A DNA stretch of 64,000 nucleotides from Rhypophila decipiens (taxonomy: Eukaryota > Ascomycota > Sordariomycetes > Sordariales > Naviculisporaceae), in contig MU858064.1 of the NCBI GenBank assembly GCA_033297075.1, forward strand, positions 124,001 to 188,000. The letters run 5' to 3'. The notes under the pieces are model-generated. The model ran no database searches. It had not been told where the DNA came from and saw only the letters and a list, made by a program, of their open reading frames with translations. The translations under genes were made by a program, and so were the position numbers. Shown here in pieces: positions 1 to 64,000 of this stretch; within the stretch, counting starts at the first letter, position 1, and the number at the start of each line of letters is the position of its first letter.

Positions 1-69
1 GGGCACAGGAAGAATGGGCAGACTCATCTGAATAAAAGAGTGAACGATTTGTTTGCAAGATGCGGCCCA

Positions 70-106
70 TGGAGACATGCCCAGATCAGACCGGACAGTG
101 TTCCCA
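70..106 (-). other. Inter-snoRNA hairpin H0 (degenerate)
   Basis: Read on the minus strand, this copy keeps the inner UGUCC/GGGCA pairing and replaces the outer GGG/CCC pairs of the other copies by ACA/UGU, so the helix survives sequence change. One outer pair (A-C) is lost. Confidence 0.6.
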
Positions 107-154
107 TAGGAAAAAGAGAGAGAGAAAAAGAATGAGAGAAAGATGAAAACGCAG

Positions 155-239
155 GTAGCCTCAGTTCAAAGGCTCTGGGAGATCTGATCATCAGTCCAAA
201 GGACCTCGTCTCCCAGAGTGGCAAGTCATCATAGGCTAA
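155..239 (-). ncRNA. Box C/D snoRNA A
   Basis: On the minus strand the C box ATGATGA lies at 232-226 and the D box CTGA at 164-161. A terminal stem pairs TAGCC (238-234) with GGCTA (160-156). Internal D' (CTGA, 194-191) and C' (TGATGAT) boxes are visible, so the RNA could guide two 2'-O-methylations. The guide segment next to D' reads GAGGTCCTTTGGA. The target was not identified by eye. This copy has the clearest complete set of boxes in the cluster. Confidence 0.82.
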
Positions 240-316
240 CTTTTATGCTTAATCTTCGTTGTATTCGTTTCATCCCCCCGCGGACATTGACCATATATTC
301 CCCCGAAAGCCATCCG

Positions 317-358
317 TGGAGGGGTGCCTAGGATTGCCAGTCCCAGACAGCCCCCCCA
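317..358 (-). other. Inter-snoRNA hairpin H1
   Basis: On the minus strand this is an eight-pair outer stem, a one-nucleotide bulge, a five-pair middle stem, a four-pair upper stem and a CUGGCAA loop. The middle stem is UGUCU/AGGCA, where other copies have UGUCC/GGGCA: a compensated C-G to U-A change. Confidence 0.7.
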
Positions 359-384
359 AAGAGAAAGAAAAACAAAAGAAAATG

Positions 385-469
385 TGACCTCAGTCATAAT
401 TAGCCACTCTGGATCCCACTCATGGGTCACTGACCTCGATCCAGATGTGGGGCAACTCATCATAGGCCA
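385..469 (-). ncRNA. Box C/D snoRNA B
   Basis: The C box ATGATGA is at 463-457, the D box CTGA at 393-390, and the terminal stem is TGGCC (469-465) with GGTCA (389-385). The guide segment before the D box is GGCTAATTATGA. It shares the internal GGATCGAGGTC segment with copy C, so the two are paralogues. The D' box is not clear in this copy. A box C/D RNA is expected to direct 2'-O-methylation of rRNA or snRNA in the nucleolus. Confidence 0.8.
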
Positions 470-515
470 ACAGAAAATACTACACTCCAAGCTGGAAAAG
501 CCCCCGTACTCGCCT

Positions 516-557
516 TGGAGGGGTGCCCAGGACTGCCAGGCCCGGACATCCCCCCCA
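516..557 (-). other. Inter-snoRNA hairpin H2
   Basis: Same fold as H1 with the standard outer stem UGGGGGGG/CCCCUCCA and UGUCC/GGGCA middle stem; the closing pair of the loop is a C-U mismatch. Confidence 0.7.
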
Positions 558-582
558 AAGAAAAAAAAAACAAAGAAAAAAG

Positions 583-664
583 TGACCTCAGGTAGAGCCA
601 CCCTGGATTCGCTTCATTGGTCGCCAGACCTCGATCCAGAGATGGGGCAAGTCATCATTGGCCA
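583..664 (-). ncRNA. Box C/D snoRNA C
   Basis: The C box ATGATGA is at 658-652 and the D box CTGA at 591-588. The terminal stem pairs TGGCC (664-660) with GGTCA (587-583). The guide segment before the D box is AGGGTGGCTCTAC. Spacing between C and D is about 60 nt, normal for the class. Confidence 0.8.
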
Positions 665-714
665 ATTGTAGTTTTCAACTGCTCCTCTGCTAGTAAATCA
701 TACCTGACCGACCA

Positions 715-756
715 TGGAGGGGTGCCCGGCCTTGCCAGTCCCGGACAGCCCCCCCA
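715..756 (-). other. Inter-snoRNA hairpin H3
   Basis: Outer and middle stems as in H1; the upper stem is weaker because the 3' arm reads GGCC instead of UCCU. Confidence 0.65.
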
Positions 757-798
757 TAGAAGGAAGGCAATGAAGGACAAAAGTAGACGAGTAAAGGA

Positions 799-896
799 TG
801 GACCTCAGGTTTTCAAGAGGATTCTCTTGCCACTATAGAATCTGCTCACTAGTCCCTAAGGACCTCGGCAATCAAGTGGATGTCATCATCGGCCAA
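799..896 (-). ncRNA. Box C/D snoRNA D
   Basis: The C box GATGATGA is at 890-883 and the D box CTGA at 808-805. The terminal stem pairs TTGGCC with GGTCCA (804-799). The guide segment before the D box is ATCCTCTTGAAAAC. It is the longest copy, with an extra ~15 nt between the internal segment and the D box. Confidence 0.8.
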
Positions 897-982
897 CCTT
901 TGGTCCCGGTCACATGATCAGTCATCATCAGTCATCACCCACTCAAGCTCATGACGATAGCTGAATAGCCCCCGACGGTCCA

Positions 983-1024
983 TGGAGGGGTGCCCAGGAT
1001 GGTAAGTCCCGGACCTCCCCCCCA
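983..1024 (-). other. Inter-snoRNA hairpin H4
   Basis: Outer stem intact; middle stem GGUCC/GGGCA has one lost pair; upper stem GGGA/UCCU with loop CUUACCA. Confidence 0.65.
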
Positions 1025-1108
1025 TGAAAGGAAACAAGTGAAAGACGAAAAGAAGCAGTAAAAGACAAAAATAAAAAGGTTAACGACGAGAAAGCAAGCG
1101 AGGGAATA

Positions 1109-1196
1109 GAACCTCAGGTATCGGCCTCTACTGATAGGATCTGCTCATTGGCCCATCAGGACCTCAGTCCAGAGAGTACCATGTCATCATCGGCTA
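1109..1196 (-). ncRNA. Box C/D snoRNA E
   Basis: The C box GATGATGA is at 1191-1184, the D' box CTGA at 1167-1164, a C'-like TGATGG follows, and the D box CTGA is at 1117-1114. The terminal stem AGCC/GGTT includes a G-U pair. The guide segment before the D box is AGAGGCCGATAC. Confidence 0.8.
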
Positions 1197-1258
1197 ACGT
1201 TTGCTCTCTGTCTCTGTGTCTCTGTCTCTGTGTGAGTTCATAACTCCCGACGTAACCG

Positions 1259-1300
1259 TGGAGGGGTGCCCAGAATTGCTAGTCCTGGACATCCCCCCCA
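1259..1300 (-). other. Inter-snoRNA hairpin H5
   Basis: Outer and middle stems intact. The upper stem is AGGA/UUCU, where other copies have GGGA/UCCU: both changes keep pairing. Confidence 0.7.
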
Positions 1301-1339
1301 CAGAAGTAAAAAAGGTGGAGAAGAAGGAAGAATGTCAGA

Positions 1340-1424
1340 GAGCCTCAGGAATAGACCGCTCTTGAGGGCTTGCTCATCGATCAAGAGATCTCAGCCCAGA
1401 GAGTGGAAAGTCATCATAGGCCAA
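1340..1424 (-). ncRNA. Box C/D snoRNA F (promoter-proximal copy)
   Basis: The C box ATGATGA is at 1417-1411, the D' box CTGA at 1394-1391 followed by a C'-like GATGAG, and the D box CTGA at 1348-1345. The terminal stem is GGCC (1422-1419) with GGCT. The guide segment before the D box is GAGCGGTCTATTC. It is the first snoRNA of the cluster in the direction of transcription. Confidence 0.8.
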
Positions 1425-1468
1425 CATGGTGTTTTCATGATTTTTCTGATGCCCTCTGATGCCCTCCA

Positions 1469-1505
1469 TGGCGGGGTGGTGAGTAAAAACCCAACAGCCC
1501 CGCCA
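1469..1505 (-). other. Inter-snoRNA hairpin H6 (first in transcript)
   Basis: The outer stem is UGGCGGGG/CCCCGCCA, a C-G pair replacing the G-U pair of the other copies. The inner stem has a different sequence (GGGU/ACUC, UUUU loop) but still pairs. Confidence 0.7.
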
Positions 1506-1510
1506 TAGAG

Positions 1511-2270
1511 AGCACCAGCTCCGCCGACAATCAAGGCTGAGATGATTTTGCTGTCGTTTGGCGGAGAGCAATGACACTGTCACGCTTGAGAATGAATGTT
1601 GAATGGGATTTGGAGGATAGGTAACGGAGATGAGGGGGAAATAGAGCCGAGGGAGAAAAGTTTCGACTCTGAGCACTTGCCGGCCAAGAAGATGGAGATG
1701 ATTTGGGGACAGACAGGGCGGTTTGTGCAGATGTTGACTGAAGAAAGCGAGGCTGAACGAATGGGAATTGGGAGAGGATTACGCGGCCGAAGATGTTGAG
1801 GGAGAAAAGAAGCGGAAGAAGGCAACGGTGACGATGATGGAGGAAGGGAAGAAGAGAAGAAGAGGGCGATGACTGTACTGATGAGGGAAGAGAAGGTGAA
1901 GGTGGTGTTGTGTTGTGTTTGTTTTTGTCGTGTGGGTTGAAAATTGAGAGTGGAGTGAAATAATTTTGTGGGCAGAAGGGGGGGAAGGCAGACAAGTGAC
2001 GGCCAGAGCGGCAGAGAAAAGCAGGGAAGCGAGCAGAAAAGTGGGGCGAAAAAAGCTGGTTGGCTGCCTTGGCCCTTGGGCAGACTGGCCGAGCAGTGAC
2101 GGAGCAGACACGTGCGTTGCTGGTGTGCTGGAGAGTGAGAAGGAAGGAGACCACGTGCAGCACATGGAGCTTTCGGGTTGGGCGGCAGCCATCAACCTGT
2201 CCGGCACAAGAGGGATCTGGACAGTCCTTTGAAGGAGGTCGTGTGTCGGTTTCAAGGCTCAGCAGATAAC
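1511..2270 (-). promoter_or_regulatory. Probable 5' leader and promoter region of the snoRNA transcript
   Basis: The minus strand here is strongly C/T- and CACAA-rich with long pyrimidine runs (1600-1950), the composition usual for fungal promoters and transcript leaders, and it lies directly upstream of the snoRNA cluster. Open frames of up to 210 codons occur on the minus strand, but they are low-complexity Ser/Pro/Phe sequence without recognisable domains. I treat them as chance frames. The exact start site cannot be placed from sequence alone. Confidence 0.4.
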
Positions 2271-4366
2271 AAGATTATGGCTCCAGTATGAAGGGGAATT
2301 AAAAGATCATCAGAATTGGTCTCATTACGTAGAGGAGAGATGACCTGTCTTGCAGTTCGTGCCAGTTTTGCTGTGCTGGTAGAGATCATCCACCGTCGGC
2401 GTTTGCTTCTGACAGACAAGCCACCCTTTCGCCGTCCATGGCTCTATATCTTGCCTGACAACTGGAAATGGATACTCCGTAGACACCTGCAGAAACTGCC
2501 AGCTGAAATTTCGAACATGAAACCGTCTTCCAAGCCTCAAATTTCGTTTTTTTTGCCCATGTGATGGCTGATGCTGTAGATTCCAAGTTCTCGTAACTAC
2601 CTCTCCTCTATGATCCTATCGACACAGCACTGCTGTTACGGAAAGAAGATCCAGTCAATAGACTTTCCTGGATCAAATCTTGAACAAGGATAATGTTGTG
2701 CTGGAACGAGATCCATTCTTAGAAACTTTTCGCGATCGACCGGGACAGGCTGCAGGCTTGCGAAATAGCATGAAAGCAAGGATTGAGTTCGTTGATTCTG
2801 AGCCAGATTCTGATGCAAGAATGATCACCATGATCTACTTTCTAATGAACGGAATTGACTTGTCGAACTAGTTCTCACAGTAGATTATTAATTCTTCTTT
2901 ATATGGCAAGGCTCACGCTATTACGAACCCGGTTAGACCCAGCCTCGAGGGTCATTAATCTAGTGCGATCTACGACAAAGCCAGGTTTTTACTCAATGTC
3001 CACCGGGAATTGACATCCGTGAAAATGGGGCTTATGGGAACTGGTATGTTGATGATACCATGCTAAACTCTGACCACCAGGTCGAGAAGGCAGGTGCAGC
3101 CGAGCCTACGCTCTCGCATGCTTTCTGAATTAGCTCATGTTAGATAGGTATCCACAATCCACCACAACTATCACATGATATCCCTTGCAGCTGTACCCGG
3201 GTAAGGGAGGCGGTTGGAAAGCCATGTGTCTGATTATTGCCACGCGAAAGCTACTTGTCAAAAGCTAAAAGCGCCCCTGAACCCTTTTTCGAGTAAGGTT
3301 AACGGATAGACAATTGAACGAGATTTGCCTAGAGAGCTGACCAGCGATACAAATCCAAGGTTGTGCGCTGGACTCGAGTTTCGGAGTATCTGAGACGAGA
3401 ATACAAGTCGGTGAGATTTATTCTATCGTCTTAAAATTGTGTATTAGCTTTCAAAAGAACCTGGCCTGTTTCACGAGATCTTTTCATGAAGGATTTCAGG
3501 GCGGCAGTCGCGGAGCCTCAGAGGTAAGCTACAATGGGATGTACTTCACAGCCCCTGTCCCTGATAGCTGTCGACCTTTGGGGCCGGGAGTACGACAAGT
3601 GACCAAGTTGGATAAATGATAAACGCAGGTGAACTCCCAGAGAGAGTGCAAAAGTCTACGCTTCGGTAGTTTTCCATGAAGGATGGTTTGCTTGTACAGT
3701 GGAGTGGAGGTTAGCCAGAAAGCAGCCTGAAAGGCAAGATGACCGGGGCCGCCCGGACTGCTGGCCTCAATGTTGATACATGCGTCTAACTTTGACCAGT
3801 GGAACAGAATAAACAGGAAAGGGAGAGGGCCTAGCGGCCGGTCGAGAGTCATTGATGAAGATTTCACTTGTGCATAGCGCCGATACTCCATAGTTGCACG
3901 TGGATGGCAGGTGGAACAAAAGAAAAGAATTGGTAAAGTATCCAAAAGTAAGTGATCAGTGAACAACCGTGGGAAACTTCTCGCCCCGGGAAAAAAGACA
4001 GCCAGTTAGAGTTATAGAGTCGTTCCCGGTGATATAATTCCAGCCACATAAAATATGAAGACAGCATGTCCCTAGCTTGCATGGATGATTCTAGACACCT
4101 GAATAAACCTTTTCGAGTGCGCTTGACGGGTCTTTTCCCGGAATATAAGAGCCCCTTGCCTCTCCCTGTTCCGTTCCTTTTTTCTTTTCCTCTTCCCTCC
4201 ACCTCTTACATTGAGAGGCCTCTACATTACCTTTTCCATCCATCTTTACATCTACCTCCTACATCCATCACACACTACCTGCCTACCAGCCTTTGGCTAA
4301 TACCATCACCATCATCTCCGACCATCATTTTTGTCGAACACACCGTCGACCACAGTCACAGCCATC
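2271..4366. other. Intergenic; no supported gene until the promoter of the next gene
   Basis: Short frames on both strands lack recognisable domains. From about 4150 the plus strand becomes pyrimidine-rich (CTTTTTTCTTTTCC, then CATCACC repeats) and a TATA-like AATATAAG lies at 4141-4148. This fits the core promoter and 5' leader of the gene starting at 4367. Confidence 0.45.
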
Positions 4367-5232
4367 ATGTCAACCTTCACCATCACCAGCACTCTGCCCG
4401 GCGACTCTGCCGCCGCCGCATTCTCCGGTGACCAAGGGTAAGTATTCTTTTCATACACGCAGATATCTCTTGTTTCTTATTCCTGACGACTCCCAGATCT
4501 TTTACCCTCTTTCAGAAAATTCATGAGGGGGCTATGCACAACCAAGACTACAACGCCTTCGAAGAAACATACAGGCGCTGTAACGATAGCGTCTTCGCCA
4601 CCGCTTCTGCCTGGAAGAGTACCAGCGAGGCAGTCTTCCTTCGGTGCGTCAGCGGGGGAAGCAAAGCACACGAGCCCGACTACGGACAAGCAGGAGGAAT
4701 CGTCGGCCGGATGTTGTATAATATCACAGCAATCGGCGAGACAACCAAACGAATTATGCGCTGCGTGGTAATAAAAGCAGGCCGCGAGGCTGCCCGTCGT
4801 GTGGATGGAAAGGTCGACCAACGGGCCTGGATCTGCCTTGCGTGGCTCTTTTGCTGGTAACAGACACATTGCAGGCAAATCGTCGGCGAATTCCAGCCAC
4901 TACTTGAAGAGTGGGCGCATTGGGACTTTCCCACCTTCTCTTCACAAAACCTGGGGCTGAAAATCATTGCCGCTCGGGCGACGCAGAGATTTGGGCCACC
5001 TGAGAGCGGAAATTGGGTCGACGAGGAGGATTGGCTGAGGTACTTTATGCAGACCAACCCAGACGAATGGCACTGGTTCGACAGGCCAGGGGAGAATGAA
5101 TCGGACGACTGGCTGGTTGTCTTCAGAAGACATGTACCCGACGCATACTGGTGGCTAGACCACGAGGTCCTGTCAAGACGAGGAGAACCAAGAAGCGGAG
5201 GTGGACGAGCACGAGCACGAGGACGTCGATGA
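4367..5232 (+). pseudogene. Fungal protein of unknown function, paralogue of the gene at 6354, with an in-frame stop
   Basis: Exon 1 is 4367-4437 and exon 2 is 4497-5232. The 59-nt intron (GTAAGT...CTGAC...CAG) keeps frame. The 268-codon frame aligns end to end with the protein at 6354: a shared F-(S/T)-L start, a central AW-C motif, CRQIV against CRQII, and a Trp-rich C-terminus (EW-WF, YWWLDH against SWWFQD). One TAA at 4858-4860 interrupts it directly before the conserved CRQI. The stop sits inside an 18-nt in-frame segment with GT and AG ends (4854-4871), far too short for a known fungal intron. The downstream half keeps its reading frame up to a Gly/Arg-rich tail. Either a recent pseudogene, stop readthrough, or a sequence error. 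The family is not recognised; no function is assigned. Confidence 0.6.
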
Positions 5233-6353
5233 CTTATCCCAGTGGGAACAAACACCGGCCAGTTAACTGTCGAGGAGAGAATGCAATCAAGCCTCTCCGG
5301 ATGGTGGTGGGCACAGTTACTCTCAAGACACGTTATTTTATCTCATCATTTGAACTAGGATCGAAAGGCACCCGTGTTGCCAGAGAAGTTGGATTAAAGG
5401 GAATGGCATGTGGGAATGGTTGCTCATGGAGATTTTGGACAGTACGGCACACAAGAGAGCCCAGCTAATATTCGTGACGTGATTCGCTCTGTCAGTGGAA
5501 AGGAGGAATTCGGACAACTCAAGGAGACCATTGTCATGTATCATCTAATTGACGGTATTGACCCAATGTCATCTTCATTTCCCATAATATCCAAAGCTCG
5601 TGTCCCCTCATGTGCATGGAAGCAGGCTTAGTTGTGAATTAGTACTAGATGCCAACCGTTCCTGTTGGAAGGCCGGTTCGTAGATACCACAGTGATGTGA
5701 TTTCACTTAGCAAACAGTTGAGAGTGCTGGATGCCAAGCCGCTTTTTCTCAATGCCTCATCCAATCATTGCAAACCCAGTAAACAATCACAGAGACCCAG
5801 GTAGCTCCAGTGAGCACGTCATTGGCGTATTCGTGGGGAATTGGCTGCCGCTGGCTACCTTGGCCCCTTCCTGCCGAGAGCCACCGACGGCCTGGCAACA
5901 AAACAACCCCCCTGGCTCTCTACCAAACCTCGAAATTTCACATGCCCCTCCTGCGTTGAATTGGACCGCTACAAGCAAAATCAAGCAGTTCAAGCAATTA
6001 CAATTTGAGTCGAGATATTTCCTTATTCCTTTTTACAGCATTCCATTTGCGGATTATTAGGTATGCACGTCGAATCTCCTAGGTCTACTAACCATTGTGA
6101 CTGAAAATACTGTTGCGCTGTATCGTGATTAGACCTAATTCGTCTGCGTTAGAAAAATACAATACGCCGCTCCTGAACACAGTCCCACCCACCACGTACA
6201 CTGTATAGCCCAGAGTTCATTCTCTGGCACCCCAGCTCCCGACCGGTGAGGCAGACAGCGACAGTAACCCAAACCTGTCAAAAAAGACGGCCGTGGCGAC
6301 CGTTTGTAGCACAGCAATCCTGACAATCGGATTTCCCACCACAAACAGTCGCC
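5233..6353. other. Intergenic region between the two paralogues
   Basis: No convincing gene. It holds the 3' flank of the first paralogue and the promoter of the second. Short frames around 5410-5640 have no recognisable domain. Confidence 0.4.
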
Positions 6354-7076
6354 ATGGATCGTCGCCAGTCCCATGACCAGTTCCCTACCTCGGCAGCAGC
6401 CATCCCAGCGCCCGGCCCAGCGTTCCTCCAAACCCACGACCTAAACGAGCCATCCGAGTTCTCCCTCGAAAGCCTCCGCGAAGCCGCAGCCAAGTGTCGA
6501 ACCTCCTGCTCCGAGGACCTCGAGAACTTCCGCGCGCTGGAACGCTCAATGTCCCAGCATCTGACCGAAGAGCGCGAGTACGTTGACAAAGAGCTGCGCC
6601 GGCTGATCGACCACCAGATCCTCGAGCTCCTGTCAAGCACCATCGAGATCGGCGACAACATATTCACCCGACTCGCCATCATCAAGGGGGCTCTCGACGT
6701 CGAGGACATCCAGCGGGACCTCCGATACAACCCCCGCGACTTGGGCCTCGCGTGGGCCTGTCTCCTCTGGTACTGGGCGGCTTGGAACCGAGACTGTCGA
6801 CAGATCATCGTCGAGCTGTCGCCTGTCTTGGACCAGTTCAGGAACTGGACTCCTCCGTGCGACAAGGTTTGGAAATGGGGCTTGCGGGTTGTGGGTTATG
6901 CTTGCGACAAGCGGCTTACCGAGCGACGAAATTCCTACCCGGAAGACTGGGATTGGAATACAGGCTTGATAATGGTGTTTCCTGAGGTTTCGTGGTGGTT
7001 CCAAGACGTCAGAAGAGAATGGCGCCAGGCTCTTGAGGCGCCGTCCGTACAGGTCTCTCCCGAACCTGGTGGTTGA
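6354..7076 (+). CDS. Fungal protein of unknown function (intact paralogue, 240 aa)
   Basis: A single uninterrupted frame opens at CGCCATGG, a good fungal start context, and encodes 240 residues. The N-terminal 40 residues are Pro/Ala-rich. Residues ~40-125 look helical and charged (repeated E/R/L heptad-like spacing). Residues ~130-220 are rich in tryptophan (CLLWYWAAW, SWWFQD) and contain CRQII. This half matches the neighbouring damaged copy at 4367-5232, so the pair arose by local duplication. There is no signal peptide and no clear membrane segment. I do not recognise the family and give no function. Conservation of both halves between diverged copies supports that it is a real gene. Confidence 0.7.
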   Translation: MDRRQSHDQFPTSAAAIPAPGPAFLQTHDLNEPSEFSLESLREAAAKCRTSCSEDLENFRALERSMSQHLTEEREYVDKELRRLIDHQILELLSSTIEIGDNIFTRLAIIKGALDVEDIQRDLRYNPRDLGLAWACLLWYWAAWNRDCRQIIVELSPVLDQFRNWTPPCDKVWKWGLRVVGYACDKRLTERRNSYPEDWDWNTGLIMVFPEVSWWFQDVRREWRQALEAPSVQVSPEPGG

Positions 7077-7417
7077 TTCGTAGCACTCACTACCTGGTAC
7101 GAACGATGTAAACCACTTGTTTGTCGCCAACTTACTGTTCAATCCGGCCTCGATCGCATGTCTAAGCTAACTTGTCAGGGATGCTGTCCTGTATGAAGAA
7201 GCAGATGACCTCCAGGAAACTGTTGTTATTCTAGAGCACCACAGCCTGCGAAGATCGGAAACCCTCAAGACATATCTAGTCGAGATCTCATGCTATTAAC
7301 TAGAAAGAAAACGAGAACTCGACTGGTTTGGCGGCGGTCGATGGATTGAGAGGATATTGATGCTGAAGAGAAAAGGAGAGATTCGGGTCTTCTGGAGCGG
7401 TCGAACTCATGGTATAC
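7077..7417. other. Intergenic; nothing recognised
   Basis: This is the 3' flank of the 6354 gene. No gene, RNA or repeat was recognised. Confidence 0.4.
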
Positions 7418-7640
7418 GAGTTGGTCATCGTCGTCGTCCTCGTCGCGGCCGTTTTCTTGGCCTCCGCAGAGAATATCGAGCAGTCCATCTTCACGACCGG
7501 ACGCTTCGTCTTCTTAGACGGGTTGTTGACGAGTTCGTCATCGTCGTCGTCGTGGCCGTTGTCTTGGCCTCCGCAGAGAATATCGAGCAGTCCATCTTCA
7601 CGACGGGACACTTCGTCTGCTGAAACGGGGTTGTTGTCGA
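7418..7640. repeat. Two-copy ~107-bp tandem duplication with (GTC)n
   Basis: The segment GTCATCGTCGTCGTC followed by TTGGCCTCCGCAGAGAATATC occurs twice; the CCTCCGCAGAG cores start at 7461 and 7568. Read on the minus strand the two copies would encode a similar Asp-rich peptide, but they lie in different frames. A coding origin, if any, is therefore broken by a shift between copies. Flanking minus-strand frames reach 160 codons without a recognisable domain. Confidence 0.6.
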
Positions 7641-8983
7641 TAGCCAGGTGCGGCATGCCACGCCTCGGACAAAGCGACTCCGAAAGAAAACCGAGGAAGA
7701 TACTAACCTCGACTGTCTCGCATCGACTTTGTGTCTCCACATCTGGAAACGTATTGGCACACGTATCTACTCTCAGTGCCAACGGTAAACGACACTGACG
7801 ACGACCGGGTACCTCGCAAAATCACGTACAAGATTTCCGCTATGGATTCGCCAAGCACTCCTCAACAGCTTTTGCACCAAGGGGAAGAAGAAGAAGGGCG
7901 GAAAGCGTGCCTCTAAGCCGAAGAGAATCTTCTATCCTACCTCTGGACCATGGAGTGGGTTGGTTTGATAGGTACCATTTGGGCCGAACGCCAAAGATCT
8001 GTGGTTTACGCTGAGAAAGACGATTCGAGGGTCCTCATTACGGGTGTTCCTGGGTAGCCACTCGCTTCATATTCATCTGCTTGGCCCTTCTCTGCCAAAC
8101 TTGCCCATAATGAGTCTCAATATTTTATCAGGTACGGCCTTCTTTTCTTTACTTTCATGACTGACCACATCTTGTTCCTCAATTACTTTAAACAGCTGAT
8201 TCTTCACTTGGACTAAGCTAACATTTCCGATCCTCTTCTAGGCTCTCCCTGGCTAATAGAGAGTGCTAGCAAATGGCGTTTATTAGCACTATACGATGGA
8301 CCAACCCCGACCTTTGGAAGCTCAGTATGCTGCTTACCCAGCGCAGCCTCTAGCTCGATTGCTAGAGCAGCAGCCAATGGTCAAACAAAGAACAGCAGCG
8401 AGTACGCCACTGACAGACACTTCTGTGTCCTTCACCTGGCTTCCACGTGACTCACTGAAGCCAGAACCCCCCTGTCCAACCGGACCATGAAGGTTCTCCA
8501 GTGCAAAAGCCACAGTATCATCCTCAGAAGGACCCCAGAAGGATGTATTTCCCATTTGAGCATCGAGCAGATGCAATGACGCCACCTCTGCCATGAAAGA
8601 GTCTGTGACTCACTCAGATAGAATTTGGGATAGCGATGGAAAAGAATTTACGGCGACCATCAGGATGTGTAATTCGGGTCAGGAAAAGTTTTCACGTCAT
8701 GCACGCCAGGACAGGAAAGGCCGGACTCGAAGATGAGCTCCGCTCGAAAAGTTCAAATTCCAGCAGAACAAGCTTTGAAGAAATTTTCTCGACGATGCAT
8801 GGGAAAATGTTGTTATGATTTGTGCTATGAGGTTTCCGGGAACTGCATGATGCGTGTGTTTGCCTTTTGGTGTTGTGCGTCAGTTCAACTCCTTCCATGG
8901 TTTAATTTGTTCTTCTTCTTCCTCGTGACAGTGTAAATTTTGCTCTGGTCTTTACTTTCCTAGAGTTGTGCACTGTGCTTGCT

Positions 8984-9023
8984 GGCTTTAACGTTGTGGA
9001 TCTTGTCGCTTCAATTGCGTAGC
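8984..9023. repeat. Dispersed repeat, copy 1 (copy 2 at 19622-19660)
   Basis: GGCTTTAACGTTGT-GATCTTGTCGCTTCAA occurs here and, with one substitution, at 19622. The similarity continues weakly on both sides (GCACTG upstream, GATTCTC downstream). Probably a relic of an old interspersed element. Confidence 0.55.
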
Positions 9024-9409
9024 CATGAGGATTCTCAAAGAACATGTCGGCCATTTCGATAGAATATCTGCTATCTCTCTTTTGCCGTGGGAGTTACGTG
9101 GATTCTTTTGTTTTTCACCTTGAGAGCCTGAGGTTGAGATTCAGTCCACCCGAATTACAAGGCTCCTTCGGCTATTGTTTTTCCGCGATTTGATTGGCTA
9201 GAAATCTGTTGTCCATAAAATAATGTCTACGAGTTCTGGCCAATGAAAAGGGTCCGTAGAGAAATGGGGCTTGGCATCGATAAGACCAAGTGGAGTCCCT
9301 TGCCACCCCTATCGAAACGCGCAAGTTTGCTCAACGCAGTCCCGAAATCTGGTACGTACGTACGTTAACGTACCATCTATTTTTGGCGAGGTAGTAGGAG
9401 TGGAAGCTA

Positions 9410-9590
9410 GTCAAATATACATGAGCGTTTGTCCCGAGGGTGTGGCGGTTGCCGGTCTGAAAGTTCAGCAAGGTCTAAAAGTCAAATCTGCATAACCGTT
9501 TATCCAGATGGTTTGGTGGCTGCGGGAGTGTAAGTTTAAAGGAAGTCAAATCCACACAAAAACCGTTTATCCCGAAGATGTGGCGGTTGT
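9410..9590. repeat. Three-copy degenerate tandem repeat, period 64-71 bp
   Basis: The block GTCAAAT, CGTTTATCC, GATGTGGCGGTTG recurs at 9410, 9481 and 9545. In one plus frame the copies would give similar short peptides (YPEDVAVV, CPEGVAVA), but no gene model follows. Confidence 0.6.
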
Positions 9591-9893
9591 GATGAAAAAC
9601 TTTGATATCGACTGGCATCCCTGGTGTTTTTGTTTTTGCTGTTTTGTGCACTCCAAGATTTGGCTTCTTTTCCCCCGAGAGAGGTGCCCCATGGCCAGCG
9701 CGAGACACGCTTCACCCAGAGACTCGAACAAAGCATTGGAGAGACGATGCCGAACCTCGAAACTTGGATGCGATTTACTACGAGATTGTTTGAGTCGTTT
9801 TGAGATGCGGTCCGAGACATGCCTTCTTCCGCTTTGTGGAGGAACAAGATGTTCCACTTTTGTGCATAACAATGCAGGGTCAAGGACATTGAA

Positions 9894-9903
9894 CCCTAAC
9901 CCT
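9894..9903. repeat. Short interstitial telomere-like motif
   Basis: CCCTAACCCT is 10 bp of the canonical TTAGGG telomere repeat (complement). Similar motifs lie at 19609, 33728 and 61641. It may be a telobox-type promoter element, a repair scar, or chance. Confidence 0.4.
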
Positions 9904-10311
9904 TTTTGCTAGTTTTCGGTAGTAATTAGTAGTAATTAGCACGAATATTCGTAAAATAACGGGGCCTTTTAAATTCAACGTCGTTTCCCCCTTTTTCTTT
10001 GTTTACTCAAGTGAAACCCAAAACTGACTACGTCTTATTGCTCTGTGACCTTGGGATACTAAAAGGAGGAAGATGGGACGTTCAATGTGTAACGTGAAAA
10101 CGAAGAGTTGTGTTGGATTTCCTGAAAGAAACATGTGCTCGGTCTGAAGGGAATCAGTCTCCTTCATTTTGACATTAGTTTCGCATGTGGAAGTTCCCAA
10201 AAATATTCGCGAGAGCCTCAGGCCGGCAAGTTTTGTATGCGGTTCTTGGTAGAACCAAATCGCTTCTGAGGGAGTCTAGTTCCCTTCAAACTGAGTTTAT
10301 GCGGTATTGGT

Positions 10312-10575
10312 TGTCGGCCTCAGGATGCGCGTTCAGTGATTGAGGAAGAATCTTTTCGTGGTCCCGGAAGTTAACCGAGGTCTTCCGTGGCAGTAACAGC
10401 AAGCAGTTTGGTTTCCCAAATACTAAATCATGAAGGCTAAATCTGCTGGCCAGCAACGTACCGAGTGTTCGATGTAATGGGGTCGATGTCGGCCTCAGGA
10501 TGTGTCCTCCTTCATTGACGAAGAACTTCTGTGGCGCCCGGGAATCCACCGAGATCTCTCAGACAGGGACAATGA
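10312..10575. repeat. Degenerate two-copy repeat, spacing ~174 bp
   Basis: GTCGGCCTCAGGATG begins copies near 10313 and 10487. Both continue with TTCA-TGA-GAAGAA, CGTGG or TGTGG, CCCGG and ACCGAG before similarity fades. No coding function seen. Confidence 0.5.
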
Positions 10576-11673
10576 CAGCGAATTGGCCCCTAAATCTTAA
10601 CTCCTCCACCTGTCAGTTGCTGGGAAAGCAGCGGCGGGTTCCGGAAATCGCTGAGAAACTTCCGACCGGGAGGCAACCGTCGAATCGCTCGCGCCTCCTC
10701 GAGCCACGGGCCCCCCGTCATAAGCCACGTGCAGCTGGCGAGAGGGTGAGGCGAGTGTGCGAAAGCCAGTGGAGGAGAGTGGTGCCACAGGGAGCTGGGT
10801 ATCCTGTGGCTTGTATCTTGTATCATGGCTCGGATTATCCATGAATGGTACAAGGTCTCTTGACAGAACGAGCCCGACAAGATGGATGTGACCCAGCATG
10901 ATATCCCTTGTTGACAGGAAGATATCCTATAGATCGTGGCGAATAGCACAAGTACTATAATACATGTAGATGGACTGATCTGTTGCGTCAAAGCCCATAG
11001 GGGTGTCACCCAAGGCGCGGAAATACCGAGGCAGACACGGTAGGTACTGCATATTTTGTAGCGGAGGTATGCAGCGTCTTGTCGAAATCGGCATGGACAC
11101 TTAATCTTCCTTAATCCGTTAAGGTTTAGGAATAAGTAAATCATTTCAAATAGACGCACAATTCTTGGCCACGAGGTGCCCATATTCCTGACCTTTCTCC
11201 GGGAGTAGAAATTTTGGCCATCTCAAATATTTATATTTAAGGACGACCGGTTCACTTCCCCAACCTCTTTCCCACTTCACCATCTCTCTCTCTTTCTTCA
11301 ACAACTAGACAAACATCTAGCAATATATCACCTTGTCTCGAACCCAACAACAAACCAAGCCAGCCCGCGACCAAGTCTGAGATATCCTGCAACAGGCCGT
11401 GGCCAAAGCATCATCACCCTCGACAAACGCCATCAGGTATATAACCCTGATCCTGACCCACGCTTTTCCGCCAACAACATTCTCTTTGCCTCGAGCATAC
11501 CCCTCGAGCAAGCGACACCTCTCAATCGGAAAGCTGGTTACTGTCTCGATACCTTTGGTAAGCCTCAGTCCACCTACTCTGCTGGCATTTCCCATTCCAC
11601 CAACAGCACTAGCATGTTCCGTAAAGCACACTGTTAGCTAACCGGGAAAAGAAGCAAGATATCATCAGCAGCA

Positions 11674-12933
11674 ATGTCGTCCAGTATTGCCAGCCGCGTC
11701 CCTCCTGCCAGTCCTTCCAGTTCTCGCGGCCAAAAGCGGAAGCGCGACGAAATCGAAGCAGACGATTGGACATTGGAGGCAGACACTTGGACATTGGAGG
11801 CAGCCGCGGCACACCCTCCTGCCATCCACTGGGACGGAAAAGACTGGACAGGTCTTGCTCCAGTCAAGGACCCCCGTGATCCTATTGCGTGGTGTTCTTA
11901 CCTGACATGGGTGGCTGTGTCATATCGGCGCAGTATGTTGTCGGCAAAGCAACGGGCTGCCCAACAGGCTGCCGAGAGATCCAACCGCGGAACGGGTGTC
12001 GCTGCGCCCGTTCCTGGAGACCATTTGCAGTCTATTGCGCGGGAAGTCCTGGCGCTCCGTGCGGTCCTTGACGGTAGAAAACCGCCCCTTTCCGTTGAAG
12101 CCCCCCAGTGTGATACTACCGGGCCTGCGGTACCAGCGGGCTTGGCCAATTCCGACACCGAGCCTGTCGATCTGCTTGCGAGAGTGCTGGCGAGCCAACA
12201 GGCTGCCGGACAACTTGAATCTACCGAGAGCGAGGCCGAGAGCGAGGCGCCCCCTCCCAAAAAGAGAACGCCTCTCCCGAATGGGCGGCCCCAGACCCCA
12301 CCCGCCCCTGCCCCTGCGCAGGTGCCAGACCCAGGAGAACATGGTCTGCCCACCCCGTTGCTCACCCCGCCGCACATCCACGCGGCCATTCACACAACGG
12401 ATCCGACCTGGCACTCGACGCCAATTCCCGAACCACCAGCCATGCCCGCGCGGCGGCCGAATAAAGAAACCGGCGAGCCGGAGCCACTTTCGGACAAAAC
12501 CAGGGCGGCCTACAAGCAGGCCATGAAAATCCACGAACCGGGTGTGAGGCGTCATGACGCGGGACCATGCATGAACTGCAACAACGGCAGAGGCGACAAG
12601 GCACGGTGTGTCGTCAACCGCAACGTCAAGGACGGCACCATCTGCGCTCCTTGCGTGATGAAAAAGGAAAAGTGCTGGTACACTCTGCTCGCCGAGGCCG
12701 AAGTCATTGACAAGACAGGCGAAGAAGCTGATGCACCGTGTGAAGAGTGTTTGAAGAAGCCTGAAGCCGGAGATGACGACCACGAGCCCCGCTGTGTTGT
12801 TCAGAAGGATGGCAAGGGCAAGACCACGGCTTGCTCAGCCTGTATGAAGCTGGGTAAAAGGGAGAGCTGCACCCTTAACAGTAAGCCGAAGAAGTTGAAG
12901 AATGGGAAGCCGAGGGACTTGGCCAAGGAATAA
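11674..12933 (+). CDS. Protein with two six-cysteine modules, possibly DNA-binding (419 aa)
   Basis: A single-exon frame of 419 residues. The N-terminus has a basic patch (RGQKRKRDE, residues ~21-29) that could be a nuclear signal, then a seven-residue tandem duplication DWTLEAD/TWTLEAA. The middle (~100-270) is Pro/Ala/Glu-rich and likely disordered, with a second basic patch PPPKKRTP. The C-terminal third carries two cysteine modules: C-x2-C-x8-C-x11-C-x2-C-x6-C (residues ~294-329) and C-x2-C-x15-C-x12-C-x2-C-x7-C (~350-393). The paired CxxC spacing suggests zinc binding and recalls fungal Zn2Cys6 proteins, but the spacing is not the classical one. The tail is Lys-rich. A nuclear regulatory role is inferred only. 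A C/T-rich leader precedes the ATG; a leader intron is possible. Confidence 0.7.
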   Translation: MSSSIASRVPPASPSSSRGQKRKRDEIEADDWTLEADTWTLEAAAAHPPAIHWDGKDWTGLAPVKDPRDPIAWCSYLTWVAVSYRRSMLSAKQRAAQQAAERSNRGTGVAAPVPGDHLQSIAREVLALRAVLDGRKPPLSVEAPQCDTTGPAVPAGLANSDTEPVDLLARVLASQQAAGQLESTESEAESEAPPPKKRTPLPNGRPQTPPAPAPAQVPDPGEHGLPTPLLTPPHIHAAIHTTDPTWHSTPIPEPPAMPARRPNKETGEPEPLSDKTRAAYKQAMKIHEPGVRRHDAGPCMNCNNGRGDKARCVVNRNVKDGTICAPCVMKKEKCWYTLLAEAEVIDKTGEEADAPCEECLKKPEAGDDDHEPRCVVQKDGKGKTTACSACMKLGKRESCTLNSKPKKLKNGKPRDLAKE

Positions 12934-13123
12934 AAACAAAAAAGAAAAGAAAAAGAAAAAAAAAAAAAAAAATCAGAACCGTTTGCATTTCTGGTTATTC
13001 GTTTGGATTTGGTGGTTTGGGTATTTGTTTGGTCGTTGGGATGTTCCTTTGGCTTATTGTTTTGGCTTTATCTTTTTGGTTGTCCTCACGGCATGACAGG
13101 GCCTACATTCATGTTGGCAGAAT

Positions 13124-14558
13124 CAGGGTGGGCGATCAATAAATTATCGATCAATATGACTAATCCATATCGGTATTGCCGATATTGAATTATTGATCAA
13201 TATCGACGATATTTTCTGCTTAGTAATCAACCCCTCAAGGGTCTCATGCATGACCCCGCTCCGACCTCACGTGACGTTATCACCACTCTCAAATCCACCA
13301 TTCGATGCAATGGGCATATCATCAACCTTGCCGTCCAGACTTTCCTCTTTCCGAAGGAGAATACTAAGGAGGAAGACGAGAAAAAGGAGCTGGAGCCGAC
13401 AATCTCTTTCCGCAACCTTGGGCCTCTCGGAAAACTTCACAATATTGTCGTCCACATTCGCGGGTCTCCAGCCCGTATTACACAATTTAAGGAGCTTGCC
13501 GGCCGAATAATTCCTCTTGATAACAGTACAAGATGGAACAGTTGGTACGAGATGGTTAACGTTGCGATTGAGAAGGAATCGGCCATCGATACTTACTCGA
13601 AAACGTGGTTCGAGGATCTCAAACTTGACTCCCTTTCACCACAAGAATGGAAGACTCTTCAGTCAATCCAGTCTTTTCTCAAACCCTTTTTCCGAGCTAC
13701 CAAAGATACTGAAGGAGATTGTGCGACAATCGATCGAATTCTCCTTACGATGGATGTTCTTGTTCAACACTACAAGAAGAGCCATGAGGCCTTCAAATCC
13801 GACCCCTTTTTGGTAGCTAGGATTGATCAGAGCTGGGAGACCTTCGACAAATATTATCTCAAGACCGAGGATTCCCCATATTATGTAGCTGCTATTGTTC
13901 TGCACCCCTCACGAAAGAGCGACTATCTCAAGTACAACTGGGAGAAGAAATGGACCAGGCCAGCGCTCCAAGCAGTCAAGAATCTTTGGAACGAGTTCAA
14001 ACAACACGAGGAGGTCCTCATACCGGAGGCTGTAACCCCAAAGGTCACTCACAAGGCTCAACAAGATCAAGAAGATGACTACGATATCCTTCTCCGGAAC
14101 CTGCAAAATTTCCCCAGGCCACCCAGCAAAGATGAGTACGACGAGTATCTCTCGGAGCCAATCCTACAAATTACTGGGTCAGCCCTCTCGTGGTGGCTCC
14201 AGCCACAGCAACGACTTCGCTGGCCAAAGCTATCTCAACTAGCCATCAATATTCTCTCGATTCCAGCGATGAGTGCTGAGCCAGAAAGGGTCTTTTCTGG
14301 GGCCCGTAGAACGATATCCTGGGAAAGAATGAGGCTAGGGGAGCTCACGATTGAGATGCTCGAGTGCCTGAAGCACTGGATTAGGTCTGGCCTTACAGCC
14401 GAGGTTGGATTTTTTGATGATATGGAGGAAGAGGGAGATTGACCTGGATAGTTGGTCCGTGCGGCCATATTGAATATTGAATTGATCAATATTGACAAAT
14501 ATGGCTCGATAAGCGATATGGATTGACAGGGGTATTGAAATATTGATCGCCCACCCTG
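13124..14558 (+). mobile_element. hAT-family DNA transposon, internally deleted (1435 bp)
   Basis: Terminal inverted repeats of 18 bp, CAGGGTGGGCGATCAATA, lie at 13124-13141 and, inverted, at 14541-14558 without mismatch. The 8-bp flanks are GGCAGAAT and CCCAAAAT, five of eight matching, so any target duplication has decayed. Subterminal sequence is rich in GATCAATAT motifs near both ends, possible transposase sites. The element carries only the C-terminal part of a hAT transposase, which starts 122 bp inside the left end, so the left terminus is joined directly to the interior of the transposase gene. Confidence 0.85.
13246..14442 (+). pseudogene. hAT transposase, N-terminally truncated (398 codons)
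   Basis: The open frame encodes the C-terminal part of a hAT transposase. CNGHIINLAVQ near residue 22 matches the region after the second catalytic Asp, the helical insertion domain follows, and the C-terminal hAT dimerisation region is clear (WPKLSQLAINILSIPAMSAE, then RVFSGARR). The BED zinc finger and the first catalytic Asp residues, expected in a protein of roughly 700-800 residues, are absent. It cannot be an active transposase alone. The remaining frame has no stops, so the deletion may be recent, or the fragment may be kept as a repressor or domesticated protein; neither is shown. The given start is simply the first ATG. Confidence 0.85.
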
Positions 14559-15280
14559 CCCAAAATGCCGTGGGAGGGACGGCTGTAGCCTATGAGTGCT
14601 TCGTGAGCTTTGAGATTGAACTCGGTGGTGAGCTGAATGGCCTTGGGGTTGGGGTTGTTGATCTTGACCTCTGTTGTGAGGCTTATGTTGAAAAGTCGCC
14701 GGTAGCTGAGACTGAGGAATTTCTTAGGATAGGTATGTGTCAAAGGACAAAACATCGATGGGACAGGGCCATGAAAACAGGTTGAAGAGATGGTTATAAC
14801 ATCGGGGGCATCATGGTCAAGCGGTCAAGAGCGGTCGTTGTCACATTGCCTAAGGCAATAGACCTAGACCAGTGCTATCACTCGTCGTCGGCGAGTTACT
14901 CGCAGCGGGCCAAGATTCAGAACCTCGGCCAGACGAGTGGAAAACGGAAGCGAAATCCGCAATAGGGTATTCCGCACACCAATATTCTGTATGTTTGTCT
15001 TGTATGCCACACAGAGTGTGTAGCTTTCTTATCGTCTCAATGCATGGGACTTTTGTGATTGCTACTCGTCTTGTCGTCACTTCTTGTTATCTTGGTATTG
15101 ACTGATCTGAAAACTAGAAGGGTGTAAAGACCAAAGAATCGAGTACTTTACGGACATTCGGTGGTTCATACCAGATCTTATTATGCCTCGTAAAGTGTAC
15201 TAACTAATGATTGGGTTTAATACCAGCCTAGTTCACACACTGCCAAAAATGACCCTTGCCGCCTTCAGCACAAAACCTAA
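14559..15280. other. Intergenic; possible remnant interrupted by the hAT element
   Basis: The minus strand from about 14745 to 14565 is open and reads as ordinary protein (NNPNPKAIQL, EFNLKAHEAL). It runs straight into the hAT right end, so the element may have landed in a gene that is now lost. The rest is featureless. Confidence 0.3.
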
Positions 15281-16836
15281 TCACCATACAGGCGGCGTGT
15301 GACTGTCGGATAGCACCTCGGCCACATGGACCGAGAGCTCACTTCCTTTGCCCGTTTCCAACAAACCCTGCTCGTCATTCTGGGATGTCACAAACGTCTT
15401 CCATGCCCGTCTGCCGGCTTCGGCAGCATCATGATCCCAGAGCCACTTCCACGTACCGTAGTCTCCGCCAGCCCTCAACATGGCGTCGCGATCCTCCTGC
15501 GCTTGCCCGTCAGGTAACCCAATCATGGTATCTTGGGCAAGAGCGCGACTTCTAACCTGCGAAGCCCTCGGTCGCCTGCACTGCTCAAATACCCTCAGCG
15601 CATCTGGGACCTGATCATGACTGATGGGATGATCAAAGATACCACCAAGAGCTCCCGCGTCTTCGAAAGATTGCGCTGCTCCTTGGGCTCTTTGTATTGT
15701 GTAGCGTGGTCCATGGTCAGCAATGGGTTCGGTAATGTAAGATTGAAGGGGGATAACAACTCACAAACAAGGCAAAATTGCATGCGCAGCGTCACCAATA
15801 AGCGCAAACCTTCCATGACCACTTTCCAACGTCCAGCGTTCTTGCTCGACAATCTGGAACAAAGTCCACTTGGTGCAAACCACCCCTTCGAGCTCTGTCA
15901 GACTTTGTAAAACGTGATCCCACCCTTCAATCTTTCTTCTAAACTCCTCAATGCTTGCTTTCTGTGGCCCAACCATGGGCTTATGATCCTCGGCCTCGTG
16001 ATGTGTCAAAACAACATTCAGCATGTCTCGTTGCATAGGATACAGCACTGCCTGACTACCAGGGCCCATCCACATGTTGACAGACATGGTCGTGGCTAGG
16101 CCATACGCCGGATGACTCGATCCAACTGCAAGAACTGCCTCGGTAGGAACAGCTAGTCGGTACACGACATCCCCGGTGCTAAACGTCTGCGGGGCATCTG
16201 AGTTTCCCACGAAATCCAGAAACTGGGCTCTAGACTTGGATCTTGCCCCATCGGAAGCGAGTATGAAATCGCCTTTGTACACTGCCCCGTCAGACAGTTG
16301 GATTTCAGTTCTCTCGAAATCGATAGACTGGACAACGGAACTGAGCTTGACCTCCACACTTCCGGAAAGGTCCTGTCTAATGCCCGACTCAAGTGCCCGA
16401 AGTAAATATGCCCGATGCGCGACAACATATGGGGCCTCAGCGGTGACCAAGGCGGGATCATGCAGCGGCAAACATGGAGCGATCAAGTCGCCCTTGTATG
16501 ACCGACAAGCGCTGGAGTCGGGCCGTTCGGCAGATTTCATGATCTCGGGGAGGACACCCCATCTCGCGAGGAGGCGGGTGGCATTCGGAGCTAATTGGAT
16601 GCCTGCACCTAGCTATTCGAGTTGTGGACCCAACGTCAGCATCATCTGCATGGACATTGTGTTCAAGTCAAACAGGGAGCACAGAAGACGCATCGTACCT
16701 CTTGGAGTTTCTCGCTTCGCTCAAAAACAGTGACTCGGTGACCAGCCTGTGCGAGCGCCAAGGCAGAAGCAAGACCTGCGAGGCCGCATCCAACTACGAG
16801 GACGTCGAATGCCGGTTTGGAGTTATGATCTGGCAT
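15281..16836 (-). CDS. FAD-dependent monooxygenase, salicylate hydroxylase-like (464 aa)
   Basis: Three exons: 16699-16836, 15765-16612 and 15689-15281. Introns of 86 and 75 nt keep frame and restore conserved motifs. Residues ~11-45 form the FAD-binding fold with GCGLAGLASALALAQAGH and VFER. The first junction rebuilds LGAGIQLAPNATRLL. A GD-type motif (DFILASDGARSKSR) follows at mid-length. The second junction completes GDAAHAILPCLAQGAAQSFE, the pyrophosphate-contacting motif of the PHBH-fold class. Such enzymes use NAD(P)H and O2 to hydroxylate aromatic or polyketide substrates. There is no signal peptide, so it is probably cytosolic. The substrate cannot be read from sequence. The C-terminal ~80 residues are polar and variable. 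All key motifs are present. The neighbours do not form an obvious biosynthetic cluster with it, though a damaged P450 lies 5 kb away. Confidence 0.88.
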
Positions 16837-18401
16837 TTTTGCGGCCGTGGGTGGATGTAGAGGAGGAATGGTGGATTGAGACAAGTGAGAAGATCTCAGT
16901 TCCATGACGAGGAAGAAGATAAGAACGAAGTAGAGGAGAGACTTCTTATCTGGCTCACACCGGGACTACTAGCGCCAAAGTTTAAATACAACGCCTTGCA
17001 TCCAAACATTGGCAAGATCGAACTTCGGCTTCTGACGGCCCACATACGGACAGTGCATTGCAAGCCCGTGACCGGCGCTCTCGGTGTGGTCGTCGTGTGC
17101 GAGCTTCTTTTTGGGTGTTGTTTTCCGGCATACCTACGCACGCACACACCACATCCAGACTCTTGTTGGACAATAACAAGAAGGCAGTCCAAGATAAACT
17201 TGCATACTATTGGCAAACCCGCGTGTTGGTGCATCCTACTGGCAAACCCGCGTGTTGGTCCGTACTATTGGCAAATCCGCTTGTTGGAGATGAAGCTGTG
17301 CCGCACCTGGCGGCCGCTGCTAGCTGCTGCTACATGTAGAAGGATAGGACGGAGCCCGGGAGGATGATGATGATCCTGCTCTCCCATACGGAACACTCAG
17401 TGACTTGCGAGTTCAGAACAGCCAACCAAACCTTGCCCGCTGTATCGGGACATGCCACACCGGTCAGCACACCGGTCACGGTGGTTGAGGACGAGAGACT
17501 GATGACCGTGGTTCATGGAACTTTCAAGCTTACGACATTAACCCGACCTCTTGCCACCAACCTTTGGATTGCGGTTTTAAGACGTCCATGATTTATTATT
17601 TCCGTCAATTTGGACGGCGGGTGCTTCAAATGTAAGCTAAGAAGAGAAGACAGGACCGACTCAAATCCTGACGACCTGCCTGCTAGCTTCTTTTTAGCCA
17701 CGCCCATGTCATCATGACAAGGTATGATCAAGCCTCGTGGCTTATGGACGGTGTGCTCTCTCTCACACGTGCATTCCGAATCTTACTACTTTGTAAGGTG
17801 TGAAGGAACTTCTATAGAAGACTTGCCATCCTTTACTTGCATAATATGTTTCCCACAAGTGCATATCTTATACCTCCATCCCAGCGTGCATACCAACTAC
17901 GTGTTAGGCTACTACAAGGATCTCTTGCTAGAATAGGATACTCCGCAGGCATTTCAAGACTCAGCTTACTCCGCAAGGTCGTTTGGTTTGCAATTTCATG
18001 CAAGGCTGGCTGTTTATCTCGGCGGATTCTTATCTTGATCTGCAGGGTCAGTGTGGTTGGGGAAGCAGGCCAGGATACGCATTCTAGGAGTATCTGTCAT
18101 CCAGGGCGGGCGCTACGGTACGATCTTGCATTTCTTACTTGGTACCTAATCGATCTTCACAGTAAAGTTGCAGAACCATCCAGGAGCAAAGAAATGACAA
18201 AGCCACCGACCTTGCATATATATCACTTCTTGGCGGGTTAAAAAAGGCATCCCGATCATAGGTAACACATACACACGGTCATGCCCTACTGATAGCGACT
18301 ATCAACAACCTATACAGGCATTGTCCAATGAGGACCCCTTATACATGCTGCAGCAAATGCGAGGCTCTTGTGCTTCGTGACCCGAAGCTCGCCGCCTCTT
18401 T
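16837..18401. other. Intergenic, contains a 29-bp tandem repeat
   Basis: Apart from the repeat at 17203-17289 nothing is recognised. The left part must contain the promoter of the FAD monooxygenase (TTTAAATACAA near 16981, minus-facing AT-rich stretch). Confidence 0.4.
17203..17289. repeat. Three-copy 29-bp tandem repeat
   Basis: The unit TACTATTGGCAAACCCGCG followed by TGTTGGT starts at 17203, 17232 and 17261 with few changes. Each unit holds a TTGGC and a TGTTGG half. It lies ~370 bp upstream of the FAD monooxygenase start and could be part of its promoter. Confidence 0.7.
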
Positions 18402-19244
18402 ATGACCACAGGGAAACTGGCCAGGGAAATTCTAGCTTCGACCAATTCGGGCTCTTCGGGGAGTGCCTGGACATTTACGGACATTGTGCTTTCCCAATGG
18501 CGCAGTCCGGTGTCCTCCTCCAAGACCACTCTGCCCATCAGTGGCGAGGACCTGAGCATCGCCGATGTCGTCGCTGTCTCTCGGCACCTCAGCCACGTGG
18601 TGCTCGCGTCCGCATCCATCGGAAGGCTGTTGTTCTCGCAAATCACAGAGATTTTGAACCCGGCTACATCTTGGGGATTGCCGCCTAATCTTTATTCGGA
18701 CAATAGCAATAATAGCTTTCTGTTCAAGGGGATTGATGTTGTAGTGGCAGCCTTGACTTCTGAGCTAGGCTTCTTGGCCAATCCAGTAGAAACACATGTC
18801 ATGACTGGCGAGATGGGGAATCAATCACTCAATTCTATGGCACTTGTTTCGGCTCGGTATACCCTTGAGGCGGTGGATGTTTTGAGTCAGCTGGCTAGTG
18901 CCCATTTGTTGGCTGTTTGTCAGGCTCTTGATCTCAGGCCCTGGAGATTGAGAGGTAGAATGGGATGAATGGGAAGGTCAAGCAGAGCAAGGGGCCAGAT
19001 GCGGCCAAGTATATCGGACGAGGCAGTCGAAAGATGTATAGTTGTTAGGAGAGAGCTGGGCGTTCCGTTCCTGGGAGAGGAGCATTTGGCGCAACAGGAA
19101 GCCGTCGTAGAAAGTGGAGAGGCTCCGAGTATTGGGCTGTATAATACCCGCGTGTATGGGAGTATTCGGTCTGGGCTGAGGCTGTACGAGCTTGTGATTC
19201 AGTGTTTGAGGGAAGCTGAGAGATCAGAGCAGGAGGCCGAGTAA
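18402..19244 (+). pseudogene. Aromatic amino acid ammonia-lyase (PAL/HAL family) relic with internal deletions
   Basis: The frame begins with family-like sequence (ISGEDLSIADVVAVSRH, residues ~47-63), then jumps in frame to the late part of the fold: SIGRLLFSQITEILNP, FKGIDVVVAALTSELGFLAN, EMGNQSLNSMALVSARYTLE and VCQALDLR. The ~380 residues between, which include the Ala-Ser-Gly triad that forms the MIO prosthetic group, are missing. A second gap of about 150 residues follows VCQALDLR. After an in-frame TGA (18966-18968) the same frame gives the C-terminus (RRELGVPFLGEE, PSIGLYN, IRSGLRLYE). A normal enzyme has about 700 residues; this locus encodes ~280 and cannot be catalytic. Both deletions leave the reading frame in phase, which is unusual for random decay. 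Confidence 0.82.
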
Positions 19245-20491
19245 TGTTTAATTTTCTTTCCTCGCCTACCAAGTCTCCATCCTTTACGACGGGCTAATTC
19301 CCCAAGAACAGCATCAAGTGGTAGTCTCCTGTAAACGGCTGCAACTGTCACTCCCTTTTGTGGCATTAGTATCCCTCATGAATAATCGCCGTCCCAGCCA
19401 CCAATTCCGCACCTTCGTTCCCCCTTCTTTCAAACCCATCAATTGCTTTAAAGGTCAATCGAATAATTACGGTTAATGAAGTCACATTTGATAGGGTGGT
19501 ACTAAAGTTATTGATCTAACCATAATTTCTTTGATCGAACTGGTCCTGACCGGTAACGTAAAAACGGGAAATACAATCCTTTCCCAGACCGGTGCACTGG
19601 GCTTACTTCCCTAACCCTATCGGCTTTAACGTTGTAGATCTTGTCGCTTCAATGCGCAGCGAGAATGATTCTCGAACATATTATGGTAGGAAGGAAACAG
19701 CATCGGGTAGTTGCTGTGGTGATGAGTATAGAGTAAACACCTGAAAAGGGGGCGCACAGGTATGGGACCCGTGGACCCCACGGACTGGGCGGAATATGAT
19801 TCTTGAACATCGACCTCCTTTGTTCAGACATGGCCCCCTCCCGACCCAAGAAGCCTGTTAAATTCCGCAGCCGGCGATCTCGACGGGCCCATCGCCGACT
19901 TCTTTGTCTACGTCACCGCCCCACTCCTCACTCCAGGGTTTCTAGTCCCCAGAACGGCGTTACCAAGCATTGACAGACACATCATGTCATCATGTTCTAA
20001 CTCTATTCCAACTTCGCGACTACTTGGCATCCCCAGATATGAGTAAGAGACTGAGCCAACCTGCGATGTAATGGCCGAACGCCTGTCCCCTTGATCGTGA
20101 GTTGTGAATTTTTCAGTGATAGACAGCTCCTTTCGAGCGATTTCTTTGCAGAGGTAGCGCGTAGAGTTCCACTAGGTGGACACCAGACCCCTGATGCCAA
20201 GGTCTTGACTCCAATGACTATTTTGTCTTGGACATCGCCAATGCTTGAATGGATACGATTAGGCCAATTGCTCAAGGTAGATGCCTGTGATGATGTTAGT
20301 GAGACCCATTTGGCTCCTATTGTCTCTTCCCGGCTGTGTCGGACGGGAAGGGAACAAAGGACCCATATAGTCGGGAACCTCTGTCTTCAGACCTCGAGAG
20401 ACCTAGATATATACATGCCCGTATACTTATTGTCAAAACTTCATTTCCTCGTTGTTTGTTGTTCAACCGTGTATTGTATTGTTTATATAAG
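19245..20491. other. Intergenic; dispersed repeat and telomere-like motif
   Basis: Contains CCCTAACCCTA at 19609-19619 and the second copy of the dispersed repeat at 19622-19660. The right end (TTTATATAAG, 20482-20491) is the TATA-like region of the next gene. Confidence 0.45.
19622..19660. repeat. Dispersed repeat, copy 2 (copy 1 at 8984-9023)
   Basis: GGCTTTAACGTTGTAGATC and TTGTCGCTTCAA match the copy 10.6 kb away in the same orientation. A telomere-like motif lies 3 bp upstream here but not at copy 1. Confidence 0.55.
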
Positions 20492-21802
20492 ATGTCACCT
20501 CACGCACAAGCATCCTCGCAGCCTGCTAACACTGGAACAAGCGACACAAGGGACTCAAAGGGTAAGTCTATACATCAACTCTGTGCCTTGTATCTAGCCC
20601 CTCTACAGCGTCCAGCCTGAACTAAACATATCAACAGCCTGGGCAACACTTCTCACCAAGTCGTCCTTTCTCCAAGGCGTCTTGACCCTACACTATTCCC
20701 TAAAACGGACCAAAACACAGTACCCCTTTATCGTCCTATACCCTGAAGACGTCTCCCCAGACGACCTCCCGCCATCATGTATCGAATCGCTTCACGCACG
20801 GGGGATCCAAACAATCCAGGTCCCCTACCTGCTCCCGAAAGCTTCCAAAGATTTCCCGGACAAGAGTTTCCACGAGTCTTGGACCAAGCTCACCGCGTTT
20901 GGTCTTGCACAATACTCGAGGCTGGTGTTGCTCGACGCGGACATGCTGGTTGTGCGCAATATGGACGAGTTGATGGATGAGCATGTCGTGGGGCTCGATC
21001 CTCCTTCCCTTGGAGGAACTGGAAATCGTGTCTACGCCGCTTGCCATGCTTGCACGTGTAACCCGGCGAAGAAGGCACACTATCCCAAGGACTGGCATGT
21101 CTTTCACTTTCCTTTTCCTCTGGATTCACCTAAGCCATTCAAATTCGACGGCGACAACTGTATAGTACTAACTAGTAACTATCCAACAGGGTACCGCAAA
21201 ACTGCGCCTATACCACACAGCATTCCAACCCAGCGCGGGCCCAAACAACAGGCGCACCCCCAAATGCCTCACCATCCCTCATGCCCAACGGCGGGCTGTT
21301 AGTCATCAACCCATCCGAAGCGACATATCAAATCATCTTATCGGCTTTGGAAGACCCCAAAACAGGAACATACGACTTTGCAGACCAAGAACTCTTGGGC
21401 GATATCTTTGGGTCTCGATGGTTGACGCTGCCATATATCTACAATGCTCTCAAGCCCATGCGATGGAGTAATGTCCACGACGCTATTTGGAGAGACGAGA
21501 ATGTCAAGAATGTGCATTATATCATGAGTCCTAAGCCCTGGATGGGCGAGAGGCCGTCCGCGATGAGTGCCAATGGGGGAGCGGAGACTCCTAGTGAATC
21601 ATCTGACAGCGGGGATGACAGCGGAAAAGACTTTGACCGGTACAGTATTGAAGATGTTGAGGAGAGGATTGATAATGCCATTACAAGGAAAAAACAGGGA
21701 CATGAGAAGGGAGATGAGAGTGATAGGGATGCAACGGTTCTGACGTGGTGGTGGAGGATAAATGATGAGCGAGAGAGGGTTGAGAAGGAGAATGGGTTGT
21801 AA
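20492..21802 (+). CDS. Glycosyltransferase family 8 protein (379 aa)
   Basis: Exons 20492-20561, 20638-21094 and 21190-21802. Intron 1 (76 nt) is canonical and joins SK-A-WATLLTKSSFLQG. Intron 2 (95 nt) fits only with a GC donor (CTG|GCATGT) and an ACTAAC branch site; it rebuilds PKDW-VPQNCAYTTQ, a conserved GT8 stretch, whereas a GT donor three bases later breaks the frame. The metal-binding DxD motif is in SRLVLLDADMLVVRNMDELM (residues ~108-127). Family members are glycogenin, galactinol synthase and related retaining transferases using nucleotide sugars and Mn2+. The glycogenin tail is absent; instead the C-terminal ~80 residues are Ser/Asp/Glu-rich. No signal peptide is seen, so a cytosolic enzyme is likely. 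Donor and acceptor sugars are unknown. Its stop is 131 bp from the convergent P450. Confidence 0.85.
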
Positions 21803-21933
21803 GATCGGGCCAGGCTTTAAGACATCTTTTGGATAACAAGCAAATTTTAAAACTGCTATCATGGACAAACTTGGACTATAGACTAAAAAGACTCCCAAGA
21901 GCCAACCATACCACCAAAGTAAGGAAACTAATA

Positions 21934-23934
21934 TCACTTCACTTTGCATTTGCGAGCTGTGCCCTCGTCCAGACTCCTTCCTTTGAATATGACCCAAAAC
22001 TCACGCCGCTCCCAAAAGCCCCAGACCCTTAAATCCTTGTCAAAGTCAGGCAACTCCTTCCCTTCAACAGCCTCCAAATCAAACCGCCACAACAACTTGG
22101 CAACAAACAAGCTAATCACGCCCCGGGCAATTGCTCCCCCCGGACATCCCCTAGGCCCTTGACTGAACGGCTTGGACACTTTCAGATCATCATCTTTATA
22201 TCGCTCGTCATACAAAGGATGAGTAGGAGGTAGCCACCTCTCTGGTCGGAATTCCTTTCCATCAGTAAAGTAATCTGGGTGACGCTGGGCTGCAAAATAC
22301 GCAATCTGGCAGATCGTTCCTTTAGGAACATGAAGGCCGTCAATGGGGATATTCCCCCGGGCTGATACGGGGCAGACGGTCAACTGCGTCGGGCACCAGC
22401 CGGAGGGACTCGTTCACACAGGCAGAGAGATACTTGAGCGATGAGACAGAGTCGAGCGTGATAGATTGGTATGTCTGCAGGGTTGTTCGGATTTCGGTTG
22501 TCAAGTGGTCGAGTGTCTTGGTCGAGGAGATAAGAGAAAGGATTATCGCGTAGAACTGTGAAGTCAAAGGCTGCCAGGTTGCGAGAAGAAGTTGAGAGGA
22601 TACGTTCTCGATGTGTAGGAGTTGTTTTGGATTCTTCAGCAAGTCAAGCGGGTCTGAAAGAGCAAGATGGGGGTCCTTGGTCACAGACTCAGAGGTGACA
22701 GAGCCAAGGAGTTGGTCGAGGTAGTCGACATGTCGAGAGTCAGTGCCGCTGGATGCCATGGTTGCTGTATGGGTCTCAATGCGGTGTTTGACGTTTTGGG
22801 CATGGATCTTGATCAGCTTTGGAAAGAGGAAAAGAACCGAGGGTGGAATACAGAGAAACTGCAGCGGTAAAAGGAGAGGCAGCTTGCGGGTGATTTGGGA
22901 CATCATAACCATCAGGTTGCATCGTAGGACAGCGGTCAGTGTTGGGGAGTCTTTCACTGTGGTGTATCAGATCAGGTGTTAGCTTTTGTTAGAAACGGCG
23001 AGATTTCACGACAAGGAAAGACTGCTGCGAACACAGCCTGACGTACTCTCCCGCAGATGACCCATGTCTGCACGATAGGTCAAAGCTGCAGCCATGTCGA
23101 GGCCCAGCCAGTTGGTCCAACGGTTGAGTTCAACCCCGTCGTCTCCTCCATGCTCTGCAAGACGTCGTACAAACAGGTCAAGGTACTGGTGAATGACGGC
23201 CTCTTTTGTCTTCAGACTTCGGTTGCTGAACGCAGGCGCCAGCTTCTTGGCAATCTCACGATGTCGCGCAGGGCTGGTCTCGCCTGAGATGCCACCGTCG
23301 CCAGTGTCGAGGGCGTCGTAGCCAACTTGGACGAATAGCTCCATGTTTTTCTCTTGGGCCAGGTAGATGTCTGATCCAAATGATTCAGTTAACCGGCTCT
23401 TGCGCTTAATGAGAACATGAAGTCGCTTGTGTACCTTTTGCCGCTTGTGGGGTGAGAAACACAAGCTGGTTTGGGCCGATGCGGACGACATGGCCTTTGC
23501 AGGTCCGAGACGACGTGAGCAAAGAAGAACCGATGTAAAAGAACCCCCCGAAATCGGTTCAGTTCAGCAAAAGTTAATTCTGGGAAATTTTACCATATTT
23601 CTTGATGACCTTTTCGATGATCCACGGGTATCTCCCAGAGAGACTGGAGATGGACCATTCCATCAGCAGGTGACTGGGAGTTCTCAAACATCTTGCAAGC
23701 GTACCTGGCATATACCCACCACAGAGAACTCATGGCGGCCAACTTTGGACCTGGATACTTGGCCAGTGGATGAAAATAGGCATTGTAGATGGCTCGGGCT
23801 GAACAGTAGGTGAATGCCAGCAAGGAAATAGCTGTGAAGATTTGGACGGCGGGGACCATGTTGACCCTAAAATCGGGGACAAGTCGATCCCACACAAGCC
23901 CCAGAGGAGGGACTCTTTTCTGAAGAGACCCCAT
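21934..23934 (-). pseudogene. Cytochrome P450 monooxygenase with a one-base frameshift
   Basis: Exons 23690-23934, 23594-23643, 23435-23494, 23047-23370 and 21934-22956. All four introns (46, 99, 64 and 90 nt) keep frame and restore family sequence: YPGPKLAAMSSLWW, LSGRYPWIIEKVIKKYG, VVRIGPNQLVFLTPQAA, HREIAKKLAPAFSNRSLK. An N-terminal hydrophobic anchor lies at residues ~28-45. The K-helix ExxR (NESLRL) and the haem loop FSQGPRGCPGG with its cysteine are intact. A run of five Gs (coding strand; 22354-22358) shifts the frame between RISPG and NIPIDG; four Gs would restore RISPGNIPIDGLHVPKGT. The usual I-helix A-G-x-D/E-T-T motif is not recognisable. Either a young pseudogene or a homopolymer sequencing error. 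The family often acts in secondary metabolism; the substrate is unknown. Confidence 0.82.
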
Positions 23935-24327
23935 ACTTTTGTTTGGTATGTTCTTTTTACCCCTGAGCTGGTTTCTCGGGTCGGTAGCAGGCGTTTGGTT
24001 CGTGACCGAAGGAAGAGACGGTCTTGTACATAAAAGAACCCTTTGAGGAAATGGGCACCACTTGCTCTTTATACCGCCTGCGGGATAAATGCAGCATCTC
24101 ATCTTTGTATGTTGTTGGGGTGTTGGTGATAACCTCCATGTACTGATTGGTTACCGCGCAATAACGCTGACGGCGGATCCCGGTCAATGCTGTGTAACAC
24201 TGTCGACCCTTGTGGAATTGGAAAAACAAAACACGGTATAGCACGCTGGTGTCCTTCACTTCGGATGAAGAGGAGGTTAGTTGGTCATTTCCAACCAAGA
24301 CTCAGATTTTGATGCTGAGCAAATCGT
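23935..24327. other. Upstream region of the P450
   Basis: No gene is recognised. It contains the presumed minus-facing promoter of the P450 and ends at the terminal inverted repeat of the 24328 element. Confidence 0.4.
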
Positions 24328-24380
24328 AGTACCGCCTACTTTTGTAGAATTCGTATTACGCTAAGGCCTAAATGGGCTTA
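24328..24380 (+). repeat. Left terminal inverted repeat of the 24328 element
   Basis: Starts AGTACCGCC and pairs with the right repeat with six mismatches, four of them in two small clusters. Confidence 0.8.
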
Positions 24381-25104
24381 GAGCCAGATCGGGGCCATCT
24401 GACCAGATAGGTACAATTGGAAAAGTGGGGCAAGGTGCATGTACCTCCAATCTGGTGGTCACCAGATTCGGAATTCAGCTTTTTGTCACGATATGTATAT
24501 AACCCTTGATTTCAAGTCGGCGTTCGACTTGAAATTCTACATCCTTTTGAAGAAAGGGGGTCCGTAGCCTAGTGGTAGGGTTCTAGACTAGTGGATTCGT
24601 CACACTTTTTCTCAATTCCGGAACTGTTGAGTTTTGCTCTGTTTTTACTCTGTTTTTGGCTGTTTTTGGAGAAAAAAGCCGCAAAAAGCCAAAATTTGAA
24701 GAAGGTACAAGATGCTCGCCAGATAGTTGGCACATTGATCCACATTGATCCACAATGGCTGTAAATGGCTGTACATGGCTGTAAATAGCTGTAAATAACT
24801 GTAAATTCAGTTGTTTTGACTTTTTGTGGCTTTACTGGCAGTCATCTGGGCCAATCTGACGACTGGCCAGATGGGCTCGATCAGGGCCTTAACGACCACG
24901 ATCTGATTAGAGGAACCTCATATCTTTAGGAACAACCTCAAAACTCTATGAAAAAAGCTATTTTAACAGCAAAACTTACACTCTATAATGGTGAGCAAAG
25001 GCCGTATATAATATCACTAGGAACTGATATCTTTAGAATGCTGAAAATGGCTTTTTTCTTGGTTGAAAGCGACGTGTTGTGAGTGCTCTTCAAATCGCTG
25101 TAGC

Positions 25105-25157
25105 TAATCCTATTTGGGCCTTAGCGTAATACGAATTCTACAAAATATGGCGGTACT
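25105..25157 (-). repeat. Right terminal inverted repeat of the 24328 element
   Basis: Ends GGCGGTACT, the complement of the left terminus. Confidence 0.8.
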
Positions 25158-25583
25158 CCGTAACAATCAGGTATGCTATACGTACGAGTACGGCAGGCAT
25201 AGCCGGTAATTACATGATCATAAAGCAGTTCGGCCAGAGACAATGCTCGCCATACATCTTAAGCTTGGAAGGGTTTAGGAATGCCAGCTCTGAGTTTATA
25301 AACTTATTTCTTATAAAGTCTCTTCGTTATTGCTTCAAGTTGTTACCGTGAGGTACTCCTTCTCCTCGCCTCTGTACTTTACGTGAATAAAATCTCCGAT
25401 TGGTGGATCACTACCGTAACAAGATGCTGGTAATAATCAGGTGGCTGGCCGCTAGCGAGTTTAGCTCGTGGCGGAGCTTGAATTCTTGTGCTCGGCCCAG
25501 AATATCCCAGACACCCATCTCAACTGATTTCTATTCCTTTGATTTTGGAACTTTTTATTCTACGATACTACCGTGGGCCAACA
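25158..25583. other. Intergenic; promoter side of the CorA-like gene
   Basis: AT-rich sequence with TTTATAAAC at 25295. No gene or RNA recognised. A 96-nt in-frame extension upstream of the chosen ATG is open but unremarkable. Confidence 0.4.
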
Positions 25584-27616
25584 ATGACGGACCGCGAGCT
25601 TGATGAGGAAGGCGATCAAGGCGCATGCGCTATGGACCAAACACTCGACTGCCAACTTGGACAGCTCCCACGACATGATATTTACGTATATCAATGGGAG
25701 AGTGTTTTCTATCCACCAATTGAGCTGCCGCCGCCCGCTTTCGAACGCAGCCAAAGGACTGGGTCGAATGGCGTGACGGAAGTTCTGATATGGAAAATCG
25801 AGCCTGCAGCAATTCAAAACGGCGCATTGGTAGTGTATAAAGAGTTTGGCTATGCCGAAAATGGTTCCGTTCGTGCTGTAAACATTGGTGACTTGGCGGA
25901 CGATACCAGTATCACGGAGCGCATTGTGAGTAGCCACGTTTCCTACCGGTAGCGGAGACGGGGCACCTATTATGAGTTACATATACGTATCCATGTTGAC
26001 GTTCAACTCGGCCGAATCGATAGCGGGTCATGAACCCGGCTGTTGTCGGGCGTTATGGGCGGGAATGGATCTTCTCGATGAGCGGGACCCTCGATGACAG
26101 CTTGTGCTCCATTGCAACTCTCGAGCTATGCCGTGAGACGGACCTTGCACACAGTCGCTCTGAAGAACTAGCAAGCTCTCGGACACGACTTGCCAGAGCT
26201 TTTCTCCTGCAGTTCAAATCTTTCTGGGACTTGACCTCAGACCGACGCTGGTGGGGCTCCTCGGATCACGAAATGATGAAAGGTGGGAGATTTGCTGACT
26301 GGGAAGACCTCGTCTTCCAATATCATATGCGCGTTTGTACAGCAGATGTCGACGTGAGCTCGACACCGCCGGGACCTGGTCTTGTTAGGTCATCGGGAGA
26401 TTTGCACAATGGAAAGTGACTAGCACTGGCACATGTGGTCGAGCTACGTTGTTCTGTGGGGCTGAAGACAACCTGGAATTTTGAACAAGCGATATTCACA
26501 CTGCTTCACCATGGCTGATAGCGGTCGTCTACGCCTCAGAAGCCTGGACGAGGTTTCCAATGAGTAGCAGTGGCGTATGGCTGGCATCTTCCCGTTACAA
26601 CGAGCAACGGGAGTTGCAGCCTTCGCTTTCAGGATTCACTCATTGCTCCCGGAGTGGGAACGACAGTGGTCATCCTTGATTGACACGCTTGGCAGGGCTT
26701 TGAACAGTAACGCTAATGTATGTCAAGTTCCTTTTGCATCCGTAGCATTCCCTGTTGGTGGCTGCTTTGCTAAAGGGGGCATGTAGCTCGACGCAATTCT
26801 GTCACCAGAGGGGCGGCGTAGAATTATGATCGATGGGAGTGGTCTGCAGTTGTCCGAGTTATATTTTACCATCATGCAAACCTTGCGTATTGCCTCTGAA
26901 TGGATCCAAGAGAGCATGGACGACTTGAGGCATATGGTCAATGACATGGATCGCCTCTACCTGTCATCTCAAACGCCCGAGGGCTTTCCCACCTTCCTCC
27001 CGCTAGATGCGACAAAAAGGGACGAATTTATTCGCGTGTACAGGAGCAACTGGGACCGGGTATTGTTGCGCCAGCATAATATGGGATTAGAACTGCTATC
27101 CCGAATTGCCAAAAAGCAGGAGGAGCTCAAGAGTCTCAGGGACGGGGTAAGCCTTTTCTTTCTCGTCTTTCTTCTGACATCTGAGTCTGAGACCCTGAGC
27201 TTATCAACTGCCTTCCTGCTACCAACCAGCTATTCAACGCCACTTCCATCAATGAAGCAGCCAAGTCCACCCAGCTCAACCACTATATCCTGGCATTTAC
27301 CGTTGTCACCATATTTTATCTGCCTCTGAGTTTCATTGCGGTGAGAAATAGACCCGAGCTCGACCAGGCTTCACATTTACTTCATTTTGCTGATCAGTAT
27401 CAATATGTCAAGACCCTGTTCGCGCTAGACTTCTTTTACTTGAAAGAAGACCCGAGACAGACAAAATGGTTCATTGCCACCACTGTATCGGTTGCTATTG
27501 GAACATATGTGGCCTCCTGGCTTCTGGTCTGGATTGTCCAGGAGCCAAACCACAGAGCACTTGCTTGGGCTCTCGCCGAGGTCAGGGCCAGTTTTGCGTG
27601 GGCCATGAGACGTTGA
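25584..27616 (+). CDS. CorA-like two-helix membrane protein of fungal type (497 aa)
   Basis: Six exons, all joined in phase 0: 25584-25925, 26024-26353, 26571-26717, 26787-27146, 27230-27340 and 27413-27616. The joins bypass every stop, including a TAG at 26565. The long N-terminal part (~390 residues) is soluble; residues ~275-390 are helical (LSELYFTIMQTLRIASEWI, LLSRIAKKQEEL), like the cytoplasmic funnel of CorA. Two membrane helices follow: ILAFTVVTIFYLPLSFIATL and WFIATTVSVAIGTYVASWLL. The Gly-Met-Asn motif that ends helix 1 in true Mg2+ channels is replaced by ATLFALDFF, so metal transport is doubtful. The last acceptor (AAG at 27412) was chosen because it gives SFIATLFALDFF; an acceptor 15 nt earlier is also in frame. 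Such proteins are common and uncharacterised in Pezizomycotina. Confidence 0.75.
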
Positions 27617-27973
27617 CCCGGGCTAAGGGGCAAATCCCTAGGCCAAAGGCGGAAGAGCCTTACTAAACAACCCGATCAACGAAACAAACAAAAAGCACTG
27701 ATTCTTTCTCTGATCTATTTTTCTTTTTTCACTAGTCGCTGATGGCAGCCCTCGGCGGTTCTATTCATACGTGTATGCGGTGTGCACGAATGTCAGTTAT
27801 GGAACGTGAAATACTCTATTTGCGTGACTTGGCCCCCTAGTTACAAGCTCTCGTCCCTTGAGGACCCGGTCATGTTTTACCATTGACTCGTTATATACAT
27901 GTCAGCCTTTACGTTACTTTTGTTCATAATCTTTCTCTCCGTGTCACTGGGTGTCTCCCTTGTCCTAGCAAGC
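27617..27973. other. Intergenic between convergent genes
   Basis: Pyrimidine-rich 3' flanks; nothing recognised. Confidence 0.4.
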
Positions 27974-28735
27974 CTAGAAAATCAAGCAGAAACCGCGGTT
28001 CATATCCTTCACCACTTGCTTTCCCGCCGTCGTTCTCCGTACGTTGCTGGGCGTTGCAGACCCGAACTCGTCCAACTCCCGAGCAAGGGCCAGTCGCTGA
28101 GGGCGGATCGCAAGCTTTTTTGACTCTGCAAAATGCTTCAAAACTGCCACGGCGCTTCCCCTATTATTGCTGTCGAACTCAAAGAAGTGAGTGAGGTTTT
28201 GGGTCTGAGAGAGGATCTTTCCGCGCAATTCCTCATTGAGATGGTCAAACCTCGTGCGCTCTCGGGTGCTTATGTTGTTCCACATGGTGGTGACAAAAGC
28301 TGTCTGTCCCAAGAAAACCTTTCCGCATATTTGTAGGAAGAGATCGATATTTGATCGAGCGGACCCGGTGAGTCGGGTAGTGGTGATTCGATGGAAATAA
28401 ATGACCGCATTGACATGTGGTGAGGACCTAAGCTTTACAGCAATCTTGCCCAGGACTTCCAGGTTGCCTGCCGGGGAGTCGTCGAGACCCGGTGTATCGA
28501 TGATCAAGAAGTCCTTGCCACTGACTGTGGTTTCGTAGTCTTTGCACTCGACAGTGCCTCGTAGCTTGTCAGAATAAAGCCATGATGTTGCCACGCAATG
28601 CGGAAATATAACTGTTTACTTACTCCCATTTTGCATCTTTCCATCCTTTGGCCTCGCCGCCAAACTTGTAACGAATGTCGTTTTACCTGACCTCGTAGGG
28701 CCAAGAAGGAGAAGAACAATATCGTAGCTTGCCAT
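27974..28735 (-). CDS. AIG1/IMAP-like GTPase with C-terminal CaaX box (231 aa)
   Basis: Exons 28624-28735 and 27974-28557, joined across a 66-nt intron (GTAAGT, CTGAC branch, GAG end). G1 is GPTRSGKTTF (residues ~10-19) and G3 is DTPGLDD (~55-61). The region VTTMWNN occupies the place of the family's G4 (usually TKxD or TTMW in fungal members). The protein ends MNRGFCLIF: Cys-Leu-Ile-Phe is a CaaX box, so farnesyl or geranylgeranyl attachment and membrane location are expected. Family members are membrane-associated GTPases that form scaffolds. A related gene lies 669 bp away in divergent orientation, which suggests an old duplication; only that second copy lacks a CaaX end. The cellular role is unknown. 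Confidence 0.8.
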
Positions 28736-29403
28736 GGTGCAAAACGGGATGGAGAGACGATTTCGCTGCTTGTTGACTGACTGAACGATGTGGAACCTTG
28801 GACCATTCAGGGCTCGCAACTTGATCTGGGATCAAAGGGTGGTGTGCCTGACTTTTATTTGTGCCCAACAAAGCAGCTTCAAGTTTCAAGGGCACCAGGT
28901 GTGTGCTTGTTCATCATGATTGGGAGCATCCCCCGGTGAGGCTTCATTGGCCCTAGCCTACTCCCCGCAGCCAACGCGCTGCACCTTTCAACGTGCAAAT
29001 GTTCCATTGGGCTTTGGCCAAAATACTGCCCAACAGACGCCTAATTCACCCAACCCAAACGGTGCATTTGCCAGCGGATAAGGGGCATGTGCTCACGGAT
29101 TTCAGGGTTTTGAGGCTTGTCATCCTCCACTGGAGCCCTACCGCCAGATCCCAACTCGGCTTTCAAGCCAGGGCCAAAAGCAGCCTCAAACGTCCCCGAC
29201 ACGACATAAAACGCACATGCATCACCACTCACTCAAGCTCCCATGTCCACGTAGTCACCACGAGGAAGAAACCGTTACCAAGCCTTTTTTCTCCTTTTCT
29301 GTACTCCCCTGATCCTGGCTTCCTGGCGCGTCACATCTCCATCACGCCCTTCTTTCTGACAAGCTCTCAGGATCTCGCCTTGCCCCTGAAGACGACGGAT
29401 TCA
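28736..29403. promoter_or_regulatory. Shared upstream region of the divergent GTPase genes
   Basis: The two GTPase genes start at its two ends and run apart. The frame of the right gene stays open for 137 codons upstream of the chosen ATG, but that part has no domain similarity and is pyrimidine-rich near 29270-29390, like a leader. A CCAAT-type box (GGCCAA/ATTGG) occurs at 28945-29025. Confidence 0.45.
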
Positions 29404-30345
29404 ATGGGGCGCTCCAAGCCTCGGCCAATCATGGTGTTGATCGTGGGTCTGACAGGTGCTGGCAAGACGACATTCACACGCCTGGCGTCTGGCCGGAAAG
29501 ACCTCAAGGTTGGTGACGGTATTGACCCCTGTACTCAAGACCCAGTGGCTGTCCGCTTCGATCTGGACGGTCGCCCTGTTGTTCTCATCGACACACCCGG
29601 ATTCGACGACATCTCGCGGACCGACGTGGAGATCCTCGAAGACATTGCCAAATGGCTGGTCAAACAGGGCTTCAGCAAGCGACAACCGTTGGACGGCATG
29701 ATCCTGCTTTATCCCATCCTGTTTGACTTTGACAGCAGTCTTGAGAAACGACGCACACGGATTCTGCAGAAGATCCTAGGCAAGAATGCCTACAGGCGAG
29801 TCGTTGTCGCGACAACCATGTGGGGGTCCCTGATCAACGAGAAGGAAGTGGAGCAAGACATCGACATGAGATGGAAGCAACAAGGCGGCGTCTGGGACGA
29901 GTTCCGCCAGGGTAATGCCCTCCTCACCAAGCACTTCAACACCGAGGCCTCGGCACAGCGCATCCTTCGCGCCGTCATCAAGGCATCCGACGAGGCAGAA
30001 AGGGCCAAGGTCCTCATACAGGAAGAGCTGGGCAGGAAGAACATACGATTTGCAGAAACGAGTCTCGGCGAGGAGCTCGAGTGCTTTTTGCAGCAAGACA
30101 TCACCGTCATCCATAACTTGCTTTTGAACCACAGGGACGAAAGACCGCCAGAGGAATACCGAACAAGCAATAAACTCAAGGAGAGGAAGGAGTGGTACAG
30201 ATGGGATGCCGAGAGGCAGGAGCTCACGAAGAATCTCGAGCTGCGGCAAAAGCAGCTAAAGCGGTTAAACAGTTTCTTTGTGAGTTGTTCACCTCTTAAG
30301 TTACAGGCCATGGCCAGTGCTGACAACCAAGTTCCTCAAGTTTAA
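29404..30345 (+). CDS. AIG1/IMAP-like GTPase with C-terminal coiled coil (313 aa)
   Basis: The ATG at 29404 is chosen because it sits 10 residues before the G1 motif VGLTGAGKTTF, where family members start. G3 is DTPGFDD (residues ~64-70) and VVATTMWG fills the G4 position. SCTxx-type sequence after G1 (GDGIDPCTQDPVAV) is also typical. Residues ~260-300 are a charged heptad-rich helix (RWDAERQELTKNLELRQKQL), a probable coiled coil for self-assembly. A 27-nt GT-AG segment near the stop (30279-30305) is too short to be an intron and is left as coding. Compared with its neighbour on the other strand it lacks the CaaX box, so the two may differ in membrane attachment. Function is inferred only at the level of GTP binding. 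Confidence 0.82.
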   Translation: MGRSKPRPIMVLIVGLTGAGKTTFTRLASGRKDLKVGDGIDPCTQDPVAVRFDLDGRPVVLIDTPGFDDISRTDVEILEDIAKWLVKQGFSKRQPLDGMILLYPILFDFDSSLEKRRTRILQKILGKNAYRRVVVATTMWGSLINEKEVEQDIDMRWKQQGGVWDEFRQGNALLTKHFNTEASAQRILRAVIKASDEAERAKVLIQEELGRKNIRFAETSLGEELECFLQQDITVIHNLLLNHRDERPPEEYRTSNKLKERKEWYRWDAERQELTKNLELRQKQLKRLNSFFVSCSPLKLQAMASADNQVPQV

Positions 30346-30526
30346 ATTACTGCGCTTTTGGAGCAAGCTCTTCAGTTGATTAGAACCTTGTCGGCTGTCA
30401 CTTGGTTACTGTGGTGGTCCAGCTTTTTAGTTCCCTAGCGCTTGCCATTTGCCATTTATATACCCCTGATTCGGAAATTCGCAAAATCTTGTTCAGTCGA
30501 ATACGTGGCCATGCACACTGGGCCCC

Positions 30527-32239
30527 TCAACTCCATCCCGGCAATAACATGACTCCATGCTCAGCGCTGAGCTTGACCTTCTCGCCCACAATATTCAGCG
30601 TAACCTCCCATTTGAGAAGATACTTGACCGAGATATTAAACGTCGCAAAGCTTGGCGCGAGAACCCATTTCCAGTGAGGATGCTTCACATCCCACTTGTT
30701 CACCTTGGCCTCAGGATCGATACCCAGGCCGGTGACACAATCTTGTTGGAGACGAAGATTCATTTTTTCTCCCAGCTGTAAGAATGACCCATCGCCACCC
30801 GGTCCCGAACTCCACGAGCCCTCATTGGTCGGATGATAGGTATACCCCGGCACCTTTTCCTCCTCCGAACTCACCCTCGGGCTCCCACCATCCGATGAAG
30901 CAAGACTATACCCTGCCTCTTCTTCCTTACTCTTGCGGCTTGAAGTCGACTTGTTGCTCCTCCCGCTCCAACTCAATCTATGCTTCTTTTTCTCGGGCTC
31001 CTTCTCGCTCACAAAACCTTTCTCATCTCCAGCAGTCTCGGCAGACAATCCTTCCTTTCCCTGGGCAACACCTCTAAAGCCACCGACACAAGGAACAACC
31101 ACCTCTCCGCGCCCGTCCTGCTCCCAACTCGATCCCTGCCCAAACTCGGCCCCGACATAGACCTTTCCGTCTGCACAATAATTCCCCCGCTTTTTACTGT
31201 ACTCCTCTTCAATCTTGCCATCTACCCGTTCCAAGATCCTCAGTCTAATTGACTCGAGCGTGACAGTTTGCTCGACACCCTTGATCGCGTCACTGCTAAG
31301 GTCTCCTCCAGGACCATCAGACAAGATCCTTATTCCAAGCGGCATTTCATTGCCAAGTTGCAAGACTGTCGGAAACTCCATCTCCACCGCGAACCCAAAT
31401 TTCGGGACCGATGAAGACTTGAACAGTTTCGAGAGGTGCTCATGTGTGCTGAGCTTGGCATCCTTACCCCTACCAGGAAGTAAGCGCTGGGAAGAGACAG
31501 ACTGGTTGGGAATGACATGTCTTAGGATGCCAAAGTCATGAACTGGCGCGGCCGGCGGGTTCGACACCAAGATGGGGAGACAAGCATGCTTGCTTTTCAG
31601 GTCTGTCTTTGGCTGCCCTGAAAAAAAAGACGTCGAGGCATGTTCCTCTGTCAAGGTAGCTTCGAGGTAATACTCTACCCAGGCGTCGAGCTGATGGTCC
31701 GAATAACCAGGGTGGAAGTTGAAGCTTGCCGGGAGAGGCGTGTTGGTGAGTGTATCTTGCAGTGACTCGGGCTCGATGGGCAGGAAGGACCTGGCTGGAT
31801 TTTTCTCGTGCAGGTTGGAGGATGTAGCAGAGGCATGAGTCGGGATTTGGAAAGAAAACGGCCAGGTGTTGGTTGTCATGGCCGCTGCCGATGGGAGGAT
31901 GCCATGGTCCGGAGCAATGTGCAGGGGACCGTCGAGGAGGGTTTGTTTTTCCTCGAACAGGATGACTTTGCTGTAGTAGTGGGTGGTTGTGGTGGCGTTG
32001 CCGGATCGCCGGGTTTTGGCGTAGTGCACGGCTGATCGTCCGATGAGGGCAATTTCGATGGTTCCATGGGGGGCGATGATGGGCTCTTCGCGGGATACGA
32101 AGCCGGTTATAGTGTCGGCTGGGAGGAAAGTTGTCGGTTGGCCTGAGACCGTCACCGGGGGGACGTTGAGGTGGATGGCCAGTGGGGGCCCTGATTTGGG
32201 CTTGATGGGCTCCAGGTCAATGCGGTCTCCTCTAGTCAT
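30527..32239 (-). CDS. Arrestin-like protein (570 aa)
   Basis: Intron-free frame. The N-terminal half has the arrestin_N pattern: HLNVPPVTVSGQPTTFLPAD, then ITGFVSREEPI, IEIALIGRSAVHY and a WPFSFQIP strand (residues ~120-130). The C-terminal part keeps a second β-sandwich-like run (NMRLQQDC-like strand, WDVKHPHWKWVLAPSFATFN, ISVKYLLKWEVTLNI). Between them, residues ~385-480 form a Ser/Lys/Glu-rich, probably disordered and phosphorylated linker. Fungal α-arrestins bring Rsp5/Nedd4 ubiquitin ligase to plasma-membrane transporters; this protein has no obvious PPxY motif, so the adaptor role is uncertain and it may belong to the uncharacterised arrestin-like group. Located between the GTPase and rhodanese genes without obvious functional link. 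Confidence 0.78.
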   Translation of the reverse strand: MTRGDRIDLEPIKPKSGPPLAIHLNVPPVTVSGQPTTFLPADTITGFVSREEPIIAPHGTIEIALIGRSAVHYAKTRRSGNATTTTHYYSKVILFEEKQTLLDGPLHIAPDHGILPSAAAMTTNTWPFSFQIPTHASATSSNLHEKNPARSFLPIEPESLQDTLTNTPLPASFNFHPGYSDHQLDAWVEYYLEATLTEEHASTSFFSGQPKTDLKSKHACLPILVSNPPAAPVHDFGILRHVIPNQSVSSQRLLPGRGKDAKLSTHEHLSKLFKSSSVPKFGFAVEMEFPTVLQLGNEMPLGIRILSDGPGGDLSSDAIKGVEQTVTLESIRLRILERVDGKIEEEYSKKRGNYCADGKVYVGAEFGQGSSWEQDGRGEVVVPCVGGFRGVAQGKEGLSAETAGDEKGFVSEKEPEKKKHRLSWSGRSNKSTSSRKSKEEEAGYSLASSDGGSPRVSSEEEKVPGYTYHPTNEGSWSSGPGGDGSFLQLGEKMNLRLQQDCVTGLGIDPEAKVNKWDVKHPHWKWVLAPSFATFNISVKYLLKWEVTLNIVGEKVKLSAEHGVMLLPGWS

Positions 32240-32732
32240 GGTGGATGATTATGAAATTTGATGATGCTTTTGTAAAAGGTGAGTCCATGTTGAAGGACAA
32301 CAAGATGTTTTTATATCGACTCGATCCTTGTGGGGCCCTTTGATTGGTTCCGTGGCGGAGCTGCTGTGCCCCAATGGCGTGTCTTGGCAGTTTATGAGGC
32401 GAGACGTTGGGAATGGCTTCAACCCTAAACGAGGAAGGCGGGCGTGGCGCGGCGCGGTAAACACGACTAGTGAGGCGTTTAATCGGAGGGACGGGATGGC
32501 GAGAGCGGGTGGTGCCAAGACTTTGCGACTCTCGAGATATTTCAGGCAGCTCCAAGTGTACAGTTGAGATGCCTATCACCACTCGCCAAGCGTTTTTGCT
32601 TATTAACTGATCCAATACTTTCATAAGGGTGGTGGGCCGATGCGATGATAATGATAAGACTCCCTGAGGTGATTCAGACCCCGCAGCCTGGTTGTCTTCA
32701 GACTAGACATGGAACGGGCACCAAGAAACTCC
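32240..32732. other. Promoter of the arrestin-like gene and 3' flank of the rhodanese gene
   Basis: Contains no supported gene. Overlapping short frames at 32328-32567 are shadows of promoter sequence. Confidence 0.4.
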
Positions 32733-33372
32733 TTATTGTTCACCACTCTTGGCCCAGACAGCAGCATCGTATCCATCCATCCAGTTAATGTACTCCTCCC
32801 CAGCAACCGCCCAGCCCTTGATTCCTCCCGCCAAAGCCAGGCTCTGCATGTTTGTATCGCCCTCGTTCGCAATATGATCTGCCAACCAGCCAGTGGCTCT
32901 GCTTCCCCTGCCTCGGGATGACCCTACTTGTAATGTGCCGATTTAGCAGTGGACACAAGGGTACACAATTAGAGCACCTACCGCAGTAGAAAATAACCTT
33001 CTTCACGCCCGACGCCTTGAACAAGTTGTACACCGCCGGCAGGGTCGTGTAGAAGCTTTGAGCCGGCAGGTTGATGCTTCCGCGAATTGTCCCTCCCTAC
33101 GCGCACAAGACAGCACAACGCGATCAGTCAACTTGAATGACAAGACGGAAGTGCAGAACCGGAATCCCACGTACCTCAAAATCAGTCCGTCTCAGATCCA
33201 CAAGGACATAATCTCTCCCAGAGACAAGGCTTGCATCTTTGAGCGTAGCCAGCACTTTTTCTCTTGGAATGGTAGCCACGGGCGAGGTCCTGGGTTCCGG
33301 GAAGGCGGCGTACCATGGGGCCGGTGCCGGTGCCGTTTCCGGACCGGATGCGGGGTTGTTTGGGGTTGCCAT
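32733..33372 (-). CDS. Rhodanese-fold phosphatase/arsenate reductase-like protein (167 aa)
   Basis: Exons 33175-33372, 32982-33096 and 32733-32923, with introns of 78 and 58 nt. Joined, they give DYVLVDLRRTDFE-GGTIRGSINLPAQSF, then KKVIFYCG-SSRGRGSRATGWL. The active-site loop C-G-S-S-R-G-R has the C-x5-R form shared by Cdc25 phosphatases and yeast Acr2/Ych1-type arsenate reductases, so the catalytic Cys and Arg are both present. LALAGGIKGW near the C-terminus is the standard rhodanese ending. The N-terminal ~25 residues are Pro/Ala-rich. A small cytosolic rhodanese of this kind occurs throughout ascomycetes. Whether it reduces arsenate or removes phosphate cannot be decided from sequence. Confidence 0.87.
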
Positions 33373-33947
33373 TTTTGCTTCCTTTGCCCTGCTAAAGTCC
33401 CAAAATTAGAAGGTGGCTTCTTTGGACGTGATTTGGGGACGGGATCTTGTGTCCTGGTTGTGGTGATTGCGGTAGTGAAGGGGGATCTTCAGCGATGCCA
33501 TGGAATATCCAGGGTGTTGGAAAGTACCTTAGCTTGAGAGGGCCTCCCCGGGCCGGGCCGGTTGTCATCGGTAAACGGAGCCGTGACGGCCTTGGTATGT
33601 CACTCACTCATTCTGATTGGCTGAATGGCCAATAAGGCGAGCCCTTTCTCCACTCAACCTGGCAGGGATCGGAGTTAACGGGCTTATATTTTTATGCACG
33701 GGGAATTCCTGTGAGATTCATTCCTGGGGTTAGGGTTACAAGTTATAGGGTTTACATTGTAAATTTTCATGCTTAGAACAAGGGACGCTCCTCATATCGA
33801 TTGATCCTGGACTATTCCTATATAGCATGAACTTGTAGTATGTTAAGCTAATCATGCATCTTGCTCCTGGTGCTACTGTATAACGTTGCCCTCATCAAAC
33901 ACCAGGCTCAAATTGTATGTATGACCTATTCACCTTTCTTCACGGTT
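33373..33947. other. Intergenic; telomere-like motif GGTTAGGGTTA
   Basis: Contains GGTTAGGGTTA at 33728-33738. Nothing else recognised. Holds the rhodanese promoter on its left side. Confidence 0.4.
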
Positions 33948-36900
33948 TCAGCCCCTGGTAATGGGTGGCAGATCTGCTTCAACCTTGACCGTCGGCATCC
34001 CTCCCACGAGACCCCTCCAGACCCTCTCATAGTCATTGTCGACCTCTTCCTCGCCATCATCCAGGCCACCAGCTGCCCCCAATCCCCTTCCAGCAGCCAT
34101 TTTCTTTACAGCCATGGTGAGTGTCGCCCTGTTACCAATCACAACCACACCACATTTTGCCCGCGTCATGGCAACATTCAGTCGGCGTAGGTCCGTCAAG
34201 AAGCCAATGACTCCATGATCATTGCACCTAACCGTCACAAACACTACCACATCGGCTTCTCGTCCCTGAAAACCATCGATGCTACAGACTTCCAAGTTGC
34301 TGATTCCTGCGAGCTCCCTCCTGAGCACCTCAACCTGCCGAGTGTATGGCGTCAGGACGGCAATAAACTGGTTTCCCAGTCCATCTGGTTGATCCGCTAG
34401 GCCTCCAGCGCCGGTAGTACTCTTGGAAGAAATGCTCGACTTGGCGGTTCGCAGCAGCTTGCAGACTTGAAGACACAGCTTGGTCTGACCAGAATTGCTC
34501 TTTGACTTGTGGCCTAGATCCTCCTTGGACGAGCAGTCAACAAACACCATCCTGGCAACATCATCCCGGCCTTTCAGACCAGCCGCCGGGGGCCATGGAA
34601 ACATCGACTCAAGCAGTGGCCGAGCATCAGCCGAGACGCCTGTCTTCAGGGCAGAGCTGTAAAACTCATCTGAACTAAACTTGCAGATGGCCGCGTGCAT
34701 GCGATATTGCGTATCGAGCATCACTTTCTGAACACCGCCTCCGCCTGTATCGTTTGTCTCGGCCGTGTAGAGCCTCTCAAACAAGGAAATATCAAAGCCC
34801 TGTGCCGCCGCGTGGTTCGTCACCGTGGGCCGAAGCTGAACGTGGTCACCCACCAGAATGGCCTTTTGACACCCTTTCACCAGTGGCACAAGGGATGCGG
34901 GTTCGGTCTGTTGAGACGCCTCGTCAATGATGACGATGTCGAAAGACCGTTTGCGGAGCAGACCAAGACCTGCGCCGCTGCAGGTTGTAAAGATGAGAGG
35001 TGATGCTTTGATGCGCTTCTCTGCAGCCTTTCGAGCCGCAAAGCTAGAATGAATTTCTGCCCCCGCCATGGCATCACATGTATAGATTCGCAAAGCTTCT
35101 GACAGTTTCCGCACCTGTGTTTTCGAGCATCGCGTTAGCGCCCATATTCATTGCGTCAGAATGTACACGATAACGTGGAGACAAACCTCTGTAGAAACTC
35201 TCAAGGGACCCGGGAACTGTCCGTTCCCAGAAGTGTAGTCGAGGTACCTCTGCATGACGTTGTCTACAGCGTTATGCGTTGGTGCCGTGACCAAGACCCG
35301 AGCCTTGGGATATGCAAAAAGCAACTGCTTGAGAATCTCAACAATAGTTGACGTCTTCCCTGTGCCTGGTGGACCCCATAGACACGTCAGCCGGGCGTCC
35401 AAGGCAGTGCTGATTGCCAACTTTTGGCTGCCGTTCATTTTGCCCATAGGTGCAACGGATAGGCCGGGCACACGTTCCAAGTCCTCTTCACAAGCAACGA
35501 CTCCAGACTCTGGAATTATCAAGTCCACAACGCCACAACAGAGCTCCCTATCATTCGCTAGCTTGACCACTGCGTCAAGCATGGTTTGCGTCATTGTATA
35601 CAACCCGAGATGCTCCAGGACCCAGGAGCATTCAGCCAGGAAGGGCGGTGGCGGATGGAGACACTGGAACTTGGCCTTGCCCTGTTGCGATGCCAATACC
35701 AATGCGTCCATGGAGTACTTTCCTCTCAATAGCTTGTTGGAAGGCTCACTAGCGGCAGTCAGTCTCACATGCGCCGACTGCTCCGGTGCCCCCCCCCCCC
35801 CCTTTGCGTCTATCCGGATATCAGCTTCAACAACCGCTCGACCTTCGTGTTCCTCTGGTAGACGCCGGAGCTGTAGAAGGTCCTTGCGAGTCTGACCCTG
35901 CTCTGCCGCCTCGCCGATGTGATCCAAGGCAATGCCAATCAAGCAGCGAACAAAATGTTGCGTAATTCCAGGGCTAGCTGCCAGGATCCGCTCGCTCTGA
36001 CGCTCAAGACAATCGAGTAAAAGGTCCAAAGCTAGGTCGAGCGAGCGAATGGTCAGTGAACTTAGTTTGACCAAGTCGGCAAAGTTTCTCAGCGTCATGC
36101 TGCTGGTGCGAGCAAGTACACGTTTGAACGGAGTCATTATGAGATCTTGCATGCGGCTAGCCGAAAGGATGCAGGCAGTCAGAATTTCGGGGCTGTGAGC
36201 CTCCAGTGTAGTTGCAAGGTCCTCGGATAAGACCGCCATACCGTCCAAGTTGATACTTGTGAATATTACTGCCAGTCCTGGGCTCCTGGCGAGGCAATCA
36301 AGCATTGCTCTTAGAATATCCCGTCTAGTAGGCGAAGCCAGGAGGTCTGCTGGATCTTCCCTGACAAATTCGTCCATAAGGTAACCGAAAACCTCAACTA
36401 GGGTATCCTTCTGGCCGTAGTCGAGCAGGAACGAGAAGACGGTCTCATACTGGTCGATCAACTCGAGGTTGTCGAGAGCCTGTAAAGTGTGCTCTCTGCA
36501 GATGGCGGTTATGTAATCCGGAAGAGAACTCCAGTAAACGCCATGCAACGTGGGCAGCGCATACTCTCTTGGTGTTGGGTCGAAGAGCGGGAGCACCTCG
36601 GTAGTGTCAATGTATTCGAGCCACAGGTCTAGGCTCTGCATCGATTTGACGTCTCTGTTGCTAATAACGTATATCTCCTGGAAGACATCGTTACGTTAGA
36701 CCTCGCCTGAGCCTGTTCATTTCGAATGTCCAAAGCAGAACCTACCGCGCCGAGTATCCCGTTCCTATTGACTCTCCCAATATGCGTCTCCAACCCACGA
36801 CCAAACTTGTCGAGGGCGACACTGCAGCGACAGTCATAGTTCTCACCGTCCTTCAAAGTCTGATTTCTTGTTCGTCTTCGGTCCCCCGGTCGCTCAATGT

Positions 36901-39522
36901 CCCGGTACCTACTATCATCGCCCCGAGACCGGCACATATACACCCATGTGTTGGCTCTCTTCCCGTCATACAGCTGGAACATATTATCGTCGCAGTAGAT
37001 GTGATAGTTTTTCTTGGTCGGGCGCGATAGCTGGCTCGCCTGTTCATCACCACGAGAGTGAGGAAAAGCAAACAATCTCGCCGCATCGTCCACTCGAATT
37101 TCCGATGAAGTCTCGATCTTTCGCGGGATATACATGGCCAAAGTCAGCCGTTCGTCAACACGAAAAACGACCAGCTTGCGGTGGAACGTTTCAAGTGCCT
37201 TGGACAAAGTCTCTGGGAACGAAGCAAGTCGCTCGTATGACGAGTCATAGATGCGCTTCCACCCAAACGCTGGGTCGTCGAGCTTGAACTGGCACAGTTC
37301 ATGCACCTCGAAAAGGGACGACTGACAAAGGGCATTGCGGACAAGGCTGTGTCTGAGCTCATTTGGCGGAGGTAGGGTCAGAACCCATGTCTTCTCCTCG
37401 CTTGTCAGCAAGTTAAAGTCGAACAGGTGGACGAAATCGGCAAAGGGTGTGCTGTTCTCACTGCACCAACGAAATACAAGTCTGATCAGCTCAAACTCGG
37501 ACATTGCAACATTGTCACGGGTCAGAAGTAACTCCATGGCATCAAAATCGTAAGAGTCAATATCATTTCCACTCTCGGACTGAGGTCGTCTTGCGTTTCC
37601 CGCCGCGTCGTGCAGTACGTCCAAGATGAAAGGAGTCGCTTCCGGAGGTACCTCGGGCGGCTCTCGAAGTCGCGGTGGGATGTTTATCGTGTTCCCGTCA
37701 ACGCAAGTCGAGTAAAGTCGGTTGAGTTCTTGACACTCGGCACTCATTGGACCTTTTACCCGTGCCCATCTCATATGGAGGACCTTGAGACGACCCATGG
37801 AGCCGTCGTTGTATCTGGCAAAGTACTCCAATCGGTCTTCGTCGGTGATGGGTTTGAAGGTGACGGGCTCCTTGGCACCAGGATATTCAGCCGGCTGGGA
37901 GACCGTTGAAGGGATCAGATCAGGATCCCAGCAAACAAAGACTGTGAAAATATGACATCAGCAACTAGTAGGACGACATTTGCTCAGGCAGGATACTCAC
38001 ATGTGTCCCCATCAAGGTCGCCTCCTGACATCATGTCTGCAGGGGGTCGCCGTCCGCGTGTTGGAAAGACAATGCAGTCTACCAGGTGGGCTAGTTCGTC
38101 CTTCTCAACCACTTTCAACTTCTGTAGGTCCCCTGGATGCCAACACGGATTTCTGGTCACGAGAACCTCTGTTCCCTTCAAGGCTCGTGGAACACCGTCA
38201 ATCTCACTTGTTATCTTGACTGCGCACTCGCCCTCTCCGAGGACGCCCCAAGCGTCGCATATGCCAAAAACCAAGCGGGATTTCTTGATCATGATTCTTG
38301 TCTTTCTTTTGCCATCATCTTTGACAAGCTTGCTGTACTCTTGGTTGACTAGTTTCAGGACCTGAGGTTTAACCTCATCCAAGGATTCCATGATCAGGCG
38401 TTCTGCGAGCATATGTTCATTGACACAGGTGAGGAACTGGAAGGCGGTTCGGGCGTCATTGACTGCGGCGTTGAGAAAGGAAAAATACTCTTCCTGTTTT
38501 CGGAGCAATGTGTCGCTGGAAATCCCCAGGGAGTGGAGAAGCAGAATGACTTCGTCGTTCAGATGTCCGAAGCGGTACGGCTGTTGCTCACATGCGTGTC
38601 AACGCTATGATCATGAATGACGAGCGATCATGATAGACAGACAGACCTTGGAGTATTCGACTACTGCAAAGGACAAGTCATCACCACCACTAAACTTCTT
38701 CATTGACTTTCGGAACTTGATCCATGTCTTTCCCTTCATGGCGCGATCCACCATCAACACACCTTTATAGCCACGGTATCGAATCTGGAATACAGAGGGC
38801 GTGTACCGTGTGTTCTGGTGGATAATCCGCATGCGCCTGGCAATGTCCTGAGCAAGTCGGGGAGATACAAGACCGCAACCATCGGTGAAGTTGTAATCGG
38901 CTGTTTCGATATCAGGAATGTCCTCACAGAGTTCAGGTCTGATGTCCATGGCGGCGCGGGTTTCGGAAAAGAGCAGGCCGATTCGCTTGGCCTTTTTCTG
39001 AACAGTCTTTAACTTGCTCAAGTCGCCGAGCCCGTTGACCTTCTCCGTGATCTCTTCTTTGGAAGCGGCAAAGAGAATACAAGTGCGTGATTTGAGCTGG
39101 CTGTTGCTGTGGCCATAAAAGTTGTAGTGGACCCCTTGGATAGAGACACCAGCACATAACAGTTTGACGACGTAGTCGGTGCATTCCCGCGACGTTCCGG
39201 GTTGGTTATTGATATTGGCTGCTCTTTCAGAGCCATGGCACGGCAGAGGGCGAAAGGATGAGACCGAGACAACGATGAATTTGTCGAGAGGTTCGCCAGA
39301 AATCCCACGATTTGGACTTGACTTTTGAAGTCGAATGATGATCTGATGCCGGCCATCCCTTGTTTCGAGGACAACAGCTTTGATATATCCCTCGTGGTTC
39401 AGCTTGGCCGCTGATGGAAGATCGGGAACGTGGTACCTCCAGTCGGTGTCGGAGACGCAGACGGCGTCTTGAAGGACGCTATGGAAGCTCGACGGCTTTG
39501 GATCCGACATTTGCTGGGTCAT
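33948..39522 (-). CDS. RNA-dependent RNA polymerase fused to UPF1/ZNFX1-like SF1 helicase (~1769 aa)
   Basis: Five exons, 38647-39522, 38001-38580, 36746-37941, 35187-36677 and 33948-35114, with GT-AG introns of 66, 59, 68 and 72 nt, keep one frame from the first ATG to the stop. Residues 1-~790 are a cellular RdRP: YGHSNSQLKSRTCILF, RIGLLFSETRAAMD, FTDGCGLVSPRLAQDIA, FQIRYRGYKGVLM, SMKKFSGGDDLSFAVVEYSK, and the catalytic loop MSGGDLDGDTFFVCWDPD (DLDGD codons 38005-38019). Residues ~885-1250 are mostly helical. The helicase follows: Walker A WGPPGTGKTSTIVEIL (~1318), VTAPTHNAVDNVMQRYL, Walker B IIDEASQQTEP (~1446), GDHVQLRPTV, DTQYRMHAAI, SIDGFQGREADVVV and LNVAMTRAK. Known partners of these types are separate proteins (Rdp1/Hrr1; SAD-1/SAD-3). 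Expected role: making double-stranded RNA for silencing. An ATG at 39609 would add 29 residues. Two separate transcripts cannot be excluded. Confidence 0.85.
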
Positions 39523-39838
39523 TTTGTAGTATGAAGGCGAACAAATGGAAGCATCATGCTTTAAACACAGAGCGGGGCACAAGTTTAAAAGAAACTCATG
39601 ATGGACCATGGTGCCAGTGACGAGAATTGGGGTTACACAACCTGACCGCACCTGCCGTGGGCCTCCCGCATATGTCCGGAAATTCCTCGGAACACGCAGC
39701 GATAACAGTGGAAGGAACAGTGACTGAGGCGGGCTGATTCCATCTTTTATCAAGCTCCCGTCCCAGCTTCAACCTCCCACAGGGACCGTCCAGATACCAG
39801 TCTTCGTTCAGCACAACAAAAGTTCAAGTTTGCTCGAT
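39523..39838. promoter_or_regulatory. Divergent promoter region, RdRP-helicase and AAA_28 genes
   Basis: Only 316 bp separate the two start codons, so the promoters must overlap. If the upstream ATG at 39609 is used for the polymerase gene the interval is 229 bp. No clear TATA box in either direction. Confidence 0.45.
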
Positions 39839-40471
39839 ATGTCTACAAACCCATGCAACATCTACCTGGTTGGTGCTCAGTGCACCGGCAAGACCACGCT
39901 CACCAACGCCCTTTCAGCCCACTTTGAACATTCACTTCCTCCTGAAAGTCGACCAGGAGTCATCAAAGAAGTGGCCAGGACAGTCCTTGTCAAACACAAG
40001 TTCACGGCGGAGGACATGGTTTCTTCTCCCGATCGCTGCCTCCTGCTGCAAACGCTCATTCTCGAAGCTCAAGCACAGGCGGAAAGGGAATGTCTTGATA
40101 GCGGCAAACGCTGGTTTGTCGCTGACCGGTCAGGGGCAGACCCTCTTGTCTATGCCATGGCATATATGTCTGCTGAATCTGCCATCGGTGGCGGTGGAGA
40201 ATCTCTGTTAGGAACAGCGGCATGGACTGAGTTGCGTGGACGATTGGCCCAGTCCCTGATTGTCGTATGTGAAGCAGGCATGGAGTGGCTCATCGACGAC
40301 GGGGTGAGGCTGATGCCTAAGAATATGGATGAGTGGATTACTTTCCATCGGCTGTTTTGTCAGTTTTTGGATAAGCAAAGTCTCAGATACGTGGTGTTGC
40401 CGAGGCATATGGTTGACATCCAGAAGCGAGTGGATTTTGTCTTGTCAGAATGGCGGAAAAGGGGACGATAA
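39839..40471 (+). CDS. P-loop ATPase/kinase-like protein of the AAA_28 (NadR-like) group (210 aa)
   Basis: An intron-free frame. The P-loop VGAQCTGKTTLTNAL is at residues ~9-23. WFVADRSGADPLVYA (~95-110) supplies the Walker B-like acidic residue in the position used by NadR-type nicotinamide riboside kinases and related AAA_28 proteins. IKEVARTVL and LVEAQAQAE-type helices follow the family pattern. The start is the ATG at 39839, 9 nt after an in-frame alternative, because it is closest to the P-loop and has the better context (GATATGTC). Related fungal proteins are uncharacterised; a kinase for a small metabolite is plausible but not shown. The gene shares its promoter with the RdRP-helicase gene. 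Confidence 0.75.
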   Translation: MSTNPCNIYLVGAQCTGKTTLTNALSAHFEHSLPPESRPGVIKEVARTVLVKHKFTAEDMVSSPDRCLLLQTLILEAQAQAERECLDSGKRWFVADRSGADPLVYAMAYMSAESAIGGGGESLLGTAAWTELRGRLAQSLIVVCEAGMEWLIDDGVRLMPKNMDEWITFHRLFCQFLDKQSLRYVVLPRHMVDIQKRVDFVLSEWRKRGR

Positions 40472-41157
40472 TCGACAGGGAACTGACGGACGAGTTTAGA
40501 GGATGCGAGCCGGTGGAAGGTCCGTATCCATCAACAACTTCCAAACTCAGACGCCATGTTTGCTCGACAGTTCAGACGGGATGGTTCAAGTTCAGAGAGG
40601 AGATAAAATATGTTAACTCGATTGGACGGCATTCTGGGGGAGGACGAGTCCAGTCCGGATGACGAAACCATTCAGCTGGTATTCGAGATTTAGCCAATGA
40701 GAGCCGGCATATTGGCCCGCTAGCGAGTCTCCACTTAAGCGACCACCACGACAGCTGTAAGGCAAATAACAGCTGCCAGTTTTGACCTCTTTGTCCGTAC
40801 CTTCCTTTGTGTCGTGGGCCGTTTCCGCATTCGTACGGATAATGGATGGCCAAACAAAGGCGTGAATAGTGTATTTTAGCGGGCCCATGCCTGGAAATTG
40901 GCTGGGTTTACCTTCCAAGGTTCCAAGCTTTCCCACCAGATCAGTGCTTTCTGACGAGAACCCCCACTGGAACTGCAGGTGGACCCGACCCGAGTGCCGC
41001 CCGCACCGACGCCAAACCAACGGAACCGTCAACCGAAGCCTCCATTATTACAGGGGTAGACAGGACTCGAGCTCAAACATTCAGGGACGGCTTCGCAACT
41101 TCAGGACTCAAGATACTCGGTAATCCCATTTGTACAACATCACCACAAATCGCCAAA
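40472..41157. other. Intergenic; no feature recognised
   Basis: Carries the 3' flank of the AAA_28 gene and the promoter of the p25 gene. Short minus-strand frames of up to 139 codons have no recognisable domain. Confidence 0.4.
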
Positions 41158-41897
41158 ATGTCTAGAAAACCACCAAGAGGAGAATACATCGAGACTGTAA
41201 GCCACCACTTTTCCGCTCCGTCTCCCATTTACCACCTGCGCAATTCTAACGCGATGGCCCCGCGCATCCATGTGTCTAGGACACGGGCAACAAAGTGGCG
41301 CGTAAAGCGACGCTCGTGGGCACCCAGAATATCATGCTTGGCGGCAAGACGGTAATCCAGCAAGAAGTCATGATCCGCGGCGACCTGATCCGATCGCTCC
41401 CATCGTCTTCGTCCTCGGGCGGCGGACCTCCGAGCAACACTGCTGTCGCAATCGGTCGCTACTGTTTTCTCAGTCGAGGGTGCTGTCTAAAGCCCCCGGG
41501 CAGACTGTACAAGGGGTAAGGTCTGATCCAGTTCTATGCTGATTAGATGCATTGCTGACAACTGAACCACGACAACAGAGTCTTCACGTACATGCCCCTC
41601 CGAATGGGCGACCACGTCTTTGTCGGCCAAAACACCGTCGTCCAAGCCGCTCAGATCGGTTCCCACGTAAACATTGGCGCCCAGGTGGTAGTGGGCGAGT
41701 TTGCCATCATCAAAGACTTCGTGCGCATACTGGATGGCTCGGTGGTGCCCGCAAACATGGTCATACCGAGCTTCAGCATTGTCGCGGGACAGCCGGCAAA
41801 GGTTATTGGCGAGGTGCCCGAGGGCGGACACGATGCCTTTGAGCTGCGGGACCTCTACAAGTCGGTGGGGAACAATCCGCAGCCCGCGCCGAGTTGA
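41158..41897 (+). CDS. Dynactin subunit p25 (DCTN5-like, 197 aa)
   Basis: Exons 41158-41196, 41280-41515 and 41579-41897; introns of 83 and 63 nt. The joined protein starts MSRKPPRGEYIET-DTGNKVARKATLVGTQ, the typical p25 beginning, and contains the left-handed β-helix hexapeptide repeats (VGQNTVVQAAQIGSHVNIGA, IGRYCFLSRGC, VIPSFSIVAGQPAKVIGEVP). p25 belongs to the pointed-end complex of dynactin, the dynein activator, and links dynein to early endosomes in filamentous fungi. An 11-residue Ser/Gly insert (SLPSSSSSGGG) extends one loop. All conserved landmarks are present. Confidence 0.93.
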
Positions 41898-42224
41898 GGA
41901 GAGGGAATGACAACGGTATATACATGTTTTGGGCCATGGGGACAAAGTCGCGGCCCTGATGGATGGCCAGTAGGAGGCAAGATCTTTATTAGGGACCCTT
42001 GCGCCTCTCGACGCGCAGATGCACAAGCAGGCCAAGCCGAGTACAGGGTAGGTCATGTTCCTTCAAGTCATTGCAACTCTCTTTGTTGCATGATACTGAC
42101 AAAGACGACAAAGCAGGAATAGTAGTCGAGGGTCGGTGATCTAACAATGGGTCGAGCCGAAAATGGGCTCAGCAGGACAACGTAGCAAGAGAATCGCAAT
42201 CCACCCAACTTGGGATGCCTCAGT
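41898..42224. other. Intergenic between convergent genes; nothing recognised
   Basis: 3' flanks of the p25 and SDR genes only. Confidence 0.4.
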
Positions 42225-43331
42225 TTAAGCGCGAATGCCTGTCATATGTGACGCCTTTGCCTCCAGCTCATCCCAAGCCTTTGCATTTTCCAACACACTT
42301 TCCTCCAAGCCAGTCCAGCCGTCTGTCTGCCCAACCCTCCTCAACAGCTGCGCTCCCCTTTCATTGGGCACAGTGGACTGATCCCAGCCATGGTCTTTGA
42401 CCTCAGCCCACACTTTATGCTCGGGAAACTCTCGCTGCAATATCTCCTTGACCTTGTAGAAGCTGAACCGCTCGCCAAACCCAAATATGCGCTCCCTATC
42501 GACCTGTGGGGACGACGCCAATATGGCTACATACAACTTGGCCGCGTCGCCCGCATTGATATGCCACTGTGGTAAAACACCATCCAGCTTGTCGGCATGT
42601 TTACCTTGCCAGATCCAGTGCACCATCCCTGCTGTGGACGGGACACCCTGGTGTTCCGGGGACAAGACACTGCCGATGACGGTGTCCAGTAAGAATGCGT
42701 TGAATGCGTATGGCGGGCTTTCCTGGTTGACCCATTCCCAGATTCCTTGTTCTACGAGCGTCTTGAGGGCCATGTAGCCCGCTAGTCCTTTTTGTTTGGC
42801 ATTGATGGATTTATCACGCGCCAAGGTCACGGCTTGGTTGTTCCAGGAGTACTGGGATAAAGTGACCTTTTTGCTTGAGTCAGGTGTCCAGGCTGCCCAG
42901 GCTGACGAGGTGAGGACGAACGATCTGACGGTTCCGGCGGACCGGGCGGAAGAGAGCAGGTCGATATGCCATTTCAGTTCGTCCTTCGCTGCGGCGTCGA
43001 CGTCGCAAGGGAAGACATCTGTTGCGCCGATGCAGTGGATTACTCCAGAGACGTCTTTCAGTGCCGGGGTCCAGCAGCCGGAGGAGGTGACATCGGGAAT
43101 CTCGAAGAGGGAGAATTGTGAGGCGGGAAACAGGCCGGTGAGATAGGCTGTCTTGGAGGCTGATCGGACGCTGCCGCGGACCCGGTAACCGGCTTGGATG
43201 AGTGACGAAATGGCGTTTGAGGCGTCGAGGCCGTTTGCGCCCGTCACGAGAATGAGACTGCCTGGCGGGATTGTCGCGTTCGTGAGGACCACTGGGGAGA
43301 GGTGCGTTGGATTAGTCTTTGATGGGGCCAT
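42225..43331 (-). CDS. Extended SDR, dihydroflavonol/cinnamoyl-CoA reductase-like (368 aa)
   Basis: The frame is open from 43697, but the ATG at 43331 is preferred because the Rossmann fold follows ~32 residues later. The nucleotide motif is VTGANGLDASNAISSLIQAG, where the third Gly of the usual GxxGxxG is Ala. RGSVRS follows β2 and suggests NADP(H) preference. The catalytic Tyr and Lys are in GYMALKTLVE, with a Ser-rich stretch (VLTSSAWAAW) supplying the third residue. The C-terminal domain (WHINAGDAAKLYVAILAS, RIFGFGERFSFYKVKEIL) matches fungal NAD-dependent epimerase/dehydratase proteins that reduce aldehydes or ketones. No introns. The physiological substrate is unknown. Confidence 0.85.
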   Translation of the reverse strand: MAPSKTNPTHLSPVVLTNATIPPGSLILVTGANGLDASNAISSLIQAGYRVRGSVRSASKTAYLTGLFPASQFSLFEIPDVTSSGCWTPALKDVSGVIHCIGATDVFPCDVDAAAKDELKWHIDLLSSARSAGTVRSFVLTSSAWAAWTPDSSKKVTLSQYSWNNQAVTLARDKSINAKQKGLAGYMALKTLVEQGIWEWVNQESPPYAFNAFLLDTVIGSVLSPEHQGVPSTAGMVHWIWQGKHADKLDGVLPQWHINAGDAAKLYVAILASSPQVDRERIFGFGERFSFYKVKEILQREFPEHKVWAEVKDHGWDQSTVPNERGAQLLRRVGQTDGWTGLEESVLENAKAWDELEAKASHMTGIRA

Positions 43332-44377
43332 GTTGGTGTCTGAGTTGTAGGAGGAATTGAAGAGACTGGAGAGGCGGGACACTTTGGATAGAGGTTGACT
43401 CCCTGTGATCAAGCGGGACAATGGTTGTGGGAGAGGCATTTGTGTTGACTCGTGCCACACAAGGTCGGTTCTTTTCGCATGTCCACCTAAGCAAACGTGA
43501 TCCAGCACCAGAAGGCGGCCGATTGTGCCGTGATGAGACAACACTTGCCCAACCGGGACGCCACCGAGTATACCGGTTGGCTGGCTATCCGATGCCAACG
43601 GGTCGCTTGCGAGGTATGCCCGAGGTGCCCGATCGATGGTCTGCGATTGGGTGGCATCCCGATCTTTCCGATCTCTCTTCTGGAGCCAGTCCATCACATG
43701 GCGGACTTGCTTAGTTGGTCATCAGCCAGCAGCCGGGGCGAAGGATCTTTGCGCCTTCACGCTCCAGAGTGCAGATGTGAAGTAGGCTCTACAAGATTAA
43801 TAAGCAGCCTTGTCTGTCCTTCCTTCAGGCTTTTCAATGCTGACAGGTGAGTCGGTGCGTCGCTATACTAGCGGTATGGCCCTGAATTGAGCCGTTGGAA
43901 ACGATGCCGAGACCATCATGTTTGGCTTCTCCTGCACCGGACCTGGTCCGTCTCCCAACAAGATCATGTAATAGTCACACTTTCTGCGCCCATTGAAACA
44001 TGCCGGTCCTGGCCGTGGAAAATCCAATCCTTGGGTAAGTCCCAGTCCGTTCCTCAACCTCGAGAAGAACCAGTACAGACCTGTATCCCCTTCCTTGTCT
44101 GTCTCTCATGATATGCACGCACACCACCTCGCTGTTCCTCGCTTTTCCAAGTAGTATATCCTCGATGGCATCCATACAAACCCAGCATTCACTTTTGTCT
44201 TGCCGTCCTTGGTCAATTCGGTCTCGGGGGTTCACTGGCAACTGAAGCAGGTGGATTGGAAAAACTCTTGATTCGAAGGAATAGTCTTTTAATGACACTG
44301 CCCGTTCTTACAACAACAGAGACACAAAGGTAGTACAGCAGTAAACGAGGCGGAGAGGACCAGCTCGACGCCAATAG
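43332..44377. other. Intergenic; no feature recognised
   Basis: The interval includes the SDR promoter (or an N-terminal extension of 122 in-frame codons without domain similarity) and the 3' flank of the PfkB gene. Confidence 0.4.
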
Positions 44378-45844
44378 TCAATCCCCGGCATCATCAACGC
44401 CATCAAACTCCATCGTCATGACCTCGTCTCGCCACGGTATACTCCTCATACTTCCAACATCACGCACAGCCAACCCGCCCGCCTTGATGCCCATTTCCAT
44501 AGCTCGGGAAATATCTTCTTCCTCGCCGGCTTTCATCTGCCTCAGAATCTCGACTGCGTAAGCTCCAATAAAGGCGTCGCTTGCCCCCGTGGTATCCTTG
44601 ACGGCGGATCCGGGCGTCGATGCCACTAATGCGCCCGAGTCGAATCTGCGTCGGCGGCTCTTCCTGTGGCGCTCTCGGACCGATCCGATGGCTCCGTTCT
44701 GTCCCATGGTGATGATGACACATCGTGCTCCTAGGTCGTGGAAATGAGATGCGTCGTCCCAGTACTCTCCCGGCTTCCTTGAGCCGGTGCCGAGATTCCT
44801 GCCAGAACTCGTGGCCGTGGTGGTCGTTGTGACATTGTTGGGTCTGCCAGAGAGGTTGTTCCGCCTTCTGCTTCCGGCCGATCCAAACGAGTAGAATGAT
44901 GATCCCCGGCAAAGCTCATCCGCCCGACCGGCGTTCATGATCAGGTGGTCAACAGCCCAGAGGTCTTCGGGGACCGGTGTGTTGTCAGGTGCCGGGTTCA
45001 GGATCACGGGGATGGGCGGGTCCGCTTCCCTTGCGAGCTTAACGGCGTGTTGGACGGTATCAACAGGGATCTCTAATTGCACGAGAAGGAGATCCGGGCG
45101 ACGACCGGTGGAAGCGTCTTCAAGGGGTGGGATGTGTTCTGGACGCAGTCGGTCGTTGGCGTAGGCGTGACTCTCCACTATCGAGTCGCCGTAGGGATCT
45201 ACCGAGATGTGTGCAGCGCCGGTTTTCTCGTCGGTTGTTCGCAGGTGCATGATATCGATTCCATGGCTGCGAAGCTCCGTCCTAAGTAGGTGTTCGTCGA
45301 CTTCGCCCACCATTCCGACGAGCTTGACTGAGACGTCAATGTCGTGGGGGGCCAGCGGTATGGGTGGGGGGGCGATGCTGGACGTGCCTGCCAACAAGTC
45401 GTTTCGGATATGGTCCCTCTTTGGGGGAGGCCGTGATGAAGATGAGGATGGTGGTTCGTTAGAGACGGCTGACTCGTCACGTTTGTAGTGGCTCATCCGC
45501 ACGCAAGCAATGGCTTGGTTCAGACCATGACCGCCTGGCATCGTCAGCGAATTCTCGCCGTGAACGTGGACATGGCGGTTCTTCTGAGCGTGGGCAGGGA
45601 CGAGAGCTATGTAATCCATATTCACAGATCCCACGATGGTTATGGCACCGCTCAGAGAGCATCTTGTAGCGTCCCTTGGTGCGATATGCTCATCGTCCGT
45701 GAGAATAATACCGGTATCTGTGGAATGGGATCCTCTCCCGGCTGCGTCGTCATAGGTGCCGCTGGACATTGATCCTTGTCGCCTGGGGAATTTATTCCTG
45801 AGACGCCGCGCTAAGGACCCAATTGTTTCACTGGGACTGGACAT
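44378..45844 (-). CDS. PfkB-family carbohydrate kinase, ribokinase-like (488 aa)
   Basis: The N-terminal core has ITIVGSVNMDYIALVP and the substrate-binding PGGHGLNQA (residues ~90-125). VGMVGEVDEHLLRTELRSHG and VILNPAPDN are ribokinase landmarks. Near the C-terminus, VKDTTGASDAFIGAYAVEIL is the PfkB signature 2 with the catalytic Asp; the usual DTTGAGDxF has Ser in place of the second Gly. Two insertions rich in Ser/Pro/Arg and Asn/Thr (~140-185 and ~320-375) make it longer than the ~310-residue bacterial enzyme. The start at 45844 (MSSPSETIG) is preferred; the frame extends 53 codons upstream. Ribose or another pentose is the likely substrate. A single exon; cytosolic. Confidence 0.87.
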   Translation of the reverse strand: MSSPSETIGSLARRLRNKFPRRQGSMSSGTYDDAAGRGSHSTDTGIILTDDEHIAPRDATRCSLSGAITIVGSVNMDYIALVPAHAQKNRHVHVHGENSLTMPGGHGLNQAIACVRMSHYKRDESAVSNEPPSSSSSRPPPKRDHIRNDLLAGTSSIAPPPIPLAPHDIDVSVKLVGMVGEVDEHLLRTELRSHGIDIMHLRTTDEKTGAAHISVDPYGDSIVESHAYANDRLRPEHIPPLEDASTGRRPDLLLVQLEIPVDTVQHAVKLAREADPPIPVILNPAPDNTPVPEDLWAVDHLIMNAGRADELCRGSSFYSFGSAGSRRRNNLSGRPNNVTTTTTATSSGRNLGTGSRKPGEYWDDASHFHDLGARCVIITMGQNGAIGSVRERHRKSRRRRFDSGALVASTPGSAVKDTTGASDAFIGAYAVEILRQMKAGEEEDISRAMEMGIKAGGLAVRDVGSMRSIPWRDEVMTMEFDGVDDAGD

Positions 45845-46504
45845 GACTGCCAATGATGACTTGAAGTTGAGTCTGGCGAAAGGTGCGAGGTTGGGAGACG
45901 AAAGAAGCTGAAAACGGGCGATATTGCTCTCAGAAGCAGGATGGAAGTTCTGTGTGTGGGAAGTGCAGGGGAGGCCTTCTAGCTCCTCAATTGTATGGCC
46001 CAAGTTAAGACTAGGCCCCTGCCCTCCCAGGCTCCCAGTCAGCCATACATGAATTGCACTAGTCTCTGTGACTTCTAATCCGAGATTGACGGCGGCCAGG
46101 TTGTGGAAAACTCAGCTGGCCCTGAAGCGTCTGCTGTGTCTTGAAAGATTGATGGCCCAAGAAAGCGCCCAAGGGTGCCAAACGAAGCAGGGAATTTCAT
46201 CTTCTAGGCAGCTGTGCCGCAATGTCGGGCCCAGGGTACGTAATGTGCAGCTTTTCCGCCAGAGGTTTTGGGTGATGATTGACCACCTCAATCCTTGGTG
46301 GCGTCCAGTCACGGGCAGGAACCAAACACCTGCTTCACCAGATGTGCGACCTCAGACCCAAGGGGAACCACATGGAATCTGAAAGAATGATCTGCCGAAA
46401 CTGACTCTTTGCCATGTATAGAGCTGAAGAGCCCGAAAACAAGTGCATATCGGGATTCATCTGCTCAACCCTACTTGGCCTTTTACCTTTGTGGTCTTGT
46501 CACA
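45845..46504. other. Intergenic between divergent PfkB and caspase-like genes
   Basis: Both promoters must lie here. No RNA gene or repeat recognised. Confidence 0.4.
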
Positions 46505-48688
46505 ATGGCTCTCTCAGTCTTTGCCGATATCAATACCCAACTAAAGGAGAAGGTCCCTCGCAGCGGGAGGGCCCATGACAAATACCGTGCGGTTTTTATC
46601 GGCTGGGAGTCGACTGATGACAACAGCACATGGAGGTCTGAAGCTAGAGAACTGTCGGGGGTCCTCGAGAAGGGCTTTGGGTTCAAGTCGAGGACAATCA
46701 CCATTCCCCTTGGCGATTCCCTGAACTCGTTAAAGAGCAGGCTTGGGACAATTCTAGACTCTGAGACCAGTCCATCGTCATGTCTATGGCTTCTCCACTA
46801 CAGCGGGACCGGGAATGAAGGAAAGGAAGCCGTGTTCTGGCCCAGGTGAGTGCTCACCAAACTTTCAGAGACGTCGTGTATCTAACTTCTCGTGGGTTTG
46901 CAGCGTGCTAGAATCGATGGCTGACATGGTCTCTGATATCGTAGTCCTCGCTGATTTTAGAAGTGGTGTCTTTCCCAAGCCCCTGGCCACCATTCCGGCG
47001 CTGGATCCCGAAGTATCCAACAACAGGGTGTGTGAACTTTTGGTGGGACCAACCGGGCTGCCCGAAGGATCTCAGTCATTCACCAAGGAGATCTGTCGCG
47101 TTTTGGATACCCTGCGTGAGCCTCATGTCAACATCATGGCTCTCCGGTCCAAGCTTGTTGTAACCACTGGCGGCGGCAAGTGGTACGAGCCCAGCTACTC
47201 GAAACTTAGCCAGACTAGACAGTCAAACCTCCTGGAACAGGTGGGCACCACTATCGAACTCCGGGTCGCATTGAGAAGACCACTGGACGAAGATGCCTTG
47301 GATGACCTTGTGGAGTGGGCCCAAAGGAAGCCGCCCGAGGTGAAGCGCATAGTATTTTCCGAGGCAGAGACAGACACGATTGCCTTGACGGATACCGCTG
47401 GTGGCCCGAATGACAAGGCCTGTCTTCTACCGGCTAGTCTATTAGAGTTCATCCTCTCTGTGTCGACAGCCGACCTGAATCTGCTCGACTCGGCAACTTG
47501 GTACGACTGGCTTGGGAGCGCCCCAAACTCAATAGACACGCCCCGTTATCATGTGCGATCGGGATTTGCGCACCGACGCTTGTCAAAATCGGCCGGTGAC
47601 GAGGAGATAGAAAGCCAGCTGGAAGACTTTGTCAGACGAAGGAATCGTGAAGAGAGCTGGCGGAACCATGACTCTAGACTCGGGCACTATAGTCGTGTCA
47701 TTGTCCTTCCTCTAATATGGGAAATTCCAGGCTTTCATCCAGAGCTCAGAGTTCTCCAAGACCTGAAGCACCTGGCCAACACATTCCGCGACGTCTTTGG
47801 CTTCACAGTCGAGCAAGTCTTTAATATTCCCGTTGGCCGCGACATCAGTGGCCAGAGAGCACTCGAAGAACGGATTCGAGATCTTGTGGAGGAGAAACGA
47901 GGCCCAAATGTCCTGGGAGCCGGTGATCTGGTCATCATCATATACAGCGGCCATGGTAGCAACACTGTGCATTCTACTGGCAAAGCTGTGTGGTCGTAAG
48001 TTTTCCCCTTACTATTAGTAGCGTTCTGCACATATGGCTGACATGTATCGCGGAACGCTCCAGGAGCGGACCGGTACCCAACTCGGGGTCTCCGCCATAC
48101 CGGGAAACAATCGATTGGTCCGAGATTCAACCCTATCTCGACCGGGCGGAATGTGATGTCGCACAAATCCTCGACTGCTGCCATGCGGCGAGCGCCGCCA
48201 AGGATCCCGACGACAGAGGTCGGAACGAGATCCTGGCAGCCTGTGTCCGTGAGAGTCGCACCATCGCCGGGCCAGACTGCTTCTGCCGCATAGTCGCAAG
48301 AACCATCAAGCGCCTTGCCAGAGGCGGTGACCCGTTCTGCTTCCGAGATCTCGCCCACAACGTCGACCAGGAAGTAAGGAAGATGAATCGCAGTGCAGCA
48401 ACCGAGACAACGATTCCCACCCCGTACTTTAAGCAGGTATCGGAGCACATGTCATCAATCAAGCTGAGGCCTCGGCATATGATTGGGGGACCTGGCGTTG
48501 CCGGCGTCGGCGTGAACGGAGCGCAGAGACCTCCAATGGTCGCACCTAGTGTCCCGAGCGCCATTGACAGAAATGTCGTGGCCGAGGTCTTTGTCGTGCT
48601 TTCACTGAATAGCCAGATGGAGGAGGTAAAGAGGGAACATGTCACCAAAAATGAATTGTTAAGGAGGCTGGGTGCAGGAGGGGCGTGA
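46505..48688 (+). CDS. Tandem caspase-like protein: degenerate first fold plus active-type second fold (685 aa)
   Basis: Exons 46505-46845, 46904-47995 and 48064-48688; introns of 58 and 68 nt. The first fold (residues ~27-170) has the caspase layout, including a β-strand ending CLWLLHYSGTGNEG and then DIVVLADFRSG. These are the positions of the catalytic His (YSGHG) and Cys (DCC), replaced by Thr and Phe. The second fold (~395-560) repeats the layout with both residues: VIIIYSGHGSNT and AQILDCCHAASA. A region of about 220 residues with no recognised domain joins them. The last ~110 residues are variable. Proteins of this type (peptidase C14-like) resemble metacaspases in mechanism; cleavage after Arg/Lys cannot be inferred. 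The arrangement parallels pseudo-enzyme regulation, for example FLIP with caspase-8. Possible role in cell death or heterokaryon incompatibility. Confidence 0.83.
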
Positions 48689-48934
48689 TTCCTTATCACA
48701 TAATACTTGACATTCCCCTTGTCTTAACGGACAGAAGCTTAACGCAAATCAGAAGATGTCAAACATGATGAATGTGGACAATGAGAACAGTTAGAGTCAT
48801 TGTTTGCACTATTTACATTGCTCAGTCGACCTTTGCAGATACTCCGCTGGATCATCACCTCCAACACCAGCCATCATATTCGCCACTCAATCACTCCCAG
48901 CCAGTCATCCTACAGCTCATTTCACAGCCTTAGC

Positions 48935-50324
48935 TTAGTTCTCCTCCTCCTGCTTGGCCTCCTCCTCCTTCTTGCCAAGGAACCTCTTGCCCCATCCGCC
49001 CCAGCCACCACCGCCGCCCATCTGGCCGACAGGACCCTTGGGGTTCATCTTGCCACCGTCGGCAGTCCACCAAGCAGCGGGGTTGACGTTGAGAGCCTTT
49101 TGCTGGTTGATGCCGAAGCGGATCCAGGCAAAGACACCCTCGTCAAGGGACTTGCCGACGAGCGAGTAGCGAACAATCGGGTCATCGCCGTTGGCGCCCT
49201 GGATAAAGAGGAAGTCGTTGACGTTGGGCACGACGCGGTTCTTGTTGGTGCTGTAGGGCTTGAACTTGTCGATCTCGGCGATCAGGGACTGATCAAAGTA
49301 GATCTGGCCTACGTGGGGGGCCTTGCCGCCTGTGATGGTGTTGTTGGGGAGCTTGGTGGCGCCGGTGTAAACGATGGCTATTTTGGAGGTCAGTTTGGGA
49401 AGTATGTTGACACACAAGGACAGTAGTAATTACCGTGAATGTGCGAGGCACGTCCGTCGTAGTGGCCGGGCAGGAGGGAATCGAACGAGGCGATTCCGTT
49501 GGCATCGGTGGGCTGCACACCGCGCATGGCGCGCAGCTTGAGGATGCCCGCGTCCTTGGGGTCGCCCATGCCGGGGTAGCCCTGGACACCGGTGTAGATA
49601 CCCTGTTTGCGCAGTCAGTATTACCATTCAAGGTGCAGATCAGAGGAGAAACTCACGGTCGAGTTGGAGCTCCAAATGTCGACGTAGGCGTTGGGCACGA
49701 CCTGGCAGGTCTTGTAGTCGACGACCTGGACGGCCAAGGTCATCTTGATACCCGGCTCGTTCTCCTTGATGTCCTTGCGGATCTCCTCTCCTTGGACGTC
49801 TGCAGTTCCGTTAGTCAAAGTCTGGCAAATCCATTGCACGTCTCCAAAGATGGTATTGGTCACATACACAGAGGTCCTTGGTCAACAGCCGGCATCAGCA
49901 TGCAAGCACCATAGTCGCTAAACAGGGTCTTGAGATCCATGTTCCACGAAACGGCCTTGTTGCTCTTGTGGTTGATTTTGGAGACCGAGATGTAATCACG
50001 GGGCGACAGCTTGGGGCTAATCACGGCAATCAGATACTGTCAGCGCTCTCTTCTCTCCCAGACAAGCACAAGCCCATGTGGATGCACATACGCCTGGTCC
50101 AGATCATATCCAGCTTCCCTCCGCAGGCGAGCAAACTCGCCGGCGTGGAACTCGACGTTGCGCTTGACGAACTCGGGGTCGTTGAACTGCTGCTCGCAGT
50201 GGGACAGCGACTTGCGCTCCAGGGGCAGAGCGCTGTGCTGGTAGACCTTCTCGACGTGGCCGGGATGGGCCGAGACCATGGACCCGGCCAGGAGGAGAGA
50301 CGAAACCAGATTCTTGATGGCCAT
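48935..50324 (-). CDS. Secreted intradiol ring-cleavage dioxygenase (378 aa)
   Basis: Five exons: 50092-50324, 49868-50016, 49657-49799, 49434-49602 and 48935-49377; every join keeps frame. The signal peptide is MAIKNLVSSLLLAGSMVSAH. AVDQGPLYVQGEEIRKDIKE marks the start of the catalytic β-sandwich. The non-haem iron ligands are visible: Tyr in GIYTGVQGYPG, then Tyr and two His in GHYDGRASHIHAIVYTG. These enzymes open catechol-type rings between the two hydroxyls with O2 and Fe(III). Secreted fungal members are thought to act on lignin- or plant-derived phenols. The C-terminus carries a Gly-rich loop (MGGGGGWGGWGKR) and an acidic tail (KKEEEAKQEEEN). Short 76-59-nt introns; nothing abnormal. 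Confidence 0.9.
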
Positions 50325-52953
50325 TTTGGAAGATTGTGACGACCGACTGTGAGTGAACCGTGACCTCGAATTCCGGAACAGAGAGAAGGGAGAAAAGAAG
50401 GGGAGAGGCAGCTATAAGAGCCGAGTCTCTGGTCTGGTGGTGTTACAACAAGAATTGGCGCCCAGTCGGAGGCGCCCATGCAATGTCTAGATATAGTATA
50501 TTGCCTCTATTCCTCTTTACCGTTCCCATGAGCAGAGGCAATGTGGTGAATAAGGTGGTATACAGCTGCCGGCCCCGCCACATCGGAGACCGGATCAATG
50601 ATCAGCGGCCTCTATCCTGGTATCCCCCACTGTTCCGTCGTACTAGGCAAGCTTCAGAAACACAAGGGAAGGAAGAGCGCGAAGAATGTCGCCTTACCAA
50701 CGGCCGCACATGGCCATCTAATCAACGACCCAGTTATTCTGTACGCCAAGCGCGAGTCACAATGCGGCGGATAATTGGCCGCGCAAACCTCAATTTACGA
50801 CTATACTATCCGGGTCACGAACATGGCAAGTGTGATTCGACTCTATCCCTGCTGTCCGGTCTGTGGGTACTCTGTCGCTGGCCATGGCACGTCAGAGGCC
50901 GATATCTGTGACAGCGGATGGCAACGGGGAGCATTGGGCAGTATAACCAGTTACATGGCTTGCCACTTGACTGGGGAAGGAAGCAAGAGCACGTCCGGGC
51001 TATATAGTGAGTCCACTCTAGCCATGCTCACATCAGGCGAGCCACATGGTCGTCGACGTGTGGGTATATGGTATATATAGGGGCGGCGAGCACTATACAT
51101 AAATGGCATTTATGTGCTGGCGGGATAATCCAATACGCGGCAGCTGCACAAGGAGAGAAATTCGGGAGCCAAAACAAACGCTGACAAAAAACTGCCTGCT
51201 GGCAAAGCAACAGAAAGAAGAAAAAAGCAGTACAAAGGTCCGAGCCGCCCCAGGATCCTTGCATCACTTTTCCCCAGACTTTTAATATCCCGGAACATAA
51301 CAAGGAGCGAATGCTACCCCTGGCCCCTGGGTGCAGCGAATCGGGTGAGTTGGCGGCAACATTCCACAATGGGAAGCCCAAAGCGGATAAATGGAACAGA
51401 CGAGAGAAGCCAAATAAGAAGCGTCTAAAAAGCAGGAATGGAATATTGCGACAAGACTAGTGCATATTAAAAACCCCAGACGATGTGACCAGGACCCAAC
51501 AACAAAGGCTTCTTCTGGCCTTTCCGTCTTGTTTGTTGTGCGCATCATCCGAGGACCGTGAATGGCATGTTTCAGTGCTTGATTAAGTTGCTCCTATCCC
51601 CTCCCTGCCATTACTAAGGGAACCCAAGTCGTATTTACCCAACCGGTGGTTGTTTACATTTGGTAATTAGTCGGCAGTTCTCTGCGGTCTGATGGCAGGC
51701 TAGTGTTGACTCCCGTTGAATATTTCCGGTTCCCCTCGCCTGGGATCCTAGGACAAGACTGCCTCTCTCGGCGCTTCTGCTGATGACGAATTGTATAGAA
51801 AGATTCTATTTTGGTAGTCTGGGCCATGAAGCTATGAACAACACGTCTTGTCCAATATCAGGGCAATTGGCGGACGAAATTGATGGGGCAGATCCACGGG
51901 CAAACACATGACACAGAGAGTGGCTCCGAACTTCATGATGACGGAGGATAAATAAGAGCATAAACCTGTGGCACCGCCAAAATGCCAAGAGGTCGTGTGC
52001 GACCCGGGGTGAATATCCGGTAAGACTTTTATACTGCCACTATCCCCCCTGCTTCCTCACGTCAGATGGCCACTGCCGATTCGGAAGGATGGGGCCGCGG
52101 AGGTGGACAAGACAGCGCTTTTGAGATGCAGGCCTTGTATTGGCGCAACGGGGCAAGGCCAATTGAAGGCAGGACATATCAAAGCATCGGTCACTCGTTC
52201 TTCCGGGTCCGGGGGATATCTCAGTACAGATGATATTGCACTTGGGGATTTACCAAGGCTACCCAACAAGTGTTCCGAGGATTTCAGTGCTAAAAGTGCA
52301 TGTTAATCGTAGACACCATTGATATTAGAACTCAACCGACGTGGTGATACGGAGAGTTGAGAGCCTGTGATCCTCAGTCTTTCAGCATCCGGCATTGAAG
52401 CGTTGTGGAGTGAGCTATGAAACAAGTTGGTCAACCAAGATTATAGTACTAAAATAGTAAGGTCATAGAAGCAAAACAGAAAGAAGCAAATAACAAAAGT
52501 CGAGGCTGGATGCAAGTGTGGAAGCCAGACAGTCCGACAAAAGTTGTCGACTTACATGTTCCGAATGCGCCGGTGAGGCGCTGAGACAGCTGCTCCGAAC
52601 TTCACGTTTTGCCAGACTATTGAGCTTCCTGGTGTGTTGCACATGGAAACAACTTAAACTGCACAAGAGATCATAACCTATCGAGACGATCCCAACAACA
52701 TGTTCGACCAGCCACTTCCGAAATATCGGTTTCATACGCAGCTACCGCCGATCCTGTCACAACATATCCCTTCGACAGCAAGGTTGAGGCTCTTGGCGAA
52801 TTCTGATGCAGAACACACTCAGGGTCAACGAAGGATAGTAGGAAGTTCCCGATTTCCCACAGCTTTGTATAAGTATATAGCGTCTTTTCTTCCTCTTTAG
52901 CCCCTTGTCCCTGATTCTTCCATCAGTCAACGGTAATAGTACAGCAAGTAGCC
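50325..52953. other. Gene-poor intergenic region
   Basis: 2.6 kb without a supported gene. GGTATATATAGGGG at 51069-51082 is a strong TATA-like sequence on the plus strand, but no good frame follows it. The left edge carries the promoter of the dioxygenase and the right edge that of the secreted protein at 52954 (TATAAGTATATAG, 52867-52879). Confidence 0.45.
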
Positions 52954-53653
52954 ATGATCGCCTTCACTTTTCTCCCGCCACTTCTGCACGGACTCCTTCT
53001 CTTTACTAGAGGAGCAGCCTGCGCAGACCTCGACCCAGAAGAAGCCAAAGAACTGTTTCTTGACCTCACCCCGATGGCCGTGGCTTGGACGACCCAGGCT
53101 GCTGCCCTGAACCCGCTGGACTGTGCACCAATTCCTATTATCATGCCCGAGAGCAAGTACGATGTGATTTGGCTTAGCTTACCATCCTAATTCGTTGAGC
53201 AAGACCACCACTGCACCGACGATCTCGTCGAAGACATGGTCGACGCCATCAATGCCCTCACCGATAGCGCACATGTCGACACGGGCGTCATGGACGTCTT
53301 TCTAGCCTATTATGACTTCTCAAAAGAGCTGCGCAGATTACTTGCTACGCTAGACACCAAGTCCTGCAGCACTGCTGGCATGACTTGTTCGGCCTTTCCG
53401 ACCACGCGGACCAAGATCCGAACGTCCATCACCAATCTCAAGAATGCCGTCCGTCATCGTGAGTGCCTACGTCTTCTATTTTGTTCTGCCTTGGCTAACC
53501 TATCGGTCCGTCCGAGCCAAGAGTCTCGCCTCTGCGCTCATTCAATATCTCGCCGCCGAACGGGCCCTGGCAGTCAACGGGGTCAGCGAAGCCGATCAGC
53601 TTTTCTGTCAGCTTGTCGTTGCGTCGTTTGGAGGCGTGCTCAACTTGGGCTGA
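52954..53653 (+). CDS. Small secreted protein of unknown function (~201 aa if spliced)
   Basis: The N-terminus MIAFTFLPPLLHGLLLFTRG, ending near AACAD, is a good signal peptide. The frame continues past a TAA at 53188-53190 in the same phase. Removing 53164-53199 (GT...GAG, 36 nt, containing CCTAAT) skips the stop, but this would be an unusually short intron; a nonsense mutation is the alternative. The second intron (53459-53516, GTGAGT, CTAAC) is normal. The mature chain has five cysteines (CAP, HCTD, SCS, TCS, FCQ) and mostly helical sequence. No family is recognised. The strong promoter-like sequence and signal peptide support a real gene. A role outside the cell is likely; effector function is only a guess. 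Confidence 0.55.
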
Positions 53654-54558
53654 TGAAGAACTCGACCTCTTCATGTATCAAATAATTAATTAGCTGTCGA
53701 ATTGTTTTTGTTTTGTGATCAACGTCATTCATTCAAACCGTCTGTATCCCCCCCCCCTCGTCAAGAGGTTGCTTCCCTTCATGGTTAGTGGGAGCTATTA
53801 ATAGCATATCTTCGCTTTGCCAAGGGACACAGGCGATATGCGAATTATATATGATAGGGCCCATAGCAGATCTGAACCTCGACACGAACAAAGAAAGGGC
53901 GACAAGGAGGATGCGATGTGTAAGCTACTAAGCAGGGAGCAGTTCTGTGGCATAGTTCGCCTTCTCAGTTTGACATGAGAATACATGGCCAAGGTCAGCA
54001 GCCACATGCGGCACAAAACGTTTTGTGACTTTCAGAATCCGTCATATAGATCTTGAAAGAGAAAACGACAAGTCAAGGTCGGTCATGGCATATAGAAATC
54101 GTGTCTATATTCTGTCAGCTGCCACTTTCGGGCTTAAAAGACGATGGTACTTGCAAGTTGTAGCTAGTCTTGGAGGTATGCTCCTCCACTTATGCTTACG
54201 AACCGCTATGCCAAGGCTTTGGGTCCTTGAACGAAATGAGTAGTATCATGTAACAGTGCGCTGGATGTTTGAGTAGAATCTGTGTCAAGTTGAGGTTGCT
54301 TTGCCTTGATAAGAGCATCAGTTACCACCGCTAATACATGCCGTCAAGGGGCGCGGAGATGATGCAAAATAATATTCAGTAAGCCCTAATGTCTAATCCA
54401 GATAATGCCACGTGGATAATGCTCCGATAAAAAGGAAATCTAAATGTCTCACTTCTACTTATCTTGGCCCCCGTAACCGTACCTCCCCGTACCCTCATCG
54501 CCGACGCCACCGCCACAATGCGGCATCATATAGGTCCAAAAATTGCGATAGATGATCA
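53654..54558. other. Intergenic; poly-C tract and no supported gene
   Basis: Contains a run of cytosines at about 53748-53757 and short frames without domains. Both neighbouring genes end here. Confidence 0.4.
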
Positions 54559-55080
54559 TCACTTCGCTGAACTTGCCCCCTGGTCTTGGGCCCGAACCCA
54601 GCCCTGGCTAGACGACCAGACCCATTGCTGACCTGAGCCATCTGTGTAAGCACCCGCAGCTTGCGAGGAAGACTGACCTCCTCCCGAGCCGTCGTCGTAG
54701 CCTGCATAGCCCGATTGAGAGTAGCTCACAGGGTAGGTTGGCATTGCTGATCCGGATGCAGAGCTCGAGCTGGCATACTTGTGTCGGTTAGATTTCTTGG
54801 ACGACTTGGATGACGACCCGCTGTGGCTCTTGCTGCCCTTTTTTCCGTCTTTGCTTTGTTTGCGGTCAGACAGATCTCGCTCGAGCTGACCGATGCGCTG
54901 TTGGAGGCCGGCCCCTAAGAGTGTCATGTTAGTGAATGCCGAAACAAGGGAGCCTCGTCCAGGAGACTCACTGTAGCTCTGCTTCGCTTCCTCAAGCTCT
55001 TCCTGGGTCATCATGGACTCTGGGACGTAGTCATCGTACCCCGACTGGTTGTTCGGGTCTTGGGATGGGTAGGAAGACAT
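54559..55080 (-). CDS. Ser/Gly/Tyr-rich low-complexity protein (154 aa spliced, 173 unspliced)
   Basis: The ATG at 55080 opens MSSYPSQDPNNQSGYDD. An intron with GTGAGT, CTAAC and TTAG (54915-54971, 57 nt) has perfect signals, yet it is a multiple of three and has no stop, so both spliced and unspliced forms are readable. After the join comes a short helix (LQQRIGQLERDL), a Lys/Ser-rich stretch (KKGSKSHSGSSSKSSKK) and a Tyr/Gly/Gln/Ser-rich tail ending WVWSSSQGWVRAQDQ. The composition suggests a disordered protein with RNA- or condensate-type behaviour. No family recognised. The frame also continues upstream of the chosen ATG. Confidence 0.55.
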   Translation of the reverse strand: MSSYPSQDPNNQSGYDDYVPESMMTQEELEEAKQSYSESPGRGSLVSAFTNMTLLGAGLQQRIGQLERDLSDRKQSKDGKKGSKSHSGSSSKSSKKSNRHKYASSSSASGSAMPTYPVSYSQSGYAGYDDGSGGGQSSSQAAGAYTDGSGQQWVWSSSQGWVRAQDQGASSAK

Positions 55081-58000
55081 ATCGGATGTTTTGGTCTTGA
55101 TCGTGTTCAAAGTATCGTGTTGGTCTGTCTTTCTGCTGGTCAACTGATGCATCTTGGTCCGCCGATGCTTGAATATTTATCAACAGTTGCGATAGTTGTT
55201 GCCTGGACCATTCCTCATTCCATCGAGACTCTCAATGACTTGTTCGGGTTACATGATATGTCGAGACCGGCGGCGACCAGCGAATGACGATACAGAAGCA
55301 GGCGGGCTCTCATGACATGACGGCCCAACAGTTGGCATCGCCGACAGAGAGCATCGGGAGTTGGAGCTATTATCGCCGCGAATGTGTTAATCTTAGAATG
55401 TGCAGTTGACAACAGAAAGTAAGTAGCTGCCTGATTCCTTGCCGTCGGGGAGGCGTGTGTGTGTTTTATTTGTGCAAGGAAGGAAATTCCGTCTCCTGCG
55501 GCGTTAACGGCGACTTGGTACTAGATCTGACCAAAACAAGAACGTTATGGCCGGCCGACACTGGTCGGATAAGCTGGGCCCTCACTCGTTCCGTTTCGCT
55601 GTGAGAGACGTATGTCGCCGTAAAAACGAAATCTTGCCGCAAAGGGGAAATCACAGGGTCGAGGCGGCCGCTATGTTGTTGGATATCTTTTCGGTCAGAT
55701 ACCGCGTTTGTAGTAAGCATCCATATGTATTGTACCAACAGCTCGTTTTCCCACCTGCATCTCGGCACTGTACCATAGTGTACATGTACACTGTAATGCC
55801 GCCCCCATGCTGCAGCGCATGGTGCATATCTGATGTAGGTAGGGTTTACCTCTTGCTCATTTACCCCATCGTGACGTCCTCGCTCGAATAGGTGTCCCTT
55901 TCCTAGAACTACCAATCAGCGGCAAGGGCAAGATCATATGATGTAGTGTGGTGGCCTCCCCGGACTTGTGTAATGACCGCGGCCGGTATCCGCGCGTTTC
56001 GTCTTACATACGTCGATACGGATACGGGTCCCGCAGTGAGATTTGGTTCTTGGACCAACAATACGATCCTGCCAAGAACCCAAGGAGCTGTCAGGATCGT
56101 AACTGTTGTCCCAAAAGAGCGACATGGCTTCCTCTGCATCTCCGGTTTCCTGATTAGGGTCTCTTTGAGTCTTGTAGTCTGAACTAGCAACATCATGAGG
56201 ACCCAGCATGGGTAACAGTACATGTATGCCGGCGATCCGAGGATGAGACCGAAAGAGGGAACTTGGACTTTGGACAACAGTTATAGCCCAAACTGGCTGT
56301 AGGCAATCGGATTGGATGAATTACCTAATTACCGTGTGGTTCATCCCAGAGAAATATTTACTTCAGAATTCACCAGAAGGTCAACAGCACATGTAACATA
56401 TCCGCGCTAGCCACGTACACAACTTGAAATTACCTCGCGCACTTACATGTCCGAGGCTCATGGACAAGAGACCAGGTTTATTTATCTGCCTAATCCCAAG
56501 GAACGCTACGAGCGAAACCCAATCTCCATCAGGGCTAGCCAGGAGATGGCGCAAGTGTACCTTGTGTTTGAAACGGATGCCCGTGATTCCAAATGTAACC
56601 CTTTCTGACCCCCAACGTCCGTGTTTGACGGGTCAAGATCGTGGTTAACATCACAGGTATTAAACTTCGTAATCAAGTGTCTGACACCATATGACTGCAT
56701 GAACGAAACCGATGAGAAAAGATGAACAGAGCACTTTTGTTCATCTGTTATAACAAAAGGTCCCCATGCCACCTCGTAAACAAATGCGCCAAGACTGTGA
56801 TCGTGGCTGTGGTTGTGGTCATGAAAGGCCTGACTACTGTATTGACAGAGAGGCCGCTGAAACAATACCAGGTTCATCTCAACTTGCAGCAGATCTCTCG
56901 TGAGTACCAGTCCAAGTTTGATCAGTAATCGCTCGCCGGAATCATCAGTAATCCGACCAATGCATTGTGAACCGTCACCTAATCAGATCGCATATTATCA
57001 TCTACAACCAAGGGTGAATATGTTAGATACTTCATTGCTGAGATTCAGCTTTGTCCTTGTCTTTGTCAGCGAGCCAAAAGTCACAGGTAGCCAATGACGT
57101 TGGCCAGCCAAAAGATAACGAGAAGTTGAGTCAGTTGACCCAGCATCGACCAAGCTTAGACATGTCTTCTAAGCCGTGACAGTCGCATTTGCCTTTGATT
57201 ATCAAATGATTCACAACCAACATACTATCGAACCACCAGATGTACTCAACTTTCATTCCTTCGTGGGCAATCAACTACCATGGAAACGGACGAGACCGTA
57301 CAGCTGTAAAGTCTCCGTTTCGATGAGAAGACTAACGGTTCCATACAGTGGACCATAAAAGACTCCGATCTAAATTTGCACTGGGAGCCATCGTTGGCCA
57401 ACGATATCTTTGAGCAGGCATCTGCCACGACTAATTCCGATCAGAGATGGGCTGAAAAAGGGCAGCCATTCTCTCAAGATGTTAGTTCCCTGGGAATCCA
57501 CATATTCCATGCAAGGCCTCTTGATAGACTCGGAGTCCTATCAACCTGTCCTGTTTTGGCGGTCAACACCTGACTTTCGATTAACTGGCCGTCCATTCCA
57601 AGTCTTTCAGTTATGTATTTTGTTGCTGCGGTTCACATCAGCGGTAATTATGCGACCAGCTTTCGAGAATGCACATTTAGAGCACTCAGCCGTATGAGTA
57701 TCAACTCATATGCCCGAAAATGGGCTTCTAGGTGCATCAAATATCTGTTGTCCAGTAGACGCTCACTGCAGTGCAGCGCTGGACAGACGAATCGAGCGAC
57801 AGGGACACAGAAATCAGGGCAGACATTCCATACCAGTGGTGTTGGGCACGAATATATGACCATGGATCAACAGATTGTCGTTCAGCCGGTCTCTGGGGCG
57901 GTGGCAGAGTTCGGACATAACACATCAACATCCAATAGGTCCCCGCCGTGTGGGTTGTGACACCGAATTTATTCTTATTCCTGGAATGTGATACGTCAAG

Positions 58001-58241
58001 CTAAACTCCAGGGCTGAGCTAAAGCCCGTGAACGGAGTGGACAGCATTGTTCGCTTCACAAAAGAGATGCTCCCGAAAGTGTTGAATGGACGACATCGAG
58101 CCGCCAAGGCAGATATAAAGGAACATATTTCCTCTCCGTGATAGCCAAATGACCTTGTATCTTCACAGCGCTCAGCACAAGACATCAAGTTAAACTTTGT
58201 CCACCTGAATACACCAGTCCATACTGACTCAGCCAGACACC
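55081..58241. other. Gene-poor intergenic region
   Basis: More than 3 kb without a frame that can be supported on either strand. The right end is the promoter and leader of the gene at 58242 (GATATAAAGG at 58110). No tRNA-like or repeat structure recognised. Confidence 0.4.
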
Positions 58242-59016
58242 ATGGTCTCGTTCAGCTACCTCCTCTCCGTGACTGCGGTCATTGTCAGTGTCGTCCCGGG
58301 TACTATGGCTGCCTCTCTTGTCGAGGCGGCCGCTTCACCAGATATTGTCGTCTACGATCCGGCGGCCCCGGCTGCGGCCAAGCGCGACTCCATCGCTGGC
58401 AGGCTCAACATGAGCAAGCGAGATGGACCATCCAAGGTTGATCCCTATCATGGATGGACTTGCTCTCCATGGTACCCCCTCAGGCCTATTCCCTCTCACC
58501 CGACTTGCAATGAGAACAACTGCTACAGGTAAGTCTTGCAAACAGAGCGAGTAATTAGCAGAAATATACGGTATTAGGGCTGTATTGTTAACGATGATTT
58601 CGCCTTTCGTCACAGAGCTTTCCTCAACGCTCGCAAGGAATCCAAGGGATTTGTAAGTGTCATACAGTGTTCCAAGTTCACAATTACGACTGTTGGACGC
58701 AAGCTAACTCTCTACTCCTTCGTAGCACTGCCCAAGCGTGGCATACGACTACTGCTGCCAGTGGTACTCGCTCACCGAGGCGGACAAGGAAAACGTCGTG
58801 AAGAACGGCGTCTTGTACCACTATCTTCCCTGGACCAGCAACTGCGGCGCCGCTGGCCCGTTCCACTCGCCTGCCGAGATCAAGAACGTTGTGGCCAAGG
58901 TCGACGATGTTTGCGCGTGCACCCTCAAGCACCTGGTCAAGGTCGCACTGCCGAATGACTATGCTGCTCTTACGCCGGAGGGCGTGTCGAACCCGGTTTG
59001 TGTGCAGCATCTGTGA
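58242..59016 (+). CDS. Secreted cysteine-rich protein with Kex2-type sites (204 aa)
   Basis: Exons 58242-58528, 58616-58652 and 58726-59016; introns of 87 and 73 nt with standard signals; the middle exon is only 37 nt. The signal peptide is MVSFSYLLSVTAVIVSVVPG (cleaved near TMAAS). Two dibasic KR sites (AAKRDS, MSKRDG, residues ~47 and ~59) suggest removal of a propeptide by the Golgi protease Kex2. The mature part has ten cysteines, including YDYCCQWY, VDDVCACTLKH and SNPVCVQHL, probably all in disulfides. No family is recognised. Size, cysteine number and processing sites fit a candidate effector or antimicrobial protein; this is inference from composition only. Confidence 0.75.
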
Positions 59017-59520
59017 AGTGCTGAAACTTGAAGAAGAAGAGGCAGGCCGGCTTGGTGGACTGGTTGTGTGTGTAGGAAAAGGTGGTTTCTTTCTGGCCAT
59101 TGAGTTTGTCAATGATGTTGCTAGTGTATTCCATGGCATTTTTGAGCCATAATTCACTCATTACATAAGTGGCTTAGAGCCACGTTCACTTCGGAACACG
59201 ATATTTAACGAATTACCTGTGGTTGTTTGATGATATCGTGTCTTACCTAAGCAGATGTTGTCATTAGGCTAAAACATCACATCATTCGTCCCACTTGGCT
59301 CGCTGTTTCTCTTTGAAAGTTAAGATGAGTTCTTCCATGTAACCTTCAATCATCACGGTCTTGGACATATCCATAAAGCCATCCCATCAGCTCAGCTGAA
59401 GTTCAAGTTCTAAACTTTGCGCCCTCTCCCAGTCATCGTACCAGGCAGCCAGATTGAATCATTGCACAACCTGGGCTAGTAGCAAATCCAGTATCCAAGT
59501 GAATAGTTCAAAATCCCGAG
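59017..59520. other. Intergenic; nothing recognised
   Basis: 3' flank of the secreted protein and promoter of the 2-oxoglutarate oxygenase. Confidence 0.4.
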
Positions 59521-60723
59521 ATGGACTTTGATCCGGGCCTGCGACGGTCACATGACAACAGCCCCTTCACATCGATACCAATTCTCGACCTTTCCCTTGC
59601 GTCGCCCTCCGGCAGCCCTGAAAGTAGGACCCAGTTCCGCTCTCAGCTCCGCCATGCACTTACAGATGTCGGGTTCCTCTATATCACGAACCACGGTGTC
59701 GCATCAACCGTCATATCCGATCTTGTGGGAATCCTCCCAGAACTATTCGCCCTCCCCAGCGAGACGAAATCTTCCGATCTCGCATTGGTGAATACGCCGC
59801 ACTTTCTTGGATATTCGGCTCTTGGTGCCGAGACTACCGCCGGGAATCGGGATAGCAGGGAGCAGTTCGAGTTTGCTACAGAGCTCCCTGCCAATCCAAG
59901 CTTTACTTGTGCCTCGGCAGCGGACAACGAGGAAGCCAGCCAGGAGTTCCAGGTACCACTCTATGAGCGCTTGAAAGGTCCAAATCAATGGCCAGACGAG
60001 GCAAAACATGCTGGGCTAGCCGGCTTCAGGACCATGATGGAGAGATACACTGCGGAAATGACTGCTCTAGGGAAGCGATTTCTGAAGTTGGTTGCCGAAG
60101 CTTTGGATCTGCCAGAAGAAACGTTCTTCTCTTTCCTCTCGGAGCAGCATCGTCTCAAAATCGTGCGCTATCCCCCCGCCTCAGGAACACAGAACAACAA
60201 CAACAAAGAGGAAGAATTTATTCAAGGAGTAGGGCCCCACAAAGATTCCTCAGGGTGGTGGACCTTCCTCCTTCAAGCCTCGCCGCCCCACGTGAAGGGT
60301 CTACAGGTTCTCAACAAGTCCGGGCAGTGGATCGACGTCCCTGTTATCGAAGGCTCATTTGTCGTAAATATCGGCCAGGCCTTCGAGGTAGTCACCCAGG
60401 GCGTGTGCAAAGCCACTACCCATCGGGTGGTCTTGTCGACGTTACAGAAGCAAGAGCGATTCTCGGTTCCGTTTTTCCAGGGTGTCAGGGCACACCTGAC
60501 ACGATCCGAGGCAGTGGATACCTTGAAGATGCATTTTGCGAGTTGGGTCAAGAAGGACGCCGAGGGAAGCAAGGAGAACGAGGTTGACTCGCCGTTTTTG
60601 AGAGGCAAGTATGACACGTGGGGTGAAAGCCAGCTGAGAACCAAGATACGGAGTCATAGGGATGTTGGCAAACGGTGGTATCCAGATGTGTATGAGCAGT
60701 ACGTTGGCGATGATAATAAATAG
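59521..60723 (+). CDS. 2-oxoglutarate/Fe(II) oxygenase, isopenicillin N synthase-like (400 aa)
   Basis: A single-exon frame. The N-terminal DIOX_N domain has IPILDLSLAS and HALTDVGFLYITNHGV (residues ~19-60). The jelly-roll has the iron ligands His and Asp in GVGPHKDSSGWWTFLLQ (~H240, D242) and His in ATTHRVVLS (~301), plus the 2-oxoglutarate-binding Arg and Ser in RFSVPFF. KIVRYPPA and GLQVLNKSGQWIDVP are also typical of the IPNS/flavonol-synthase group. Length (~330-400) is normal. The enzyme couples oxidation of a small molecule to decarboxylation of 2-oxoglutarate; fungal members are mostly uncharacterised. No neighbouring core synthase is seen, so a pathway cannot be named. Confidence 0.88.
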   Translation: MDFDPGLRRSHDNSPFTSIPILDLSLASPSGSPESRTQFRSQLRHALTDVGFLYITNHGVASTVISDLVGILPELFALPSETKSSDLALVNTPHFLGYSALGAETTAGNRDSREQFEFATELPANPSFTCASAADNEEASQEFQVPLYERLKGPNQWPDEAKHAGLAGFRTMMERYTAEMTALGKRFLKLVAEALDLPEETFFSFLSEQHRLKIVRYPPASGTQNNNNKEEEFIQGVGPHKDSSGWWTFLLQASPPHVKGLQVLNKSGQWIDVPVIEGSFVVNIGQAFEVVTQGVCKATTHRVVLSTLQKQERFSVPFFQGVRAHLTRSEAVDTLKMHFASWVKKDAEGSKENEVDSPFLRGKYDTWGESQLRTKIRSHRDVGKRWYPDVYEQYVGDDNK

Positions 60724-62063
60724 CAGCAATGCGAGGAGGATATTGTGTTGTAACGGTACAGGTATTCGAGGGATGTAATTACGTACATATGCCAAGACAT
60801 GCTCGGATTTAAGCTGCAAGAAGGGGGCTACTGTACAACGCGGTCATGAACTAGGCCGTCTACACGACCATGAAAGGGGCTAAAGTTCCGCGAGTCTTGA
60901 AACCAGCAGCGGAAATTATCCGTACTATCCGTGGGTGCCTGGTGCGATCCGACACGGCGGACCGAGGTTCGGATTCCCAGGCCCGGGCCTTGGTTGACCT
61001 CACCCGAGTCGCATCTCGCCATAACACAGTGTCACGCTATCAGTCGCGTTGGCGGAGGAAGGCGGTTCGGTGTGATTCTTGTATTTGTCTTGCTATCCGA
61101 AGTGTATCCAGGACGAGGCAGATTTGTCTCCAGAATACTAGCACCTGTGTGACCCCGGAGATCGGTGCTCAAGTCCGGTGTTGTCCATGCCCCCTCGGGT
61201 GTCATTACAGGTGCCACAAACCAGTACCATACCTGGGGCTGTGGCACAAACATGAAGCTACCTACAGGTCGGGTGCCACTCGAAAGTACCGGTCCCAGGT
61301 GAAGATGCCCATTGTGCTGATATGGAAGAGCGCCATCAGAACATACGTACCTTGGCTCTGAAATTATTGGAAGAACGGGGACAAACTAGTAGAATAGTAC
61401 TGACTGAGAATAAGCCCCGACCAGTACCAACTTGTACTTGGATTGGAGACACTAGAGTGCCGTGACTAGAGTGTCTTCGAGGCAGTACACGTTAATAGAC
61501 TTATAAATGAACAGTTGAATTTGCAGTTACTGAACATAGCGGACCTTTCTTTTACTTGTTTCCCTCGGCTTCCTGAAGCCGTCAGGCCTTGACCTGGCAT
61601 ACCGGTCATAGAGGCACCGCAAGGACTCCCATGAATTCAGTAGGGTTAGGGTTAGTATTGTCGTCTAATGGCTCTCGGTCTTTCGTTATTACATGTCATA
61701 TTTGTTTTCATGAGCTAATATAAGGTGCTCCTCATAGCCCATGTCTATAAAGAAGAAAAGCGTGAAAGTACCGAGAGTGGCGATGCTGCATGAGATTTAC
61801 CATGGGCCGATGAAAAGGATAAAGCTGCAATGCATTTCCGGCATTCAAGATCGGTTCACCGTCTTCAACCGAGGACTCTCATTCCGAGTAAACTTGCAGA
61901 GATATAGGATAGGTTCTAGTCACGAGTTGTTAGGATGGCACTGACCCTGACAGTTTGAACATTGCCAAACCCAAGGCCCTTTTCAGCTGTGCCAGACGTG
62001 GTCATAATCATCAGCTCTTAATCTCGTCGCCCTACAAAGGACCTTTCCCCAGGCCAGGTCAAT
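60724..62063. other. Intergenic with a telomere-like tract
   Basis: TAGGGTTAGGGTTAG at 61641-61655 is two and a half telomere units. No gene can be supported; a 163-codon plus frame at 60870 lacks any domain and has coding-unlike composition. Confidence 0.45.
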
Positions 62064-62243
62064 ATGAAGCTGAGCCTCACAACTATTGCAGCACTGGCTG
62101 CAGTGCTTAGCGCGGCGGCACCAACGAATACCATCACGGGCGTGTGCGCGGGGGGCACGGGGATTTGCAGGGACGGAATGTGTGTCTGCTCCAATGGGTG
62201 TGACAGCGGTCTCTGCTGGTGGGATCCCTGCGGGAGATGTTAG
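62064..62243 (+). CDS. 59-residue secreted peptide with eight cysteines
   Basis: An intron-free frame of 59 codons. The signal peptide is MKLSLTTIAALAAVLSAAAP. The mature ~40 residues contain eight cysteines: GVCAG, GICRDGMCVCSNGC, GLCWW, DPCGRC. Four disulfides in so short a chain imply a knotted, protease-resistant fold, as in defensin-like and knottin peptides, though the spacing C-x6-C-x4-C-x1-C-x3-C-x4-C-x4-C-x2-C is not one I can name. It is rich in Gly and has two adjacent Trp. Likely secreted during growth or interaction with other organisms. The gene stands alone, more than 1.3 kb from the nearest supported gene on either side. Confidence 0.72.
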   Translation: MKLSLTTIAALAAVLSAAAPTNTITGVCAGGTGICRDGMCVCSNGCDSGLCWWDPCGRC

Positions 62244-64000
62244 TCAATGTAGCATGGAGCAGAATTAGTCCTTTGTAAGTTGCCCATAATAGCAGTAAAG
62301 GATCTAATCGCTGACTGGAACAACAAGGGAAGAATCCGAACGTCAAAGTGTTCTTTTTTAAACAATGGTGCCAGGATGGGACATGGAAAGCTTCTAGTGG
62401 ACAAGATAGGAGTGCATCCTACGAGCAAGTGTGAATAACAACAGCGGAAAAAATGGATAGTCCGGCTTTGTCTTGCCCCGCCTGTGAGCTTGATTCTGGA
62501 ATCCCATTCGTATCTCTTCCGTCTTTTCCGGCGTTCAGAAGGCTGCTCATAAGAAACGTGATATTTTCCTGTCTTTGGGAAAGAAGTGGTCATCTGCCGC
62601 TCACAAGCCATCTCGACGGCTGACGCCGATATTGCTCTCGCAGCGATCCTTTGAAGATCCGCTCGTCCATGGGCACATGTACGACGATAAACGACAGGAA
62701 TACGCGGAAAGTCGGCAAAGAGGGATGGCACAACGCTCACTCAAGAGTGGGTCCAAGATGTCGTCTTCGGCCAGTCGGCCAGCAGTTAAATAGCCGGAAT
62801 GAAACTTTGAAGCCCACAGCAAGCACTGAGGATTGCCAGTTCTAGTACGTTGTCTGACTCCAAGTATGAGAAATTTCCATGCTCAAAAGCAAAACCGTCG
62901 AGTCGCAAACCAGTGAAACCACAAGATTGAACGACGTCAACGTTGGCTGTTGGTCCTCCCTTCCAGAAGGCCTTGGCCTCCTCTTGGCGCTGCAAAGTTG
63001 CCCGGCAGTCGAGGTCTTGGCCACAAAACAAGCATCAGCGATCAAGCCACTCCCGATGCCAACATGACCCCCCAAACGATCTTTCTCGCTCGACTTTCGG
63101 CAATTAGGACATTAAATTGCTTGGCCGAAACCTGAATTAGGCCGAAAACGCTTGATTAAATCGATTTCGCCTTTATTAAGTCTTGCGTGGGTGGTGTGCT
63201 TTGCTCAGTGTCGTCCCGTCTCTCTTTAGCCTGTTTGAGCTTTTAGGGGGGGTGGACGCGGGATCACAGGTCAGTGATCTTTGCTGCAGTCTGCTCTCTT
63301 GGAGCTTGTTGACATTGATTGAGTGTTGGCTGTGTTGATGTCTCGTCGGATGGTATTATTATACATGAGGAAACTGAAAGAAGACATGAGGGAGTCTCAG
63401 CTGGGGACTTGCTCATCCTATATAATGGCCAGTCAAGCAAGGGAATGCCTTTGACTCTCGAACCAGACCAGGAGATAACCCGGATATACCCAACAAGACG
63501 AAAACACCCGATACCACAGAAAAAAAAGGAGCCGCAGTGGGAACGGCAGAACAAGCTTTCGGCAAGTTCGGACACGACAGATGCCCAGCCCGGACCCGAT
63601 TGGACCGCCTCCCCTCTCCACGCTACATGTCCTCTATCTCGCCCGGGCAGATCTCTTGTCCTTTTGGCAGGTGTGGATGCCAAGGTGAGGGTTTGCGGTC
63701 TCTTGTACTACTCTTGTTGGTTGTTTATTCTTGTTGCCTTTCTCCTTGTCATACACTCCTTGACCCAAAAGTTCCGGTCCAAGTGCAAGCTGGATCAAGA
63801 TGGAGAAGCAGAAAGAACGGCTAAACAAACCATATCCAAAGACCGGTCCCAATATCATCTACCCAGGTCTTTTTTGATCATCCAATGGCAATGGAAAGAC
63901 AACCTGACTGACAAACACGTCGATCCGGGGCTCTCCACAGAACAGAAGCGCGGTTAACTGTCCGCTTCCAACGGGCCGAATGGCAAAACCACCTGCCTGG
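62244..64000. other. Intergenic; no supported gene to the window edge
   Basis: Frames of up to 212 codons occur (63319-63957), but codon use and composition are not protein-like and no domain is seen. A gene partly outside the window cannot be excluded. Confidence 0.35.

What the first reader, a model, noticed from the sequence alone, without database searches (positions are those of the whole stretch)
33948..39522. RdRP fused to a UPF1/ZNFX1-like helicase in one gene
Four introns with good signals keep one frame through a complete RdRP core (DLDGD) and a complete SF1 helicase. The two activities are known as separate partners: Rdp1 with Hrr1 in the fission-yeast RDRC, SAD-1 with SAD-3 in Neurospora meiotic silencing, and RdRP EGO-1 with ZNFX-1 in C. 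elegans. A natural fusion supports a direct, fixed-ratio coupling of template remodelling to dsRNA synthesis. I do not know of a published description of this fusion.
Basis: partly seen in the sequence, partly recalled or inferred. Interest (0 to 1): 0.9.

Follow-up and report, generated by a model that had tools for sequence, protein, structure and literature searches.

The report
RNA-copying enzyme fused to RNA motor
This fungal gene makes one protein that joins an RNA-copying enzyme used in gene silencing to an RNA-walking motor; the combination is real and occurs in many fungi, but the same fusion had already been noted in Fusarium.

Summary
On the minus strand, five exons (39522-33948) encode a 1769-residue protein: a eukaryotic RdRP (DLDGD at 480-484) followed by a complete superfamily-1 helicase. 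Relatives run through all four splice junctions, and exon 4 alone runs from the RdRP tail into the motor. The interpretation needs three corrections. (1) It is not unpublished: Fusarium graminearum FgRdRp5 (FGSG_09076) was described with this architecture in 2015 and knocked out again in 2024, when loss cut exonic siRNAs and ascospore discharge. (2) The motor is not of the Hrr1/SAD-3/ZNFX1 type. It lacks the ZNFX1 domain, its nearest relatives are UPF1 and SMUBP2, and this genome keeps a separate ZNFX1-type helicase, a QDE-1 and two further RdRPs. (3) It is common: 119 of the 120 listed hits (of 458) carry both parts, and it also occurs in Agaricomycetes; trees of the two halves fit one old origin. 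My searches of open-access papers found no account of its Dikarya-wide spread or of its UPF1-type stalk and barrel. Most likely it is a silencing polymerase with a built-in 5'-to-3' motor that strips or delivers templates. The ex-siRNA role is published for Fusarium; the motor's role is inferred.

The parts
33948..39522 (-). whole gene: five exons, 1769-aa RdRP-helicase fusion
   Evidence: exon join in one frame; 92% identity over 100% to P0001
37661..39285 (-). RdRP domain PF05183, residues 80-579 (two introns inside)
   Evidence: Pfam 3e-118; Arabidopsis RDR2 3.8e-60
38005..38019 (-). catalytic motif DLDGD, residues 480-484
36746..37660 (-). RdRP C-terminal region, residues 580-884
   Evidence: matched in fusions of both phyla; 17 of 161 positions (580-740) and 26 of 195 (741-935) at 90% or more; structured in the model of P0247
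35985..36518 (-). helical domain between RdRP and helicase, residues 938-1115
   Evidence: AlphaFold model of exon 4, mostly pLDDT 90 or more here; 0 of 175 positions (936-1110) reach 90% conservation
35601..35972 (-). stalk helix and 1B-type beta barrel, residues 1120-1243
   Evidence: model; aligned with SEN1/SETX/UPF1/ZNFX1
35352..35375 (-). helicase Walker A GPPGTGKT, residues 1319-1326
34818..35438 (-). helicase RecA1 core, residues 1298-1480 (intron 35186-35115 inside)
   Evidence: Pfam AAA_11/AAA_30/AAA_19
34128..34793 (-). helicase RecA2 core, AAA_12, residues 1489-1710
   Evidence: Pfam 1.8e-48
34914..34925 (-). helicase motif II DEAS, residues 1445-1448
   Evidence: 107 of 112 ungapped rows, of 130
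34155..34187 (-). helicase motif VI RRLNVAMTRAK, residues 1691-1701
   Evidence: exact letters in only 3 of 104 ungapped rows, commonest RRMNVALTRAR
38581..38646 (-). intron 1, 66 nt
   Evidence: GTCTGT...CAG; relatives align across it
37942..38000 (-). intron 2, 59 nt
   Evidence: GTGAGT...CAG; relatives align across it
36678..36745 (-). intron 3, 68 nt
   Evidence: GTAGGT...CAG; relatives align across it
35115..35186 (-). intron 4, 72 nt; retention would end the protein 12 residues on, before motif II
   Evidence: GTTTGT...CAG, 12 residues; many short gene models of relatives end at or soon after this site
35789..35802 (-). run of 14 G on the coding strand (two extra Gly against P0001, in frame)

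Best explanation
It is a full-length, probably active orthologue of Fusarium FgRdRp5: a cellular RdRP of the small-RNA silencing machinery whose C-terminus is a complete UPF1/SMUBP2-type SF1B helicase (stalk, 1B-type barrel, two RecA domains). SHOWN: the architecture, the conserved motifs, its presence in many Dikarya and (in Fusarium, by others) that loss lowers exonic siRNAs and ascospore discharge. INFERRED: SF1B motors of this family walk 5'-to-3' on single-stranded RNA (established knowledge, not tested here), while an RdRP reads its template 3'-to-5'. The tethered motor most likely loads on an mRNA, strips bound proteins and structure while moving towards the 3' end, and so brings the polymerase to a bare 3' region from which it copies back to make dsRNA for Dicer. 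In its parts it works like the coronavirus pairing of an RdRp with a UPF1-like helicase (nsp12-nsp13), in one chain, though the two polymerases are unrelated (recalled).
Against: The searches named in the report turned up no biochemistry of any member. In the 2015 study, single and double RdRP deletions showed no growth, virulence or stress phenotype (PMC4515635 passages). The ex-siRNA effect of Fgrdrp5 is weaker than that of Fgrdrp1 or 2, and its mutant also changes ribosome-biogenesis genes, so silencing may not be the whole of it. N. [quoted passage not shown]
Confidence: 0.6

Rival explanations
1. The motor does not prepare templates but acts on the polymerase or product: it pushes the RdRP back, ends synthesis or separates the product strand, or serves an NMD-like or rRNA surveillance role, as the Fusarium authors speculate for rRNA and NMD.
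For: 5'-to-3' polarity on the template opposes RdRP movement (inference); ribosome-biogenesis genes change in the Fgrdrp5 deletion and the authors suggest rRNA processing or an NMD link.
Against: ex-siRNAs fall, not rise, in the deletion; no CH domain for UPF2 binding is present (PF09416 absent).
Confidence: 0.25
2. A natural cis-version of RDRC/MSUD: the RdRP is fused to an Hrr1/SAD-3/ZNFX1-type helicase.
Against: No PF25396; ZNFX1 far weaker than UPF1 by sequence; a separate ZNFX1-type helicase stands at G000:C6; fusion helicases form a clade apart from it (long branches).
Confidence: 0.05
3. Two neighbouring genes wrongly joined: separate polymerase and helicase transcripts.
For: Some public models are split: P0159 and P0247 of Apiospora phragmitis list the same longest-contig length. 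No cDNA was seen here.
Against: Exon 4 is one open frame of 497 codons from the RdRP tail into the motor; full-length colinear relatives in many fungi; 34 of 36 probed proteins, many of them short or one-sided models, match part of the linker.
Confidence: 0.04
4. Much of the message keeps intron 4 (or the Walker A intron in mushrooms), so that a common product is RdRP plus linker without a working motor, and the full fusion is a regulated isoform.
For: Of models printed because they were short, 13 of 17 ascomycete or unnamed ones end at or soon after the intron-4 site and 10 of 14 basidiomycete or unnamed ones end soon after WGPPG; in the window, retention stops the protein after 12 residues.
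Against: Gene callers without intron models give the same picture; 98 of 130 aligned relatives are 1600 aa or longer.
Confidence: 0.06

Closest known systems
FgRdRp5 / Fgrdrp5 (FGSG_09076) of Fusarium graminearum, and FFUJ_03638 of F. fujikuroi
   Same: RdRP then helicase/ATPase domains in one protein; P0048 (FGSG_09076) is 51% identical over 99% of the window protein.
   Different: The passages read call the motor 'DEAD-like' and 'AAA' and do not mention a stalk or 1B barrel; the window is from another order (nearest hits Rhypophila; orders recalled).
UPF1 (NAM7) and SMUBP2/IGHMBP2 helicases
   Same: Stalk, 1B-type barrel, two RecA domains; best sequence and fold matches.
   Different: No UPF1 CH domain (PF09416) and no UPF1_1B_dom match (PF18141); own UPF1 is a separate gene (L027); about 34% identity to it.
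Hrr1 / SAD-3 / ZNFX1 helicases
   Same: SF1 helicases that work beside an RdRP in silencing.
   Different: No ZNFX1 domain in the fusion; the genome keeps a separate ZNFX1-type gene.
QDE-1, plant RDR2 and the genome's other RdRPs
   Same: PF05183 with the DxDGD active site.
   Different: Fusion RdRP is nearer to RDR2 (3.8e-60) than to QDE-1 (3e-23); its residues 116-580 match RDR2 452-931, so the long RDR2 N-terminus is missing. It lies apart from the three other RdRPs here.
Amphioxus RdRP BL02069 with an AAA_12 domain
   Same: RdRP plus AAA_12 in one predicted protein (PMC6396948 legend).
   Different: Not compared by sequence; kinship unknown.
Coronavirus nsp12-nsp13
   Different: Separate proteins; viral RdRp unrelated to the two-barrel cellular RdRP (recalled). 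Analogy only.

Membership tests
FgRdRp5-type RdRP-helicase fusion | PF05183 RdRP with DxDGD | tested here: met
FgRdRp5-type RdRP-helicase fusion | C-terminal SF1 helicase (AAA_11/AAA_12) in the same chain | tested here: met
FgRdRp5-type RdRP-helicase fusion | colinear homology over the whole length with FGSG_09076 | tested here: met
   P0048, 51% identity over 99%
[quoted passage not shown]
   fusions are one side of a branch against the genome's three other RdRPs (97% SH-aLRT, long branches), but of those three only QDE-1 could be named; published for FgRdRp5
FgRdRp5-type RdRP-helicase fusion | needed for ex-siRNA and ascospore discharge | not testable with these tools
   reported for F. graminearum
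UPF1 | N-terminal CH (UPF2-binding) domain PF09416 | tested here: not met
   absent in the fusion; present in own UPF1 L027
UPF1 | SF1B core with stalk and 1B barrel | tested here: met
   by fold:
UPF1 | sequence match to Pfam UPF1_1B_dom PF18141 | tested here: not met
   not listed at E up to 1; present in L027
ZNFX1/Hrr1/SAD-3 | ZNFX1 domain PF25396 | tested here: not met
   absent in the fusion; in the genome only at C6:1553-1882
ZNFX1/Hrr1/SAD-3 | helicase core nearest to ZNFX1 | tested here: not met
   UPF1 4e-52 against ZNFX1 1e-22; own UPF1 197 bits, own ZNFX1-type 75
RDRC-like complex | physical partner Argonaute or poly(A) polymerase | not testable with these tools
   needs pull-downs
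QDE-1 | orthology to N. crassa QDE-1 | tested here: not met
   3e-23 for the fusion against E = 0 for L025

The most novel reading that the evidence does not exclude
The RdRP-UPF1-type fusion is a distinct fungal RdRP lineage that arose once before Ascomycota and Basidiomycota parted (or earlier, if the amphioxus RdRP with AAA_12 is kin). It is a cellular one-chain counterpart of the nidovirus RdRp-helicase pair, little noticed because N. crassa lacks it; its motor carries the polymerase 5'-to-3' to the template's 3' end.
Probability: 0.4. Interest if true: 0.65.

Novelty: new member of a known kind. Interest (0 to 1): 0.4.

Why it matters
How a silencing polymerase gets a clean, correctly positioned template is an open question. 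A natural fusion that keeps its polymerase and motor motifs in many Dikarya makes it testable with two point mutants in one gene. It also corrects a tempting analogy: the fused motor is UPF1-type, not the Hrr1/SAD-3/ZNFX1 motor that partners RdRPs in model fungi, so fungi hold at least two RdRP-motor arrangements. The single gene itself is ordinary for filamentous fungi.

Tried and rejected
ZNFX1/Hrr1/SAD-3 identity of the motor: rejected. Free-standing halves: 36 proteins, chosen by me, many of them annotated with only one half, were probed with pieces of the window fusion and of four relatives. 34 of 36 match the linker (three of them, P0213, P0292 and P0295, gave query pieces themselves; P0219 matches it over 20 residues only). 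The two that do not (P0323, P0329) are short helicase models. I read the one-sided ones as split or cut models, but no DNA of theirs was seen. Frame break by the 14-C run: rejected, in-frame expansion.

Motif counts for DLDGD and Walker A are partly by construction: rows were chosen by loose patterns of these two motifs (130 of 330 proteins).
Full report
WHAT IS THERE. The gene lies on the minus strand. Joining 39522-38647, 38580-38001, 37941-36746, 36677-35187 and 35114-33948 gives 5310 bases, 1769 codons and a stop, in one frame. The introns are 66, 59, 68 and 72 nt and all begin GT and end CAG. At the base composition of the window, an open frame of 1769 codons has a chance of about 5e-36, and the 497 codons of exon 4 about 1e-10. 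Exon 4 matters most: it starts in a block conserved among the fusions (EIYVISNRD, residues 885-893) and runs without a stop through the linker to helicase motif Ia.

WHICH MOTOR. Among solved structures the helicase half is nearest to yeast NAM7/UPF1 (4e-52) and human UPF1, then SMUBP2 (9e-44), a SETX-like helicase, DNA2, SEN1, and only then ZNFX1 (1e-22). Among the fetched loci of the same genome its nearest paralogue is UPF1 itself (L027, 33.6% over 458 residues, 197 bits), then SEN1 and DNA2; the ZNFX1-type gene gives 75 bits. Of the AAA_12 hits, those on C58 and C2 were not fetched. The ZNFX1 domain PF25396 is absent from the fusion and found once in the genome, at C6:1553-1882, in the same frame as a helicase whose best solved match is ZNFX1 (3e-111). 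Published work calls Hrr1 the orthologue of ZNFX-1 (PMC9276528, passages) and of SAD-3 (PMC13136243, passages). So this fungus keeps its SAD-3/Hrr1/ZNFX1-type helicase apart, and the fused motor is another, UPF1-type, one. It is not an UPF1 orthologue either: the CH domain is missing.

WHICH POLYMERASE. The RdRP half is nearest to Arabidopsis RDR2 (3.8e-60) and far from QDE-1 (3e-23). The genome holds three other RdRPs: C52 is QDE-1 (E = 0); C55 and C24 are RDR2-like, C24 with a fungal PH-like domain, and were not assigned. There are four Piwi loci plus two pieces and three loci with RNase III domains, two of them with two domains each. The fusion is thus an addition to the RNAi set, not a replacement.

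HOW WIDESPREAD. The full-length search found 458 relatives, of which 120 were listed. Of these, 119 carry PF05183 and PF13086, and 111 carry PF13087 too (my count from the table). Species names cover Sordariomycetes, Leotiomycetes, Dothideomycetes, Eurotiomycetes, Lecanoromycetes and Pezizomycetes (classes recalled). Searches with each half, whose length limits shut out proteins over about 1550 aa, listed Agaricomycetes: Armillaria, Cerioporus, Mycena and Roridomyces with RdRP and AAA_11 but no AAA_12, and Rhizoctonia, Tulasnella and Ceratobasidium with RdRP, AAA_11 and AAA_12 in one protein. RdRP and helicase trees each place the basidiomycete fusions together (100% and 99%, one metagenome row inside) and the ascomycete ones together (92% and 85%), with the two Pezizomycetes outermost among the latter (quick trees, SH-aLRT only; 26 ascomycete rows chosen by me, window included). 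That fits one fusion before the two phyla parted and descent by inheritance; an old transfer is not excluded. Of 36 proteins probed, many of them short or one-sided models, 34 match part of the linker.

WHAT IS KNOWN. [quoted passage not shown] PMC11130915 (2024) notes ATPase domains in F. fujikuroi FFUJ_03638. PMC11237814 (2024) places Fgrdrp5 on its own branch and reports that deletion lowers ascospore discharge to 47.6%, antisense exonic sRNAs from 27.3% to 18.9%, and 5'-U 21-25-nt reads by about 32%. Its authors already mention SAD-3, Hrr1 and NAM7. [quoted passage not shown] crassa. PMC6396948 reports an amphioxus RdRP with AAA_12. Passages of PMC4182546, PMC6572790, PMC9769868, PMC11105155, PMC5805368, PMC5031192 and PMC6145500 showed no such fusion. 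Ten paper searches brought up no account of the Dikarya-wide spread, nor of a UPF1-type stalk and barrel in it; subscription papers are mostly not held, and most listed papers were not opened.

MECHANISM. Shown: one chain, two conserved enzyme cores, and (published) a partial role in ex-siRNA in Fusarium. Inferred: UPF1-type motors are 5'-to-3' (established knowledge) and RdRPs read 3'-to-5', so a tethered motor on the same strand would run against the polymerase. Two uses fit: strip and deliver (the motor runs first, clears the message and brings the polymerase to the 3' end), or control (the motor pushes back or releases the polymerase). The fall of ex-siRNAs on deletion favours the first but does not single out the motor. 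Two point mutants would decide.

VERDICT. Observation confirmed; interpretation partly supported; a new member of a known kind. The wider story, an old fungal RdRP lineage with its own UPF1-type motor, deserves more notice than it has had.

Noticed in passing
35115-35186 (intron 4); relatives P0085, P0090, P0091, P0095, P0097, P0110, P0113, P0127, P0129, P0130, P0132, P0133, P0152: Of models printed because they were short, 13 of 17 ascomycete or unnamed ones end at or soon after the intron-4 site, and 10 of 14 basidiomycete or unnamed ones soon after WGPPG. Either gene callers fail there or intron retention yields a motor-less isoform.
   Followed up: partly
35789-35802: Run of 14 C in coding sequence before the motor; two extra codons against P0001, so its length differs between close relatives. 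A slippage-prone site.
   Followed up: partly
P0162 and P0169 (metagenome proteins): They branch apart from both Ascomycota and Basidiomycota in the RdRP tree and carry linker homology; host unknown, possibly an earlier fungal lineage.
   Followed up: no
36518-35985, residues 938-1115: Confidently modelled helical domain in which 0 of 175 positions (936-1110) reach 90% conservation; kin not identified.
   Followed up: partly
39839-40468, + strand: Neighbouring gene on the opposite strand with an AAA_28 domain (9.4e-24), starting about 320 bases from the RdRP start: a shared promoter region is possible.
   Followed up: no
30530-32248, - strand: Weak arrestin N-terminal match, below Pfam's cut-off.
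   Followed up: no
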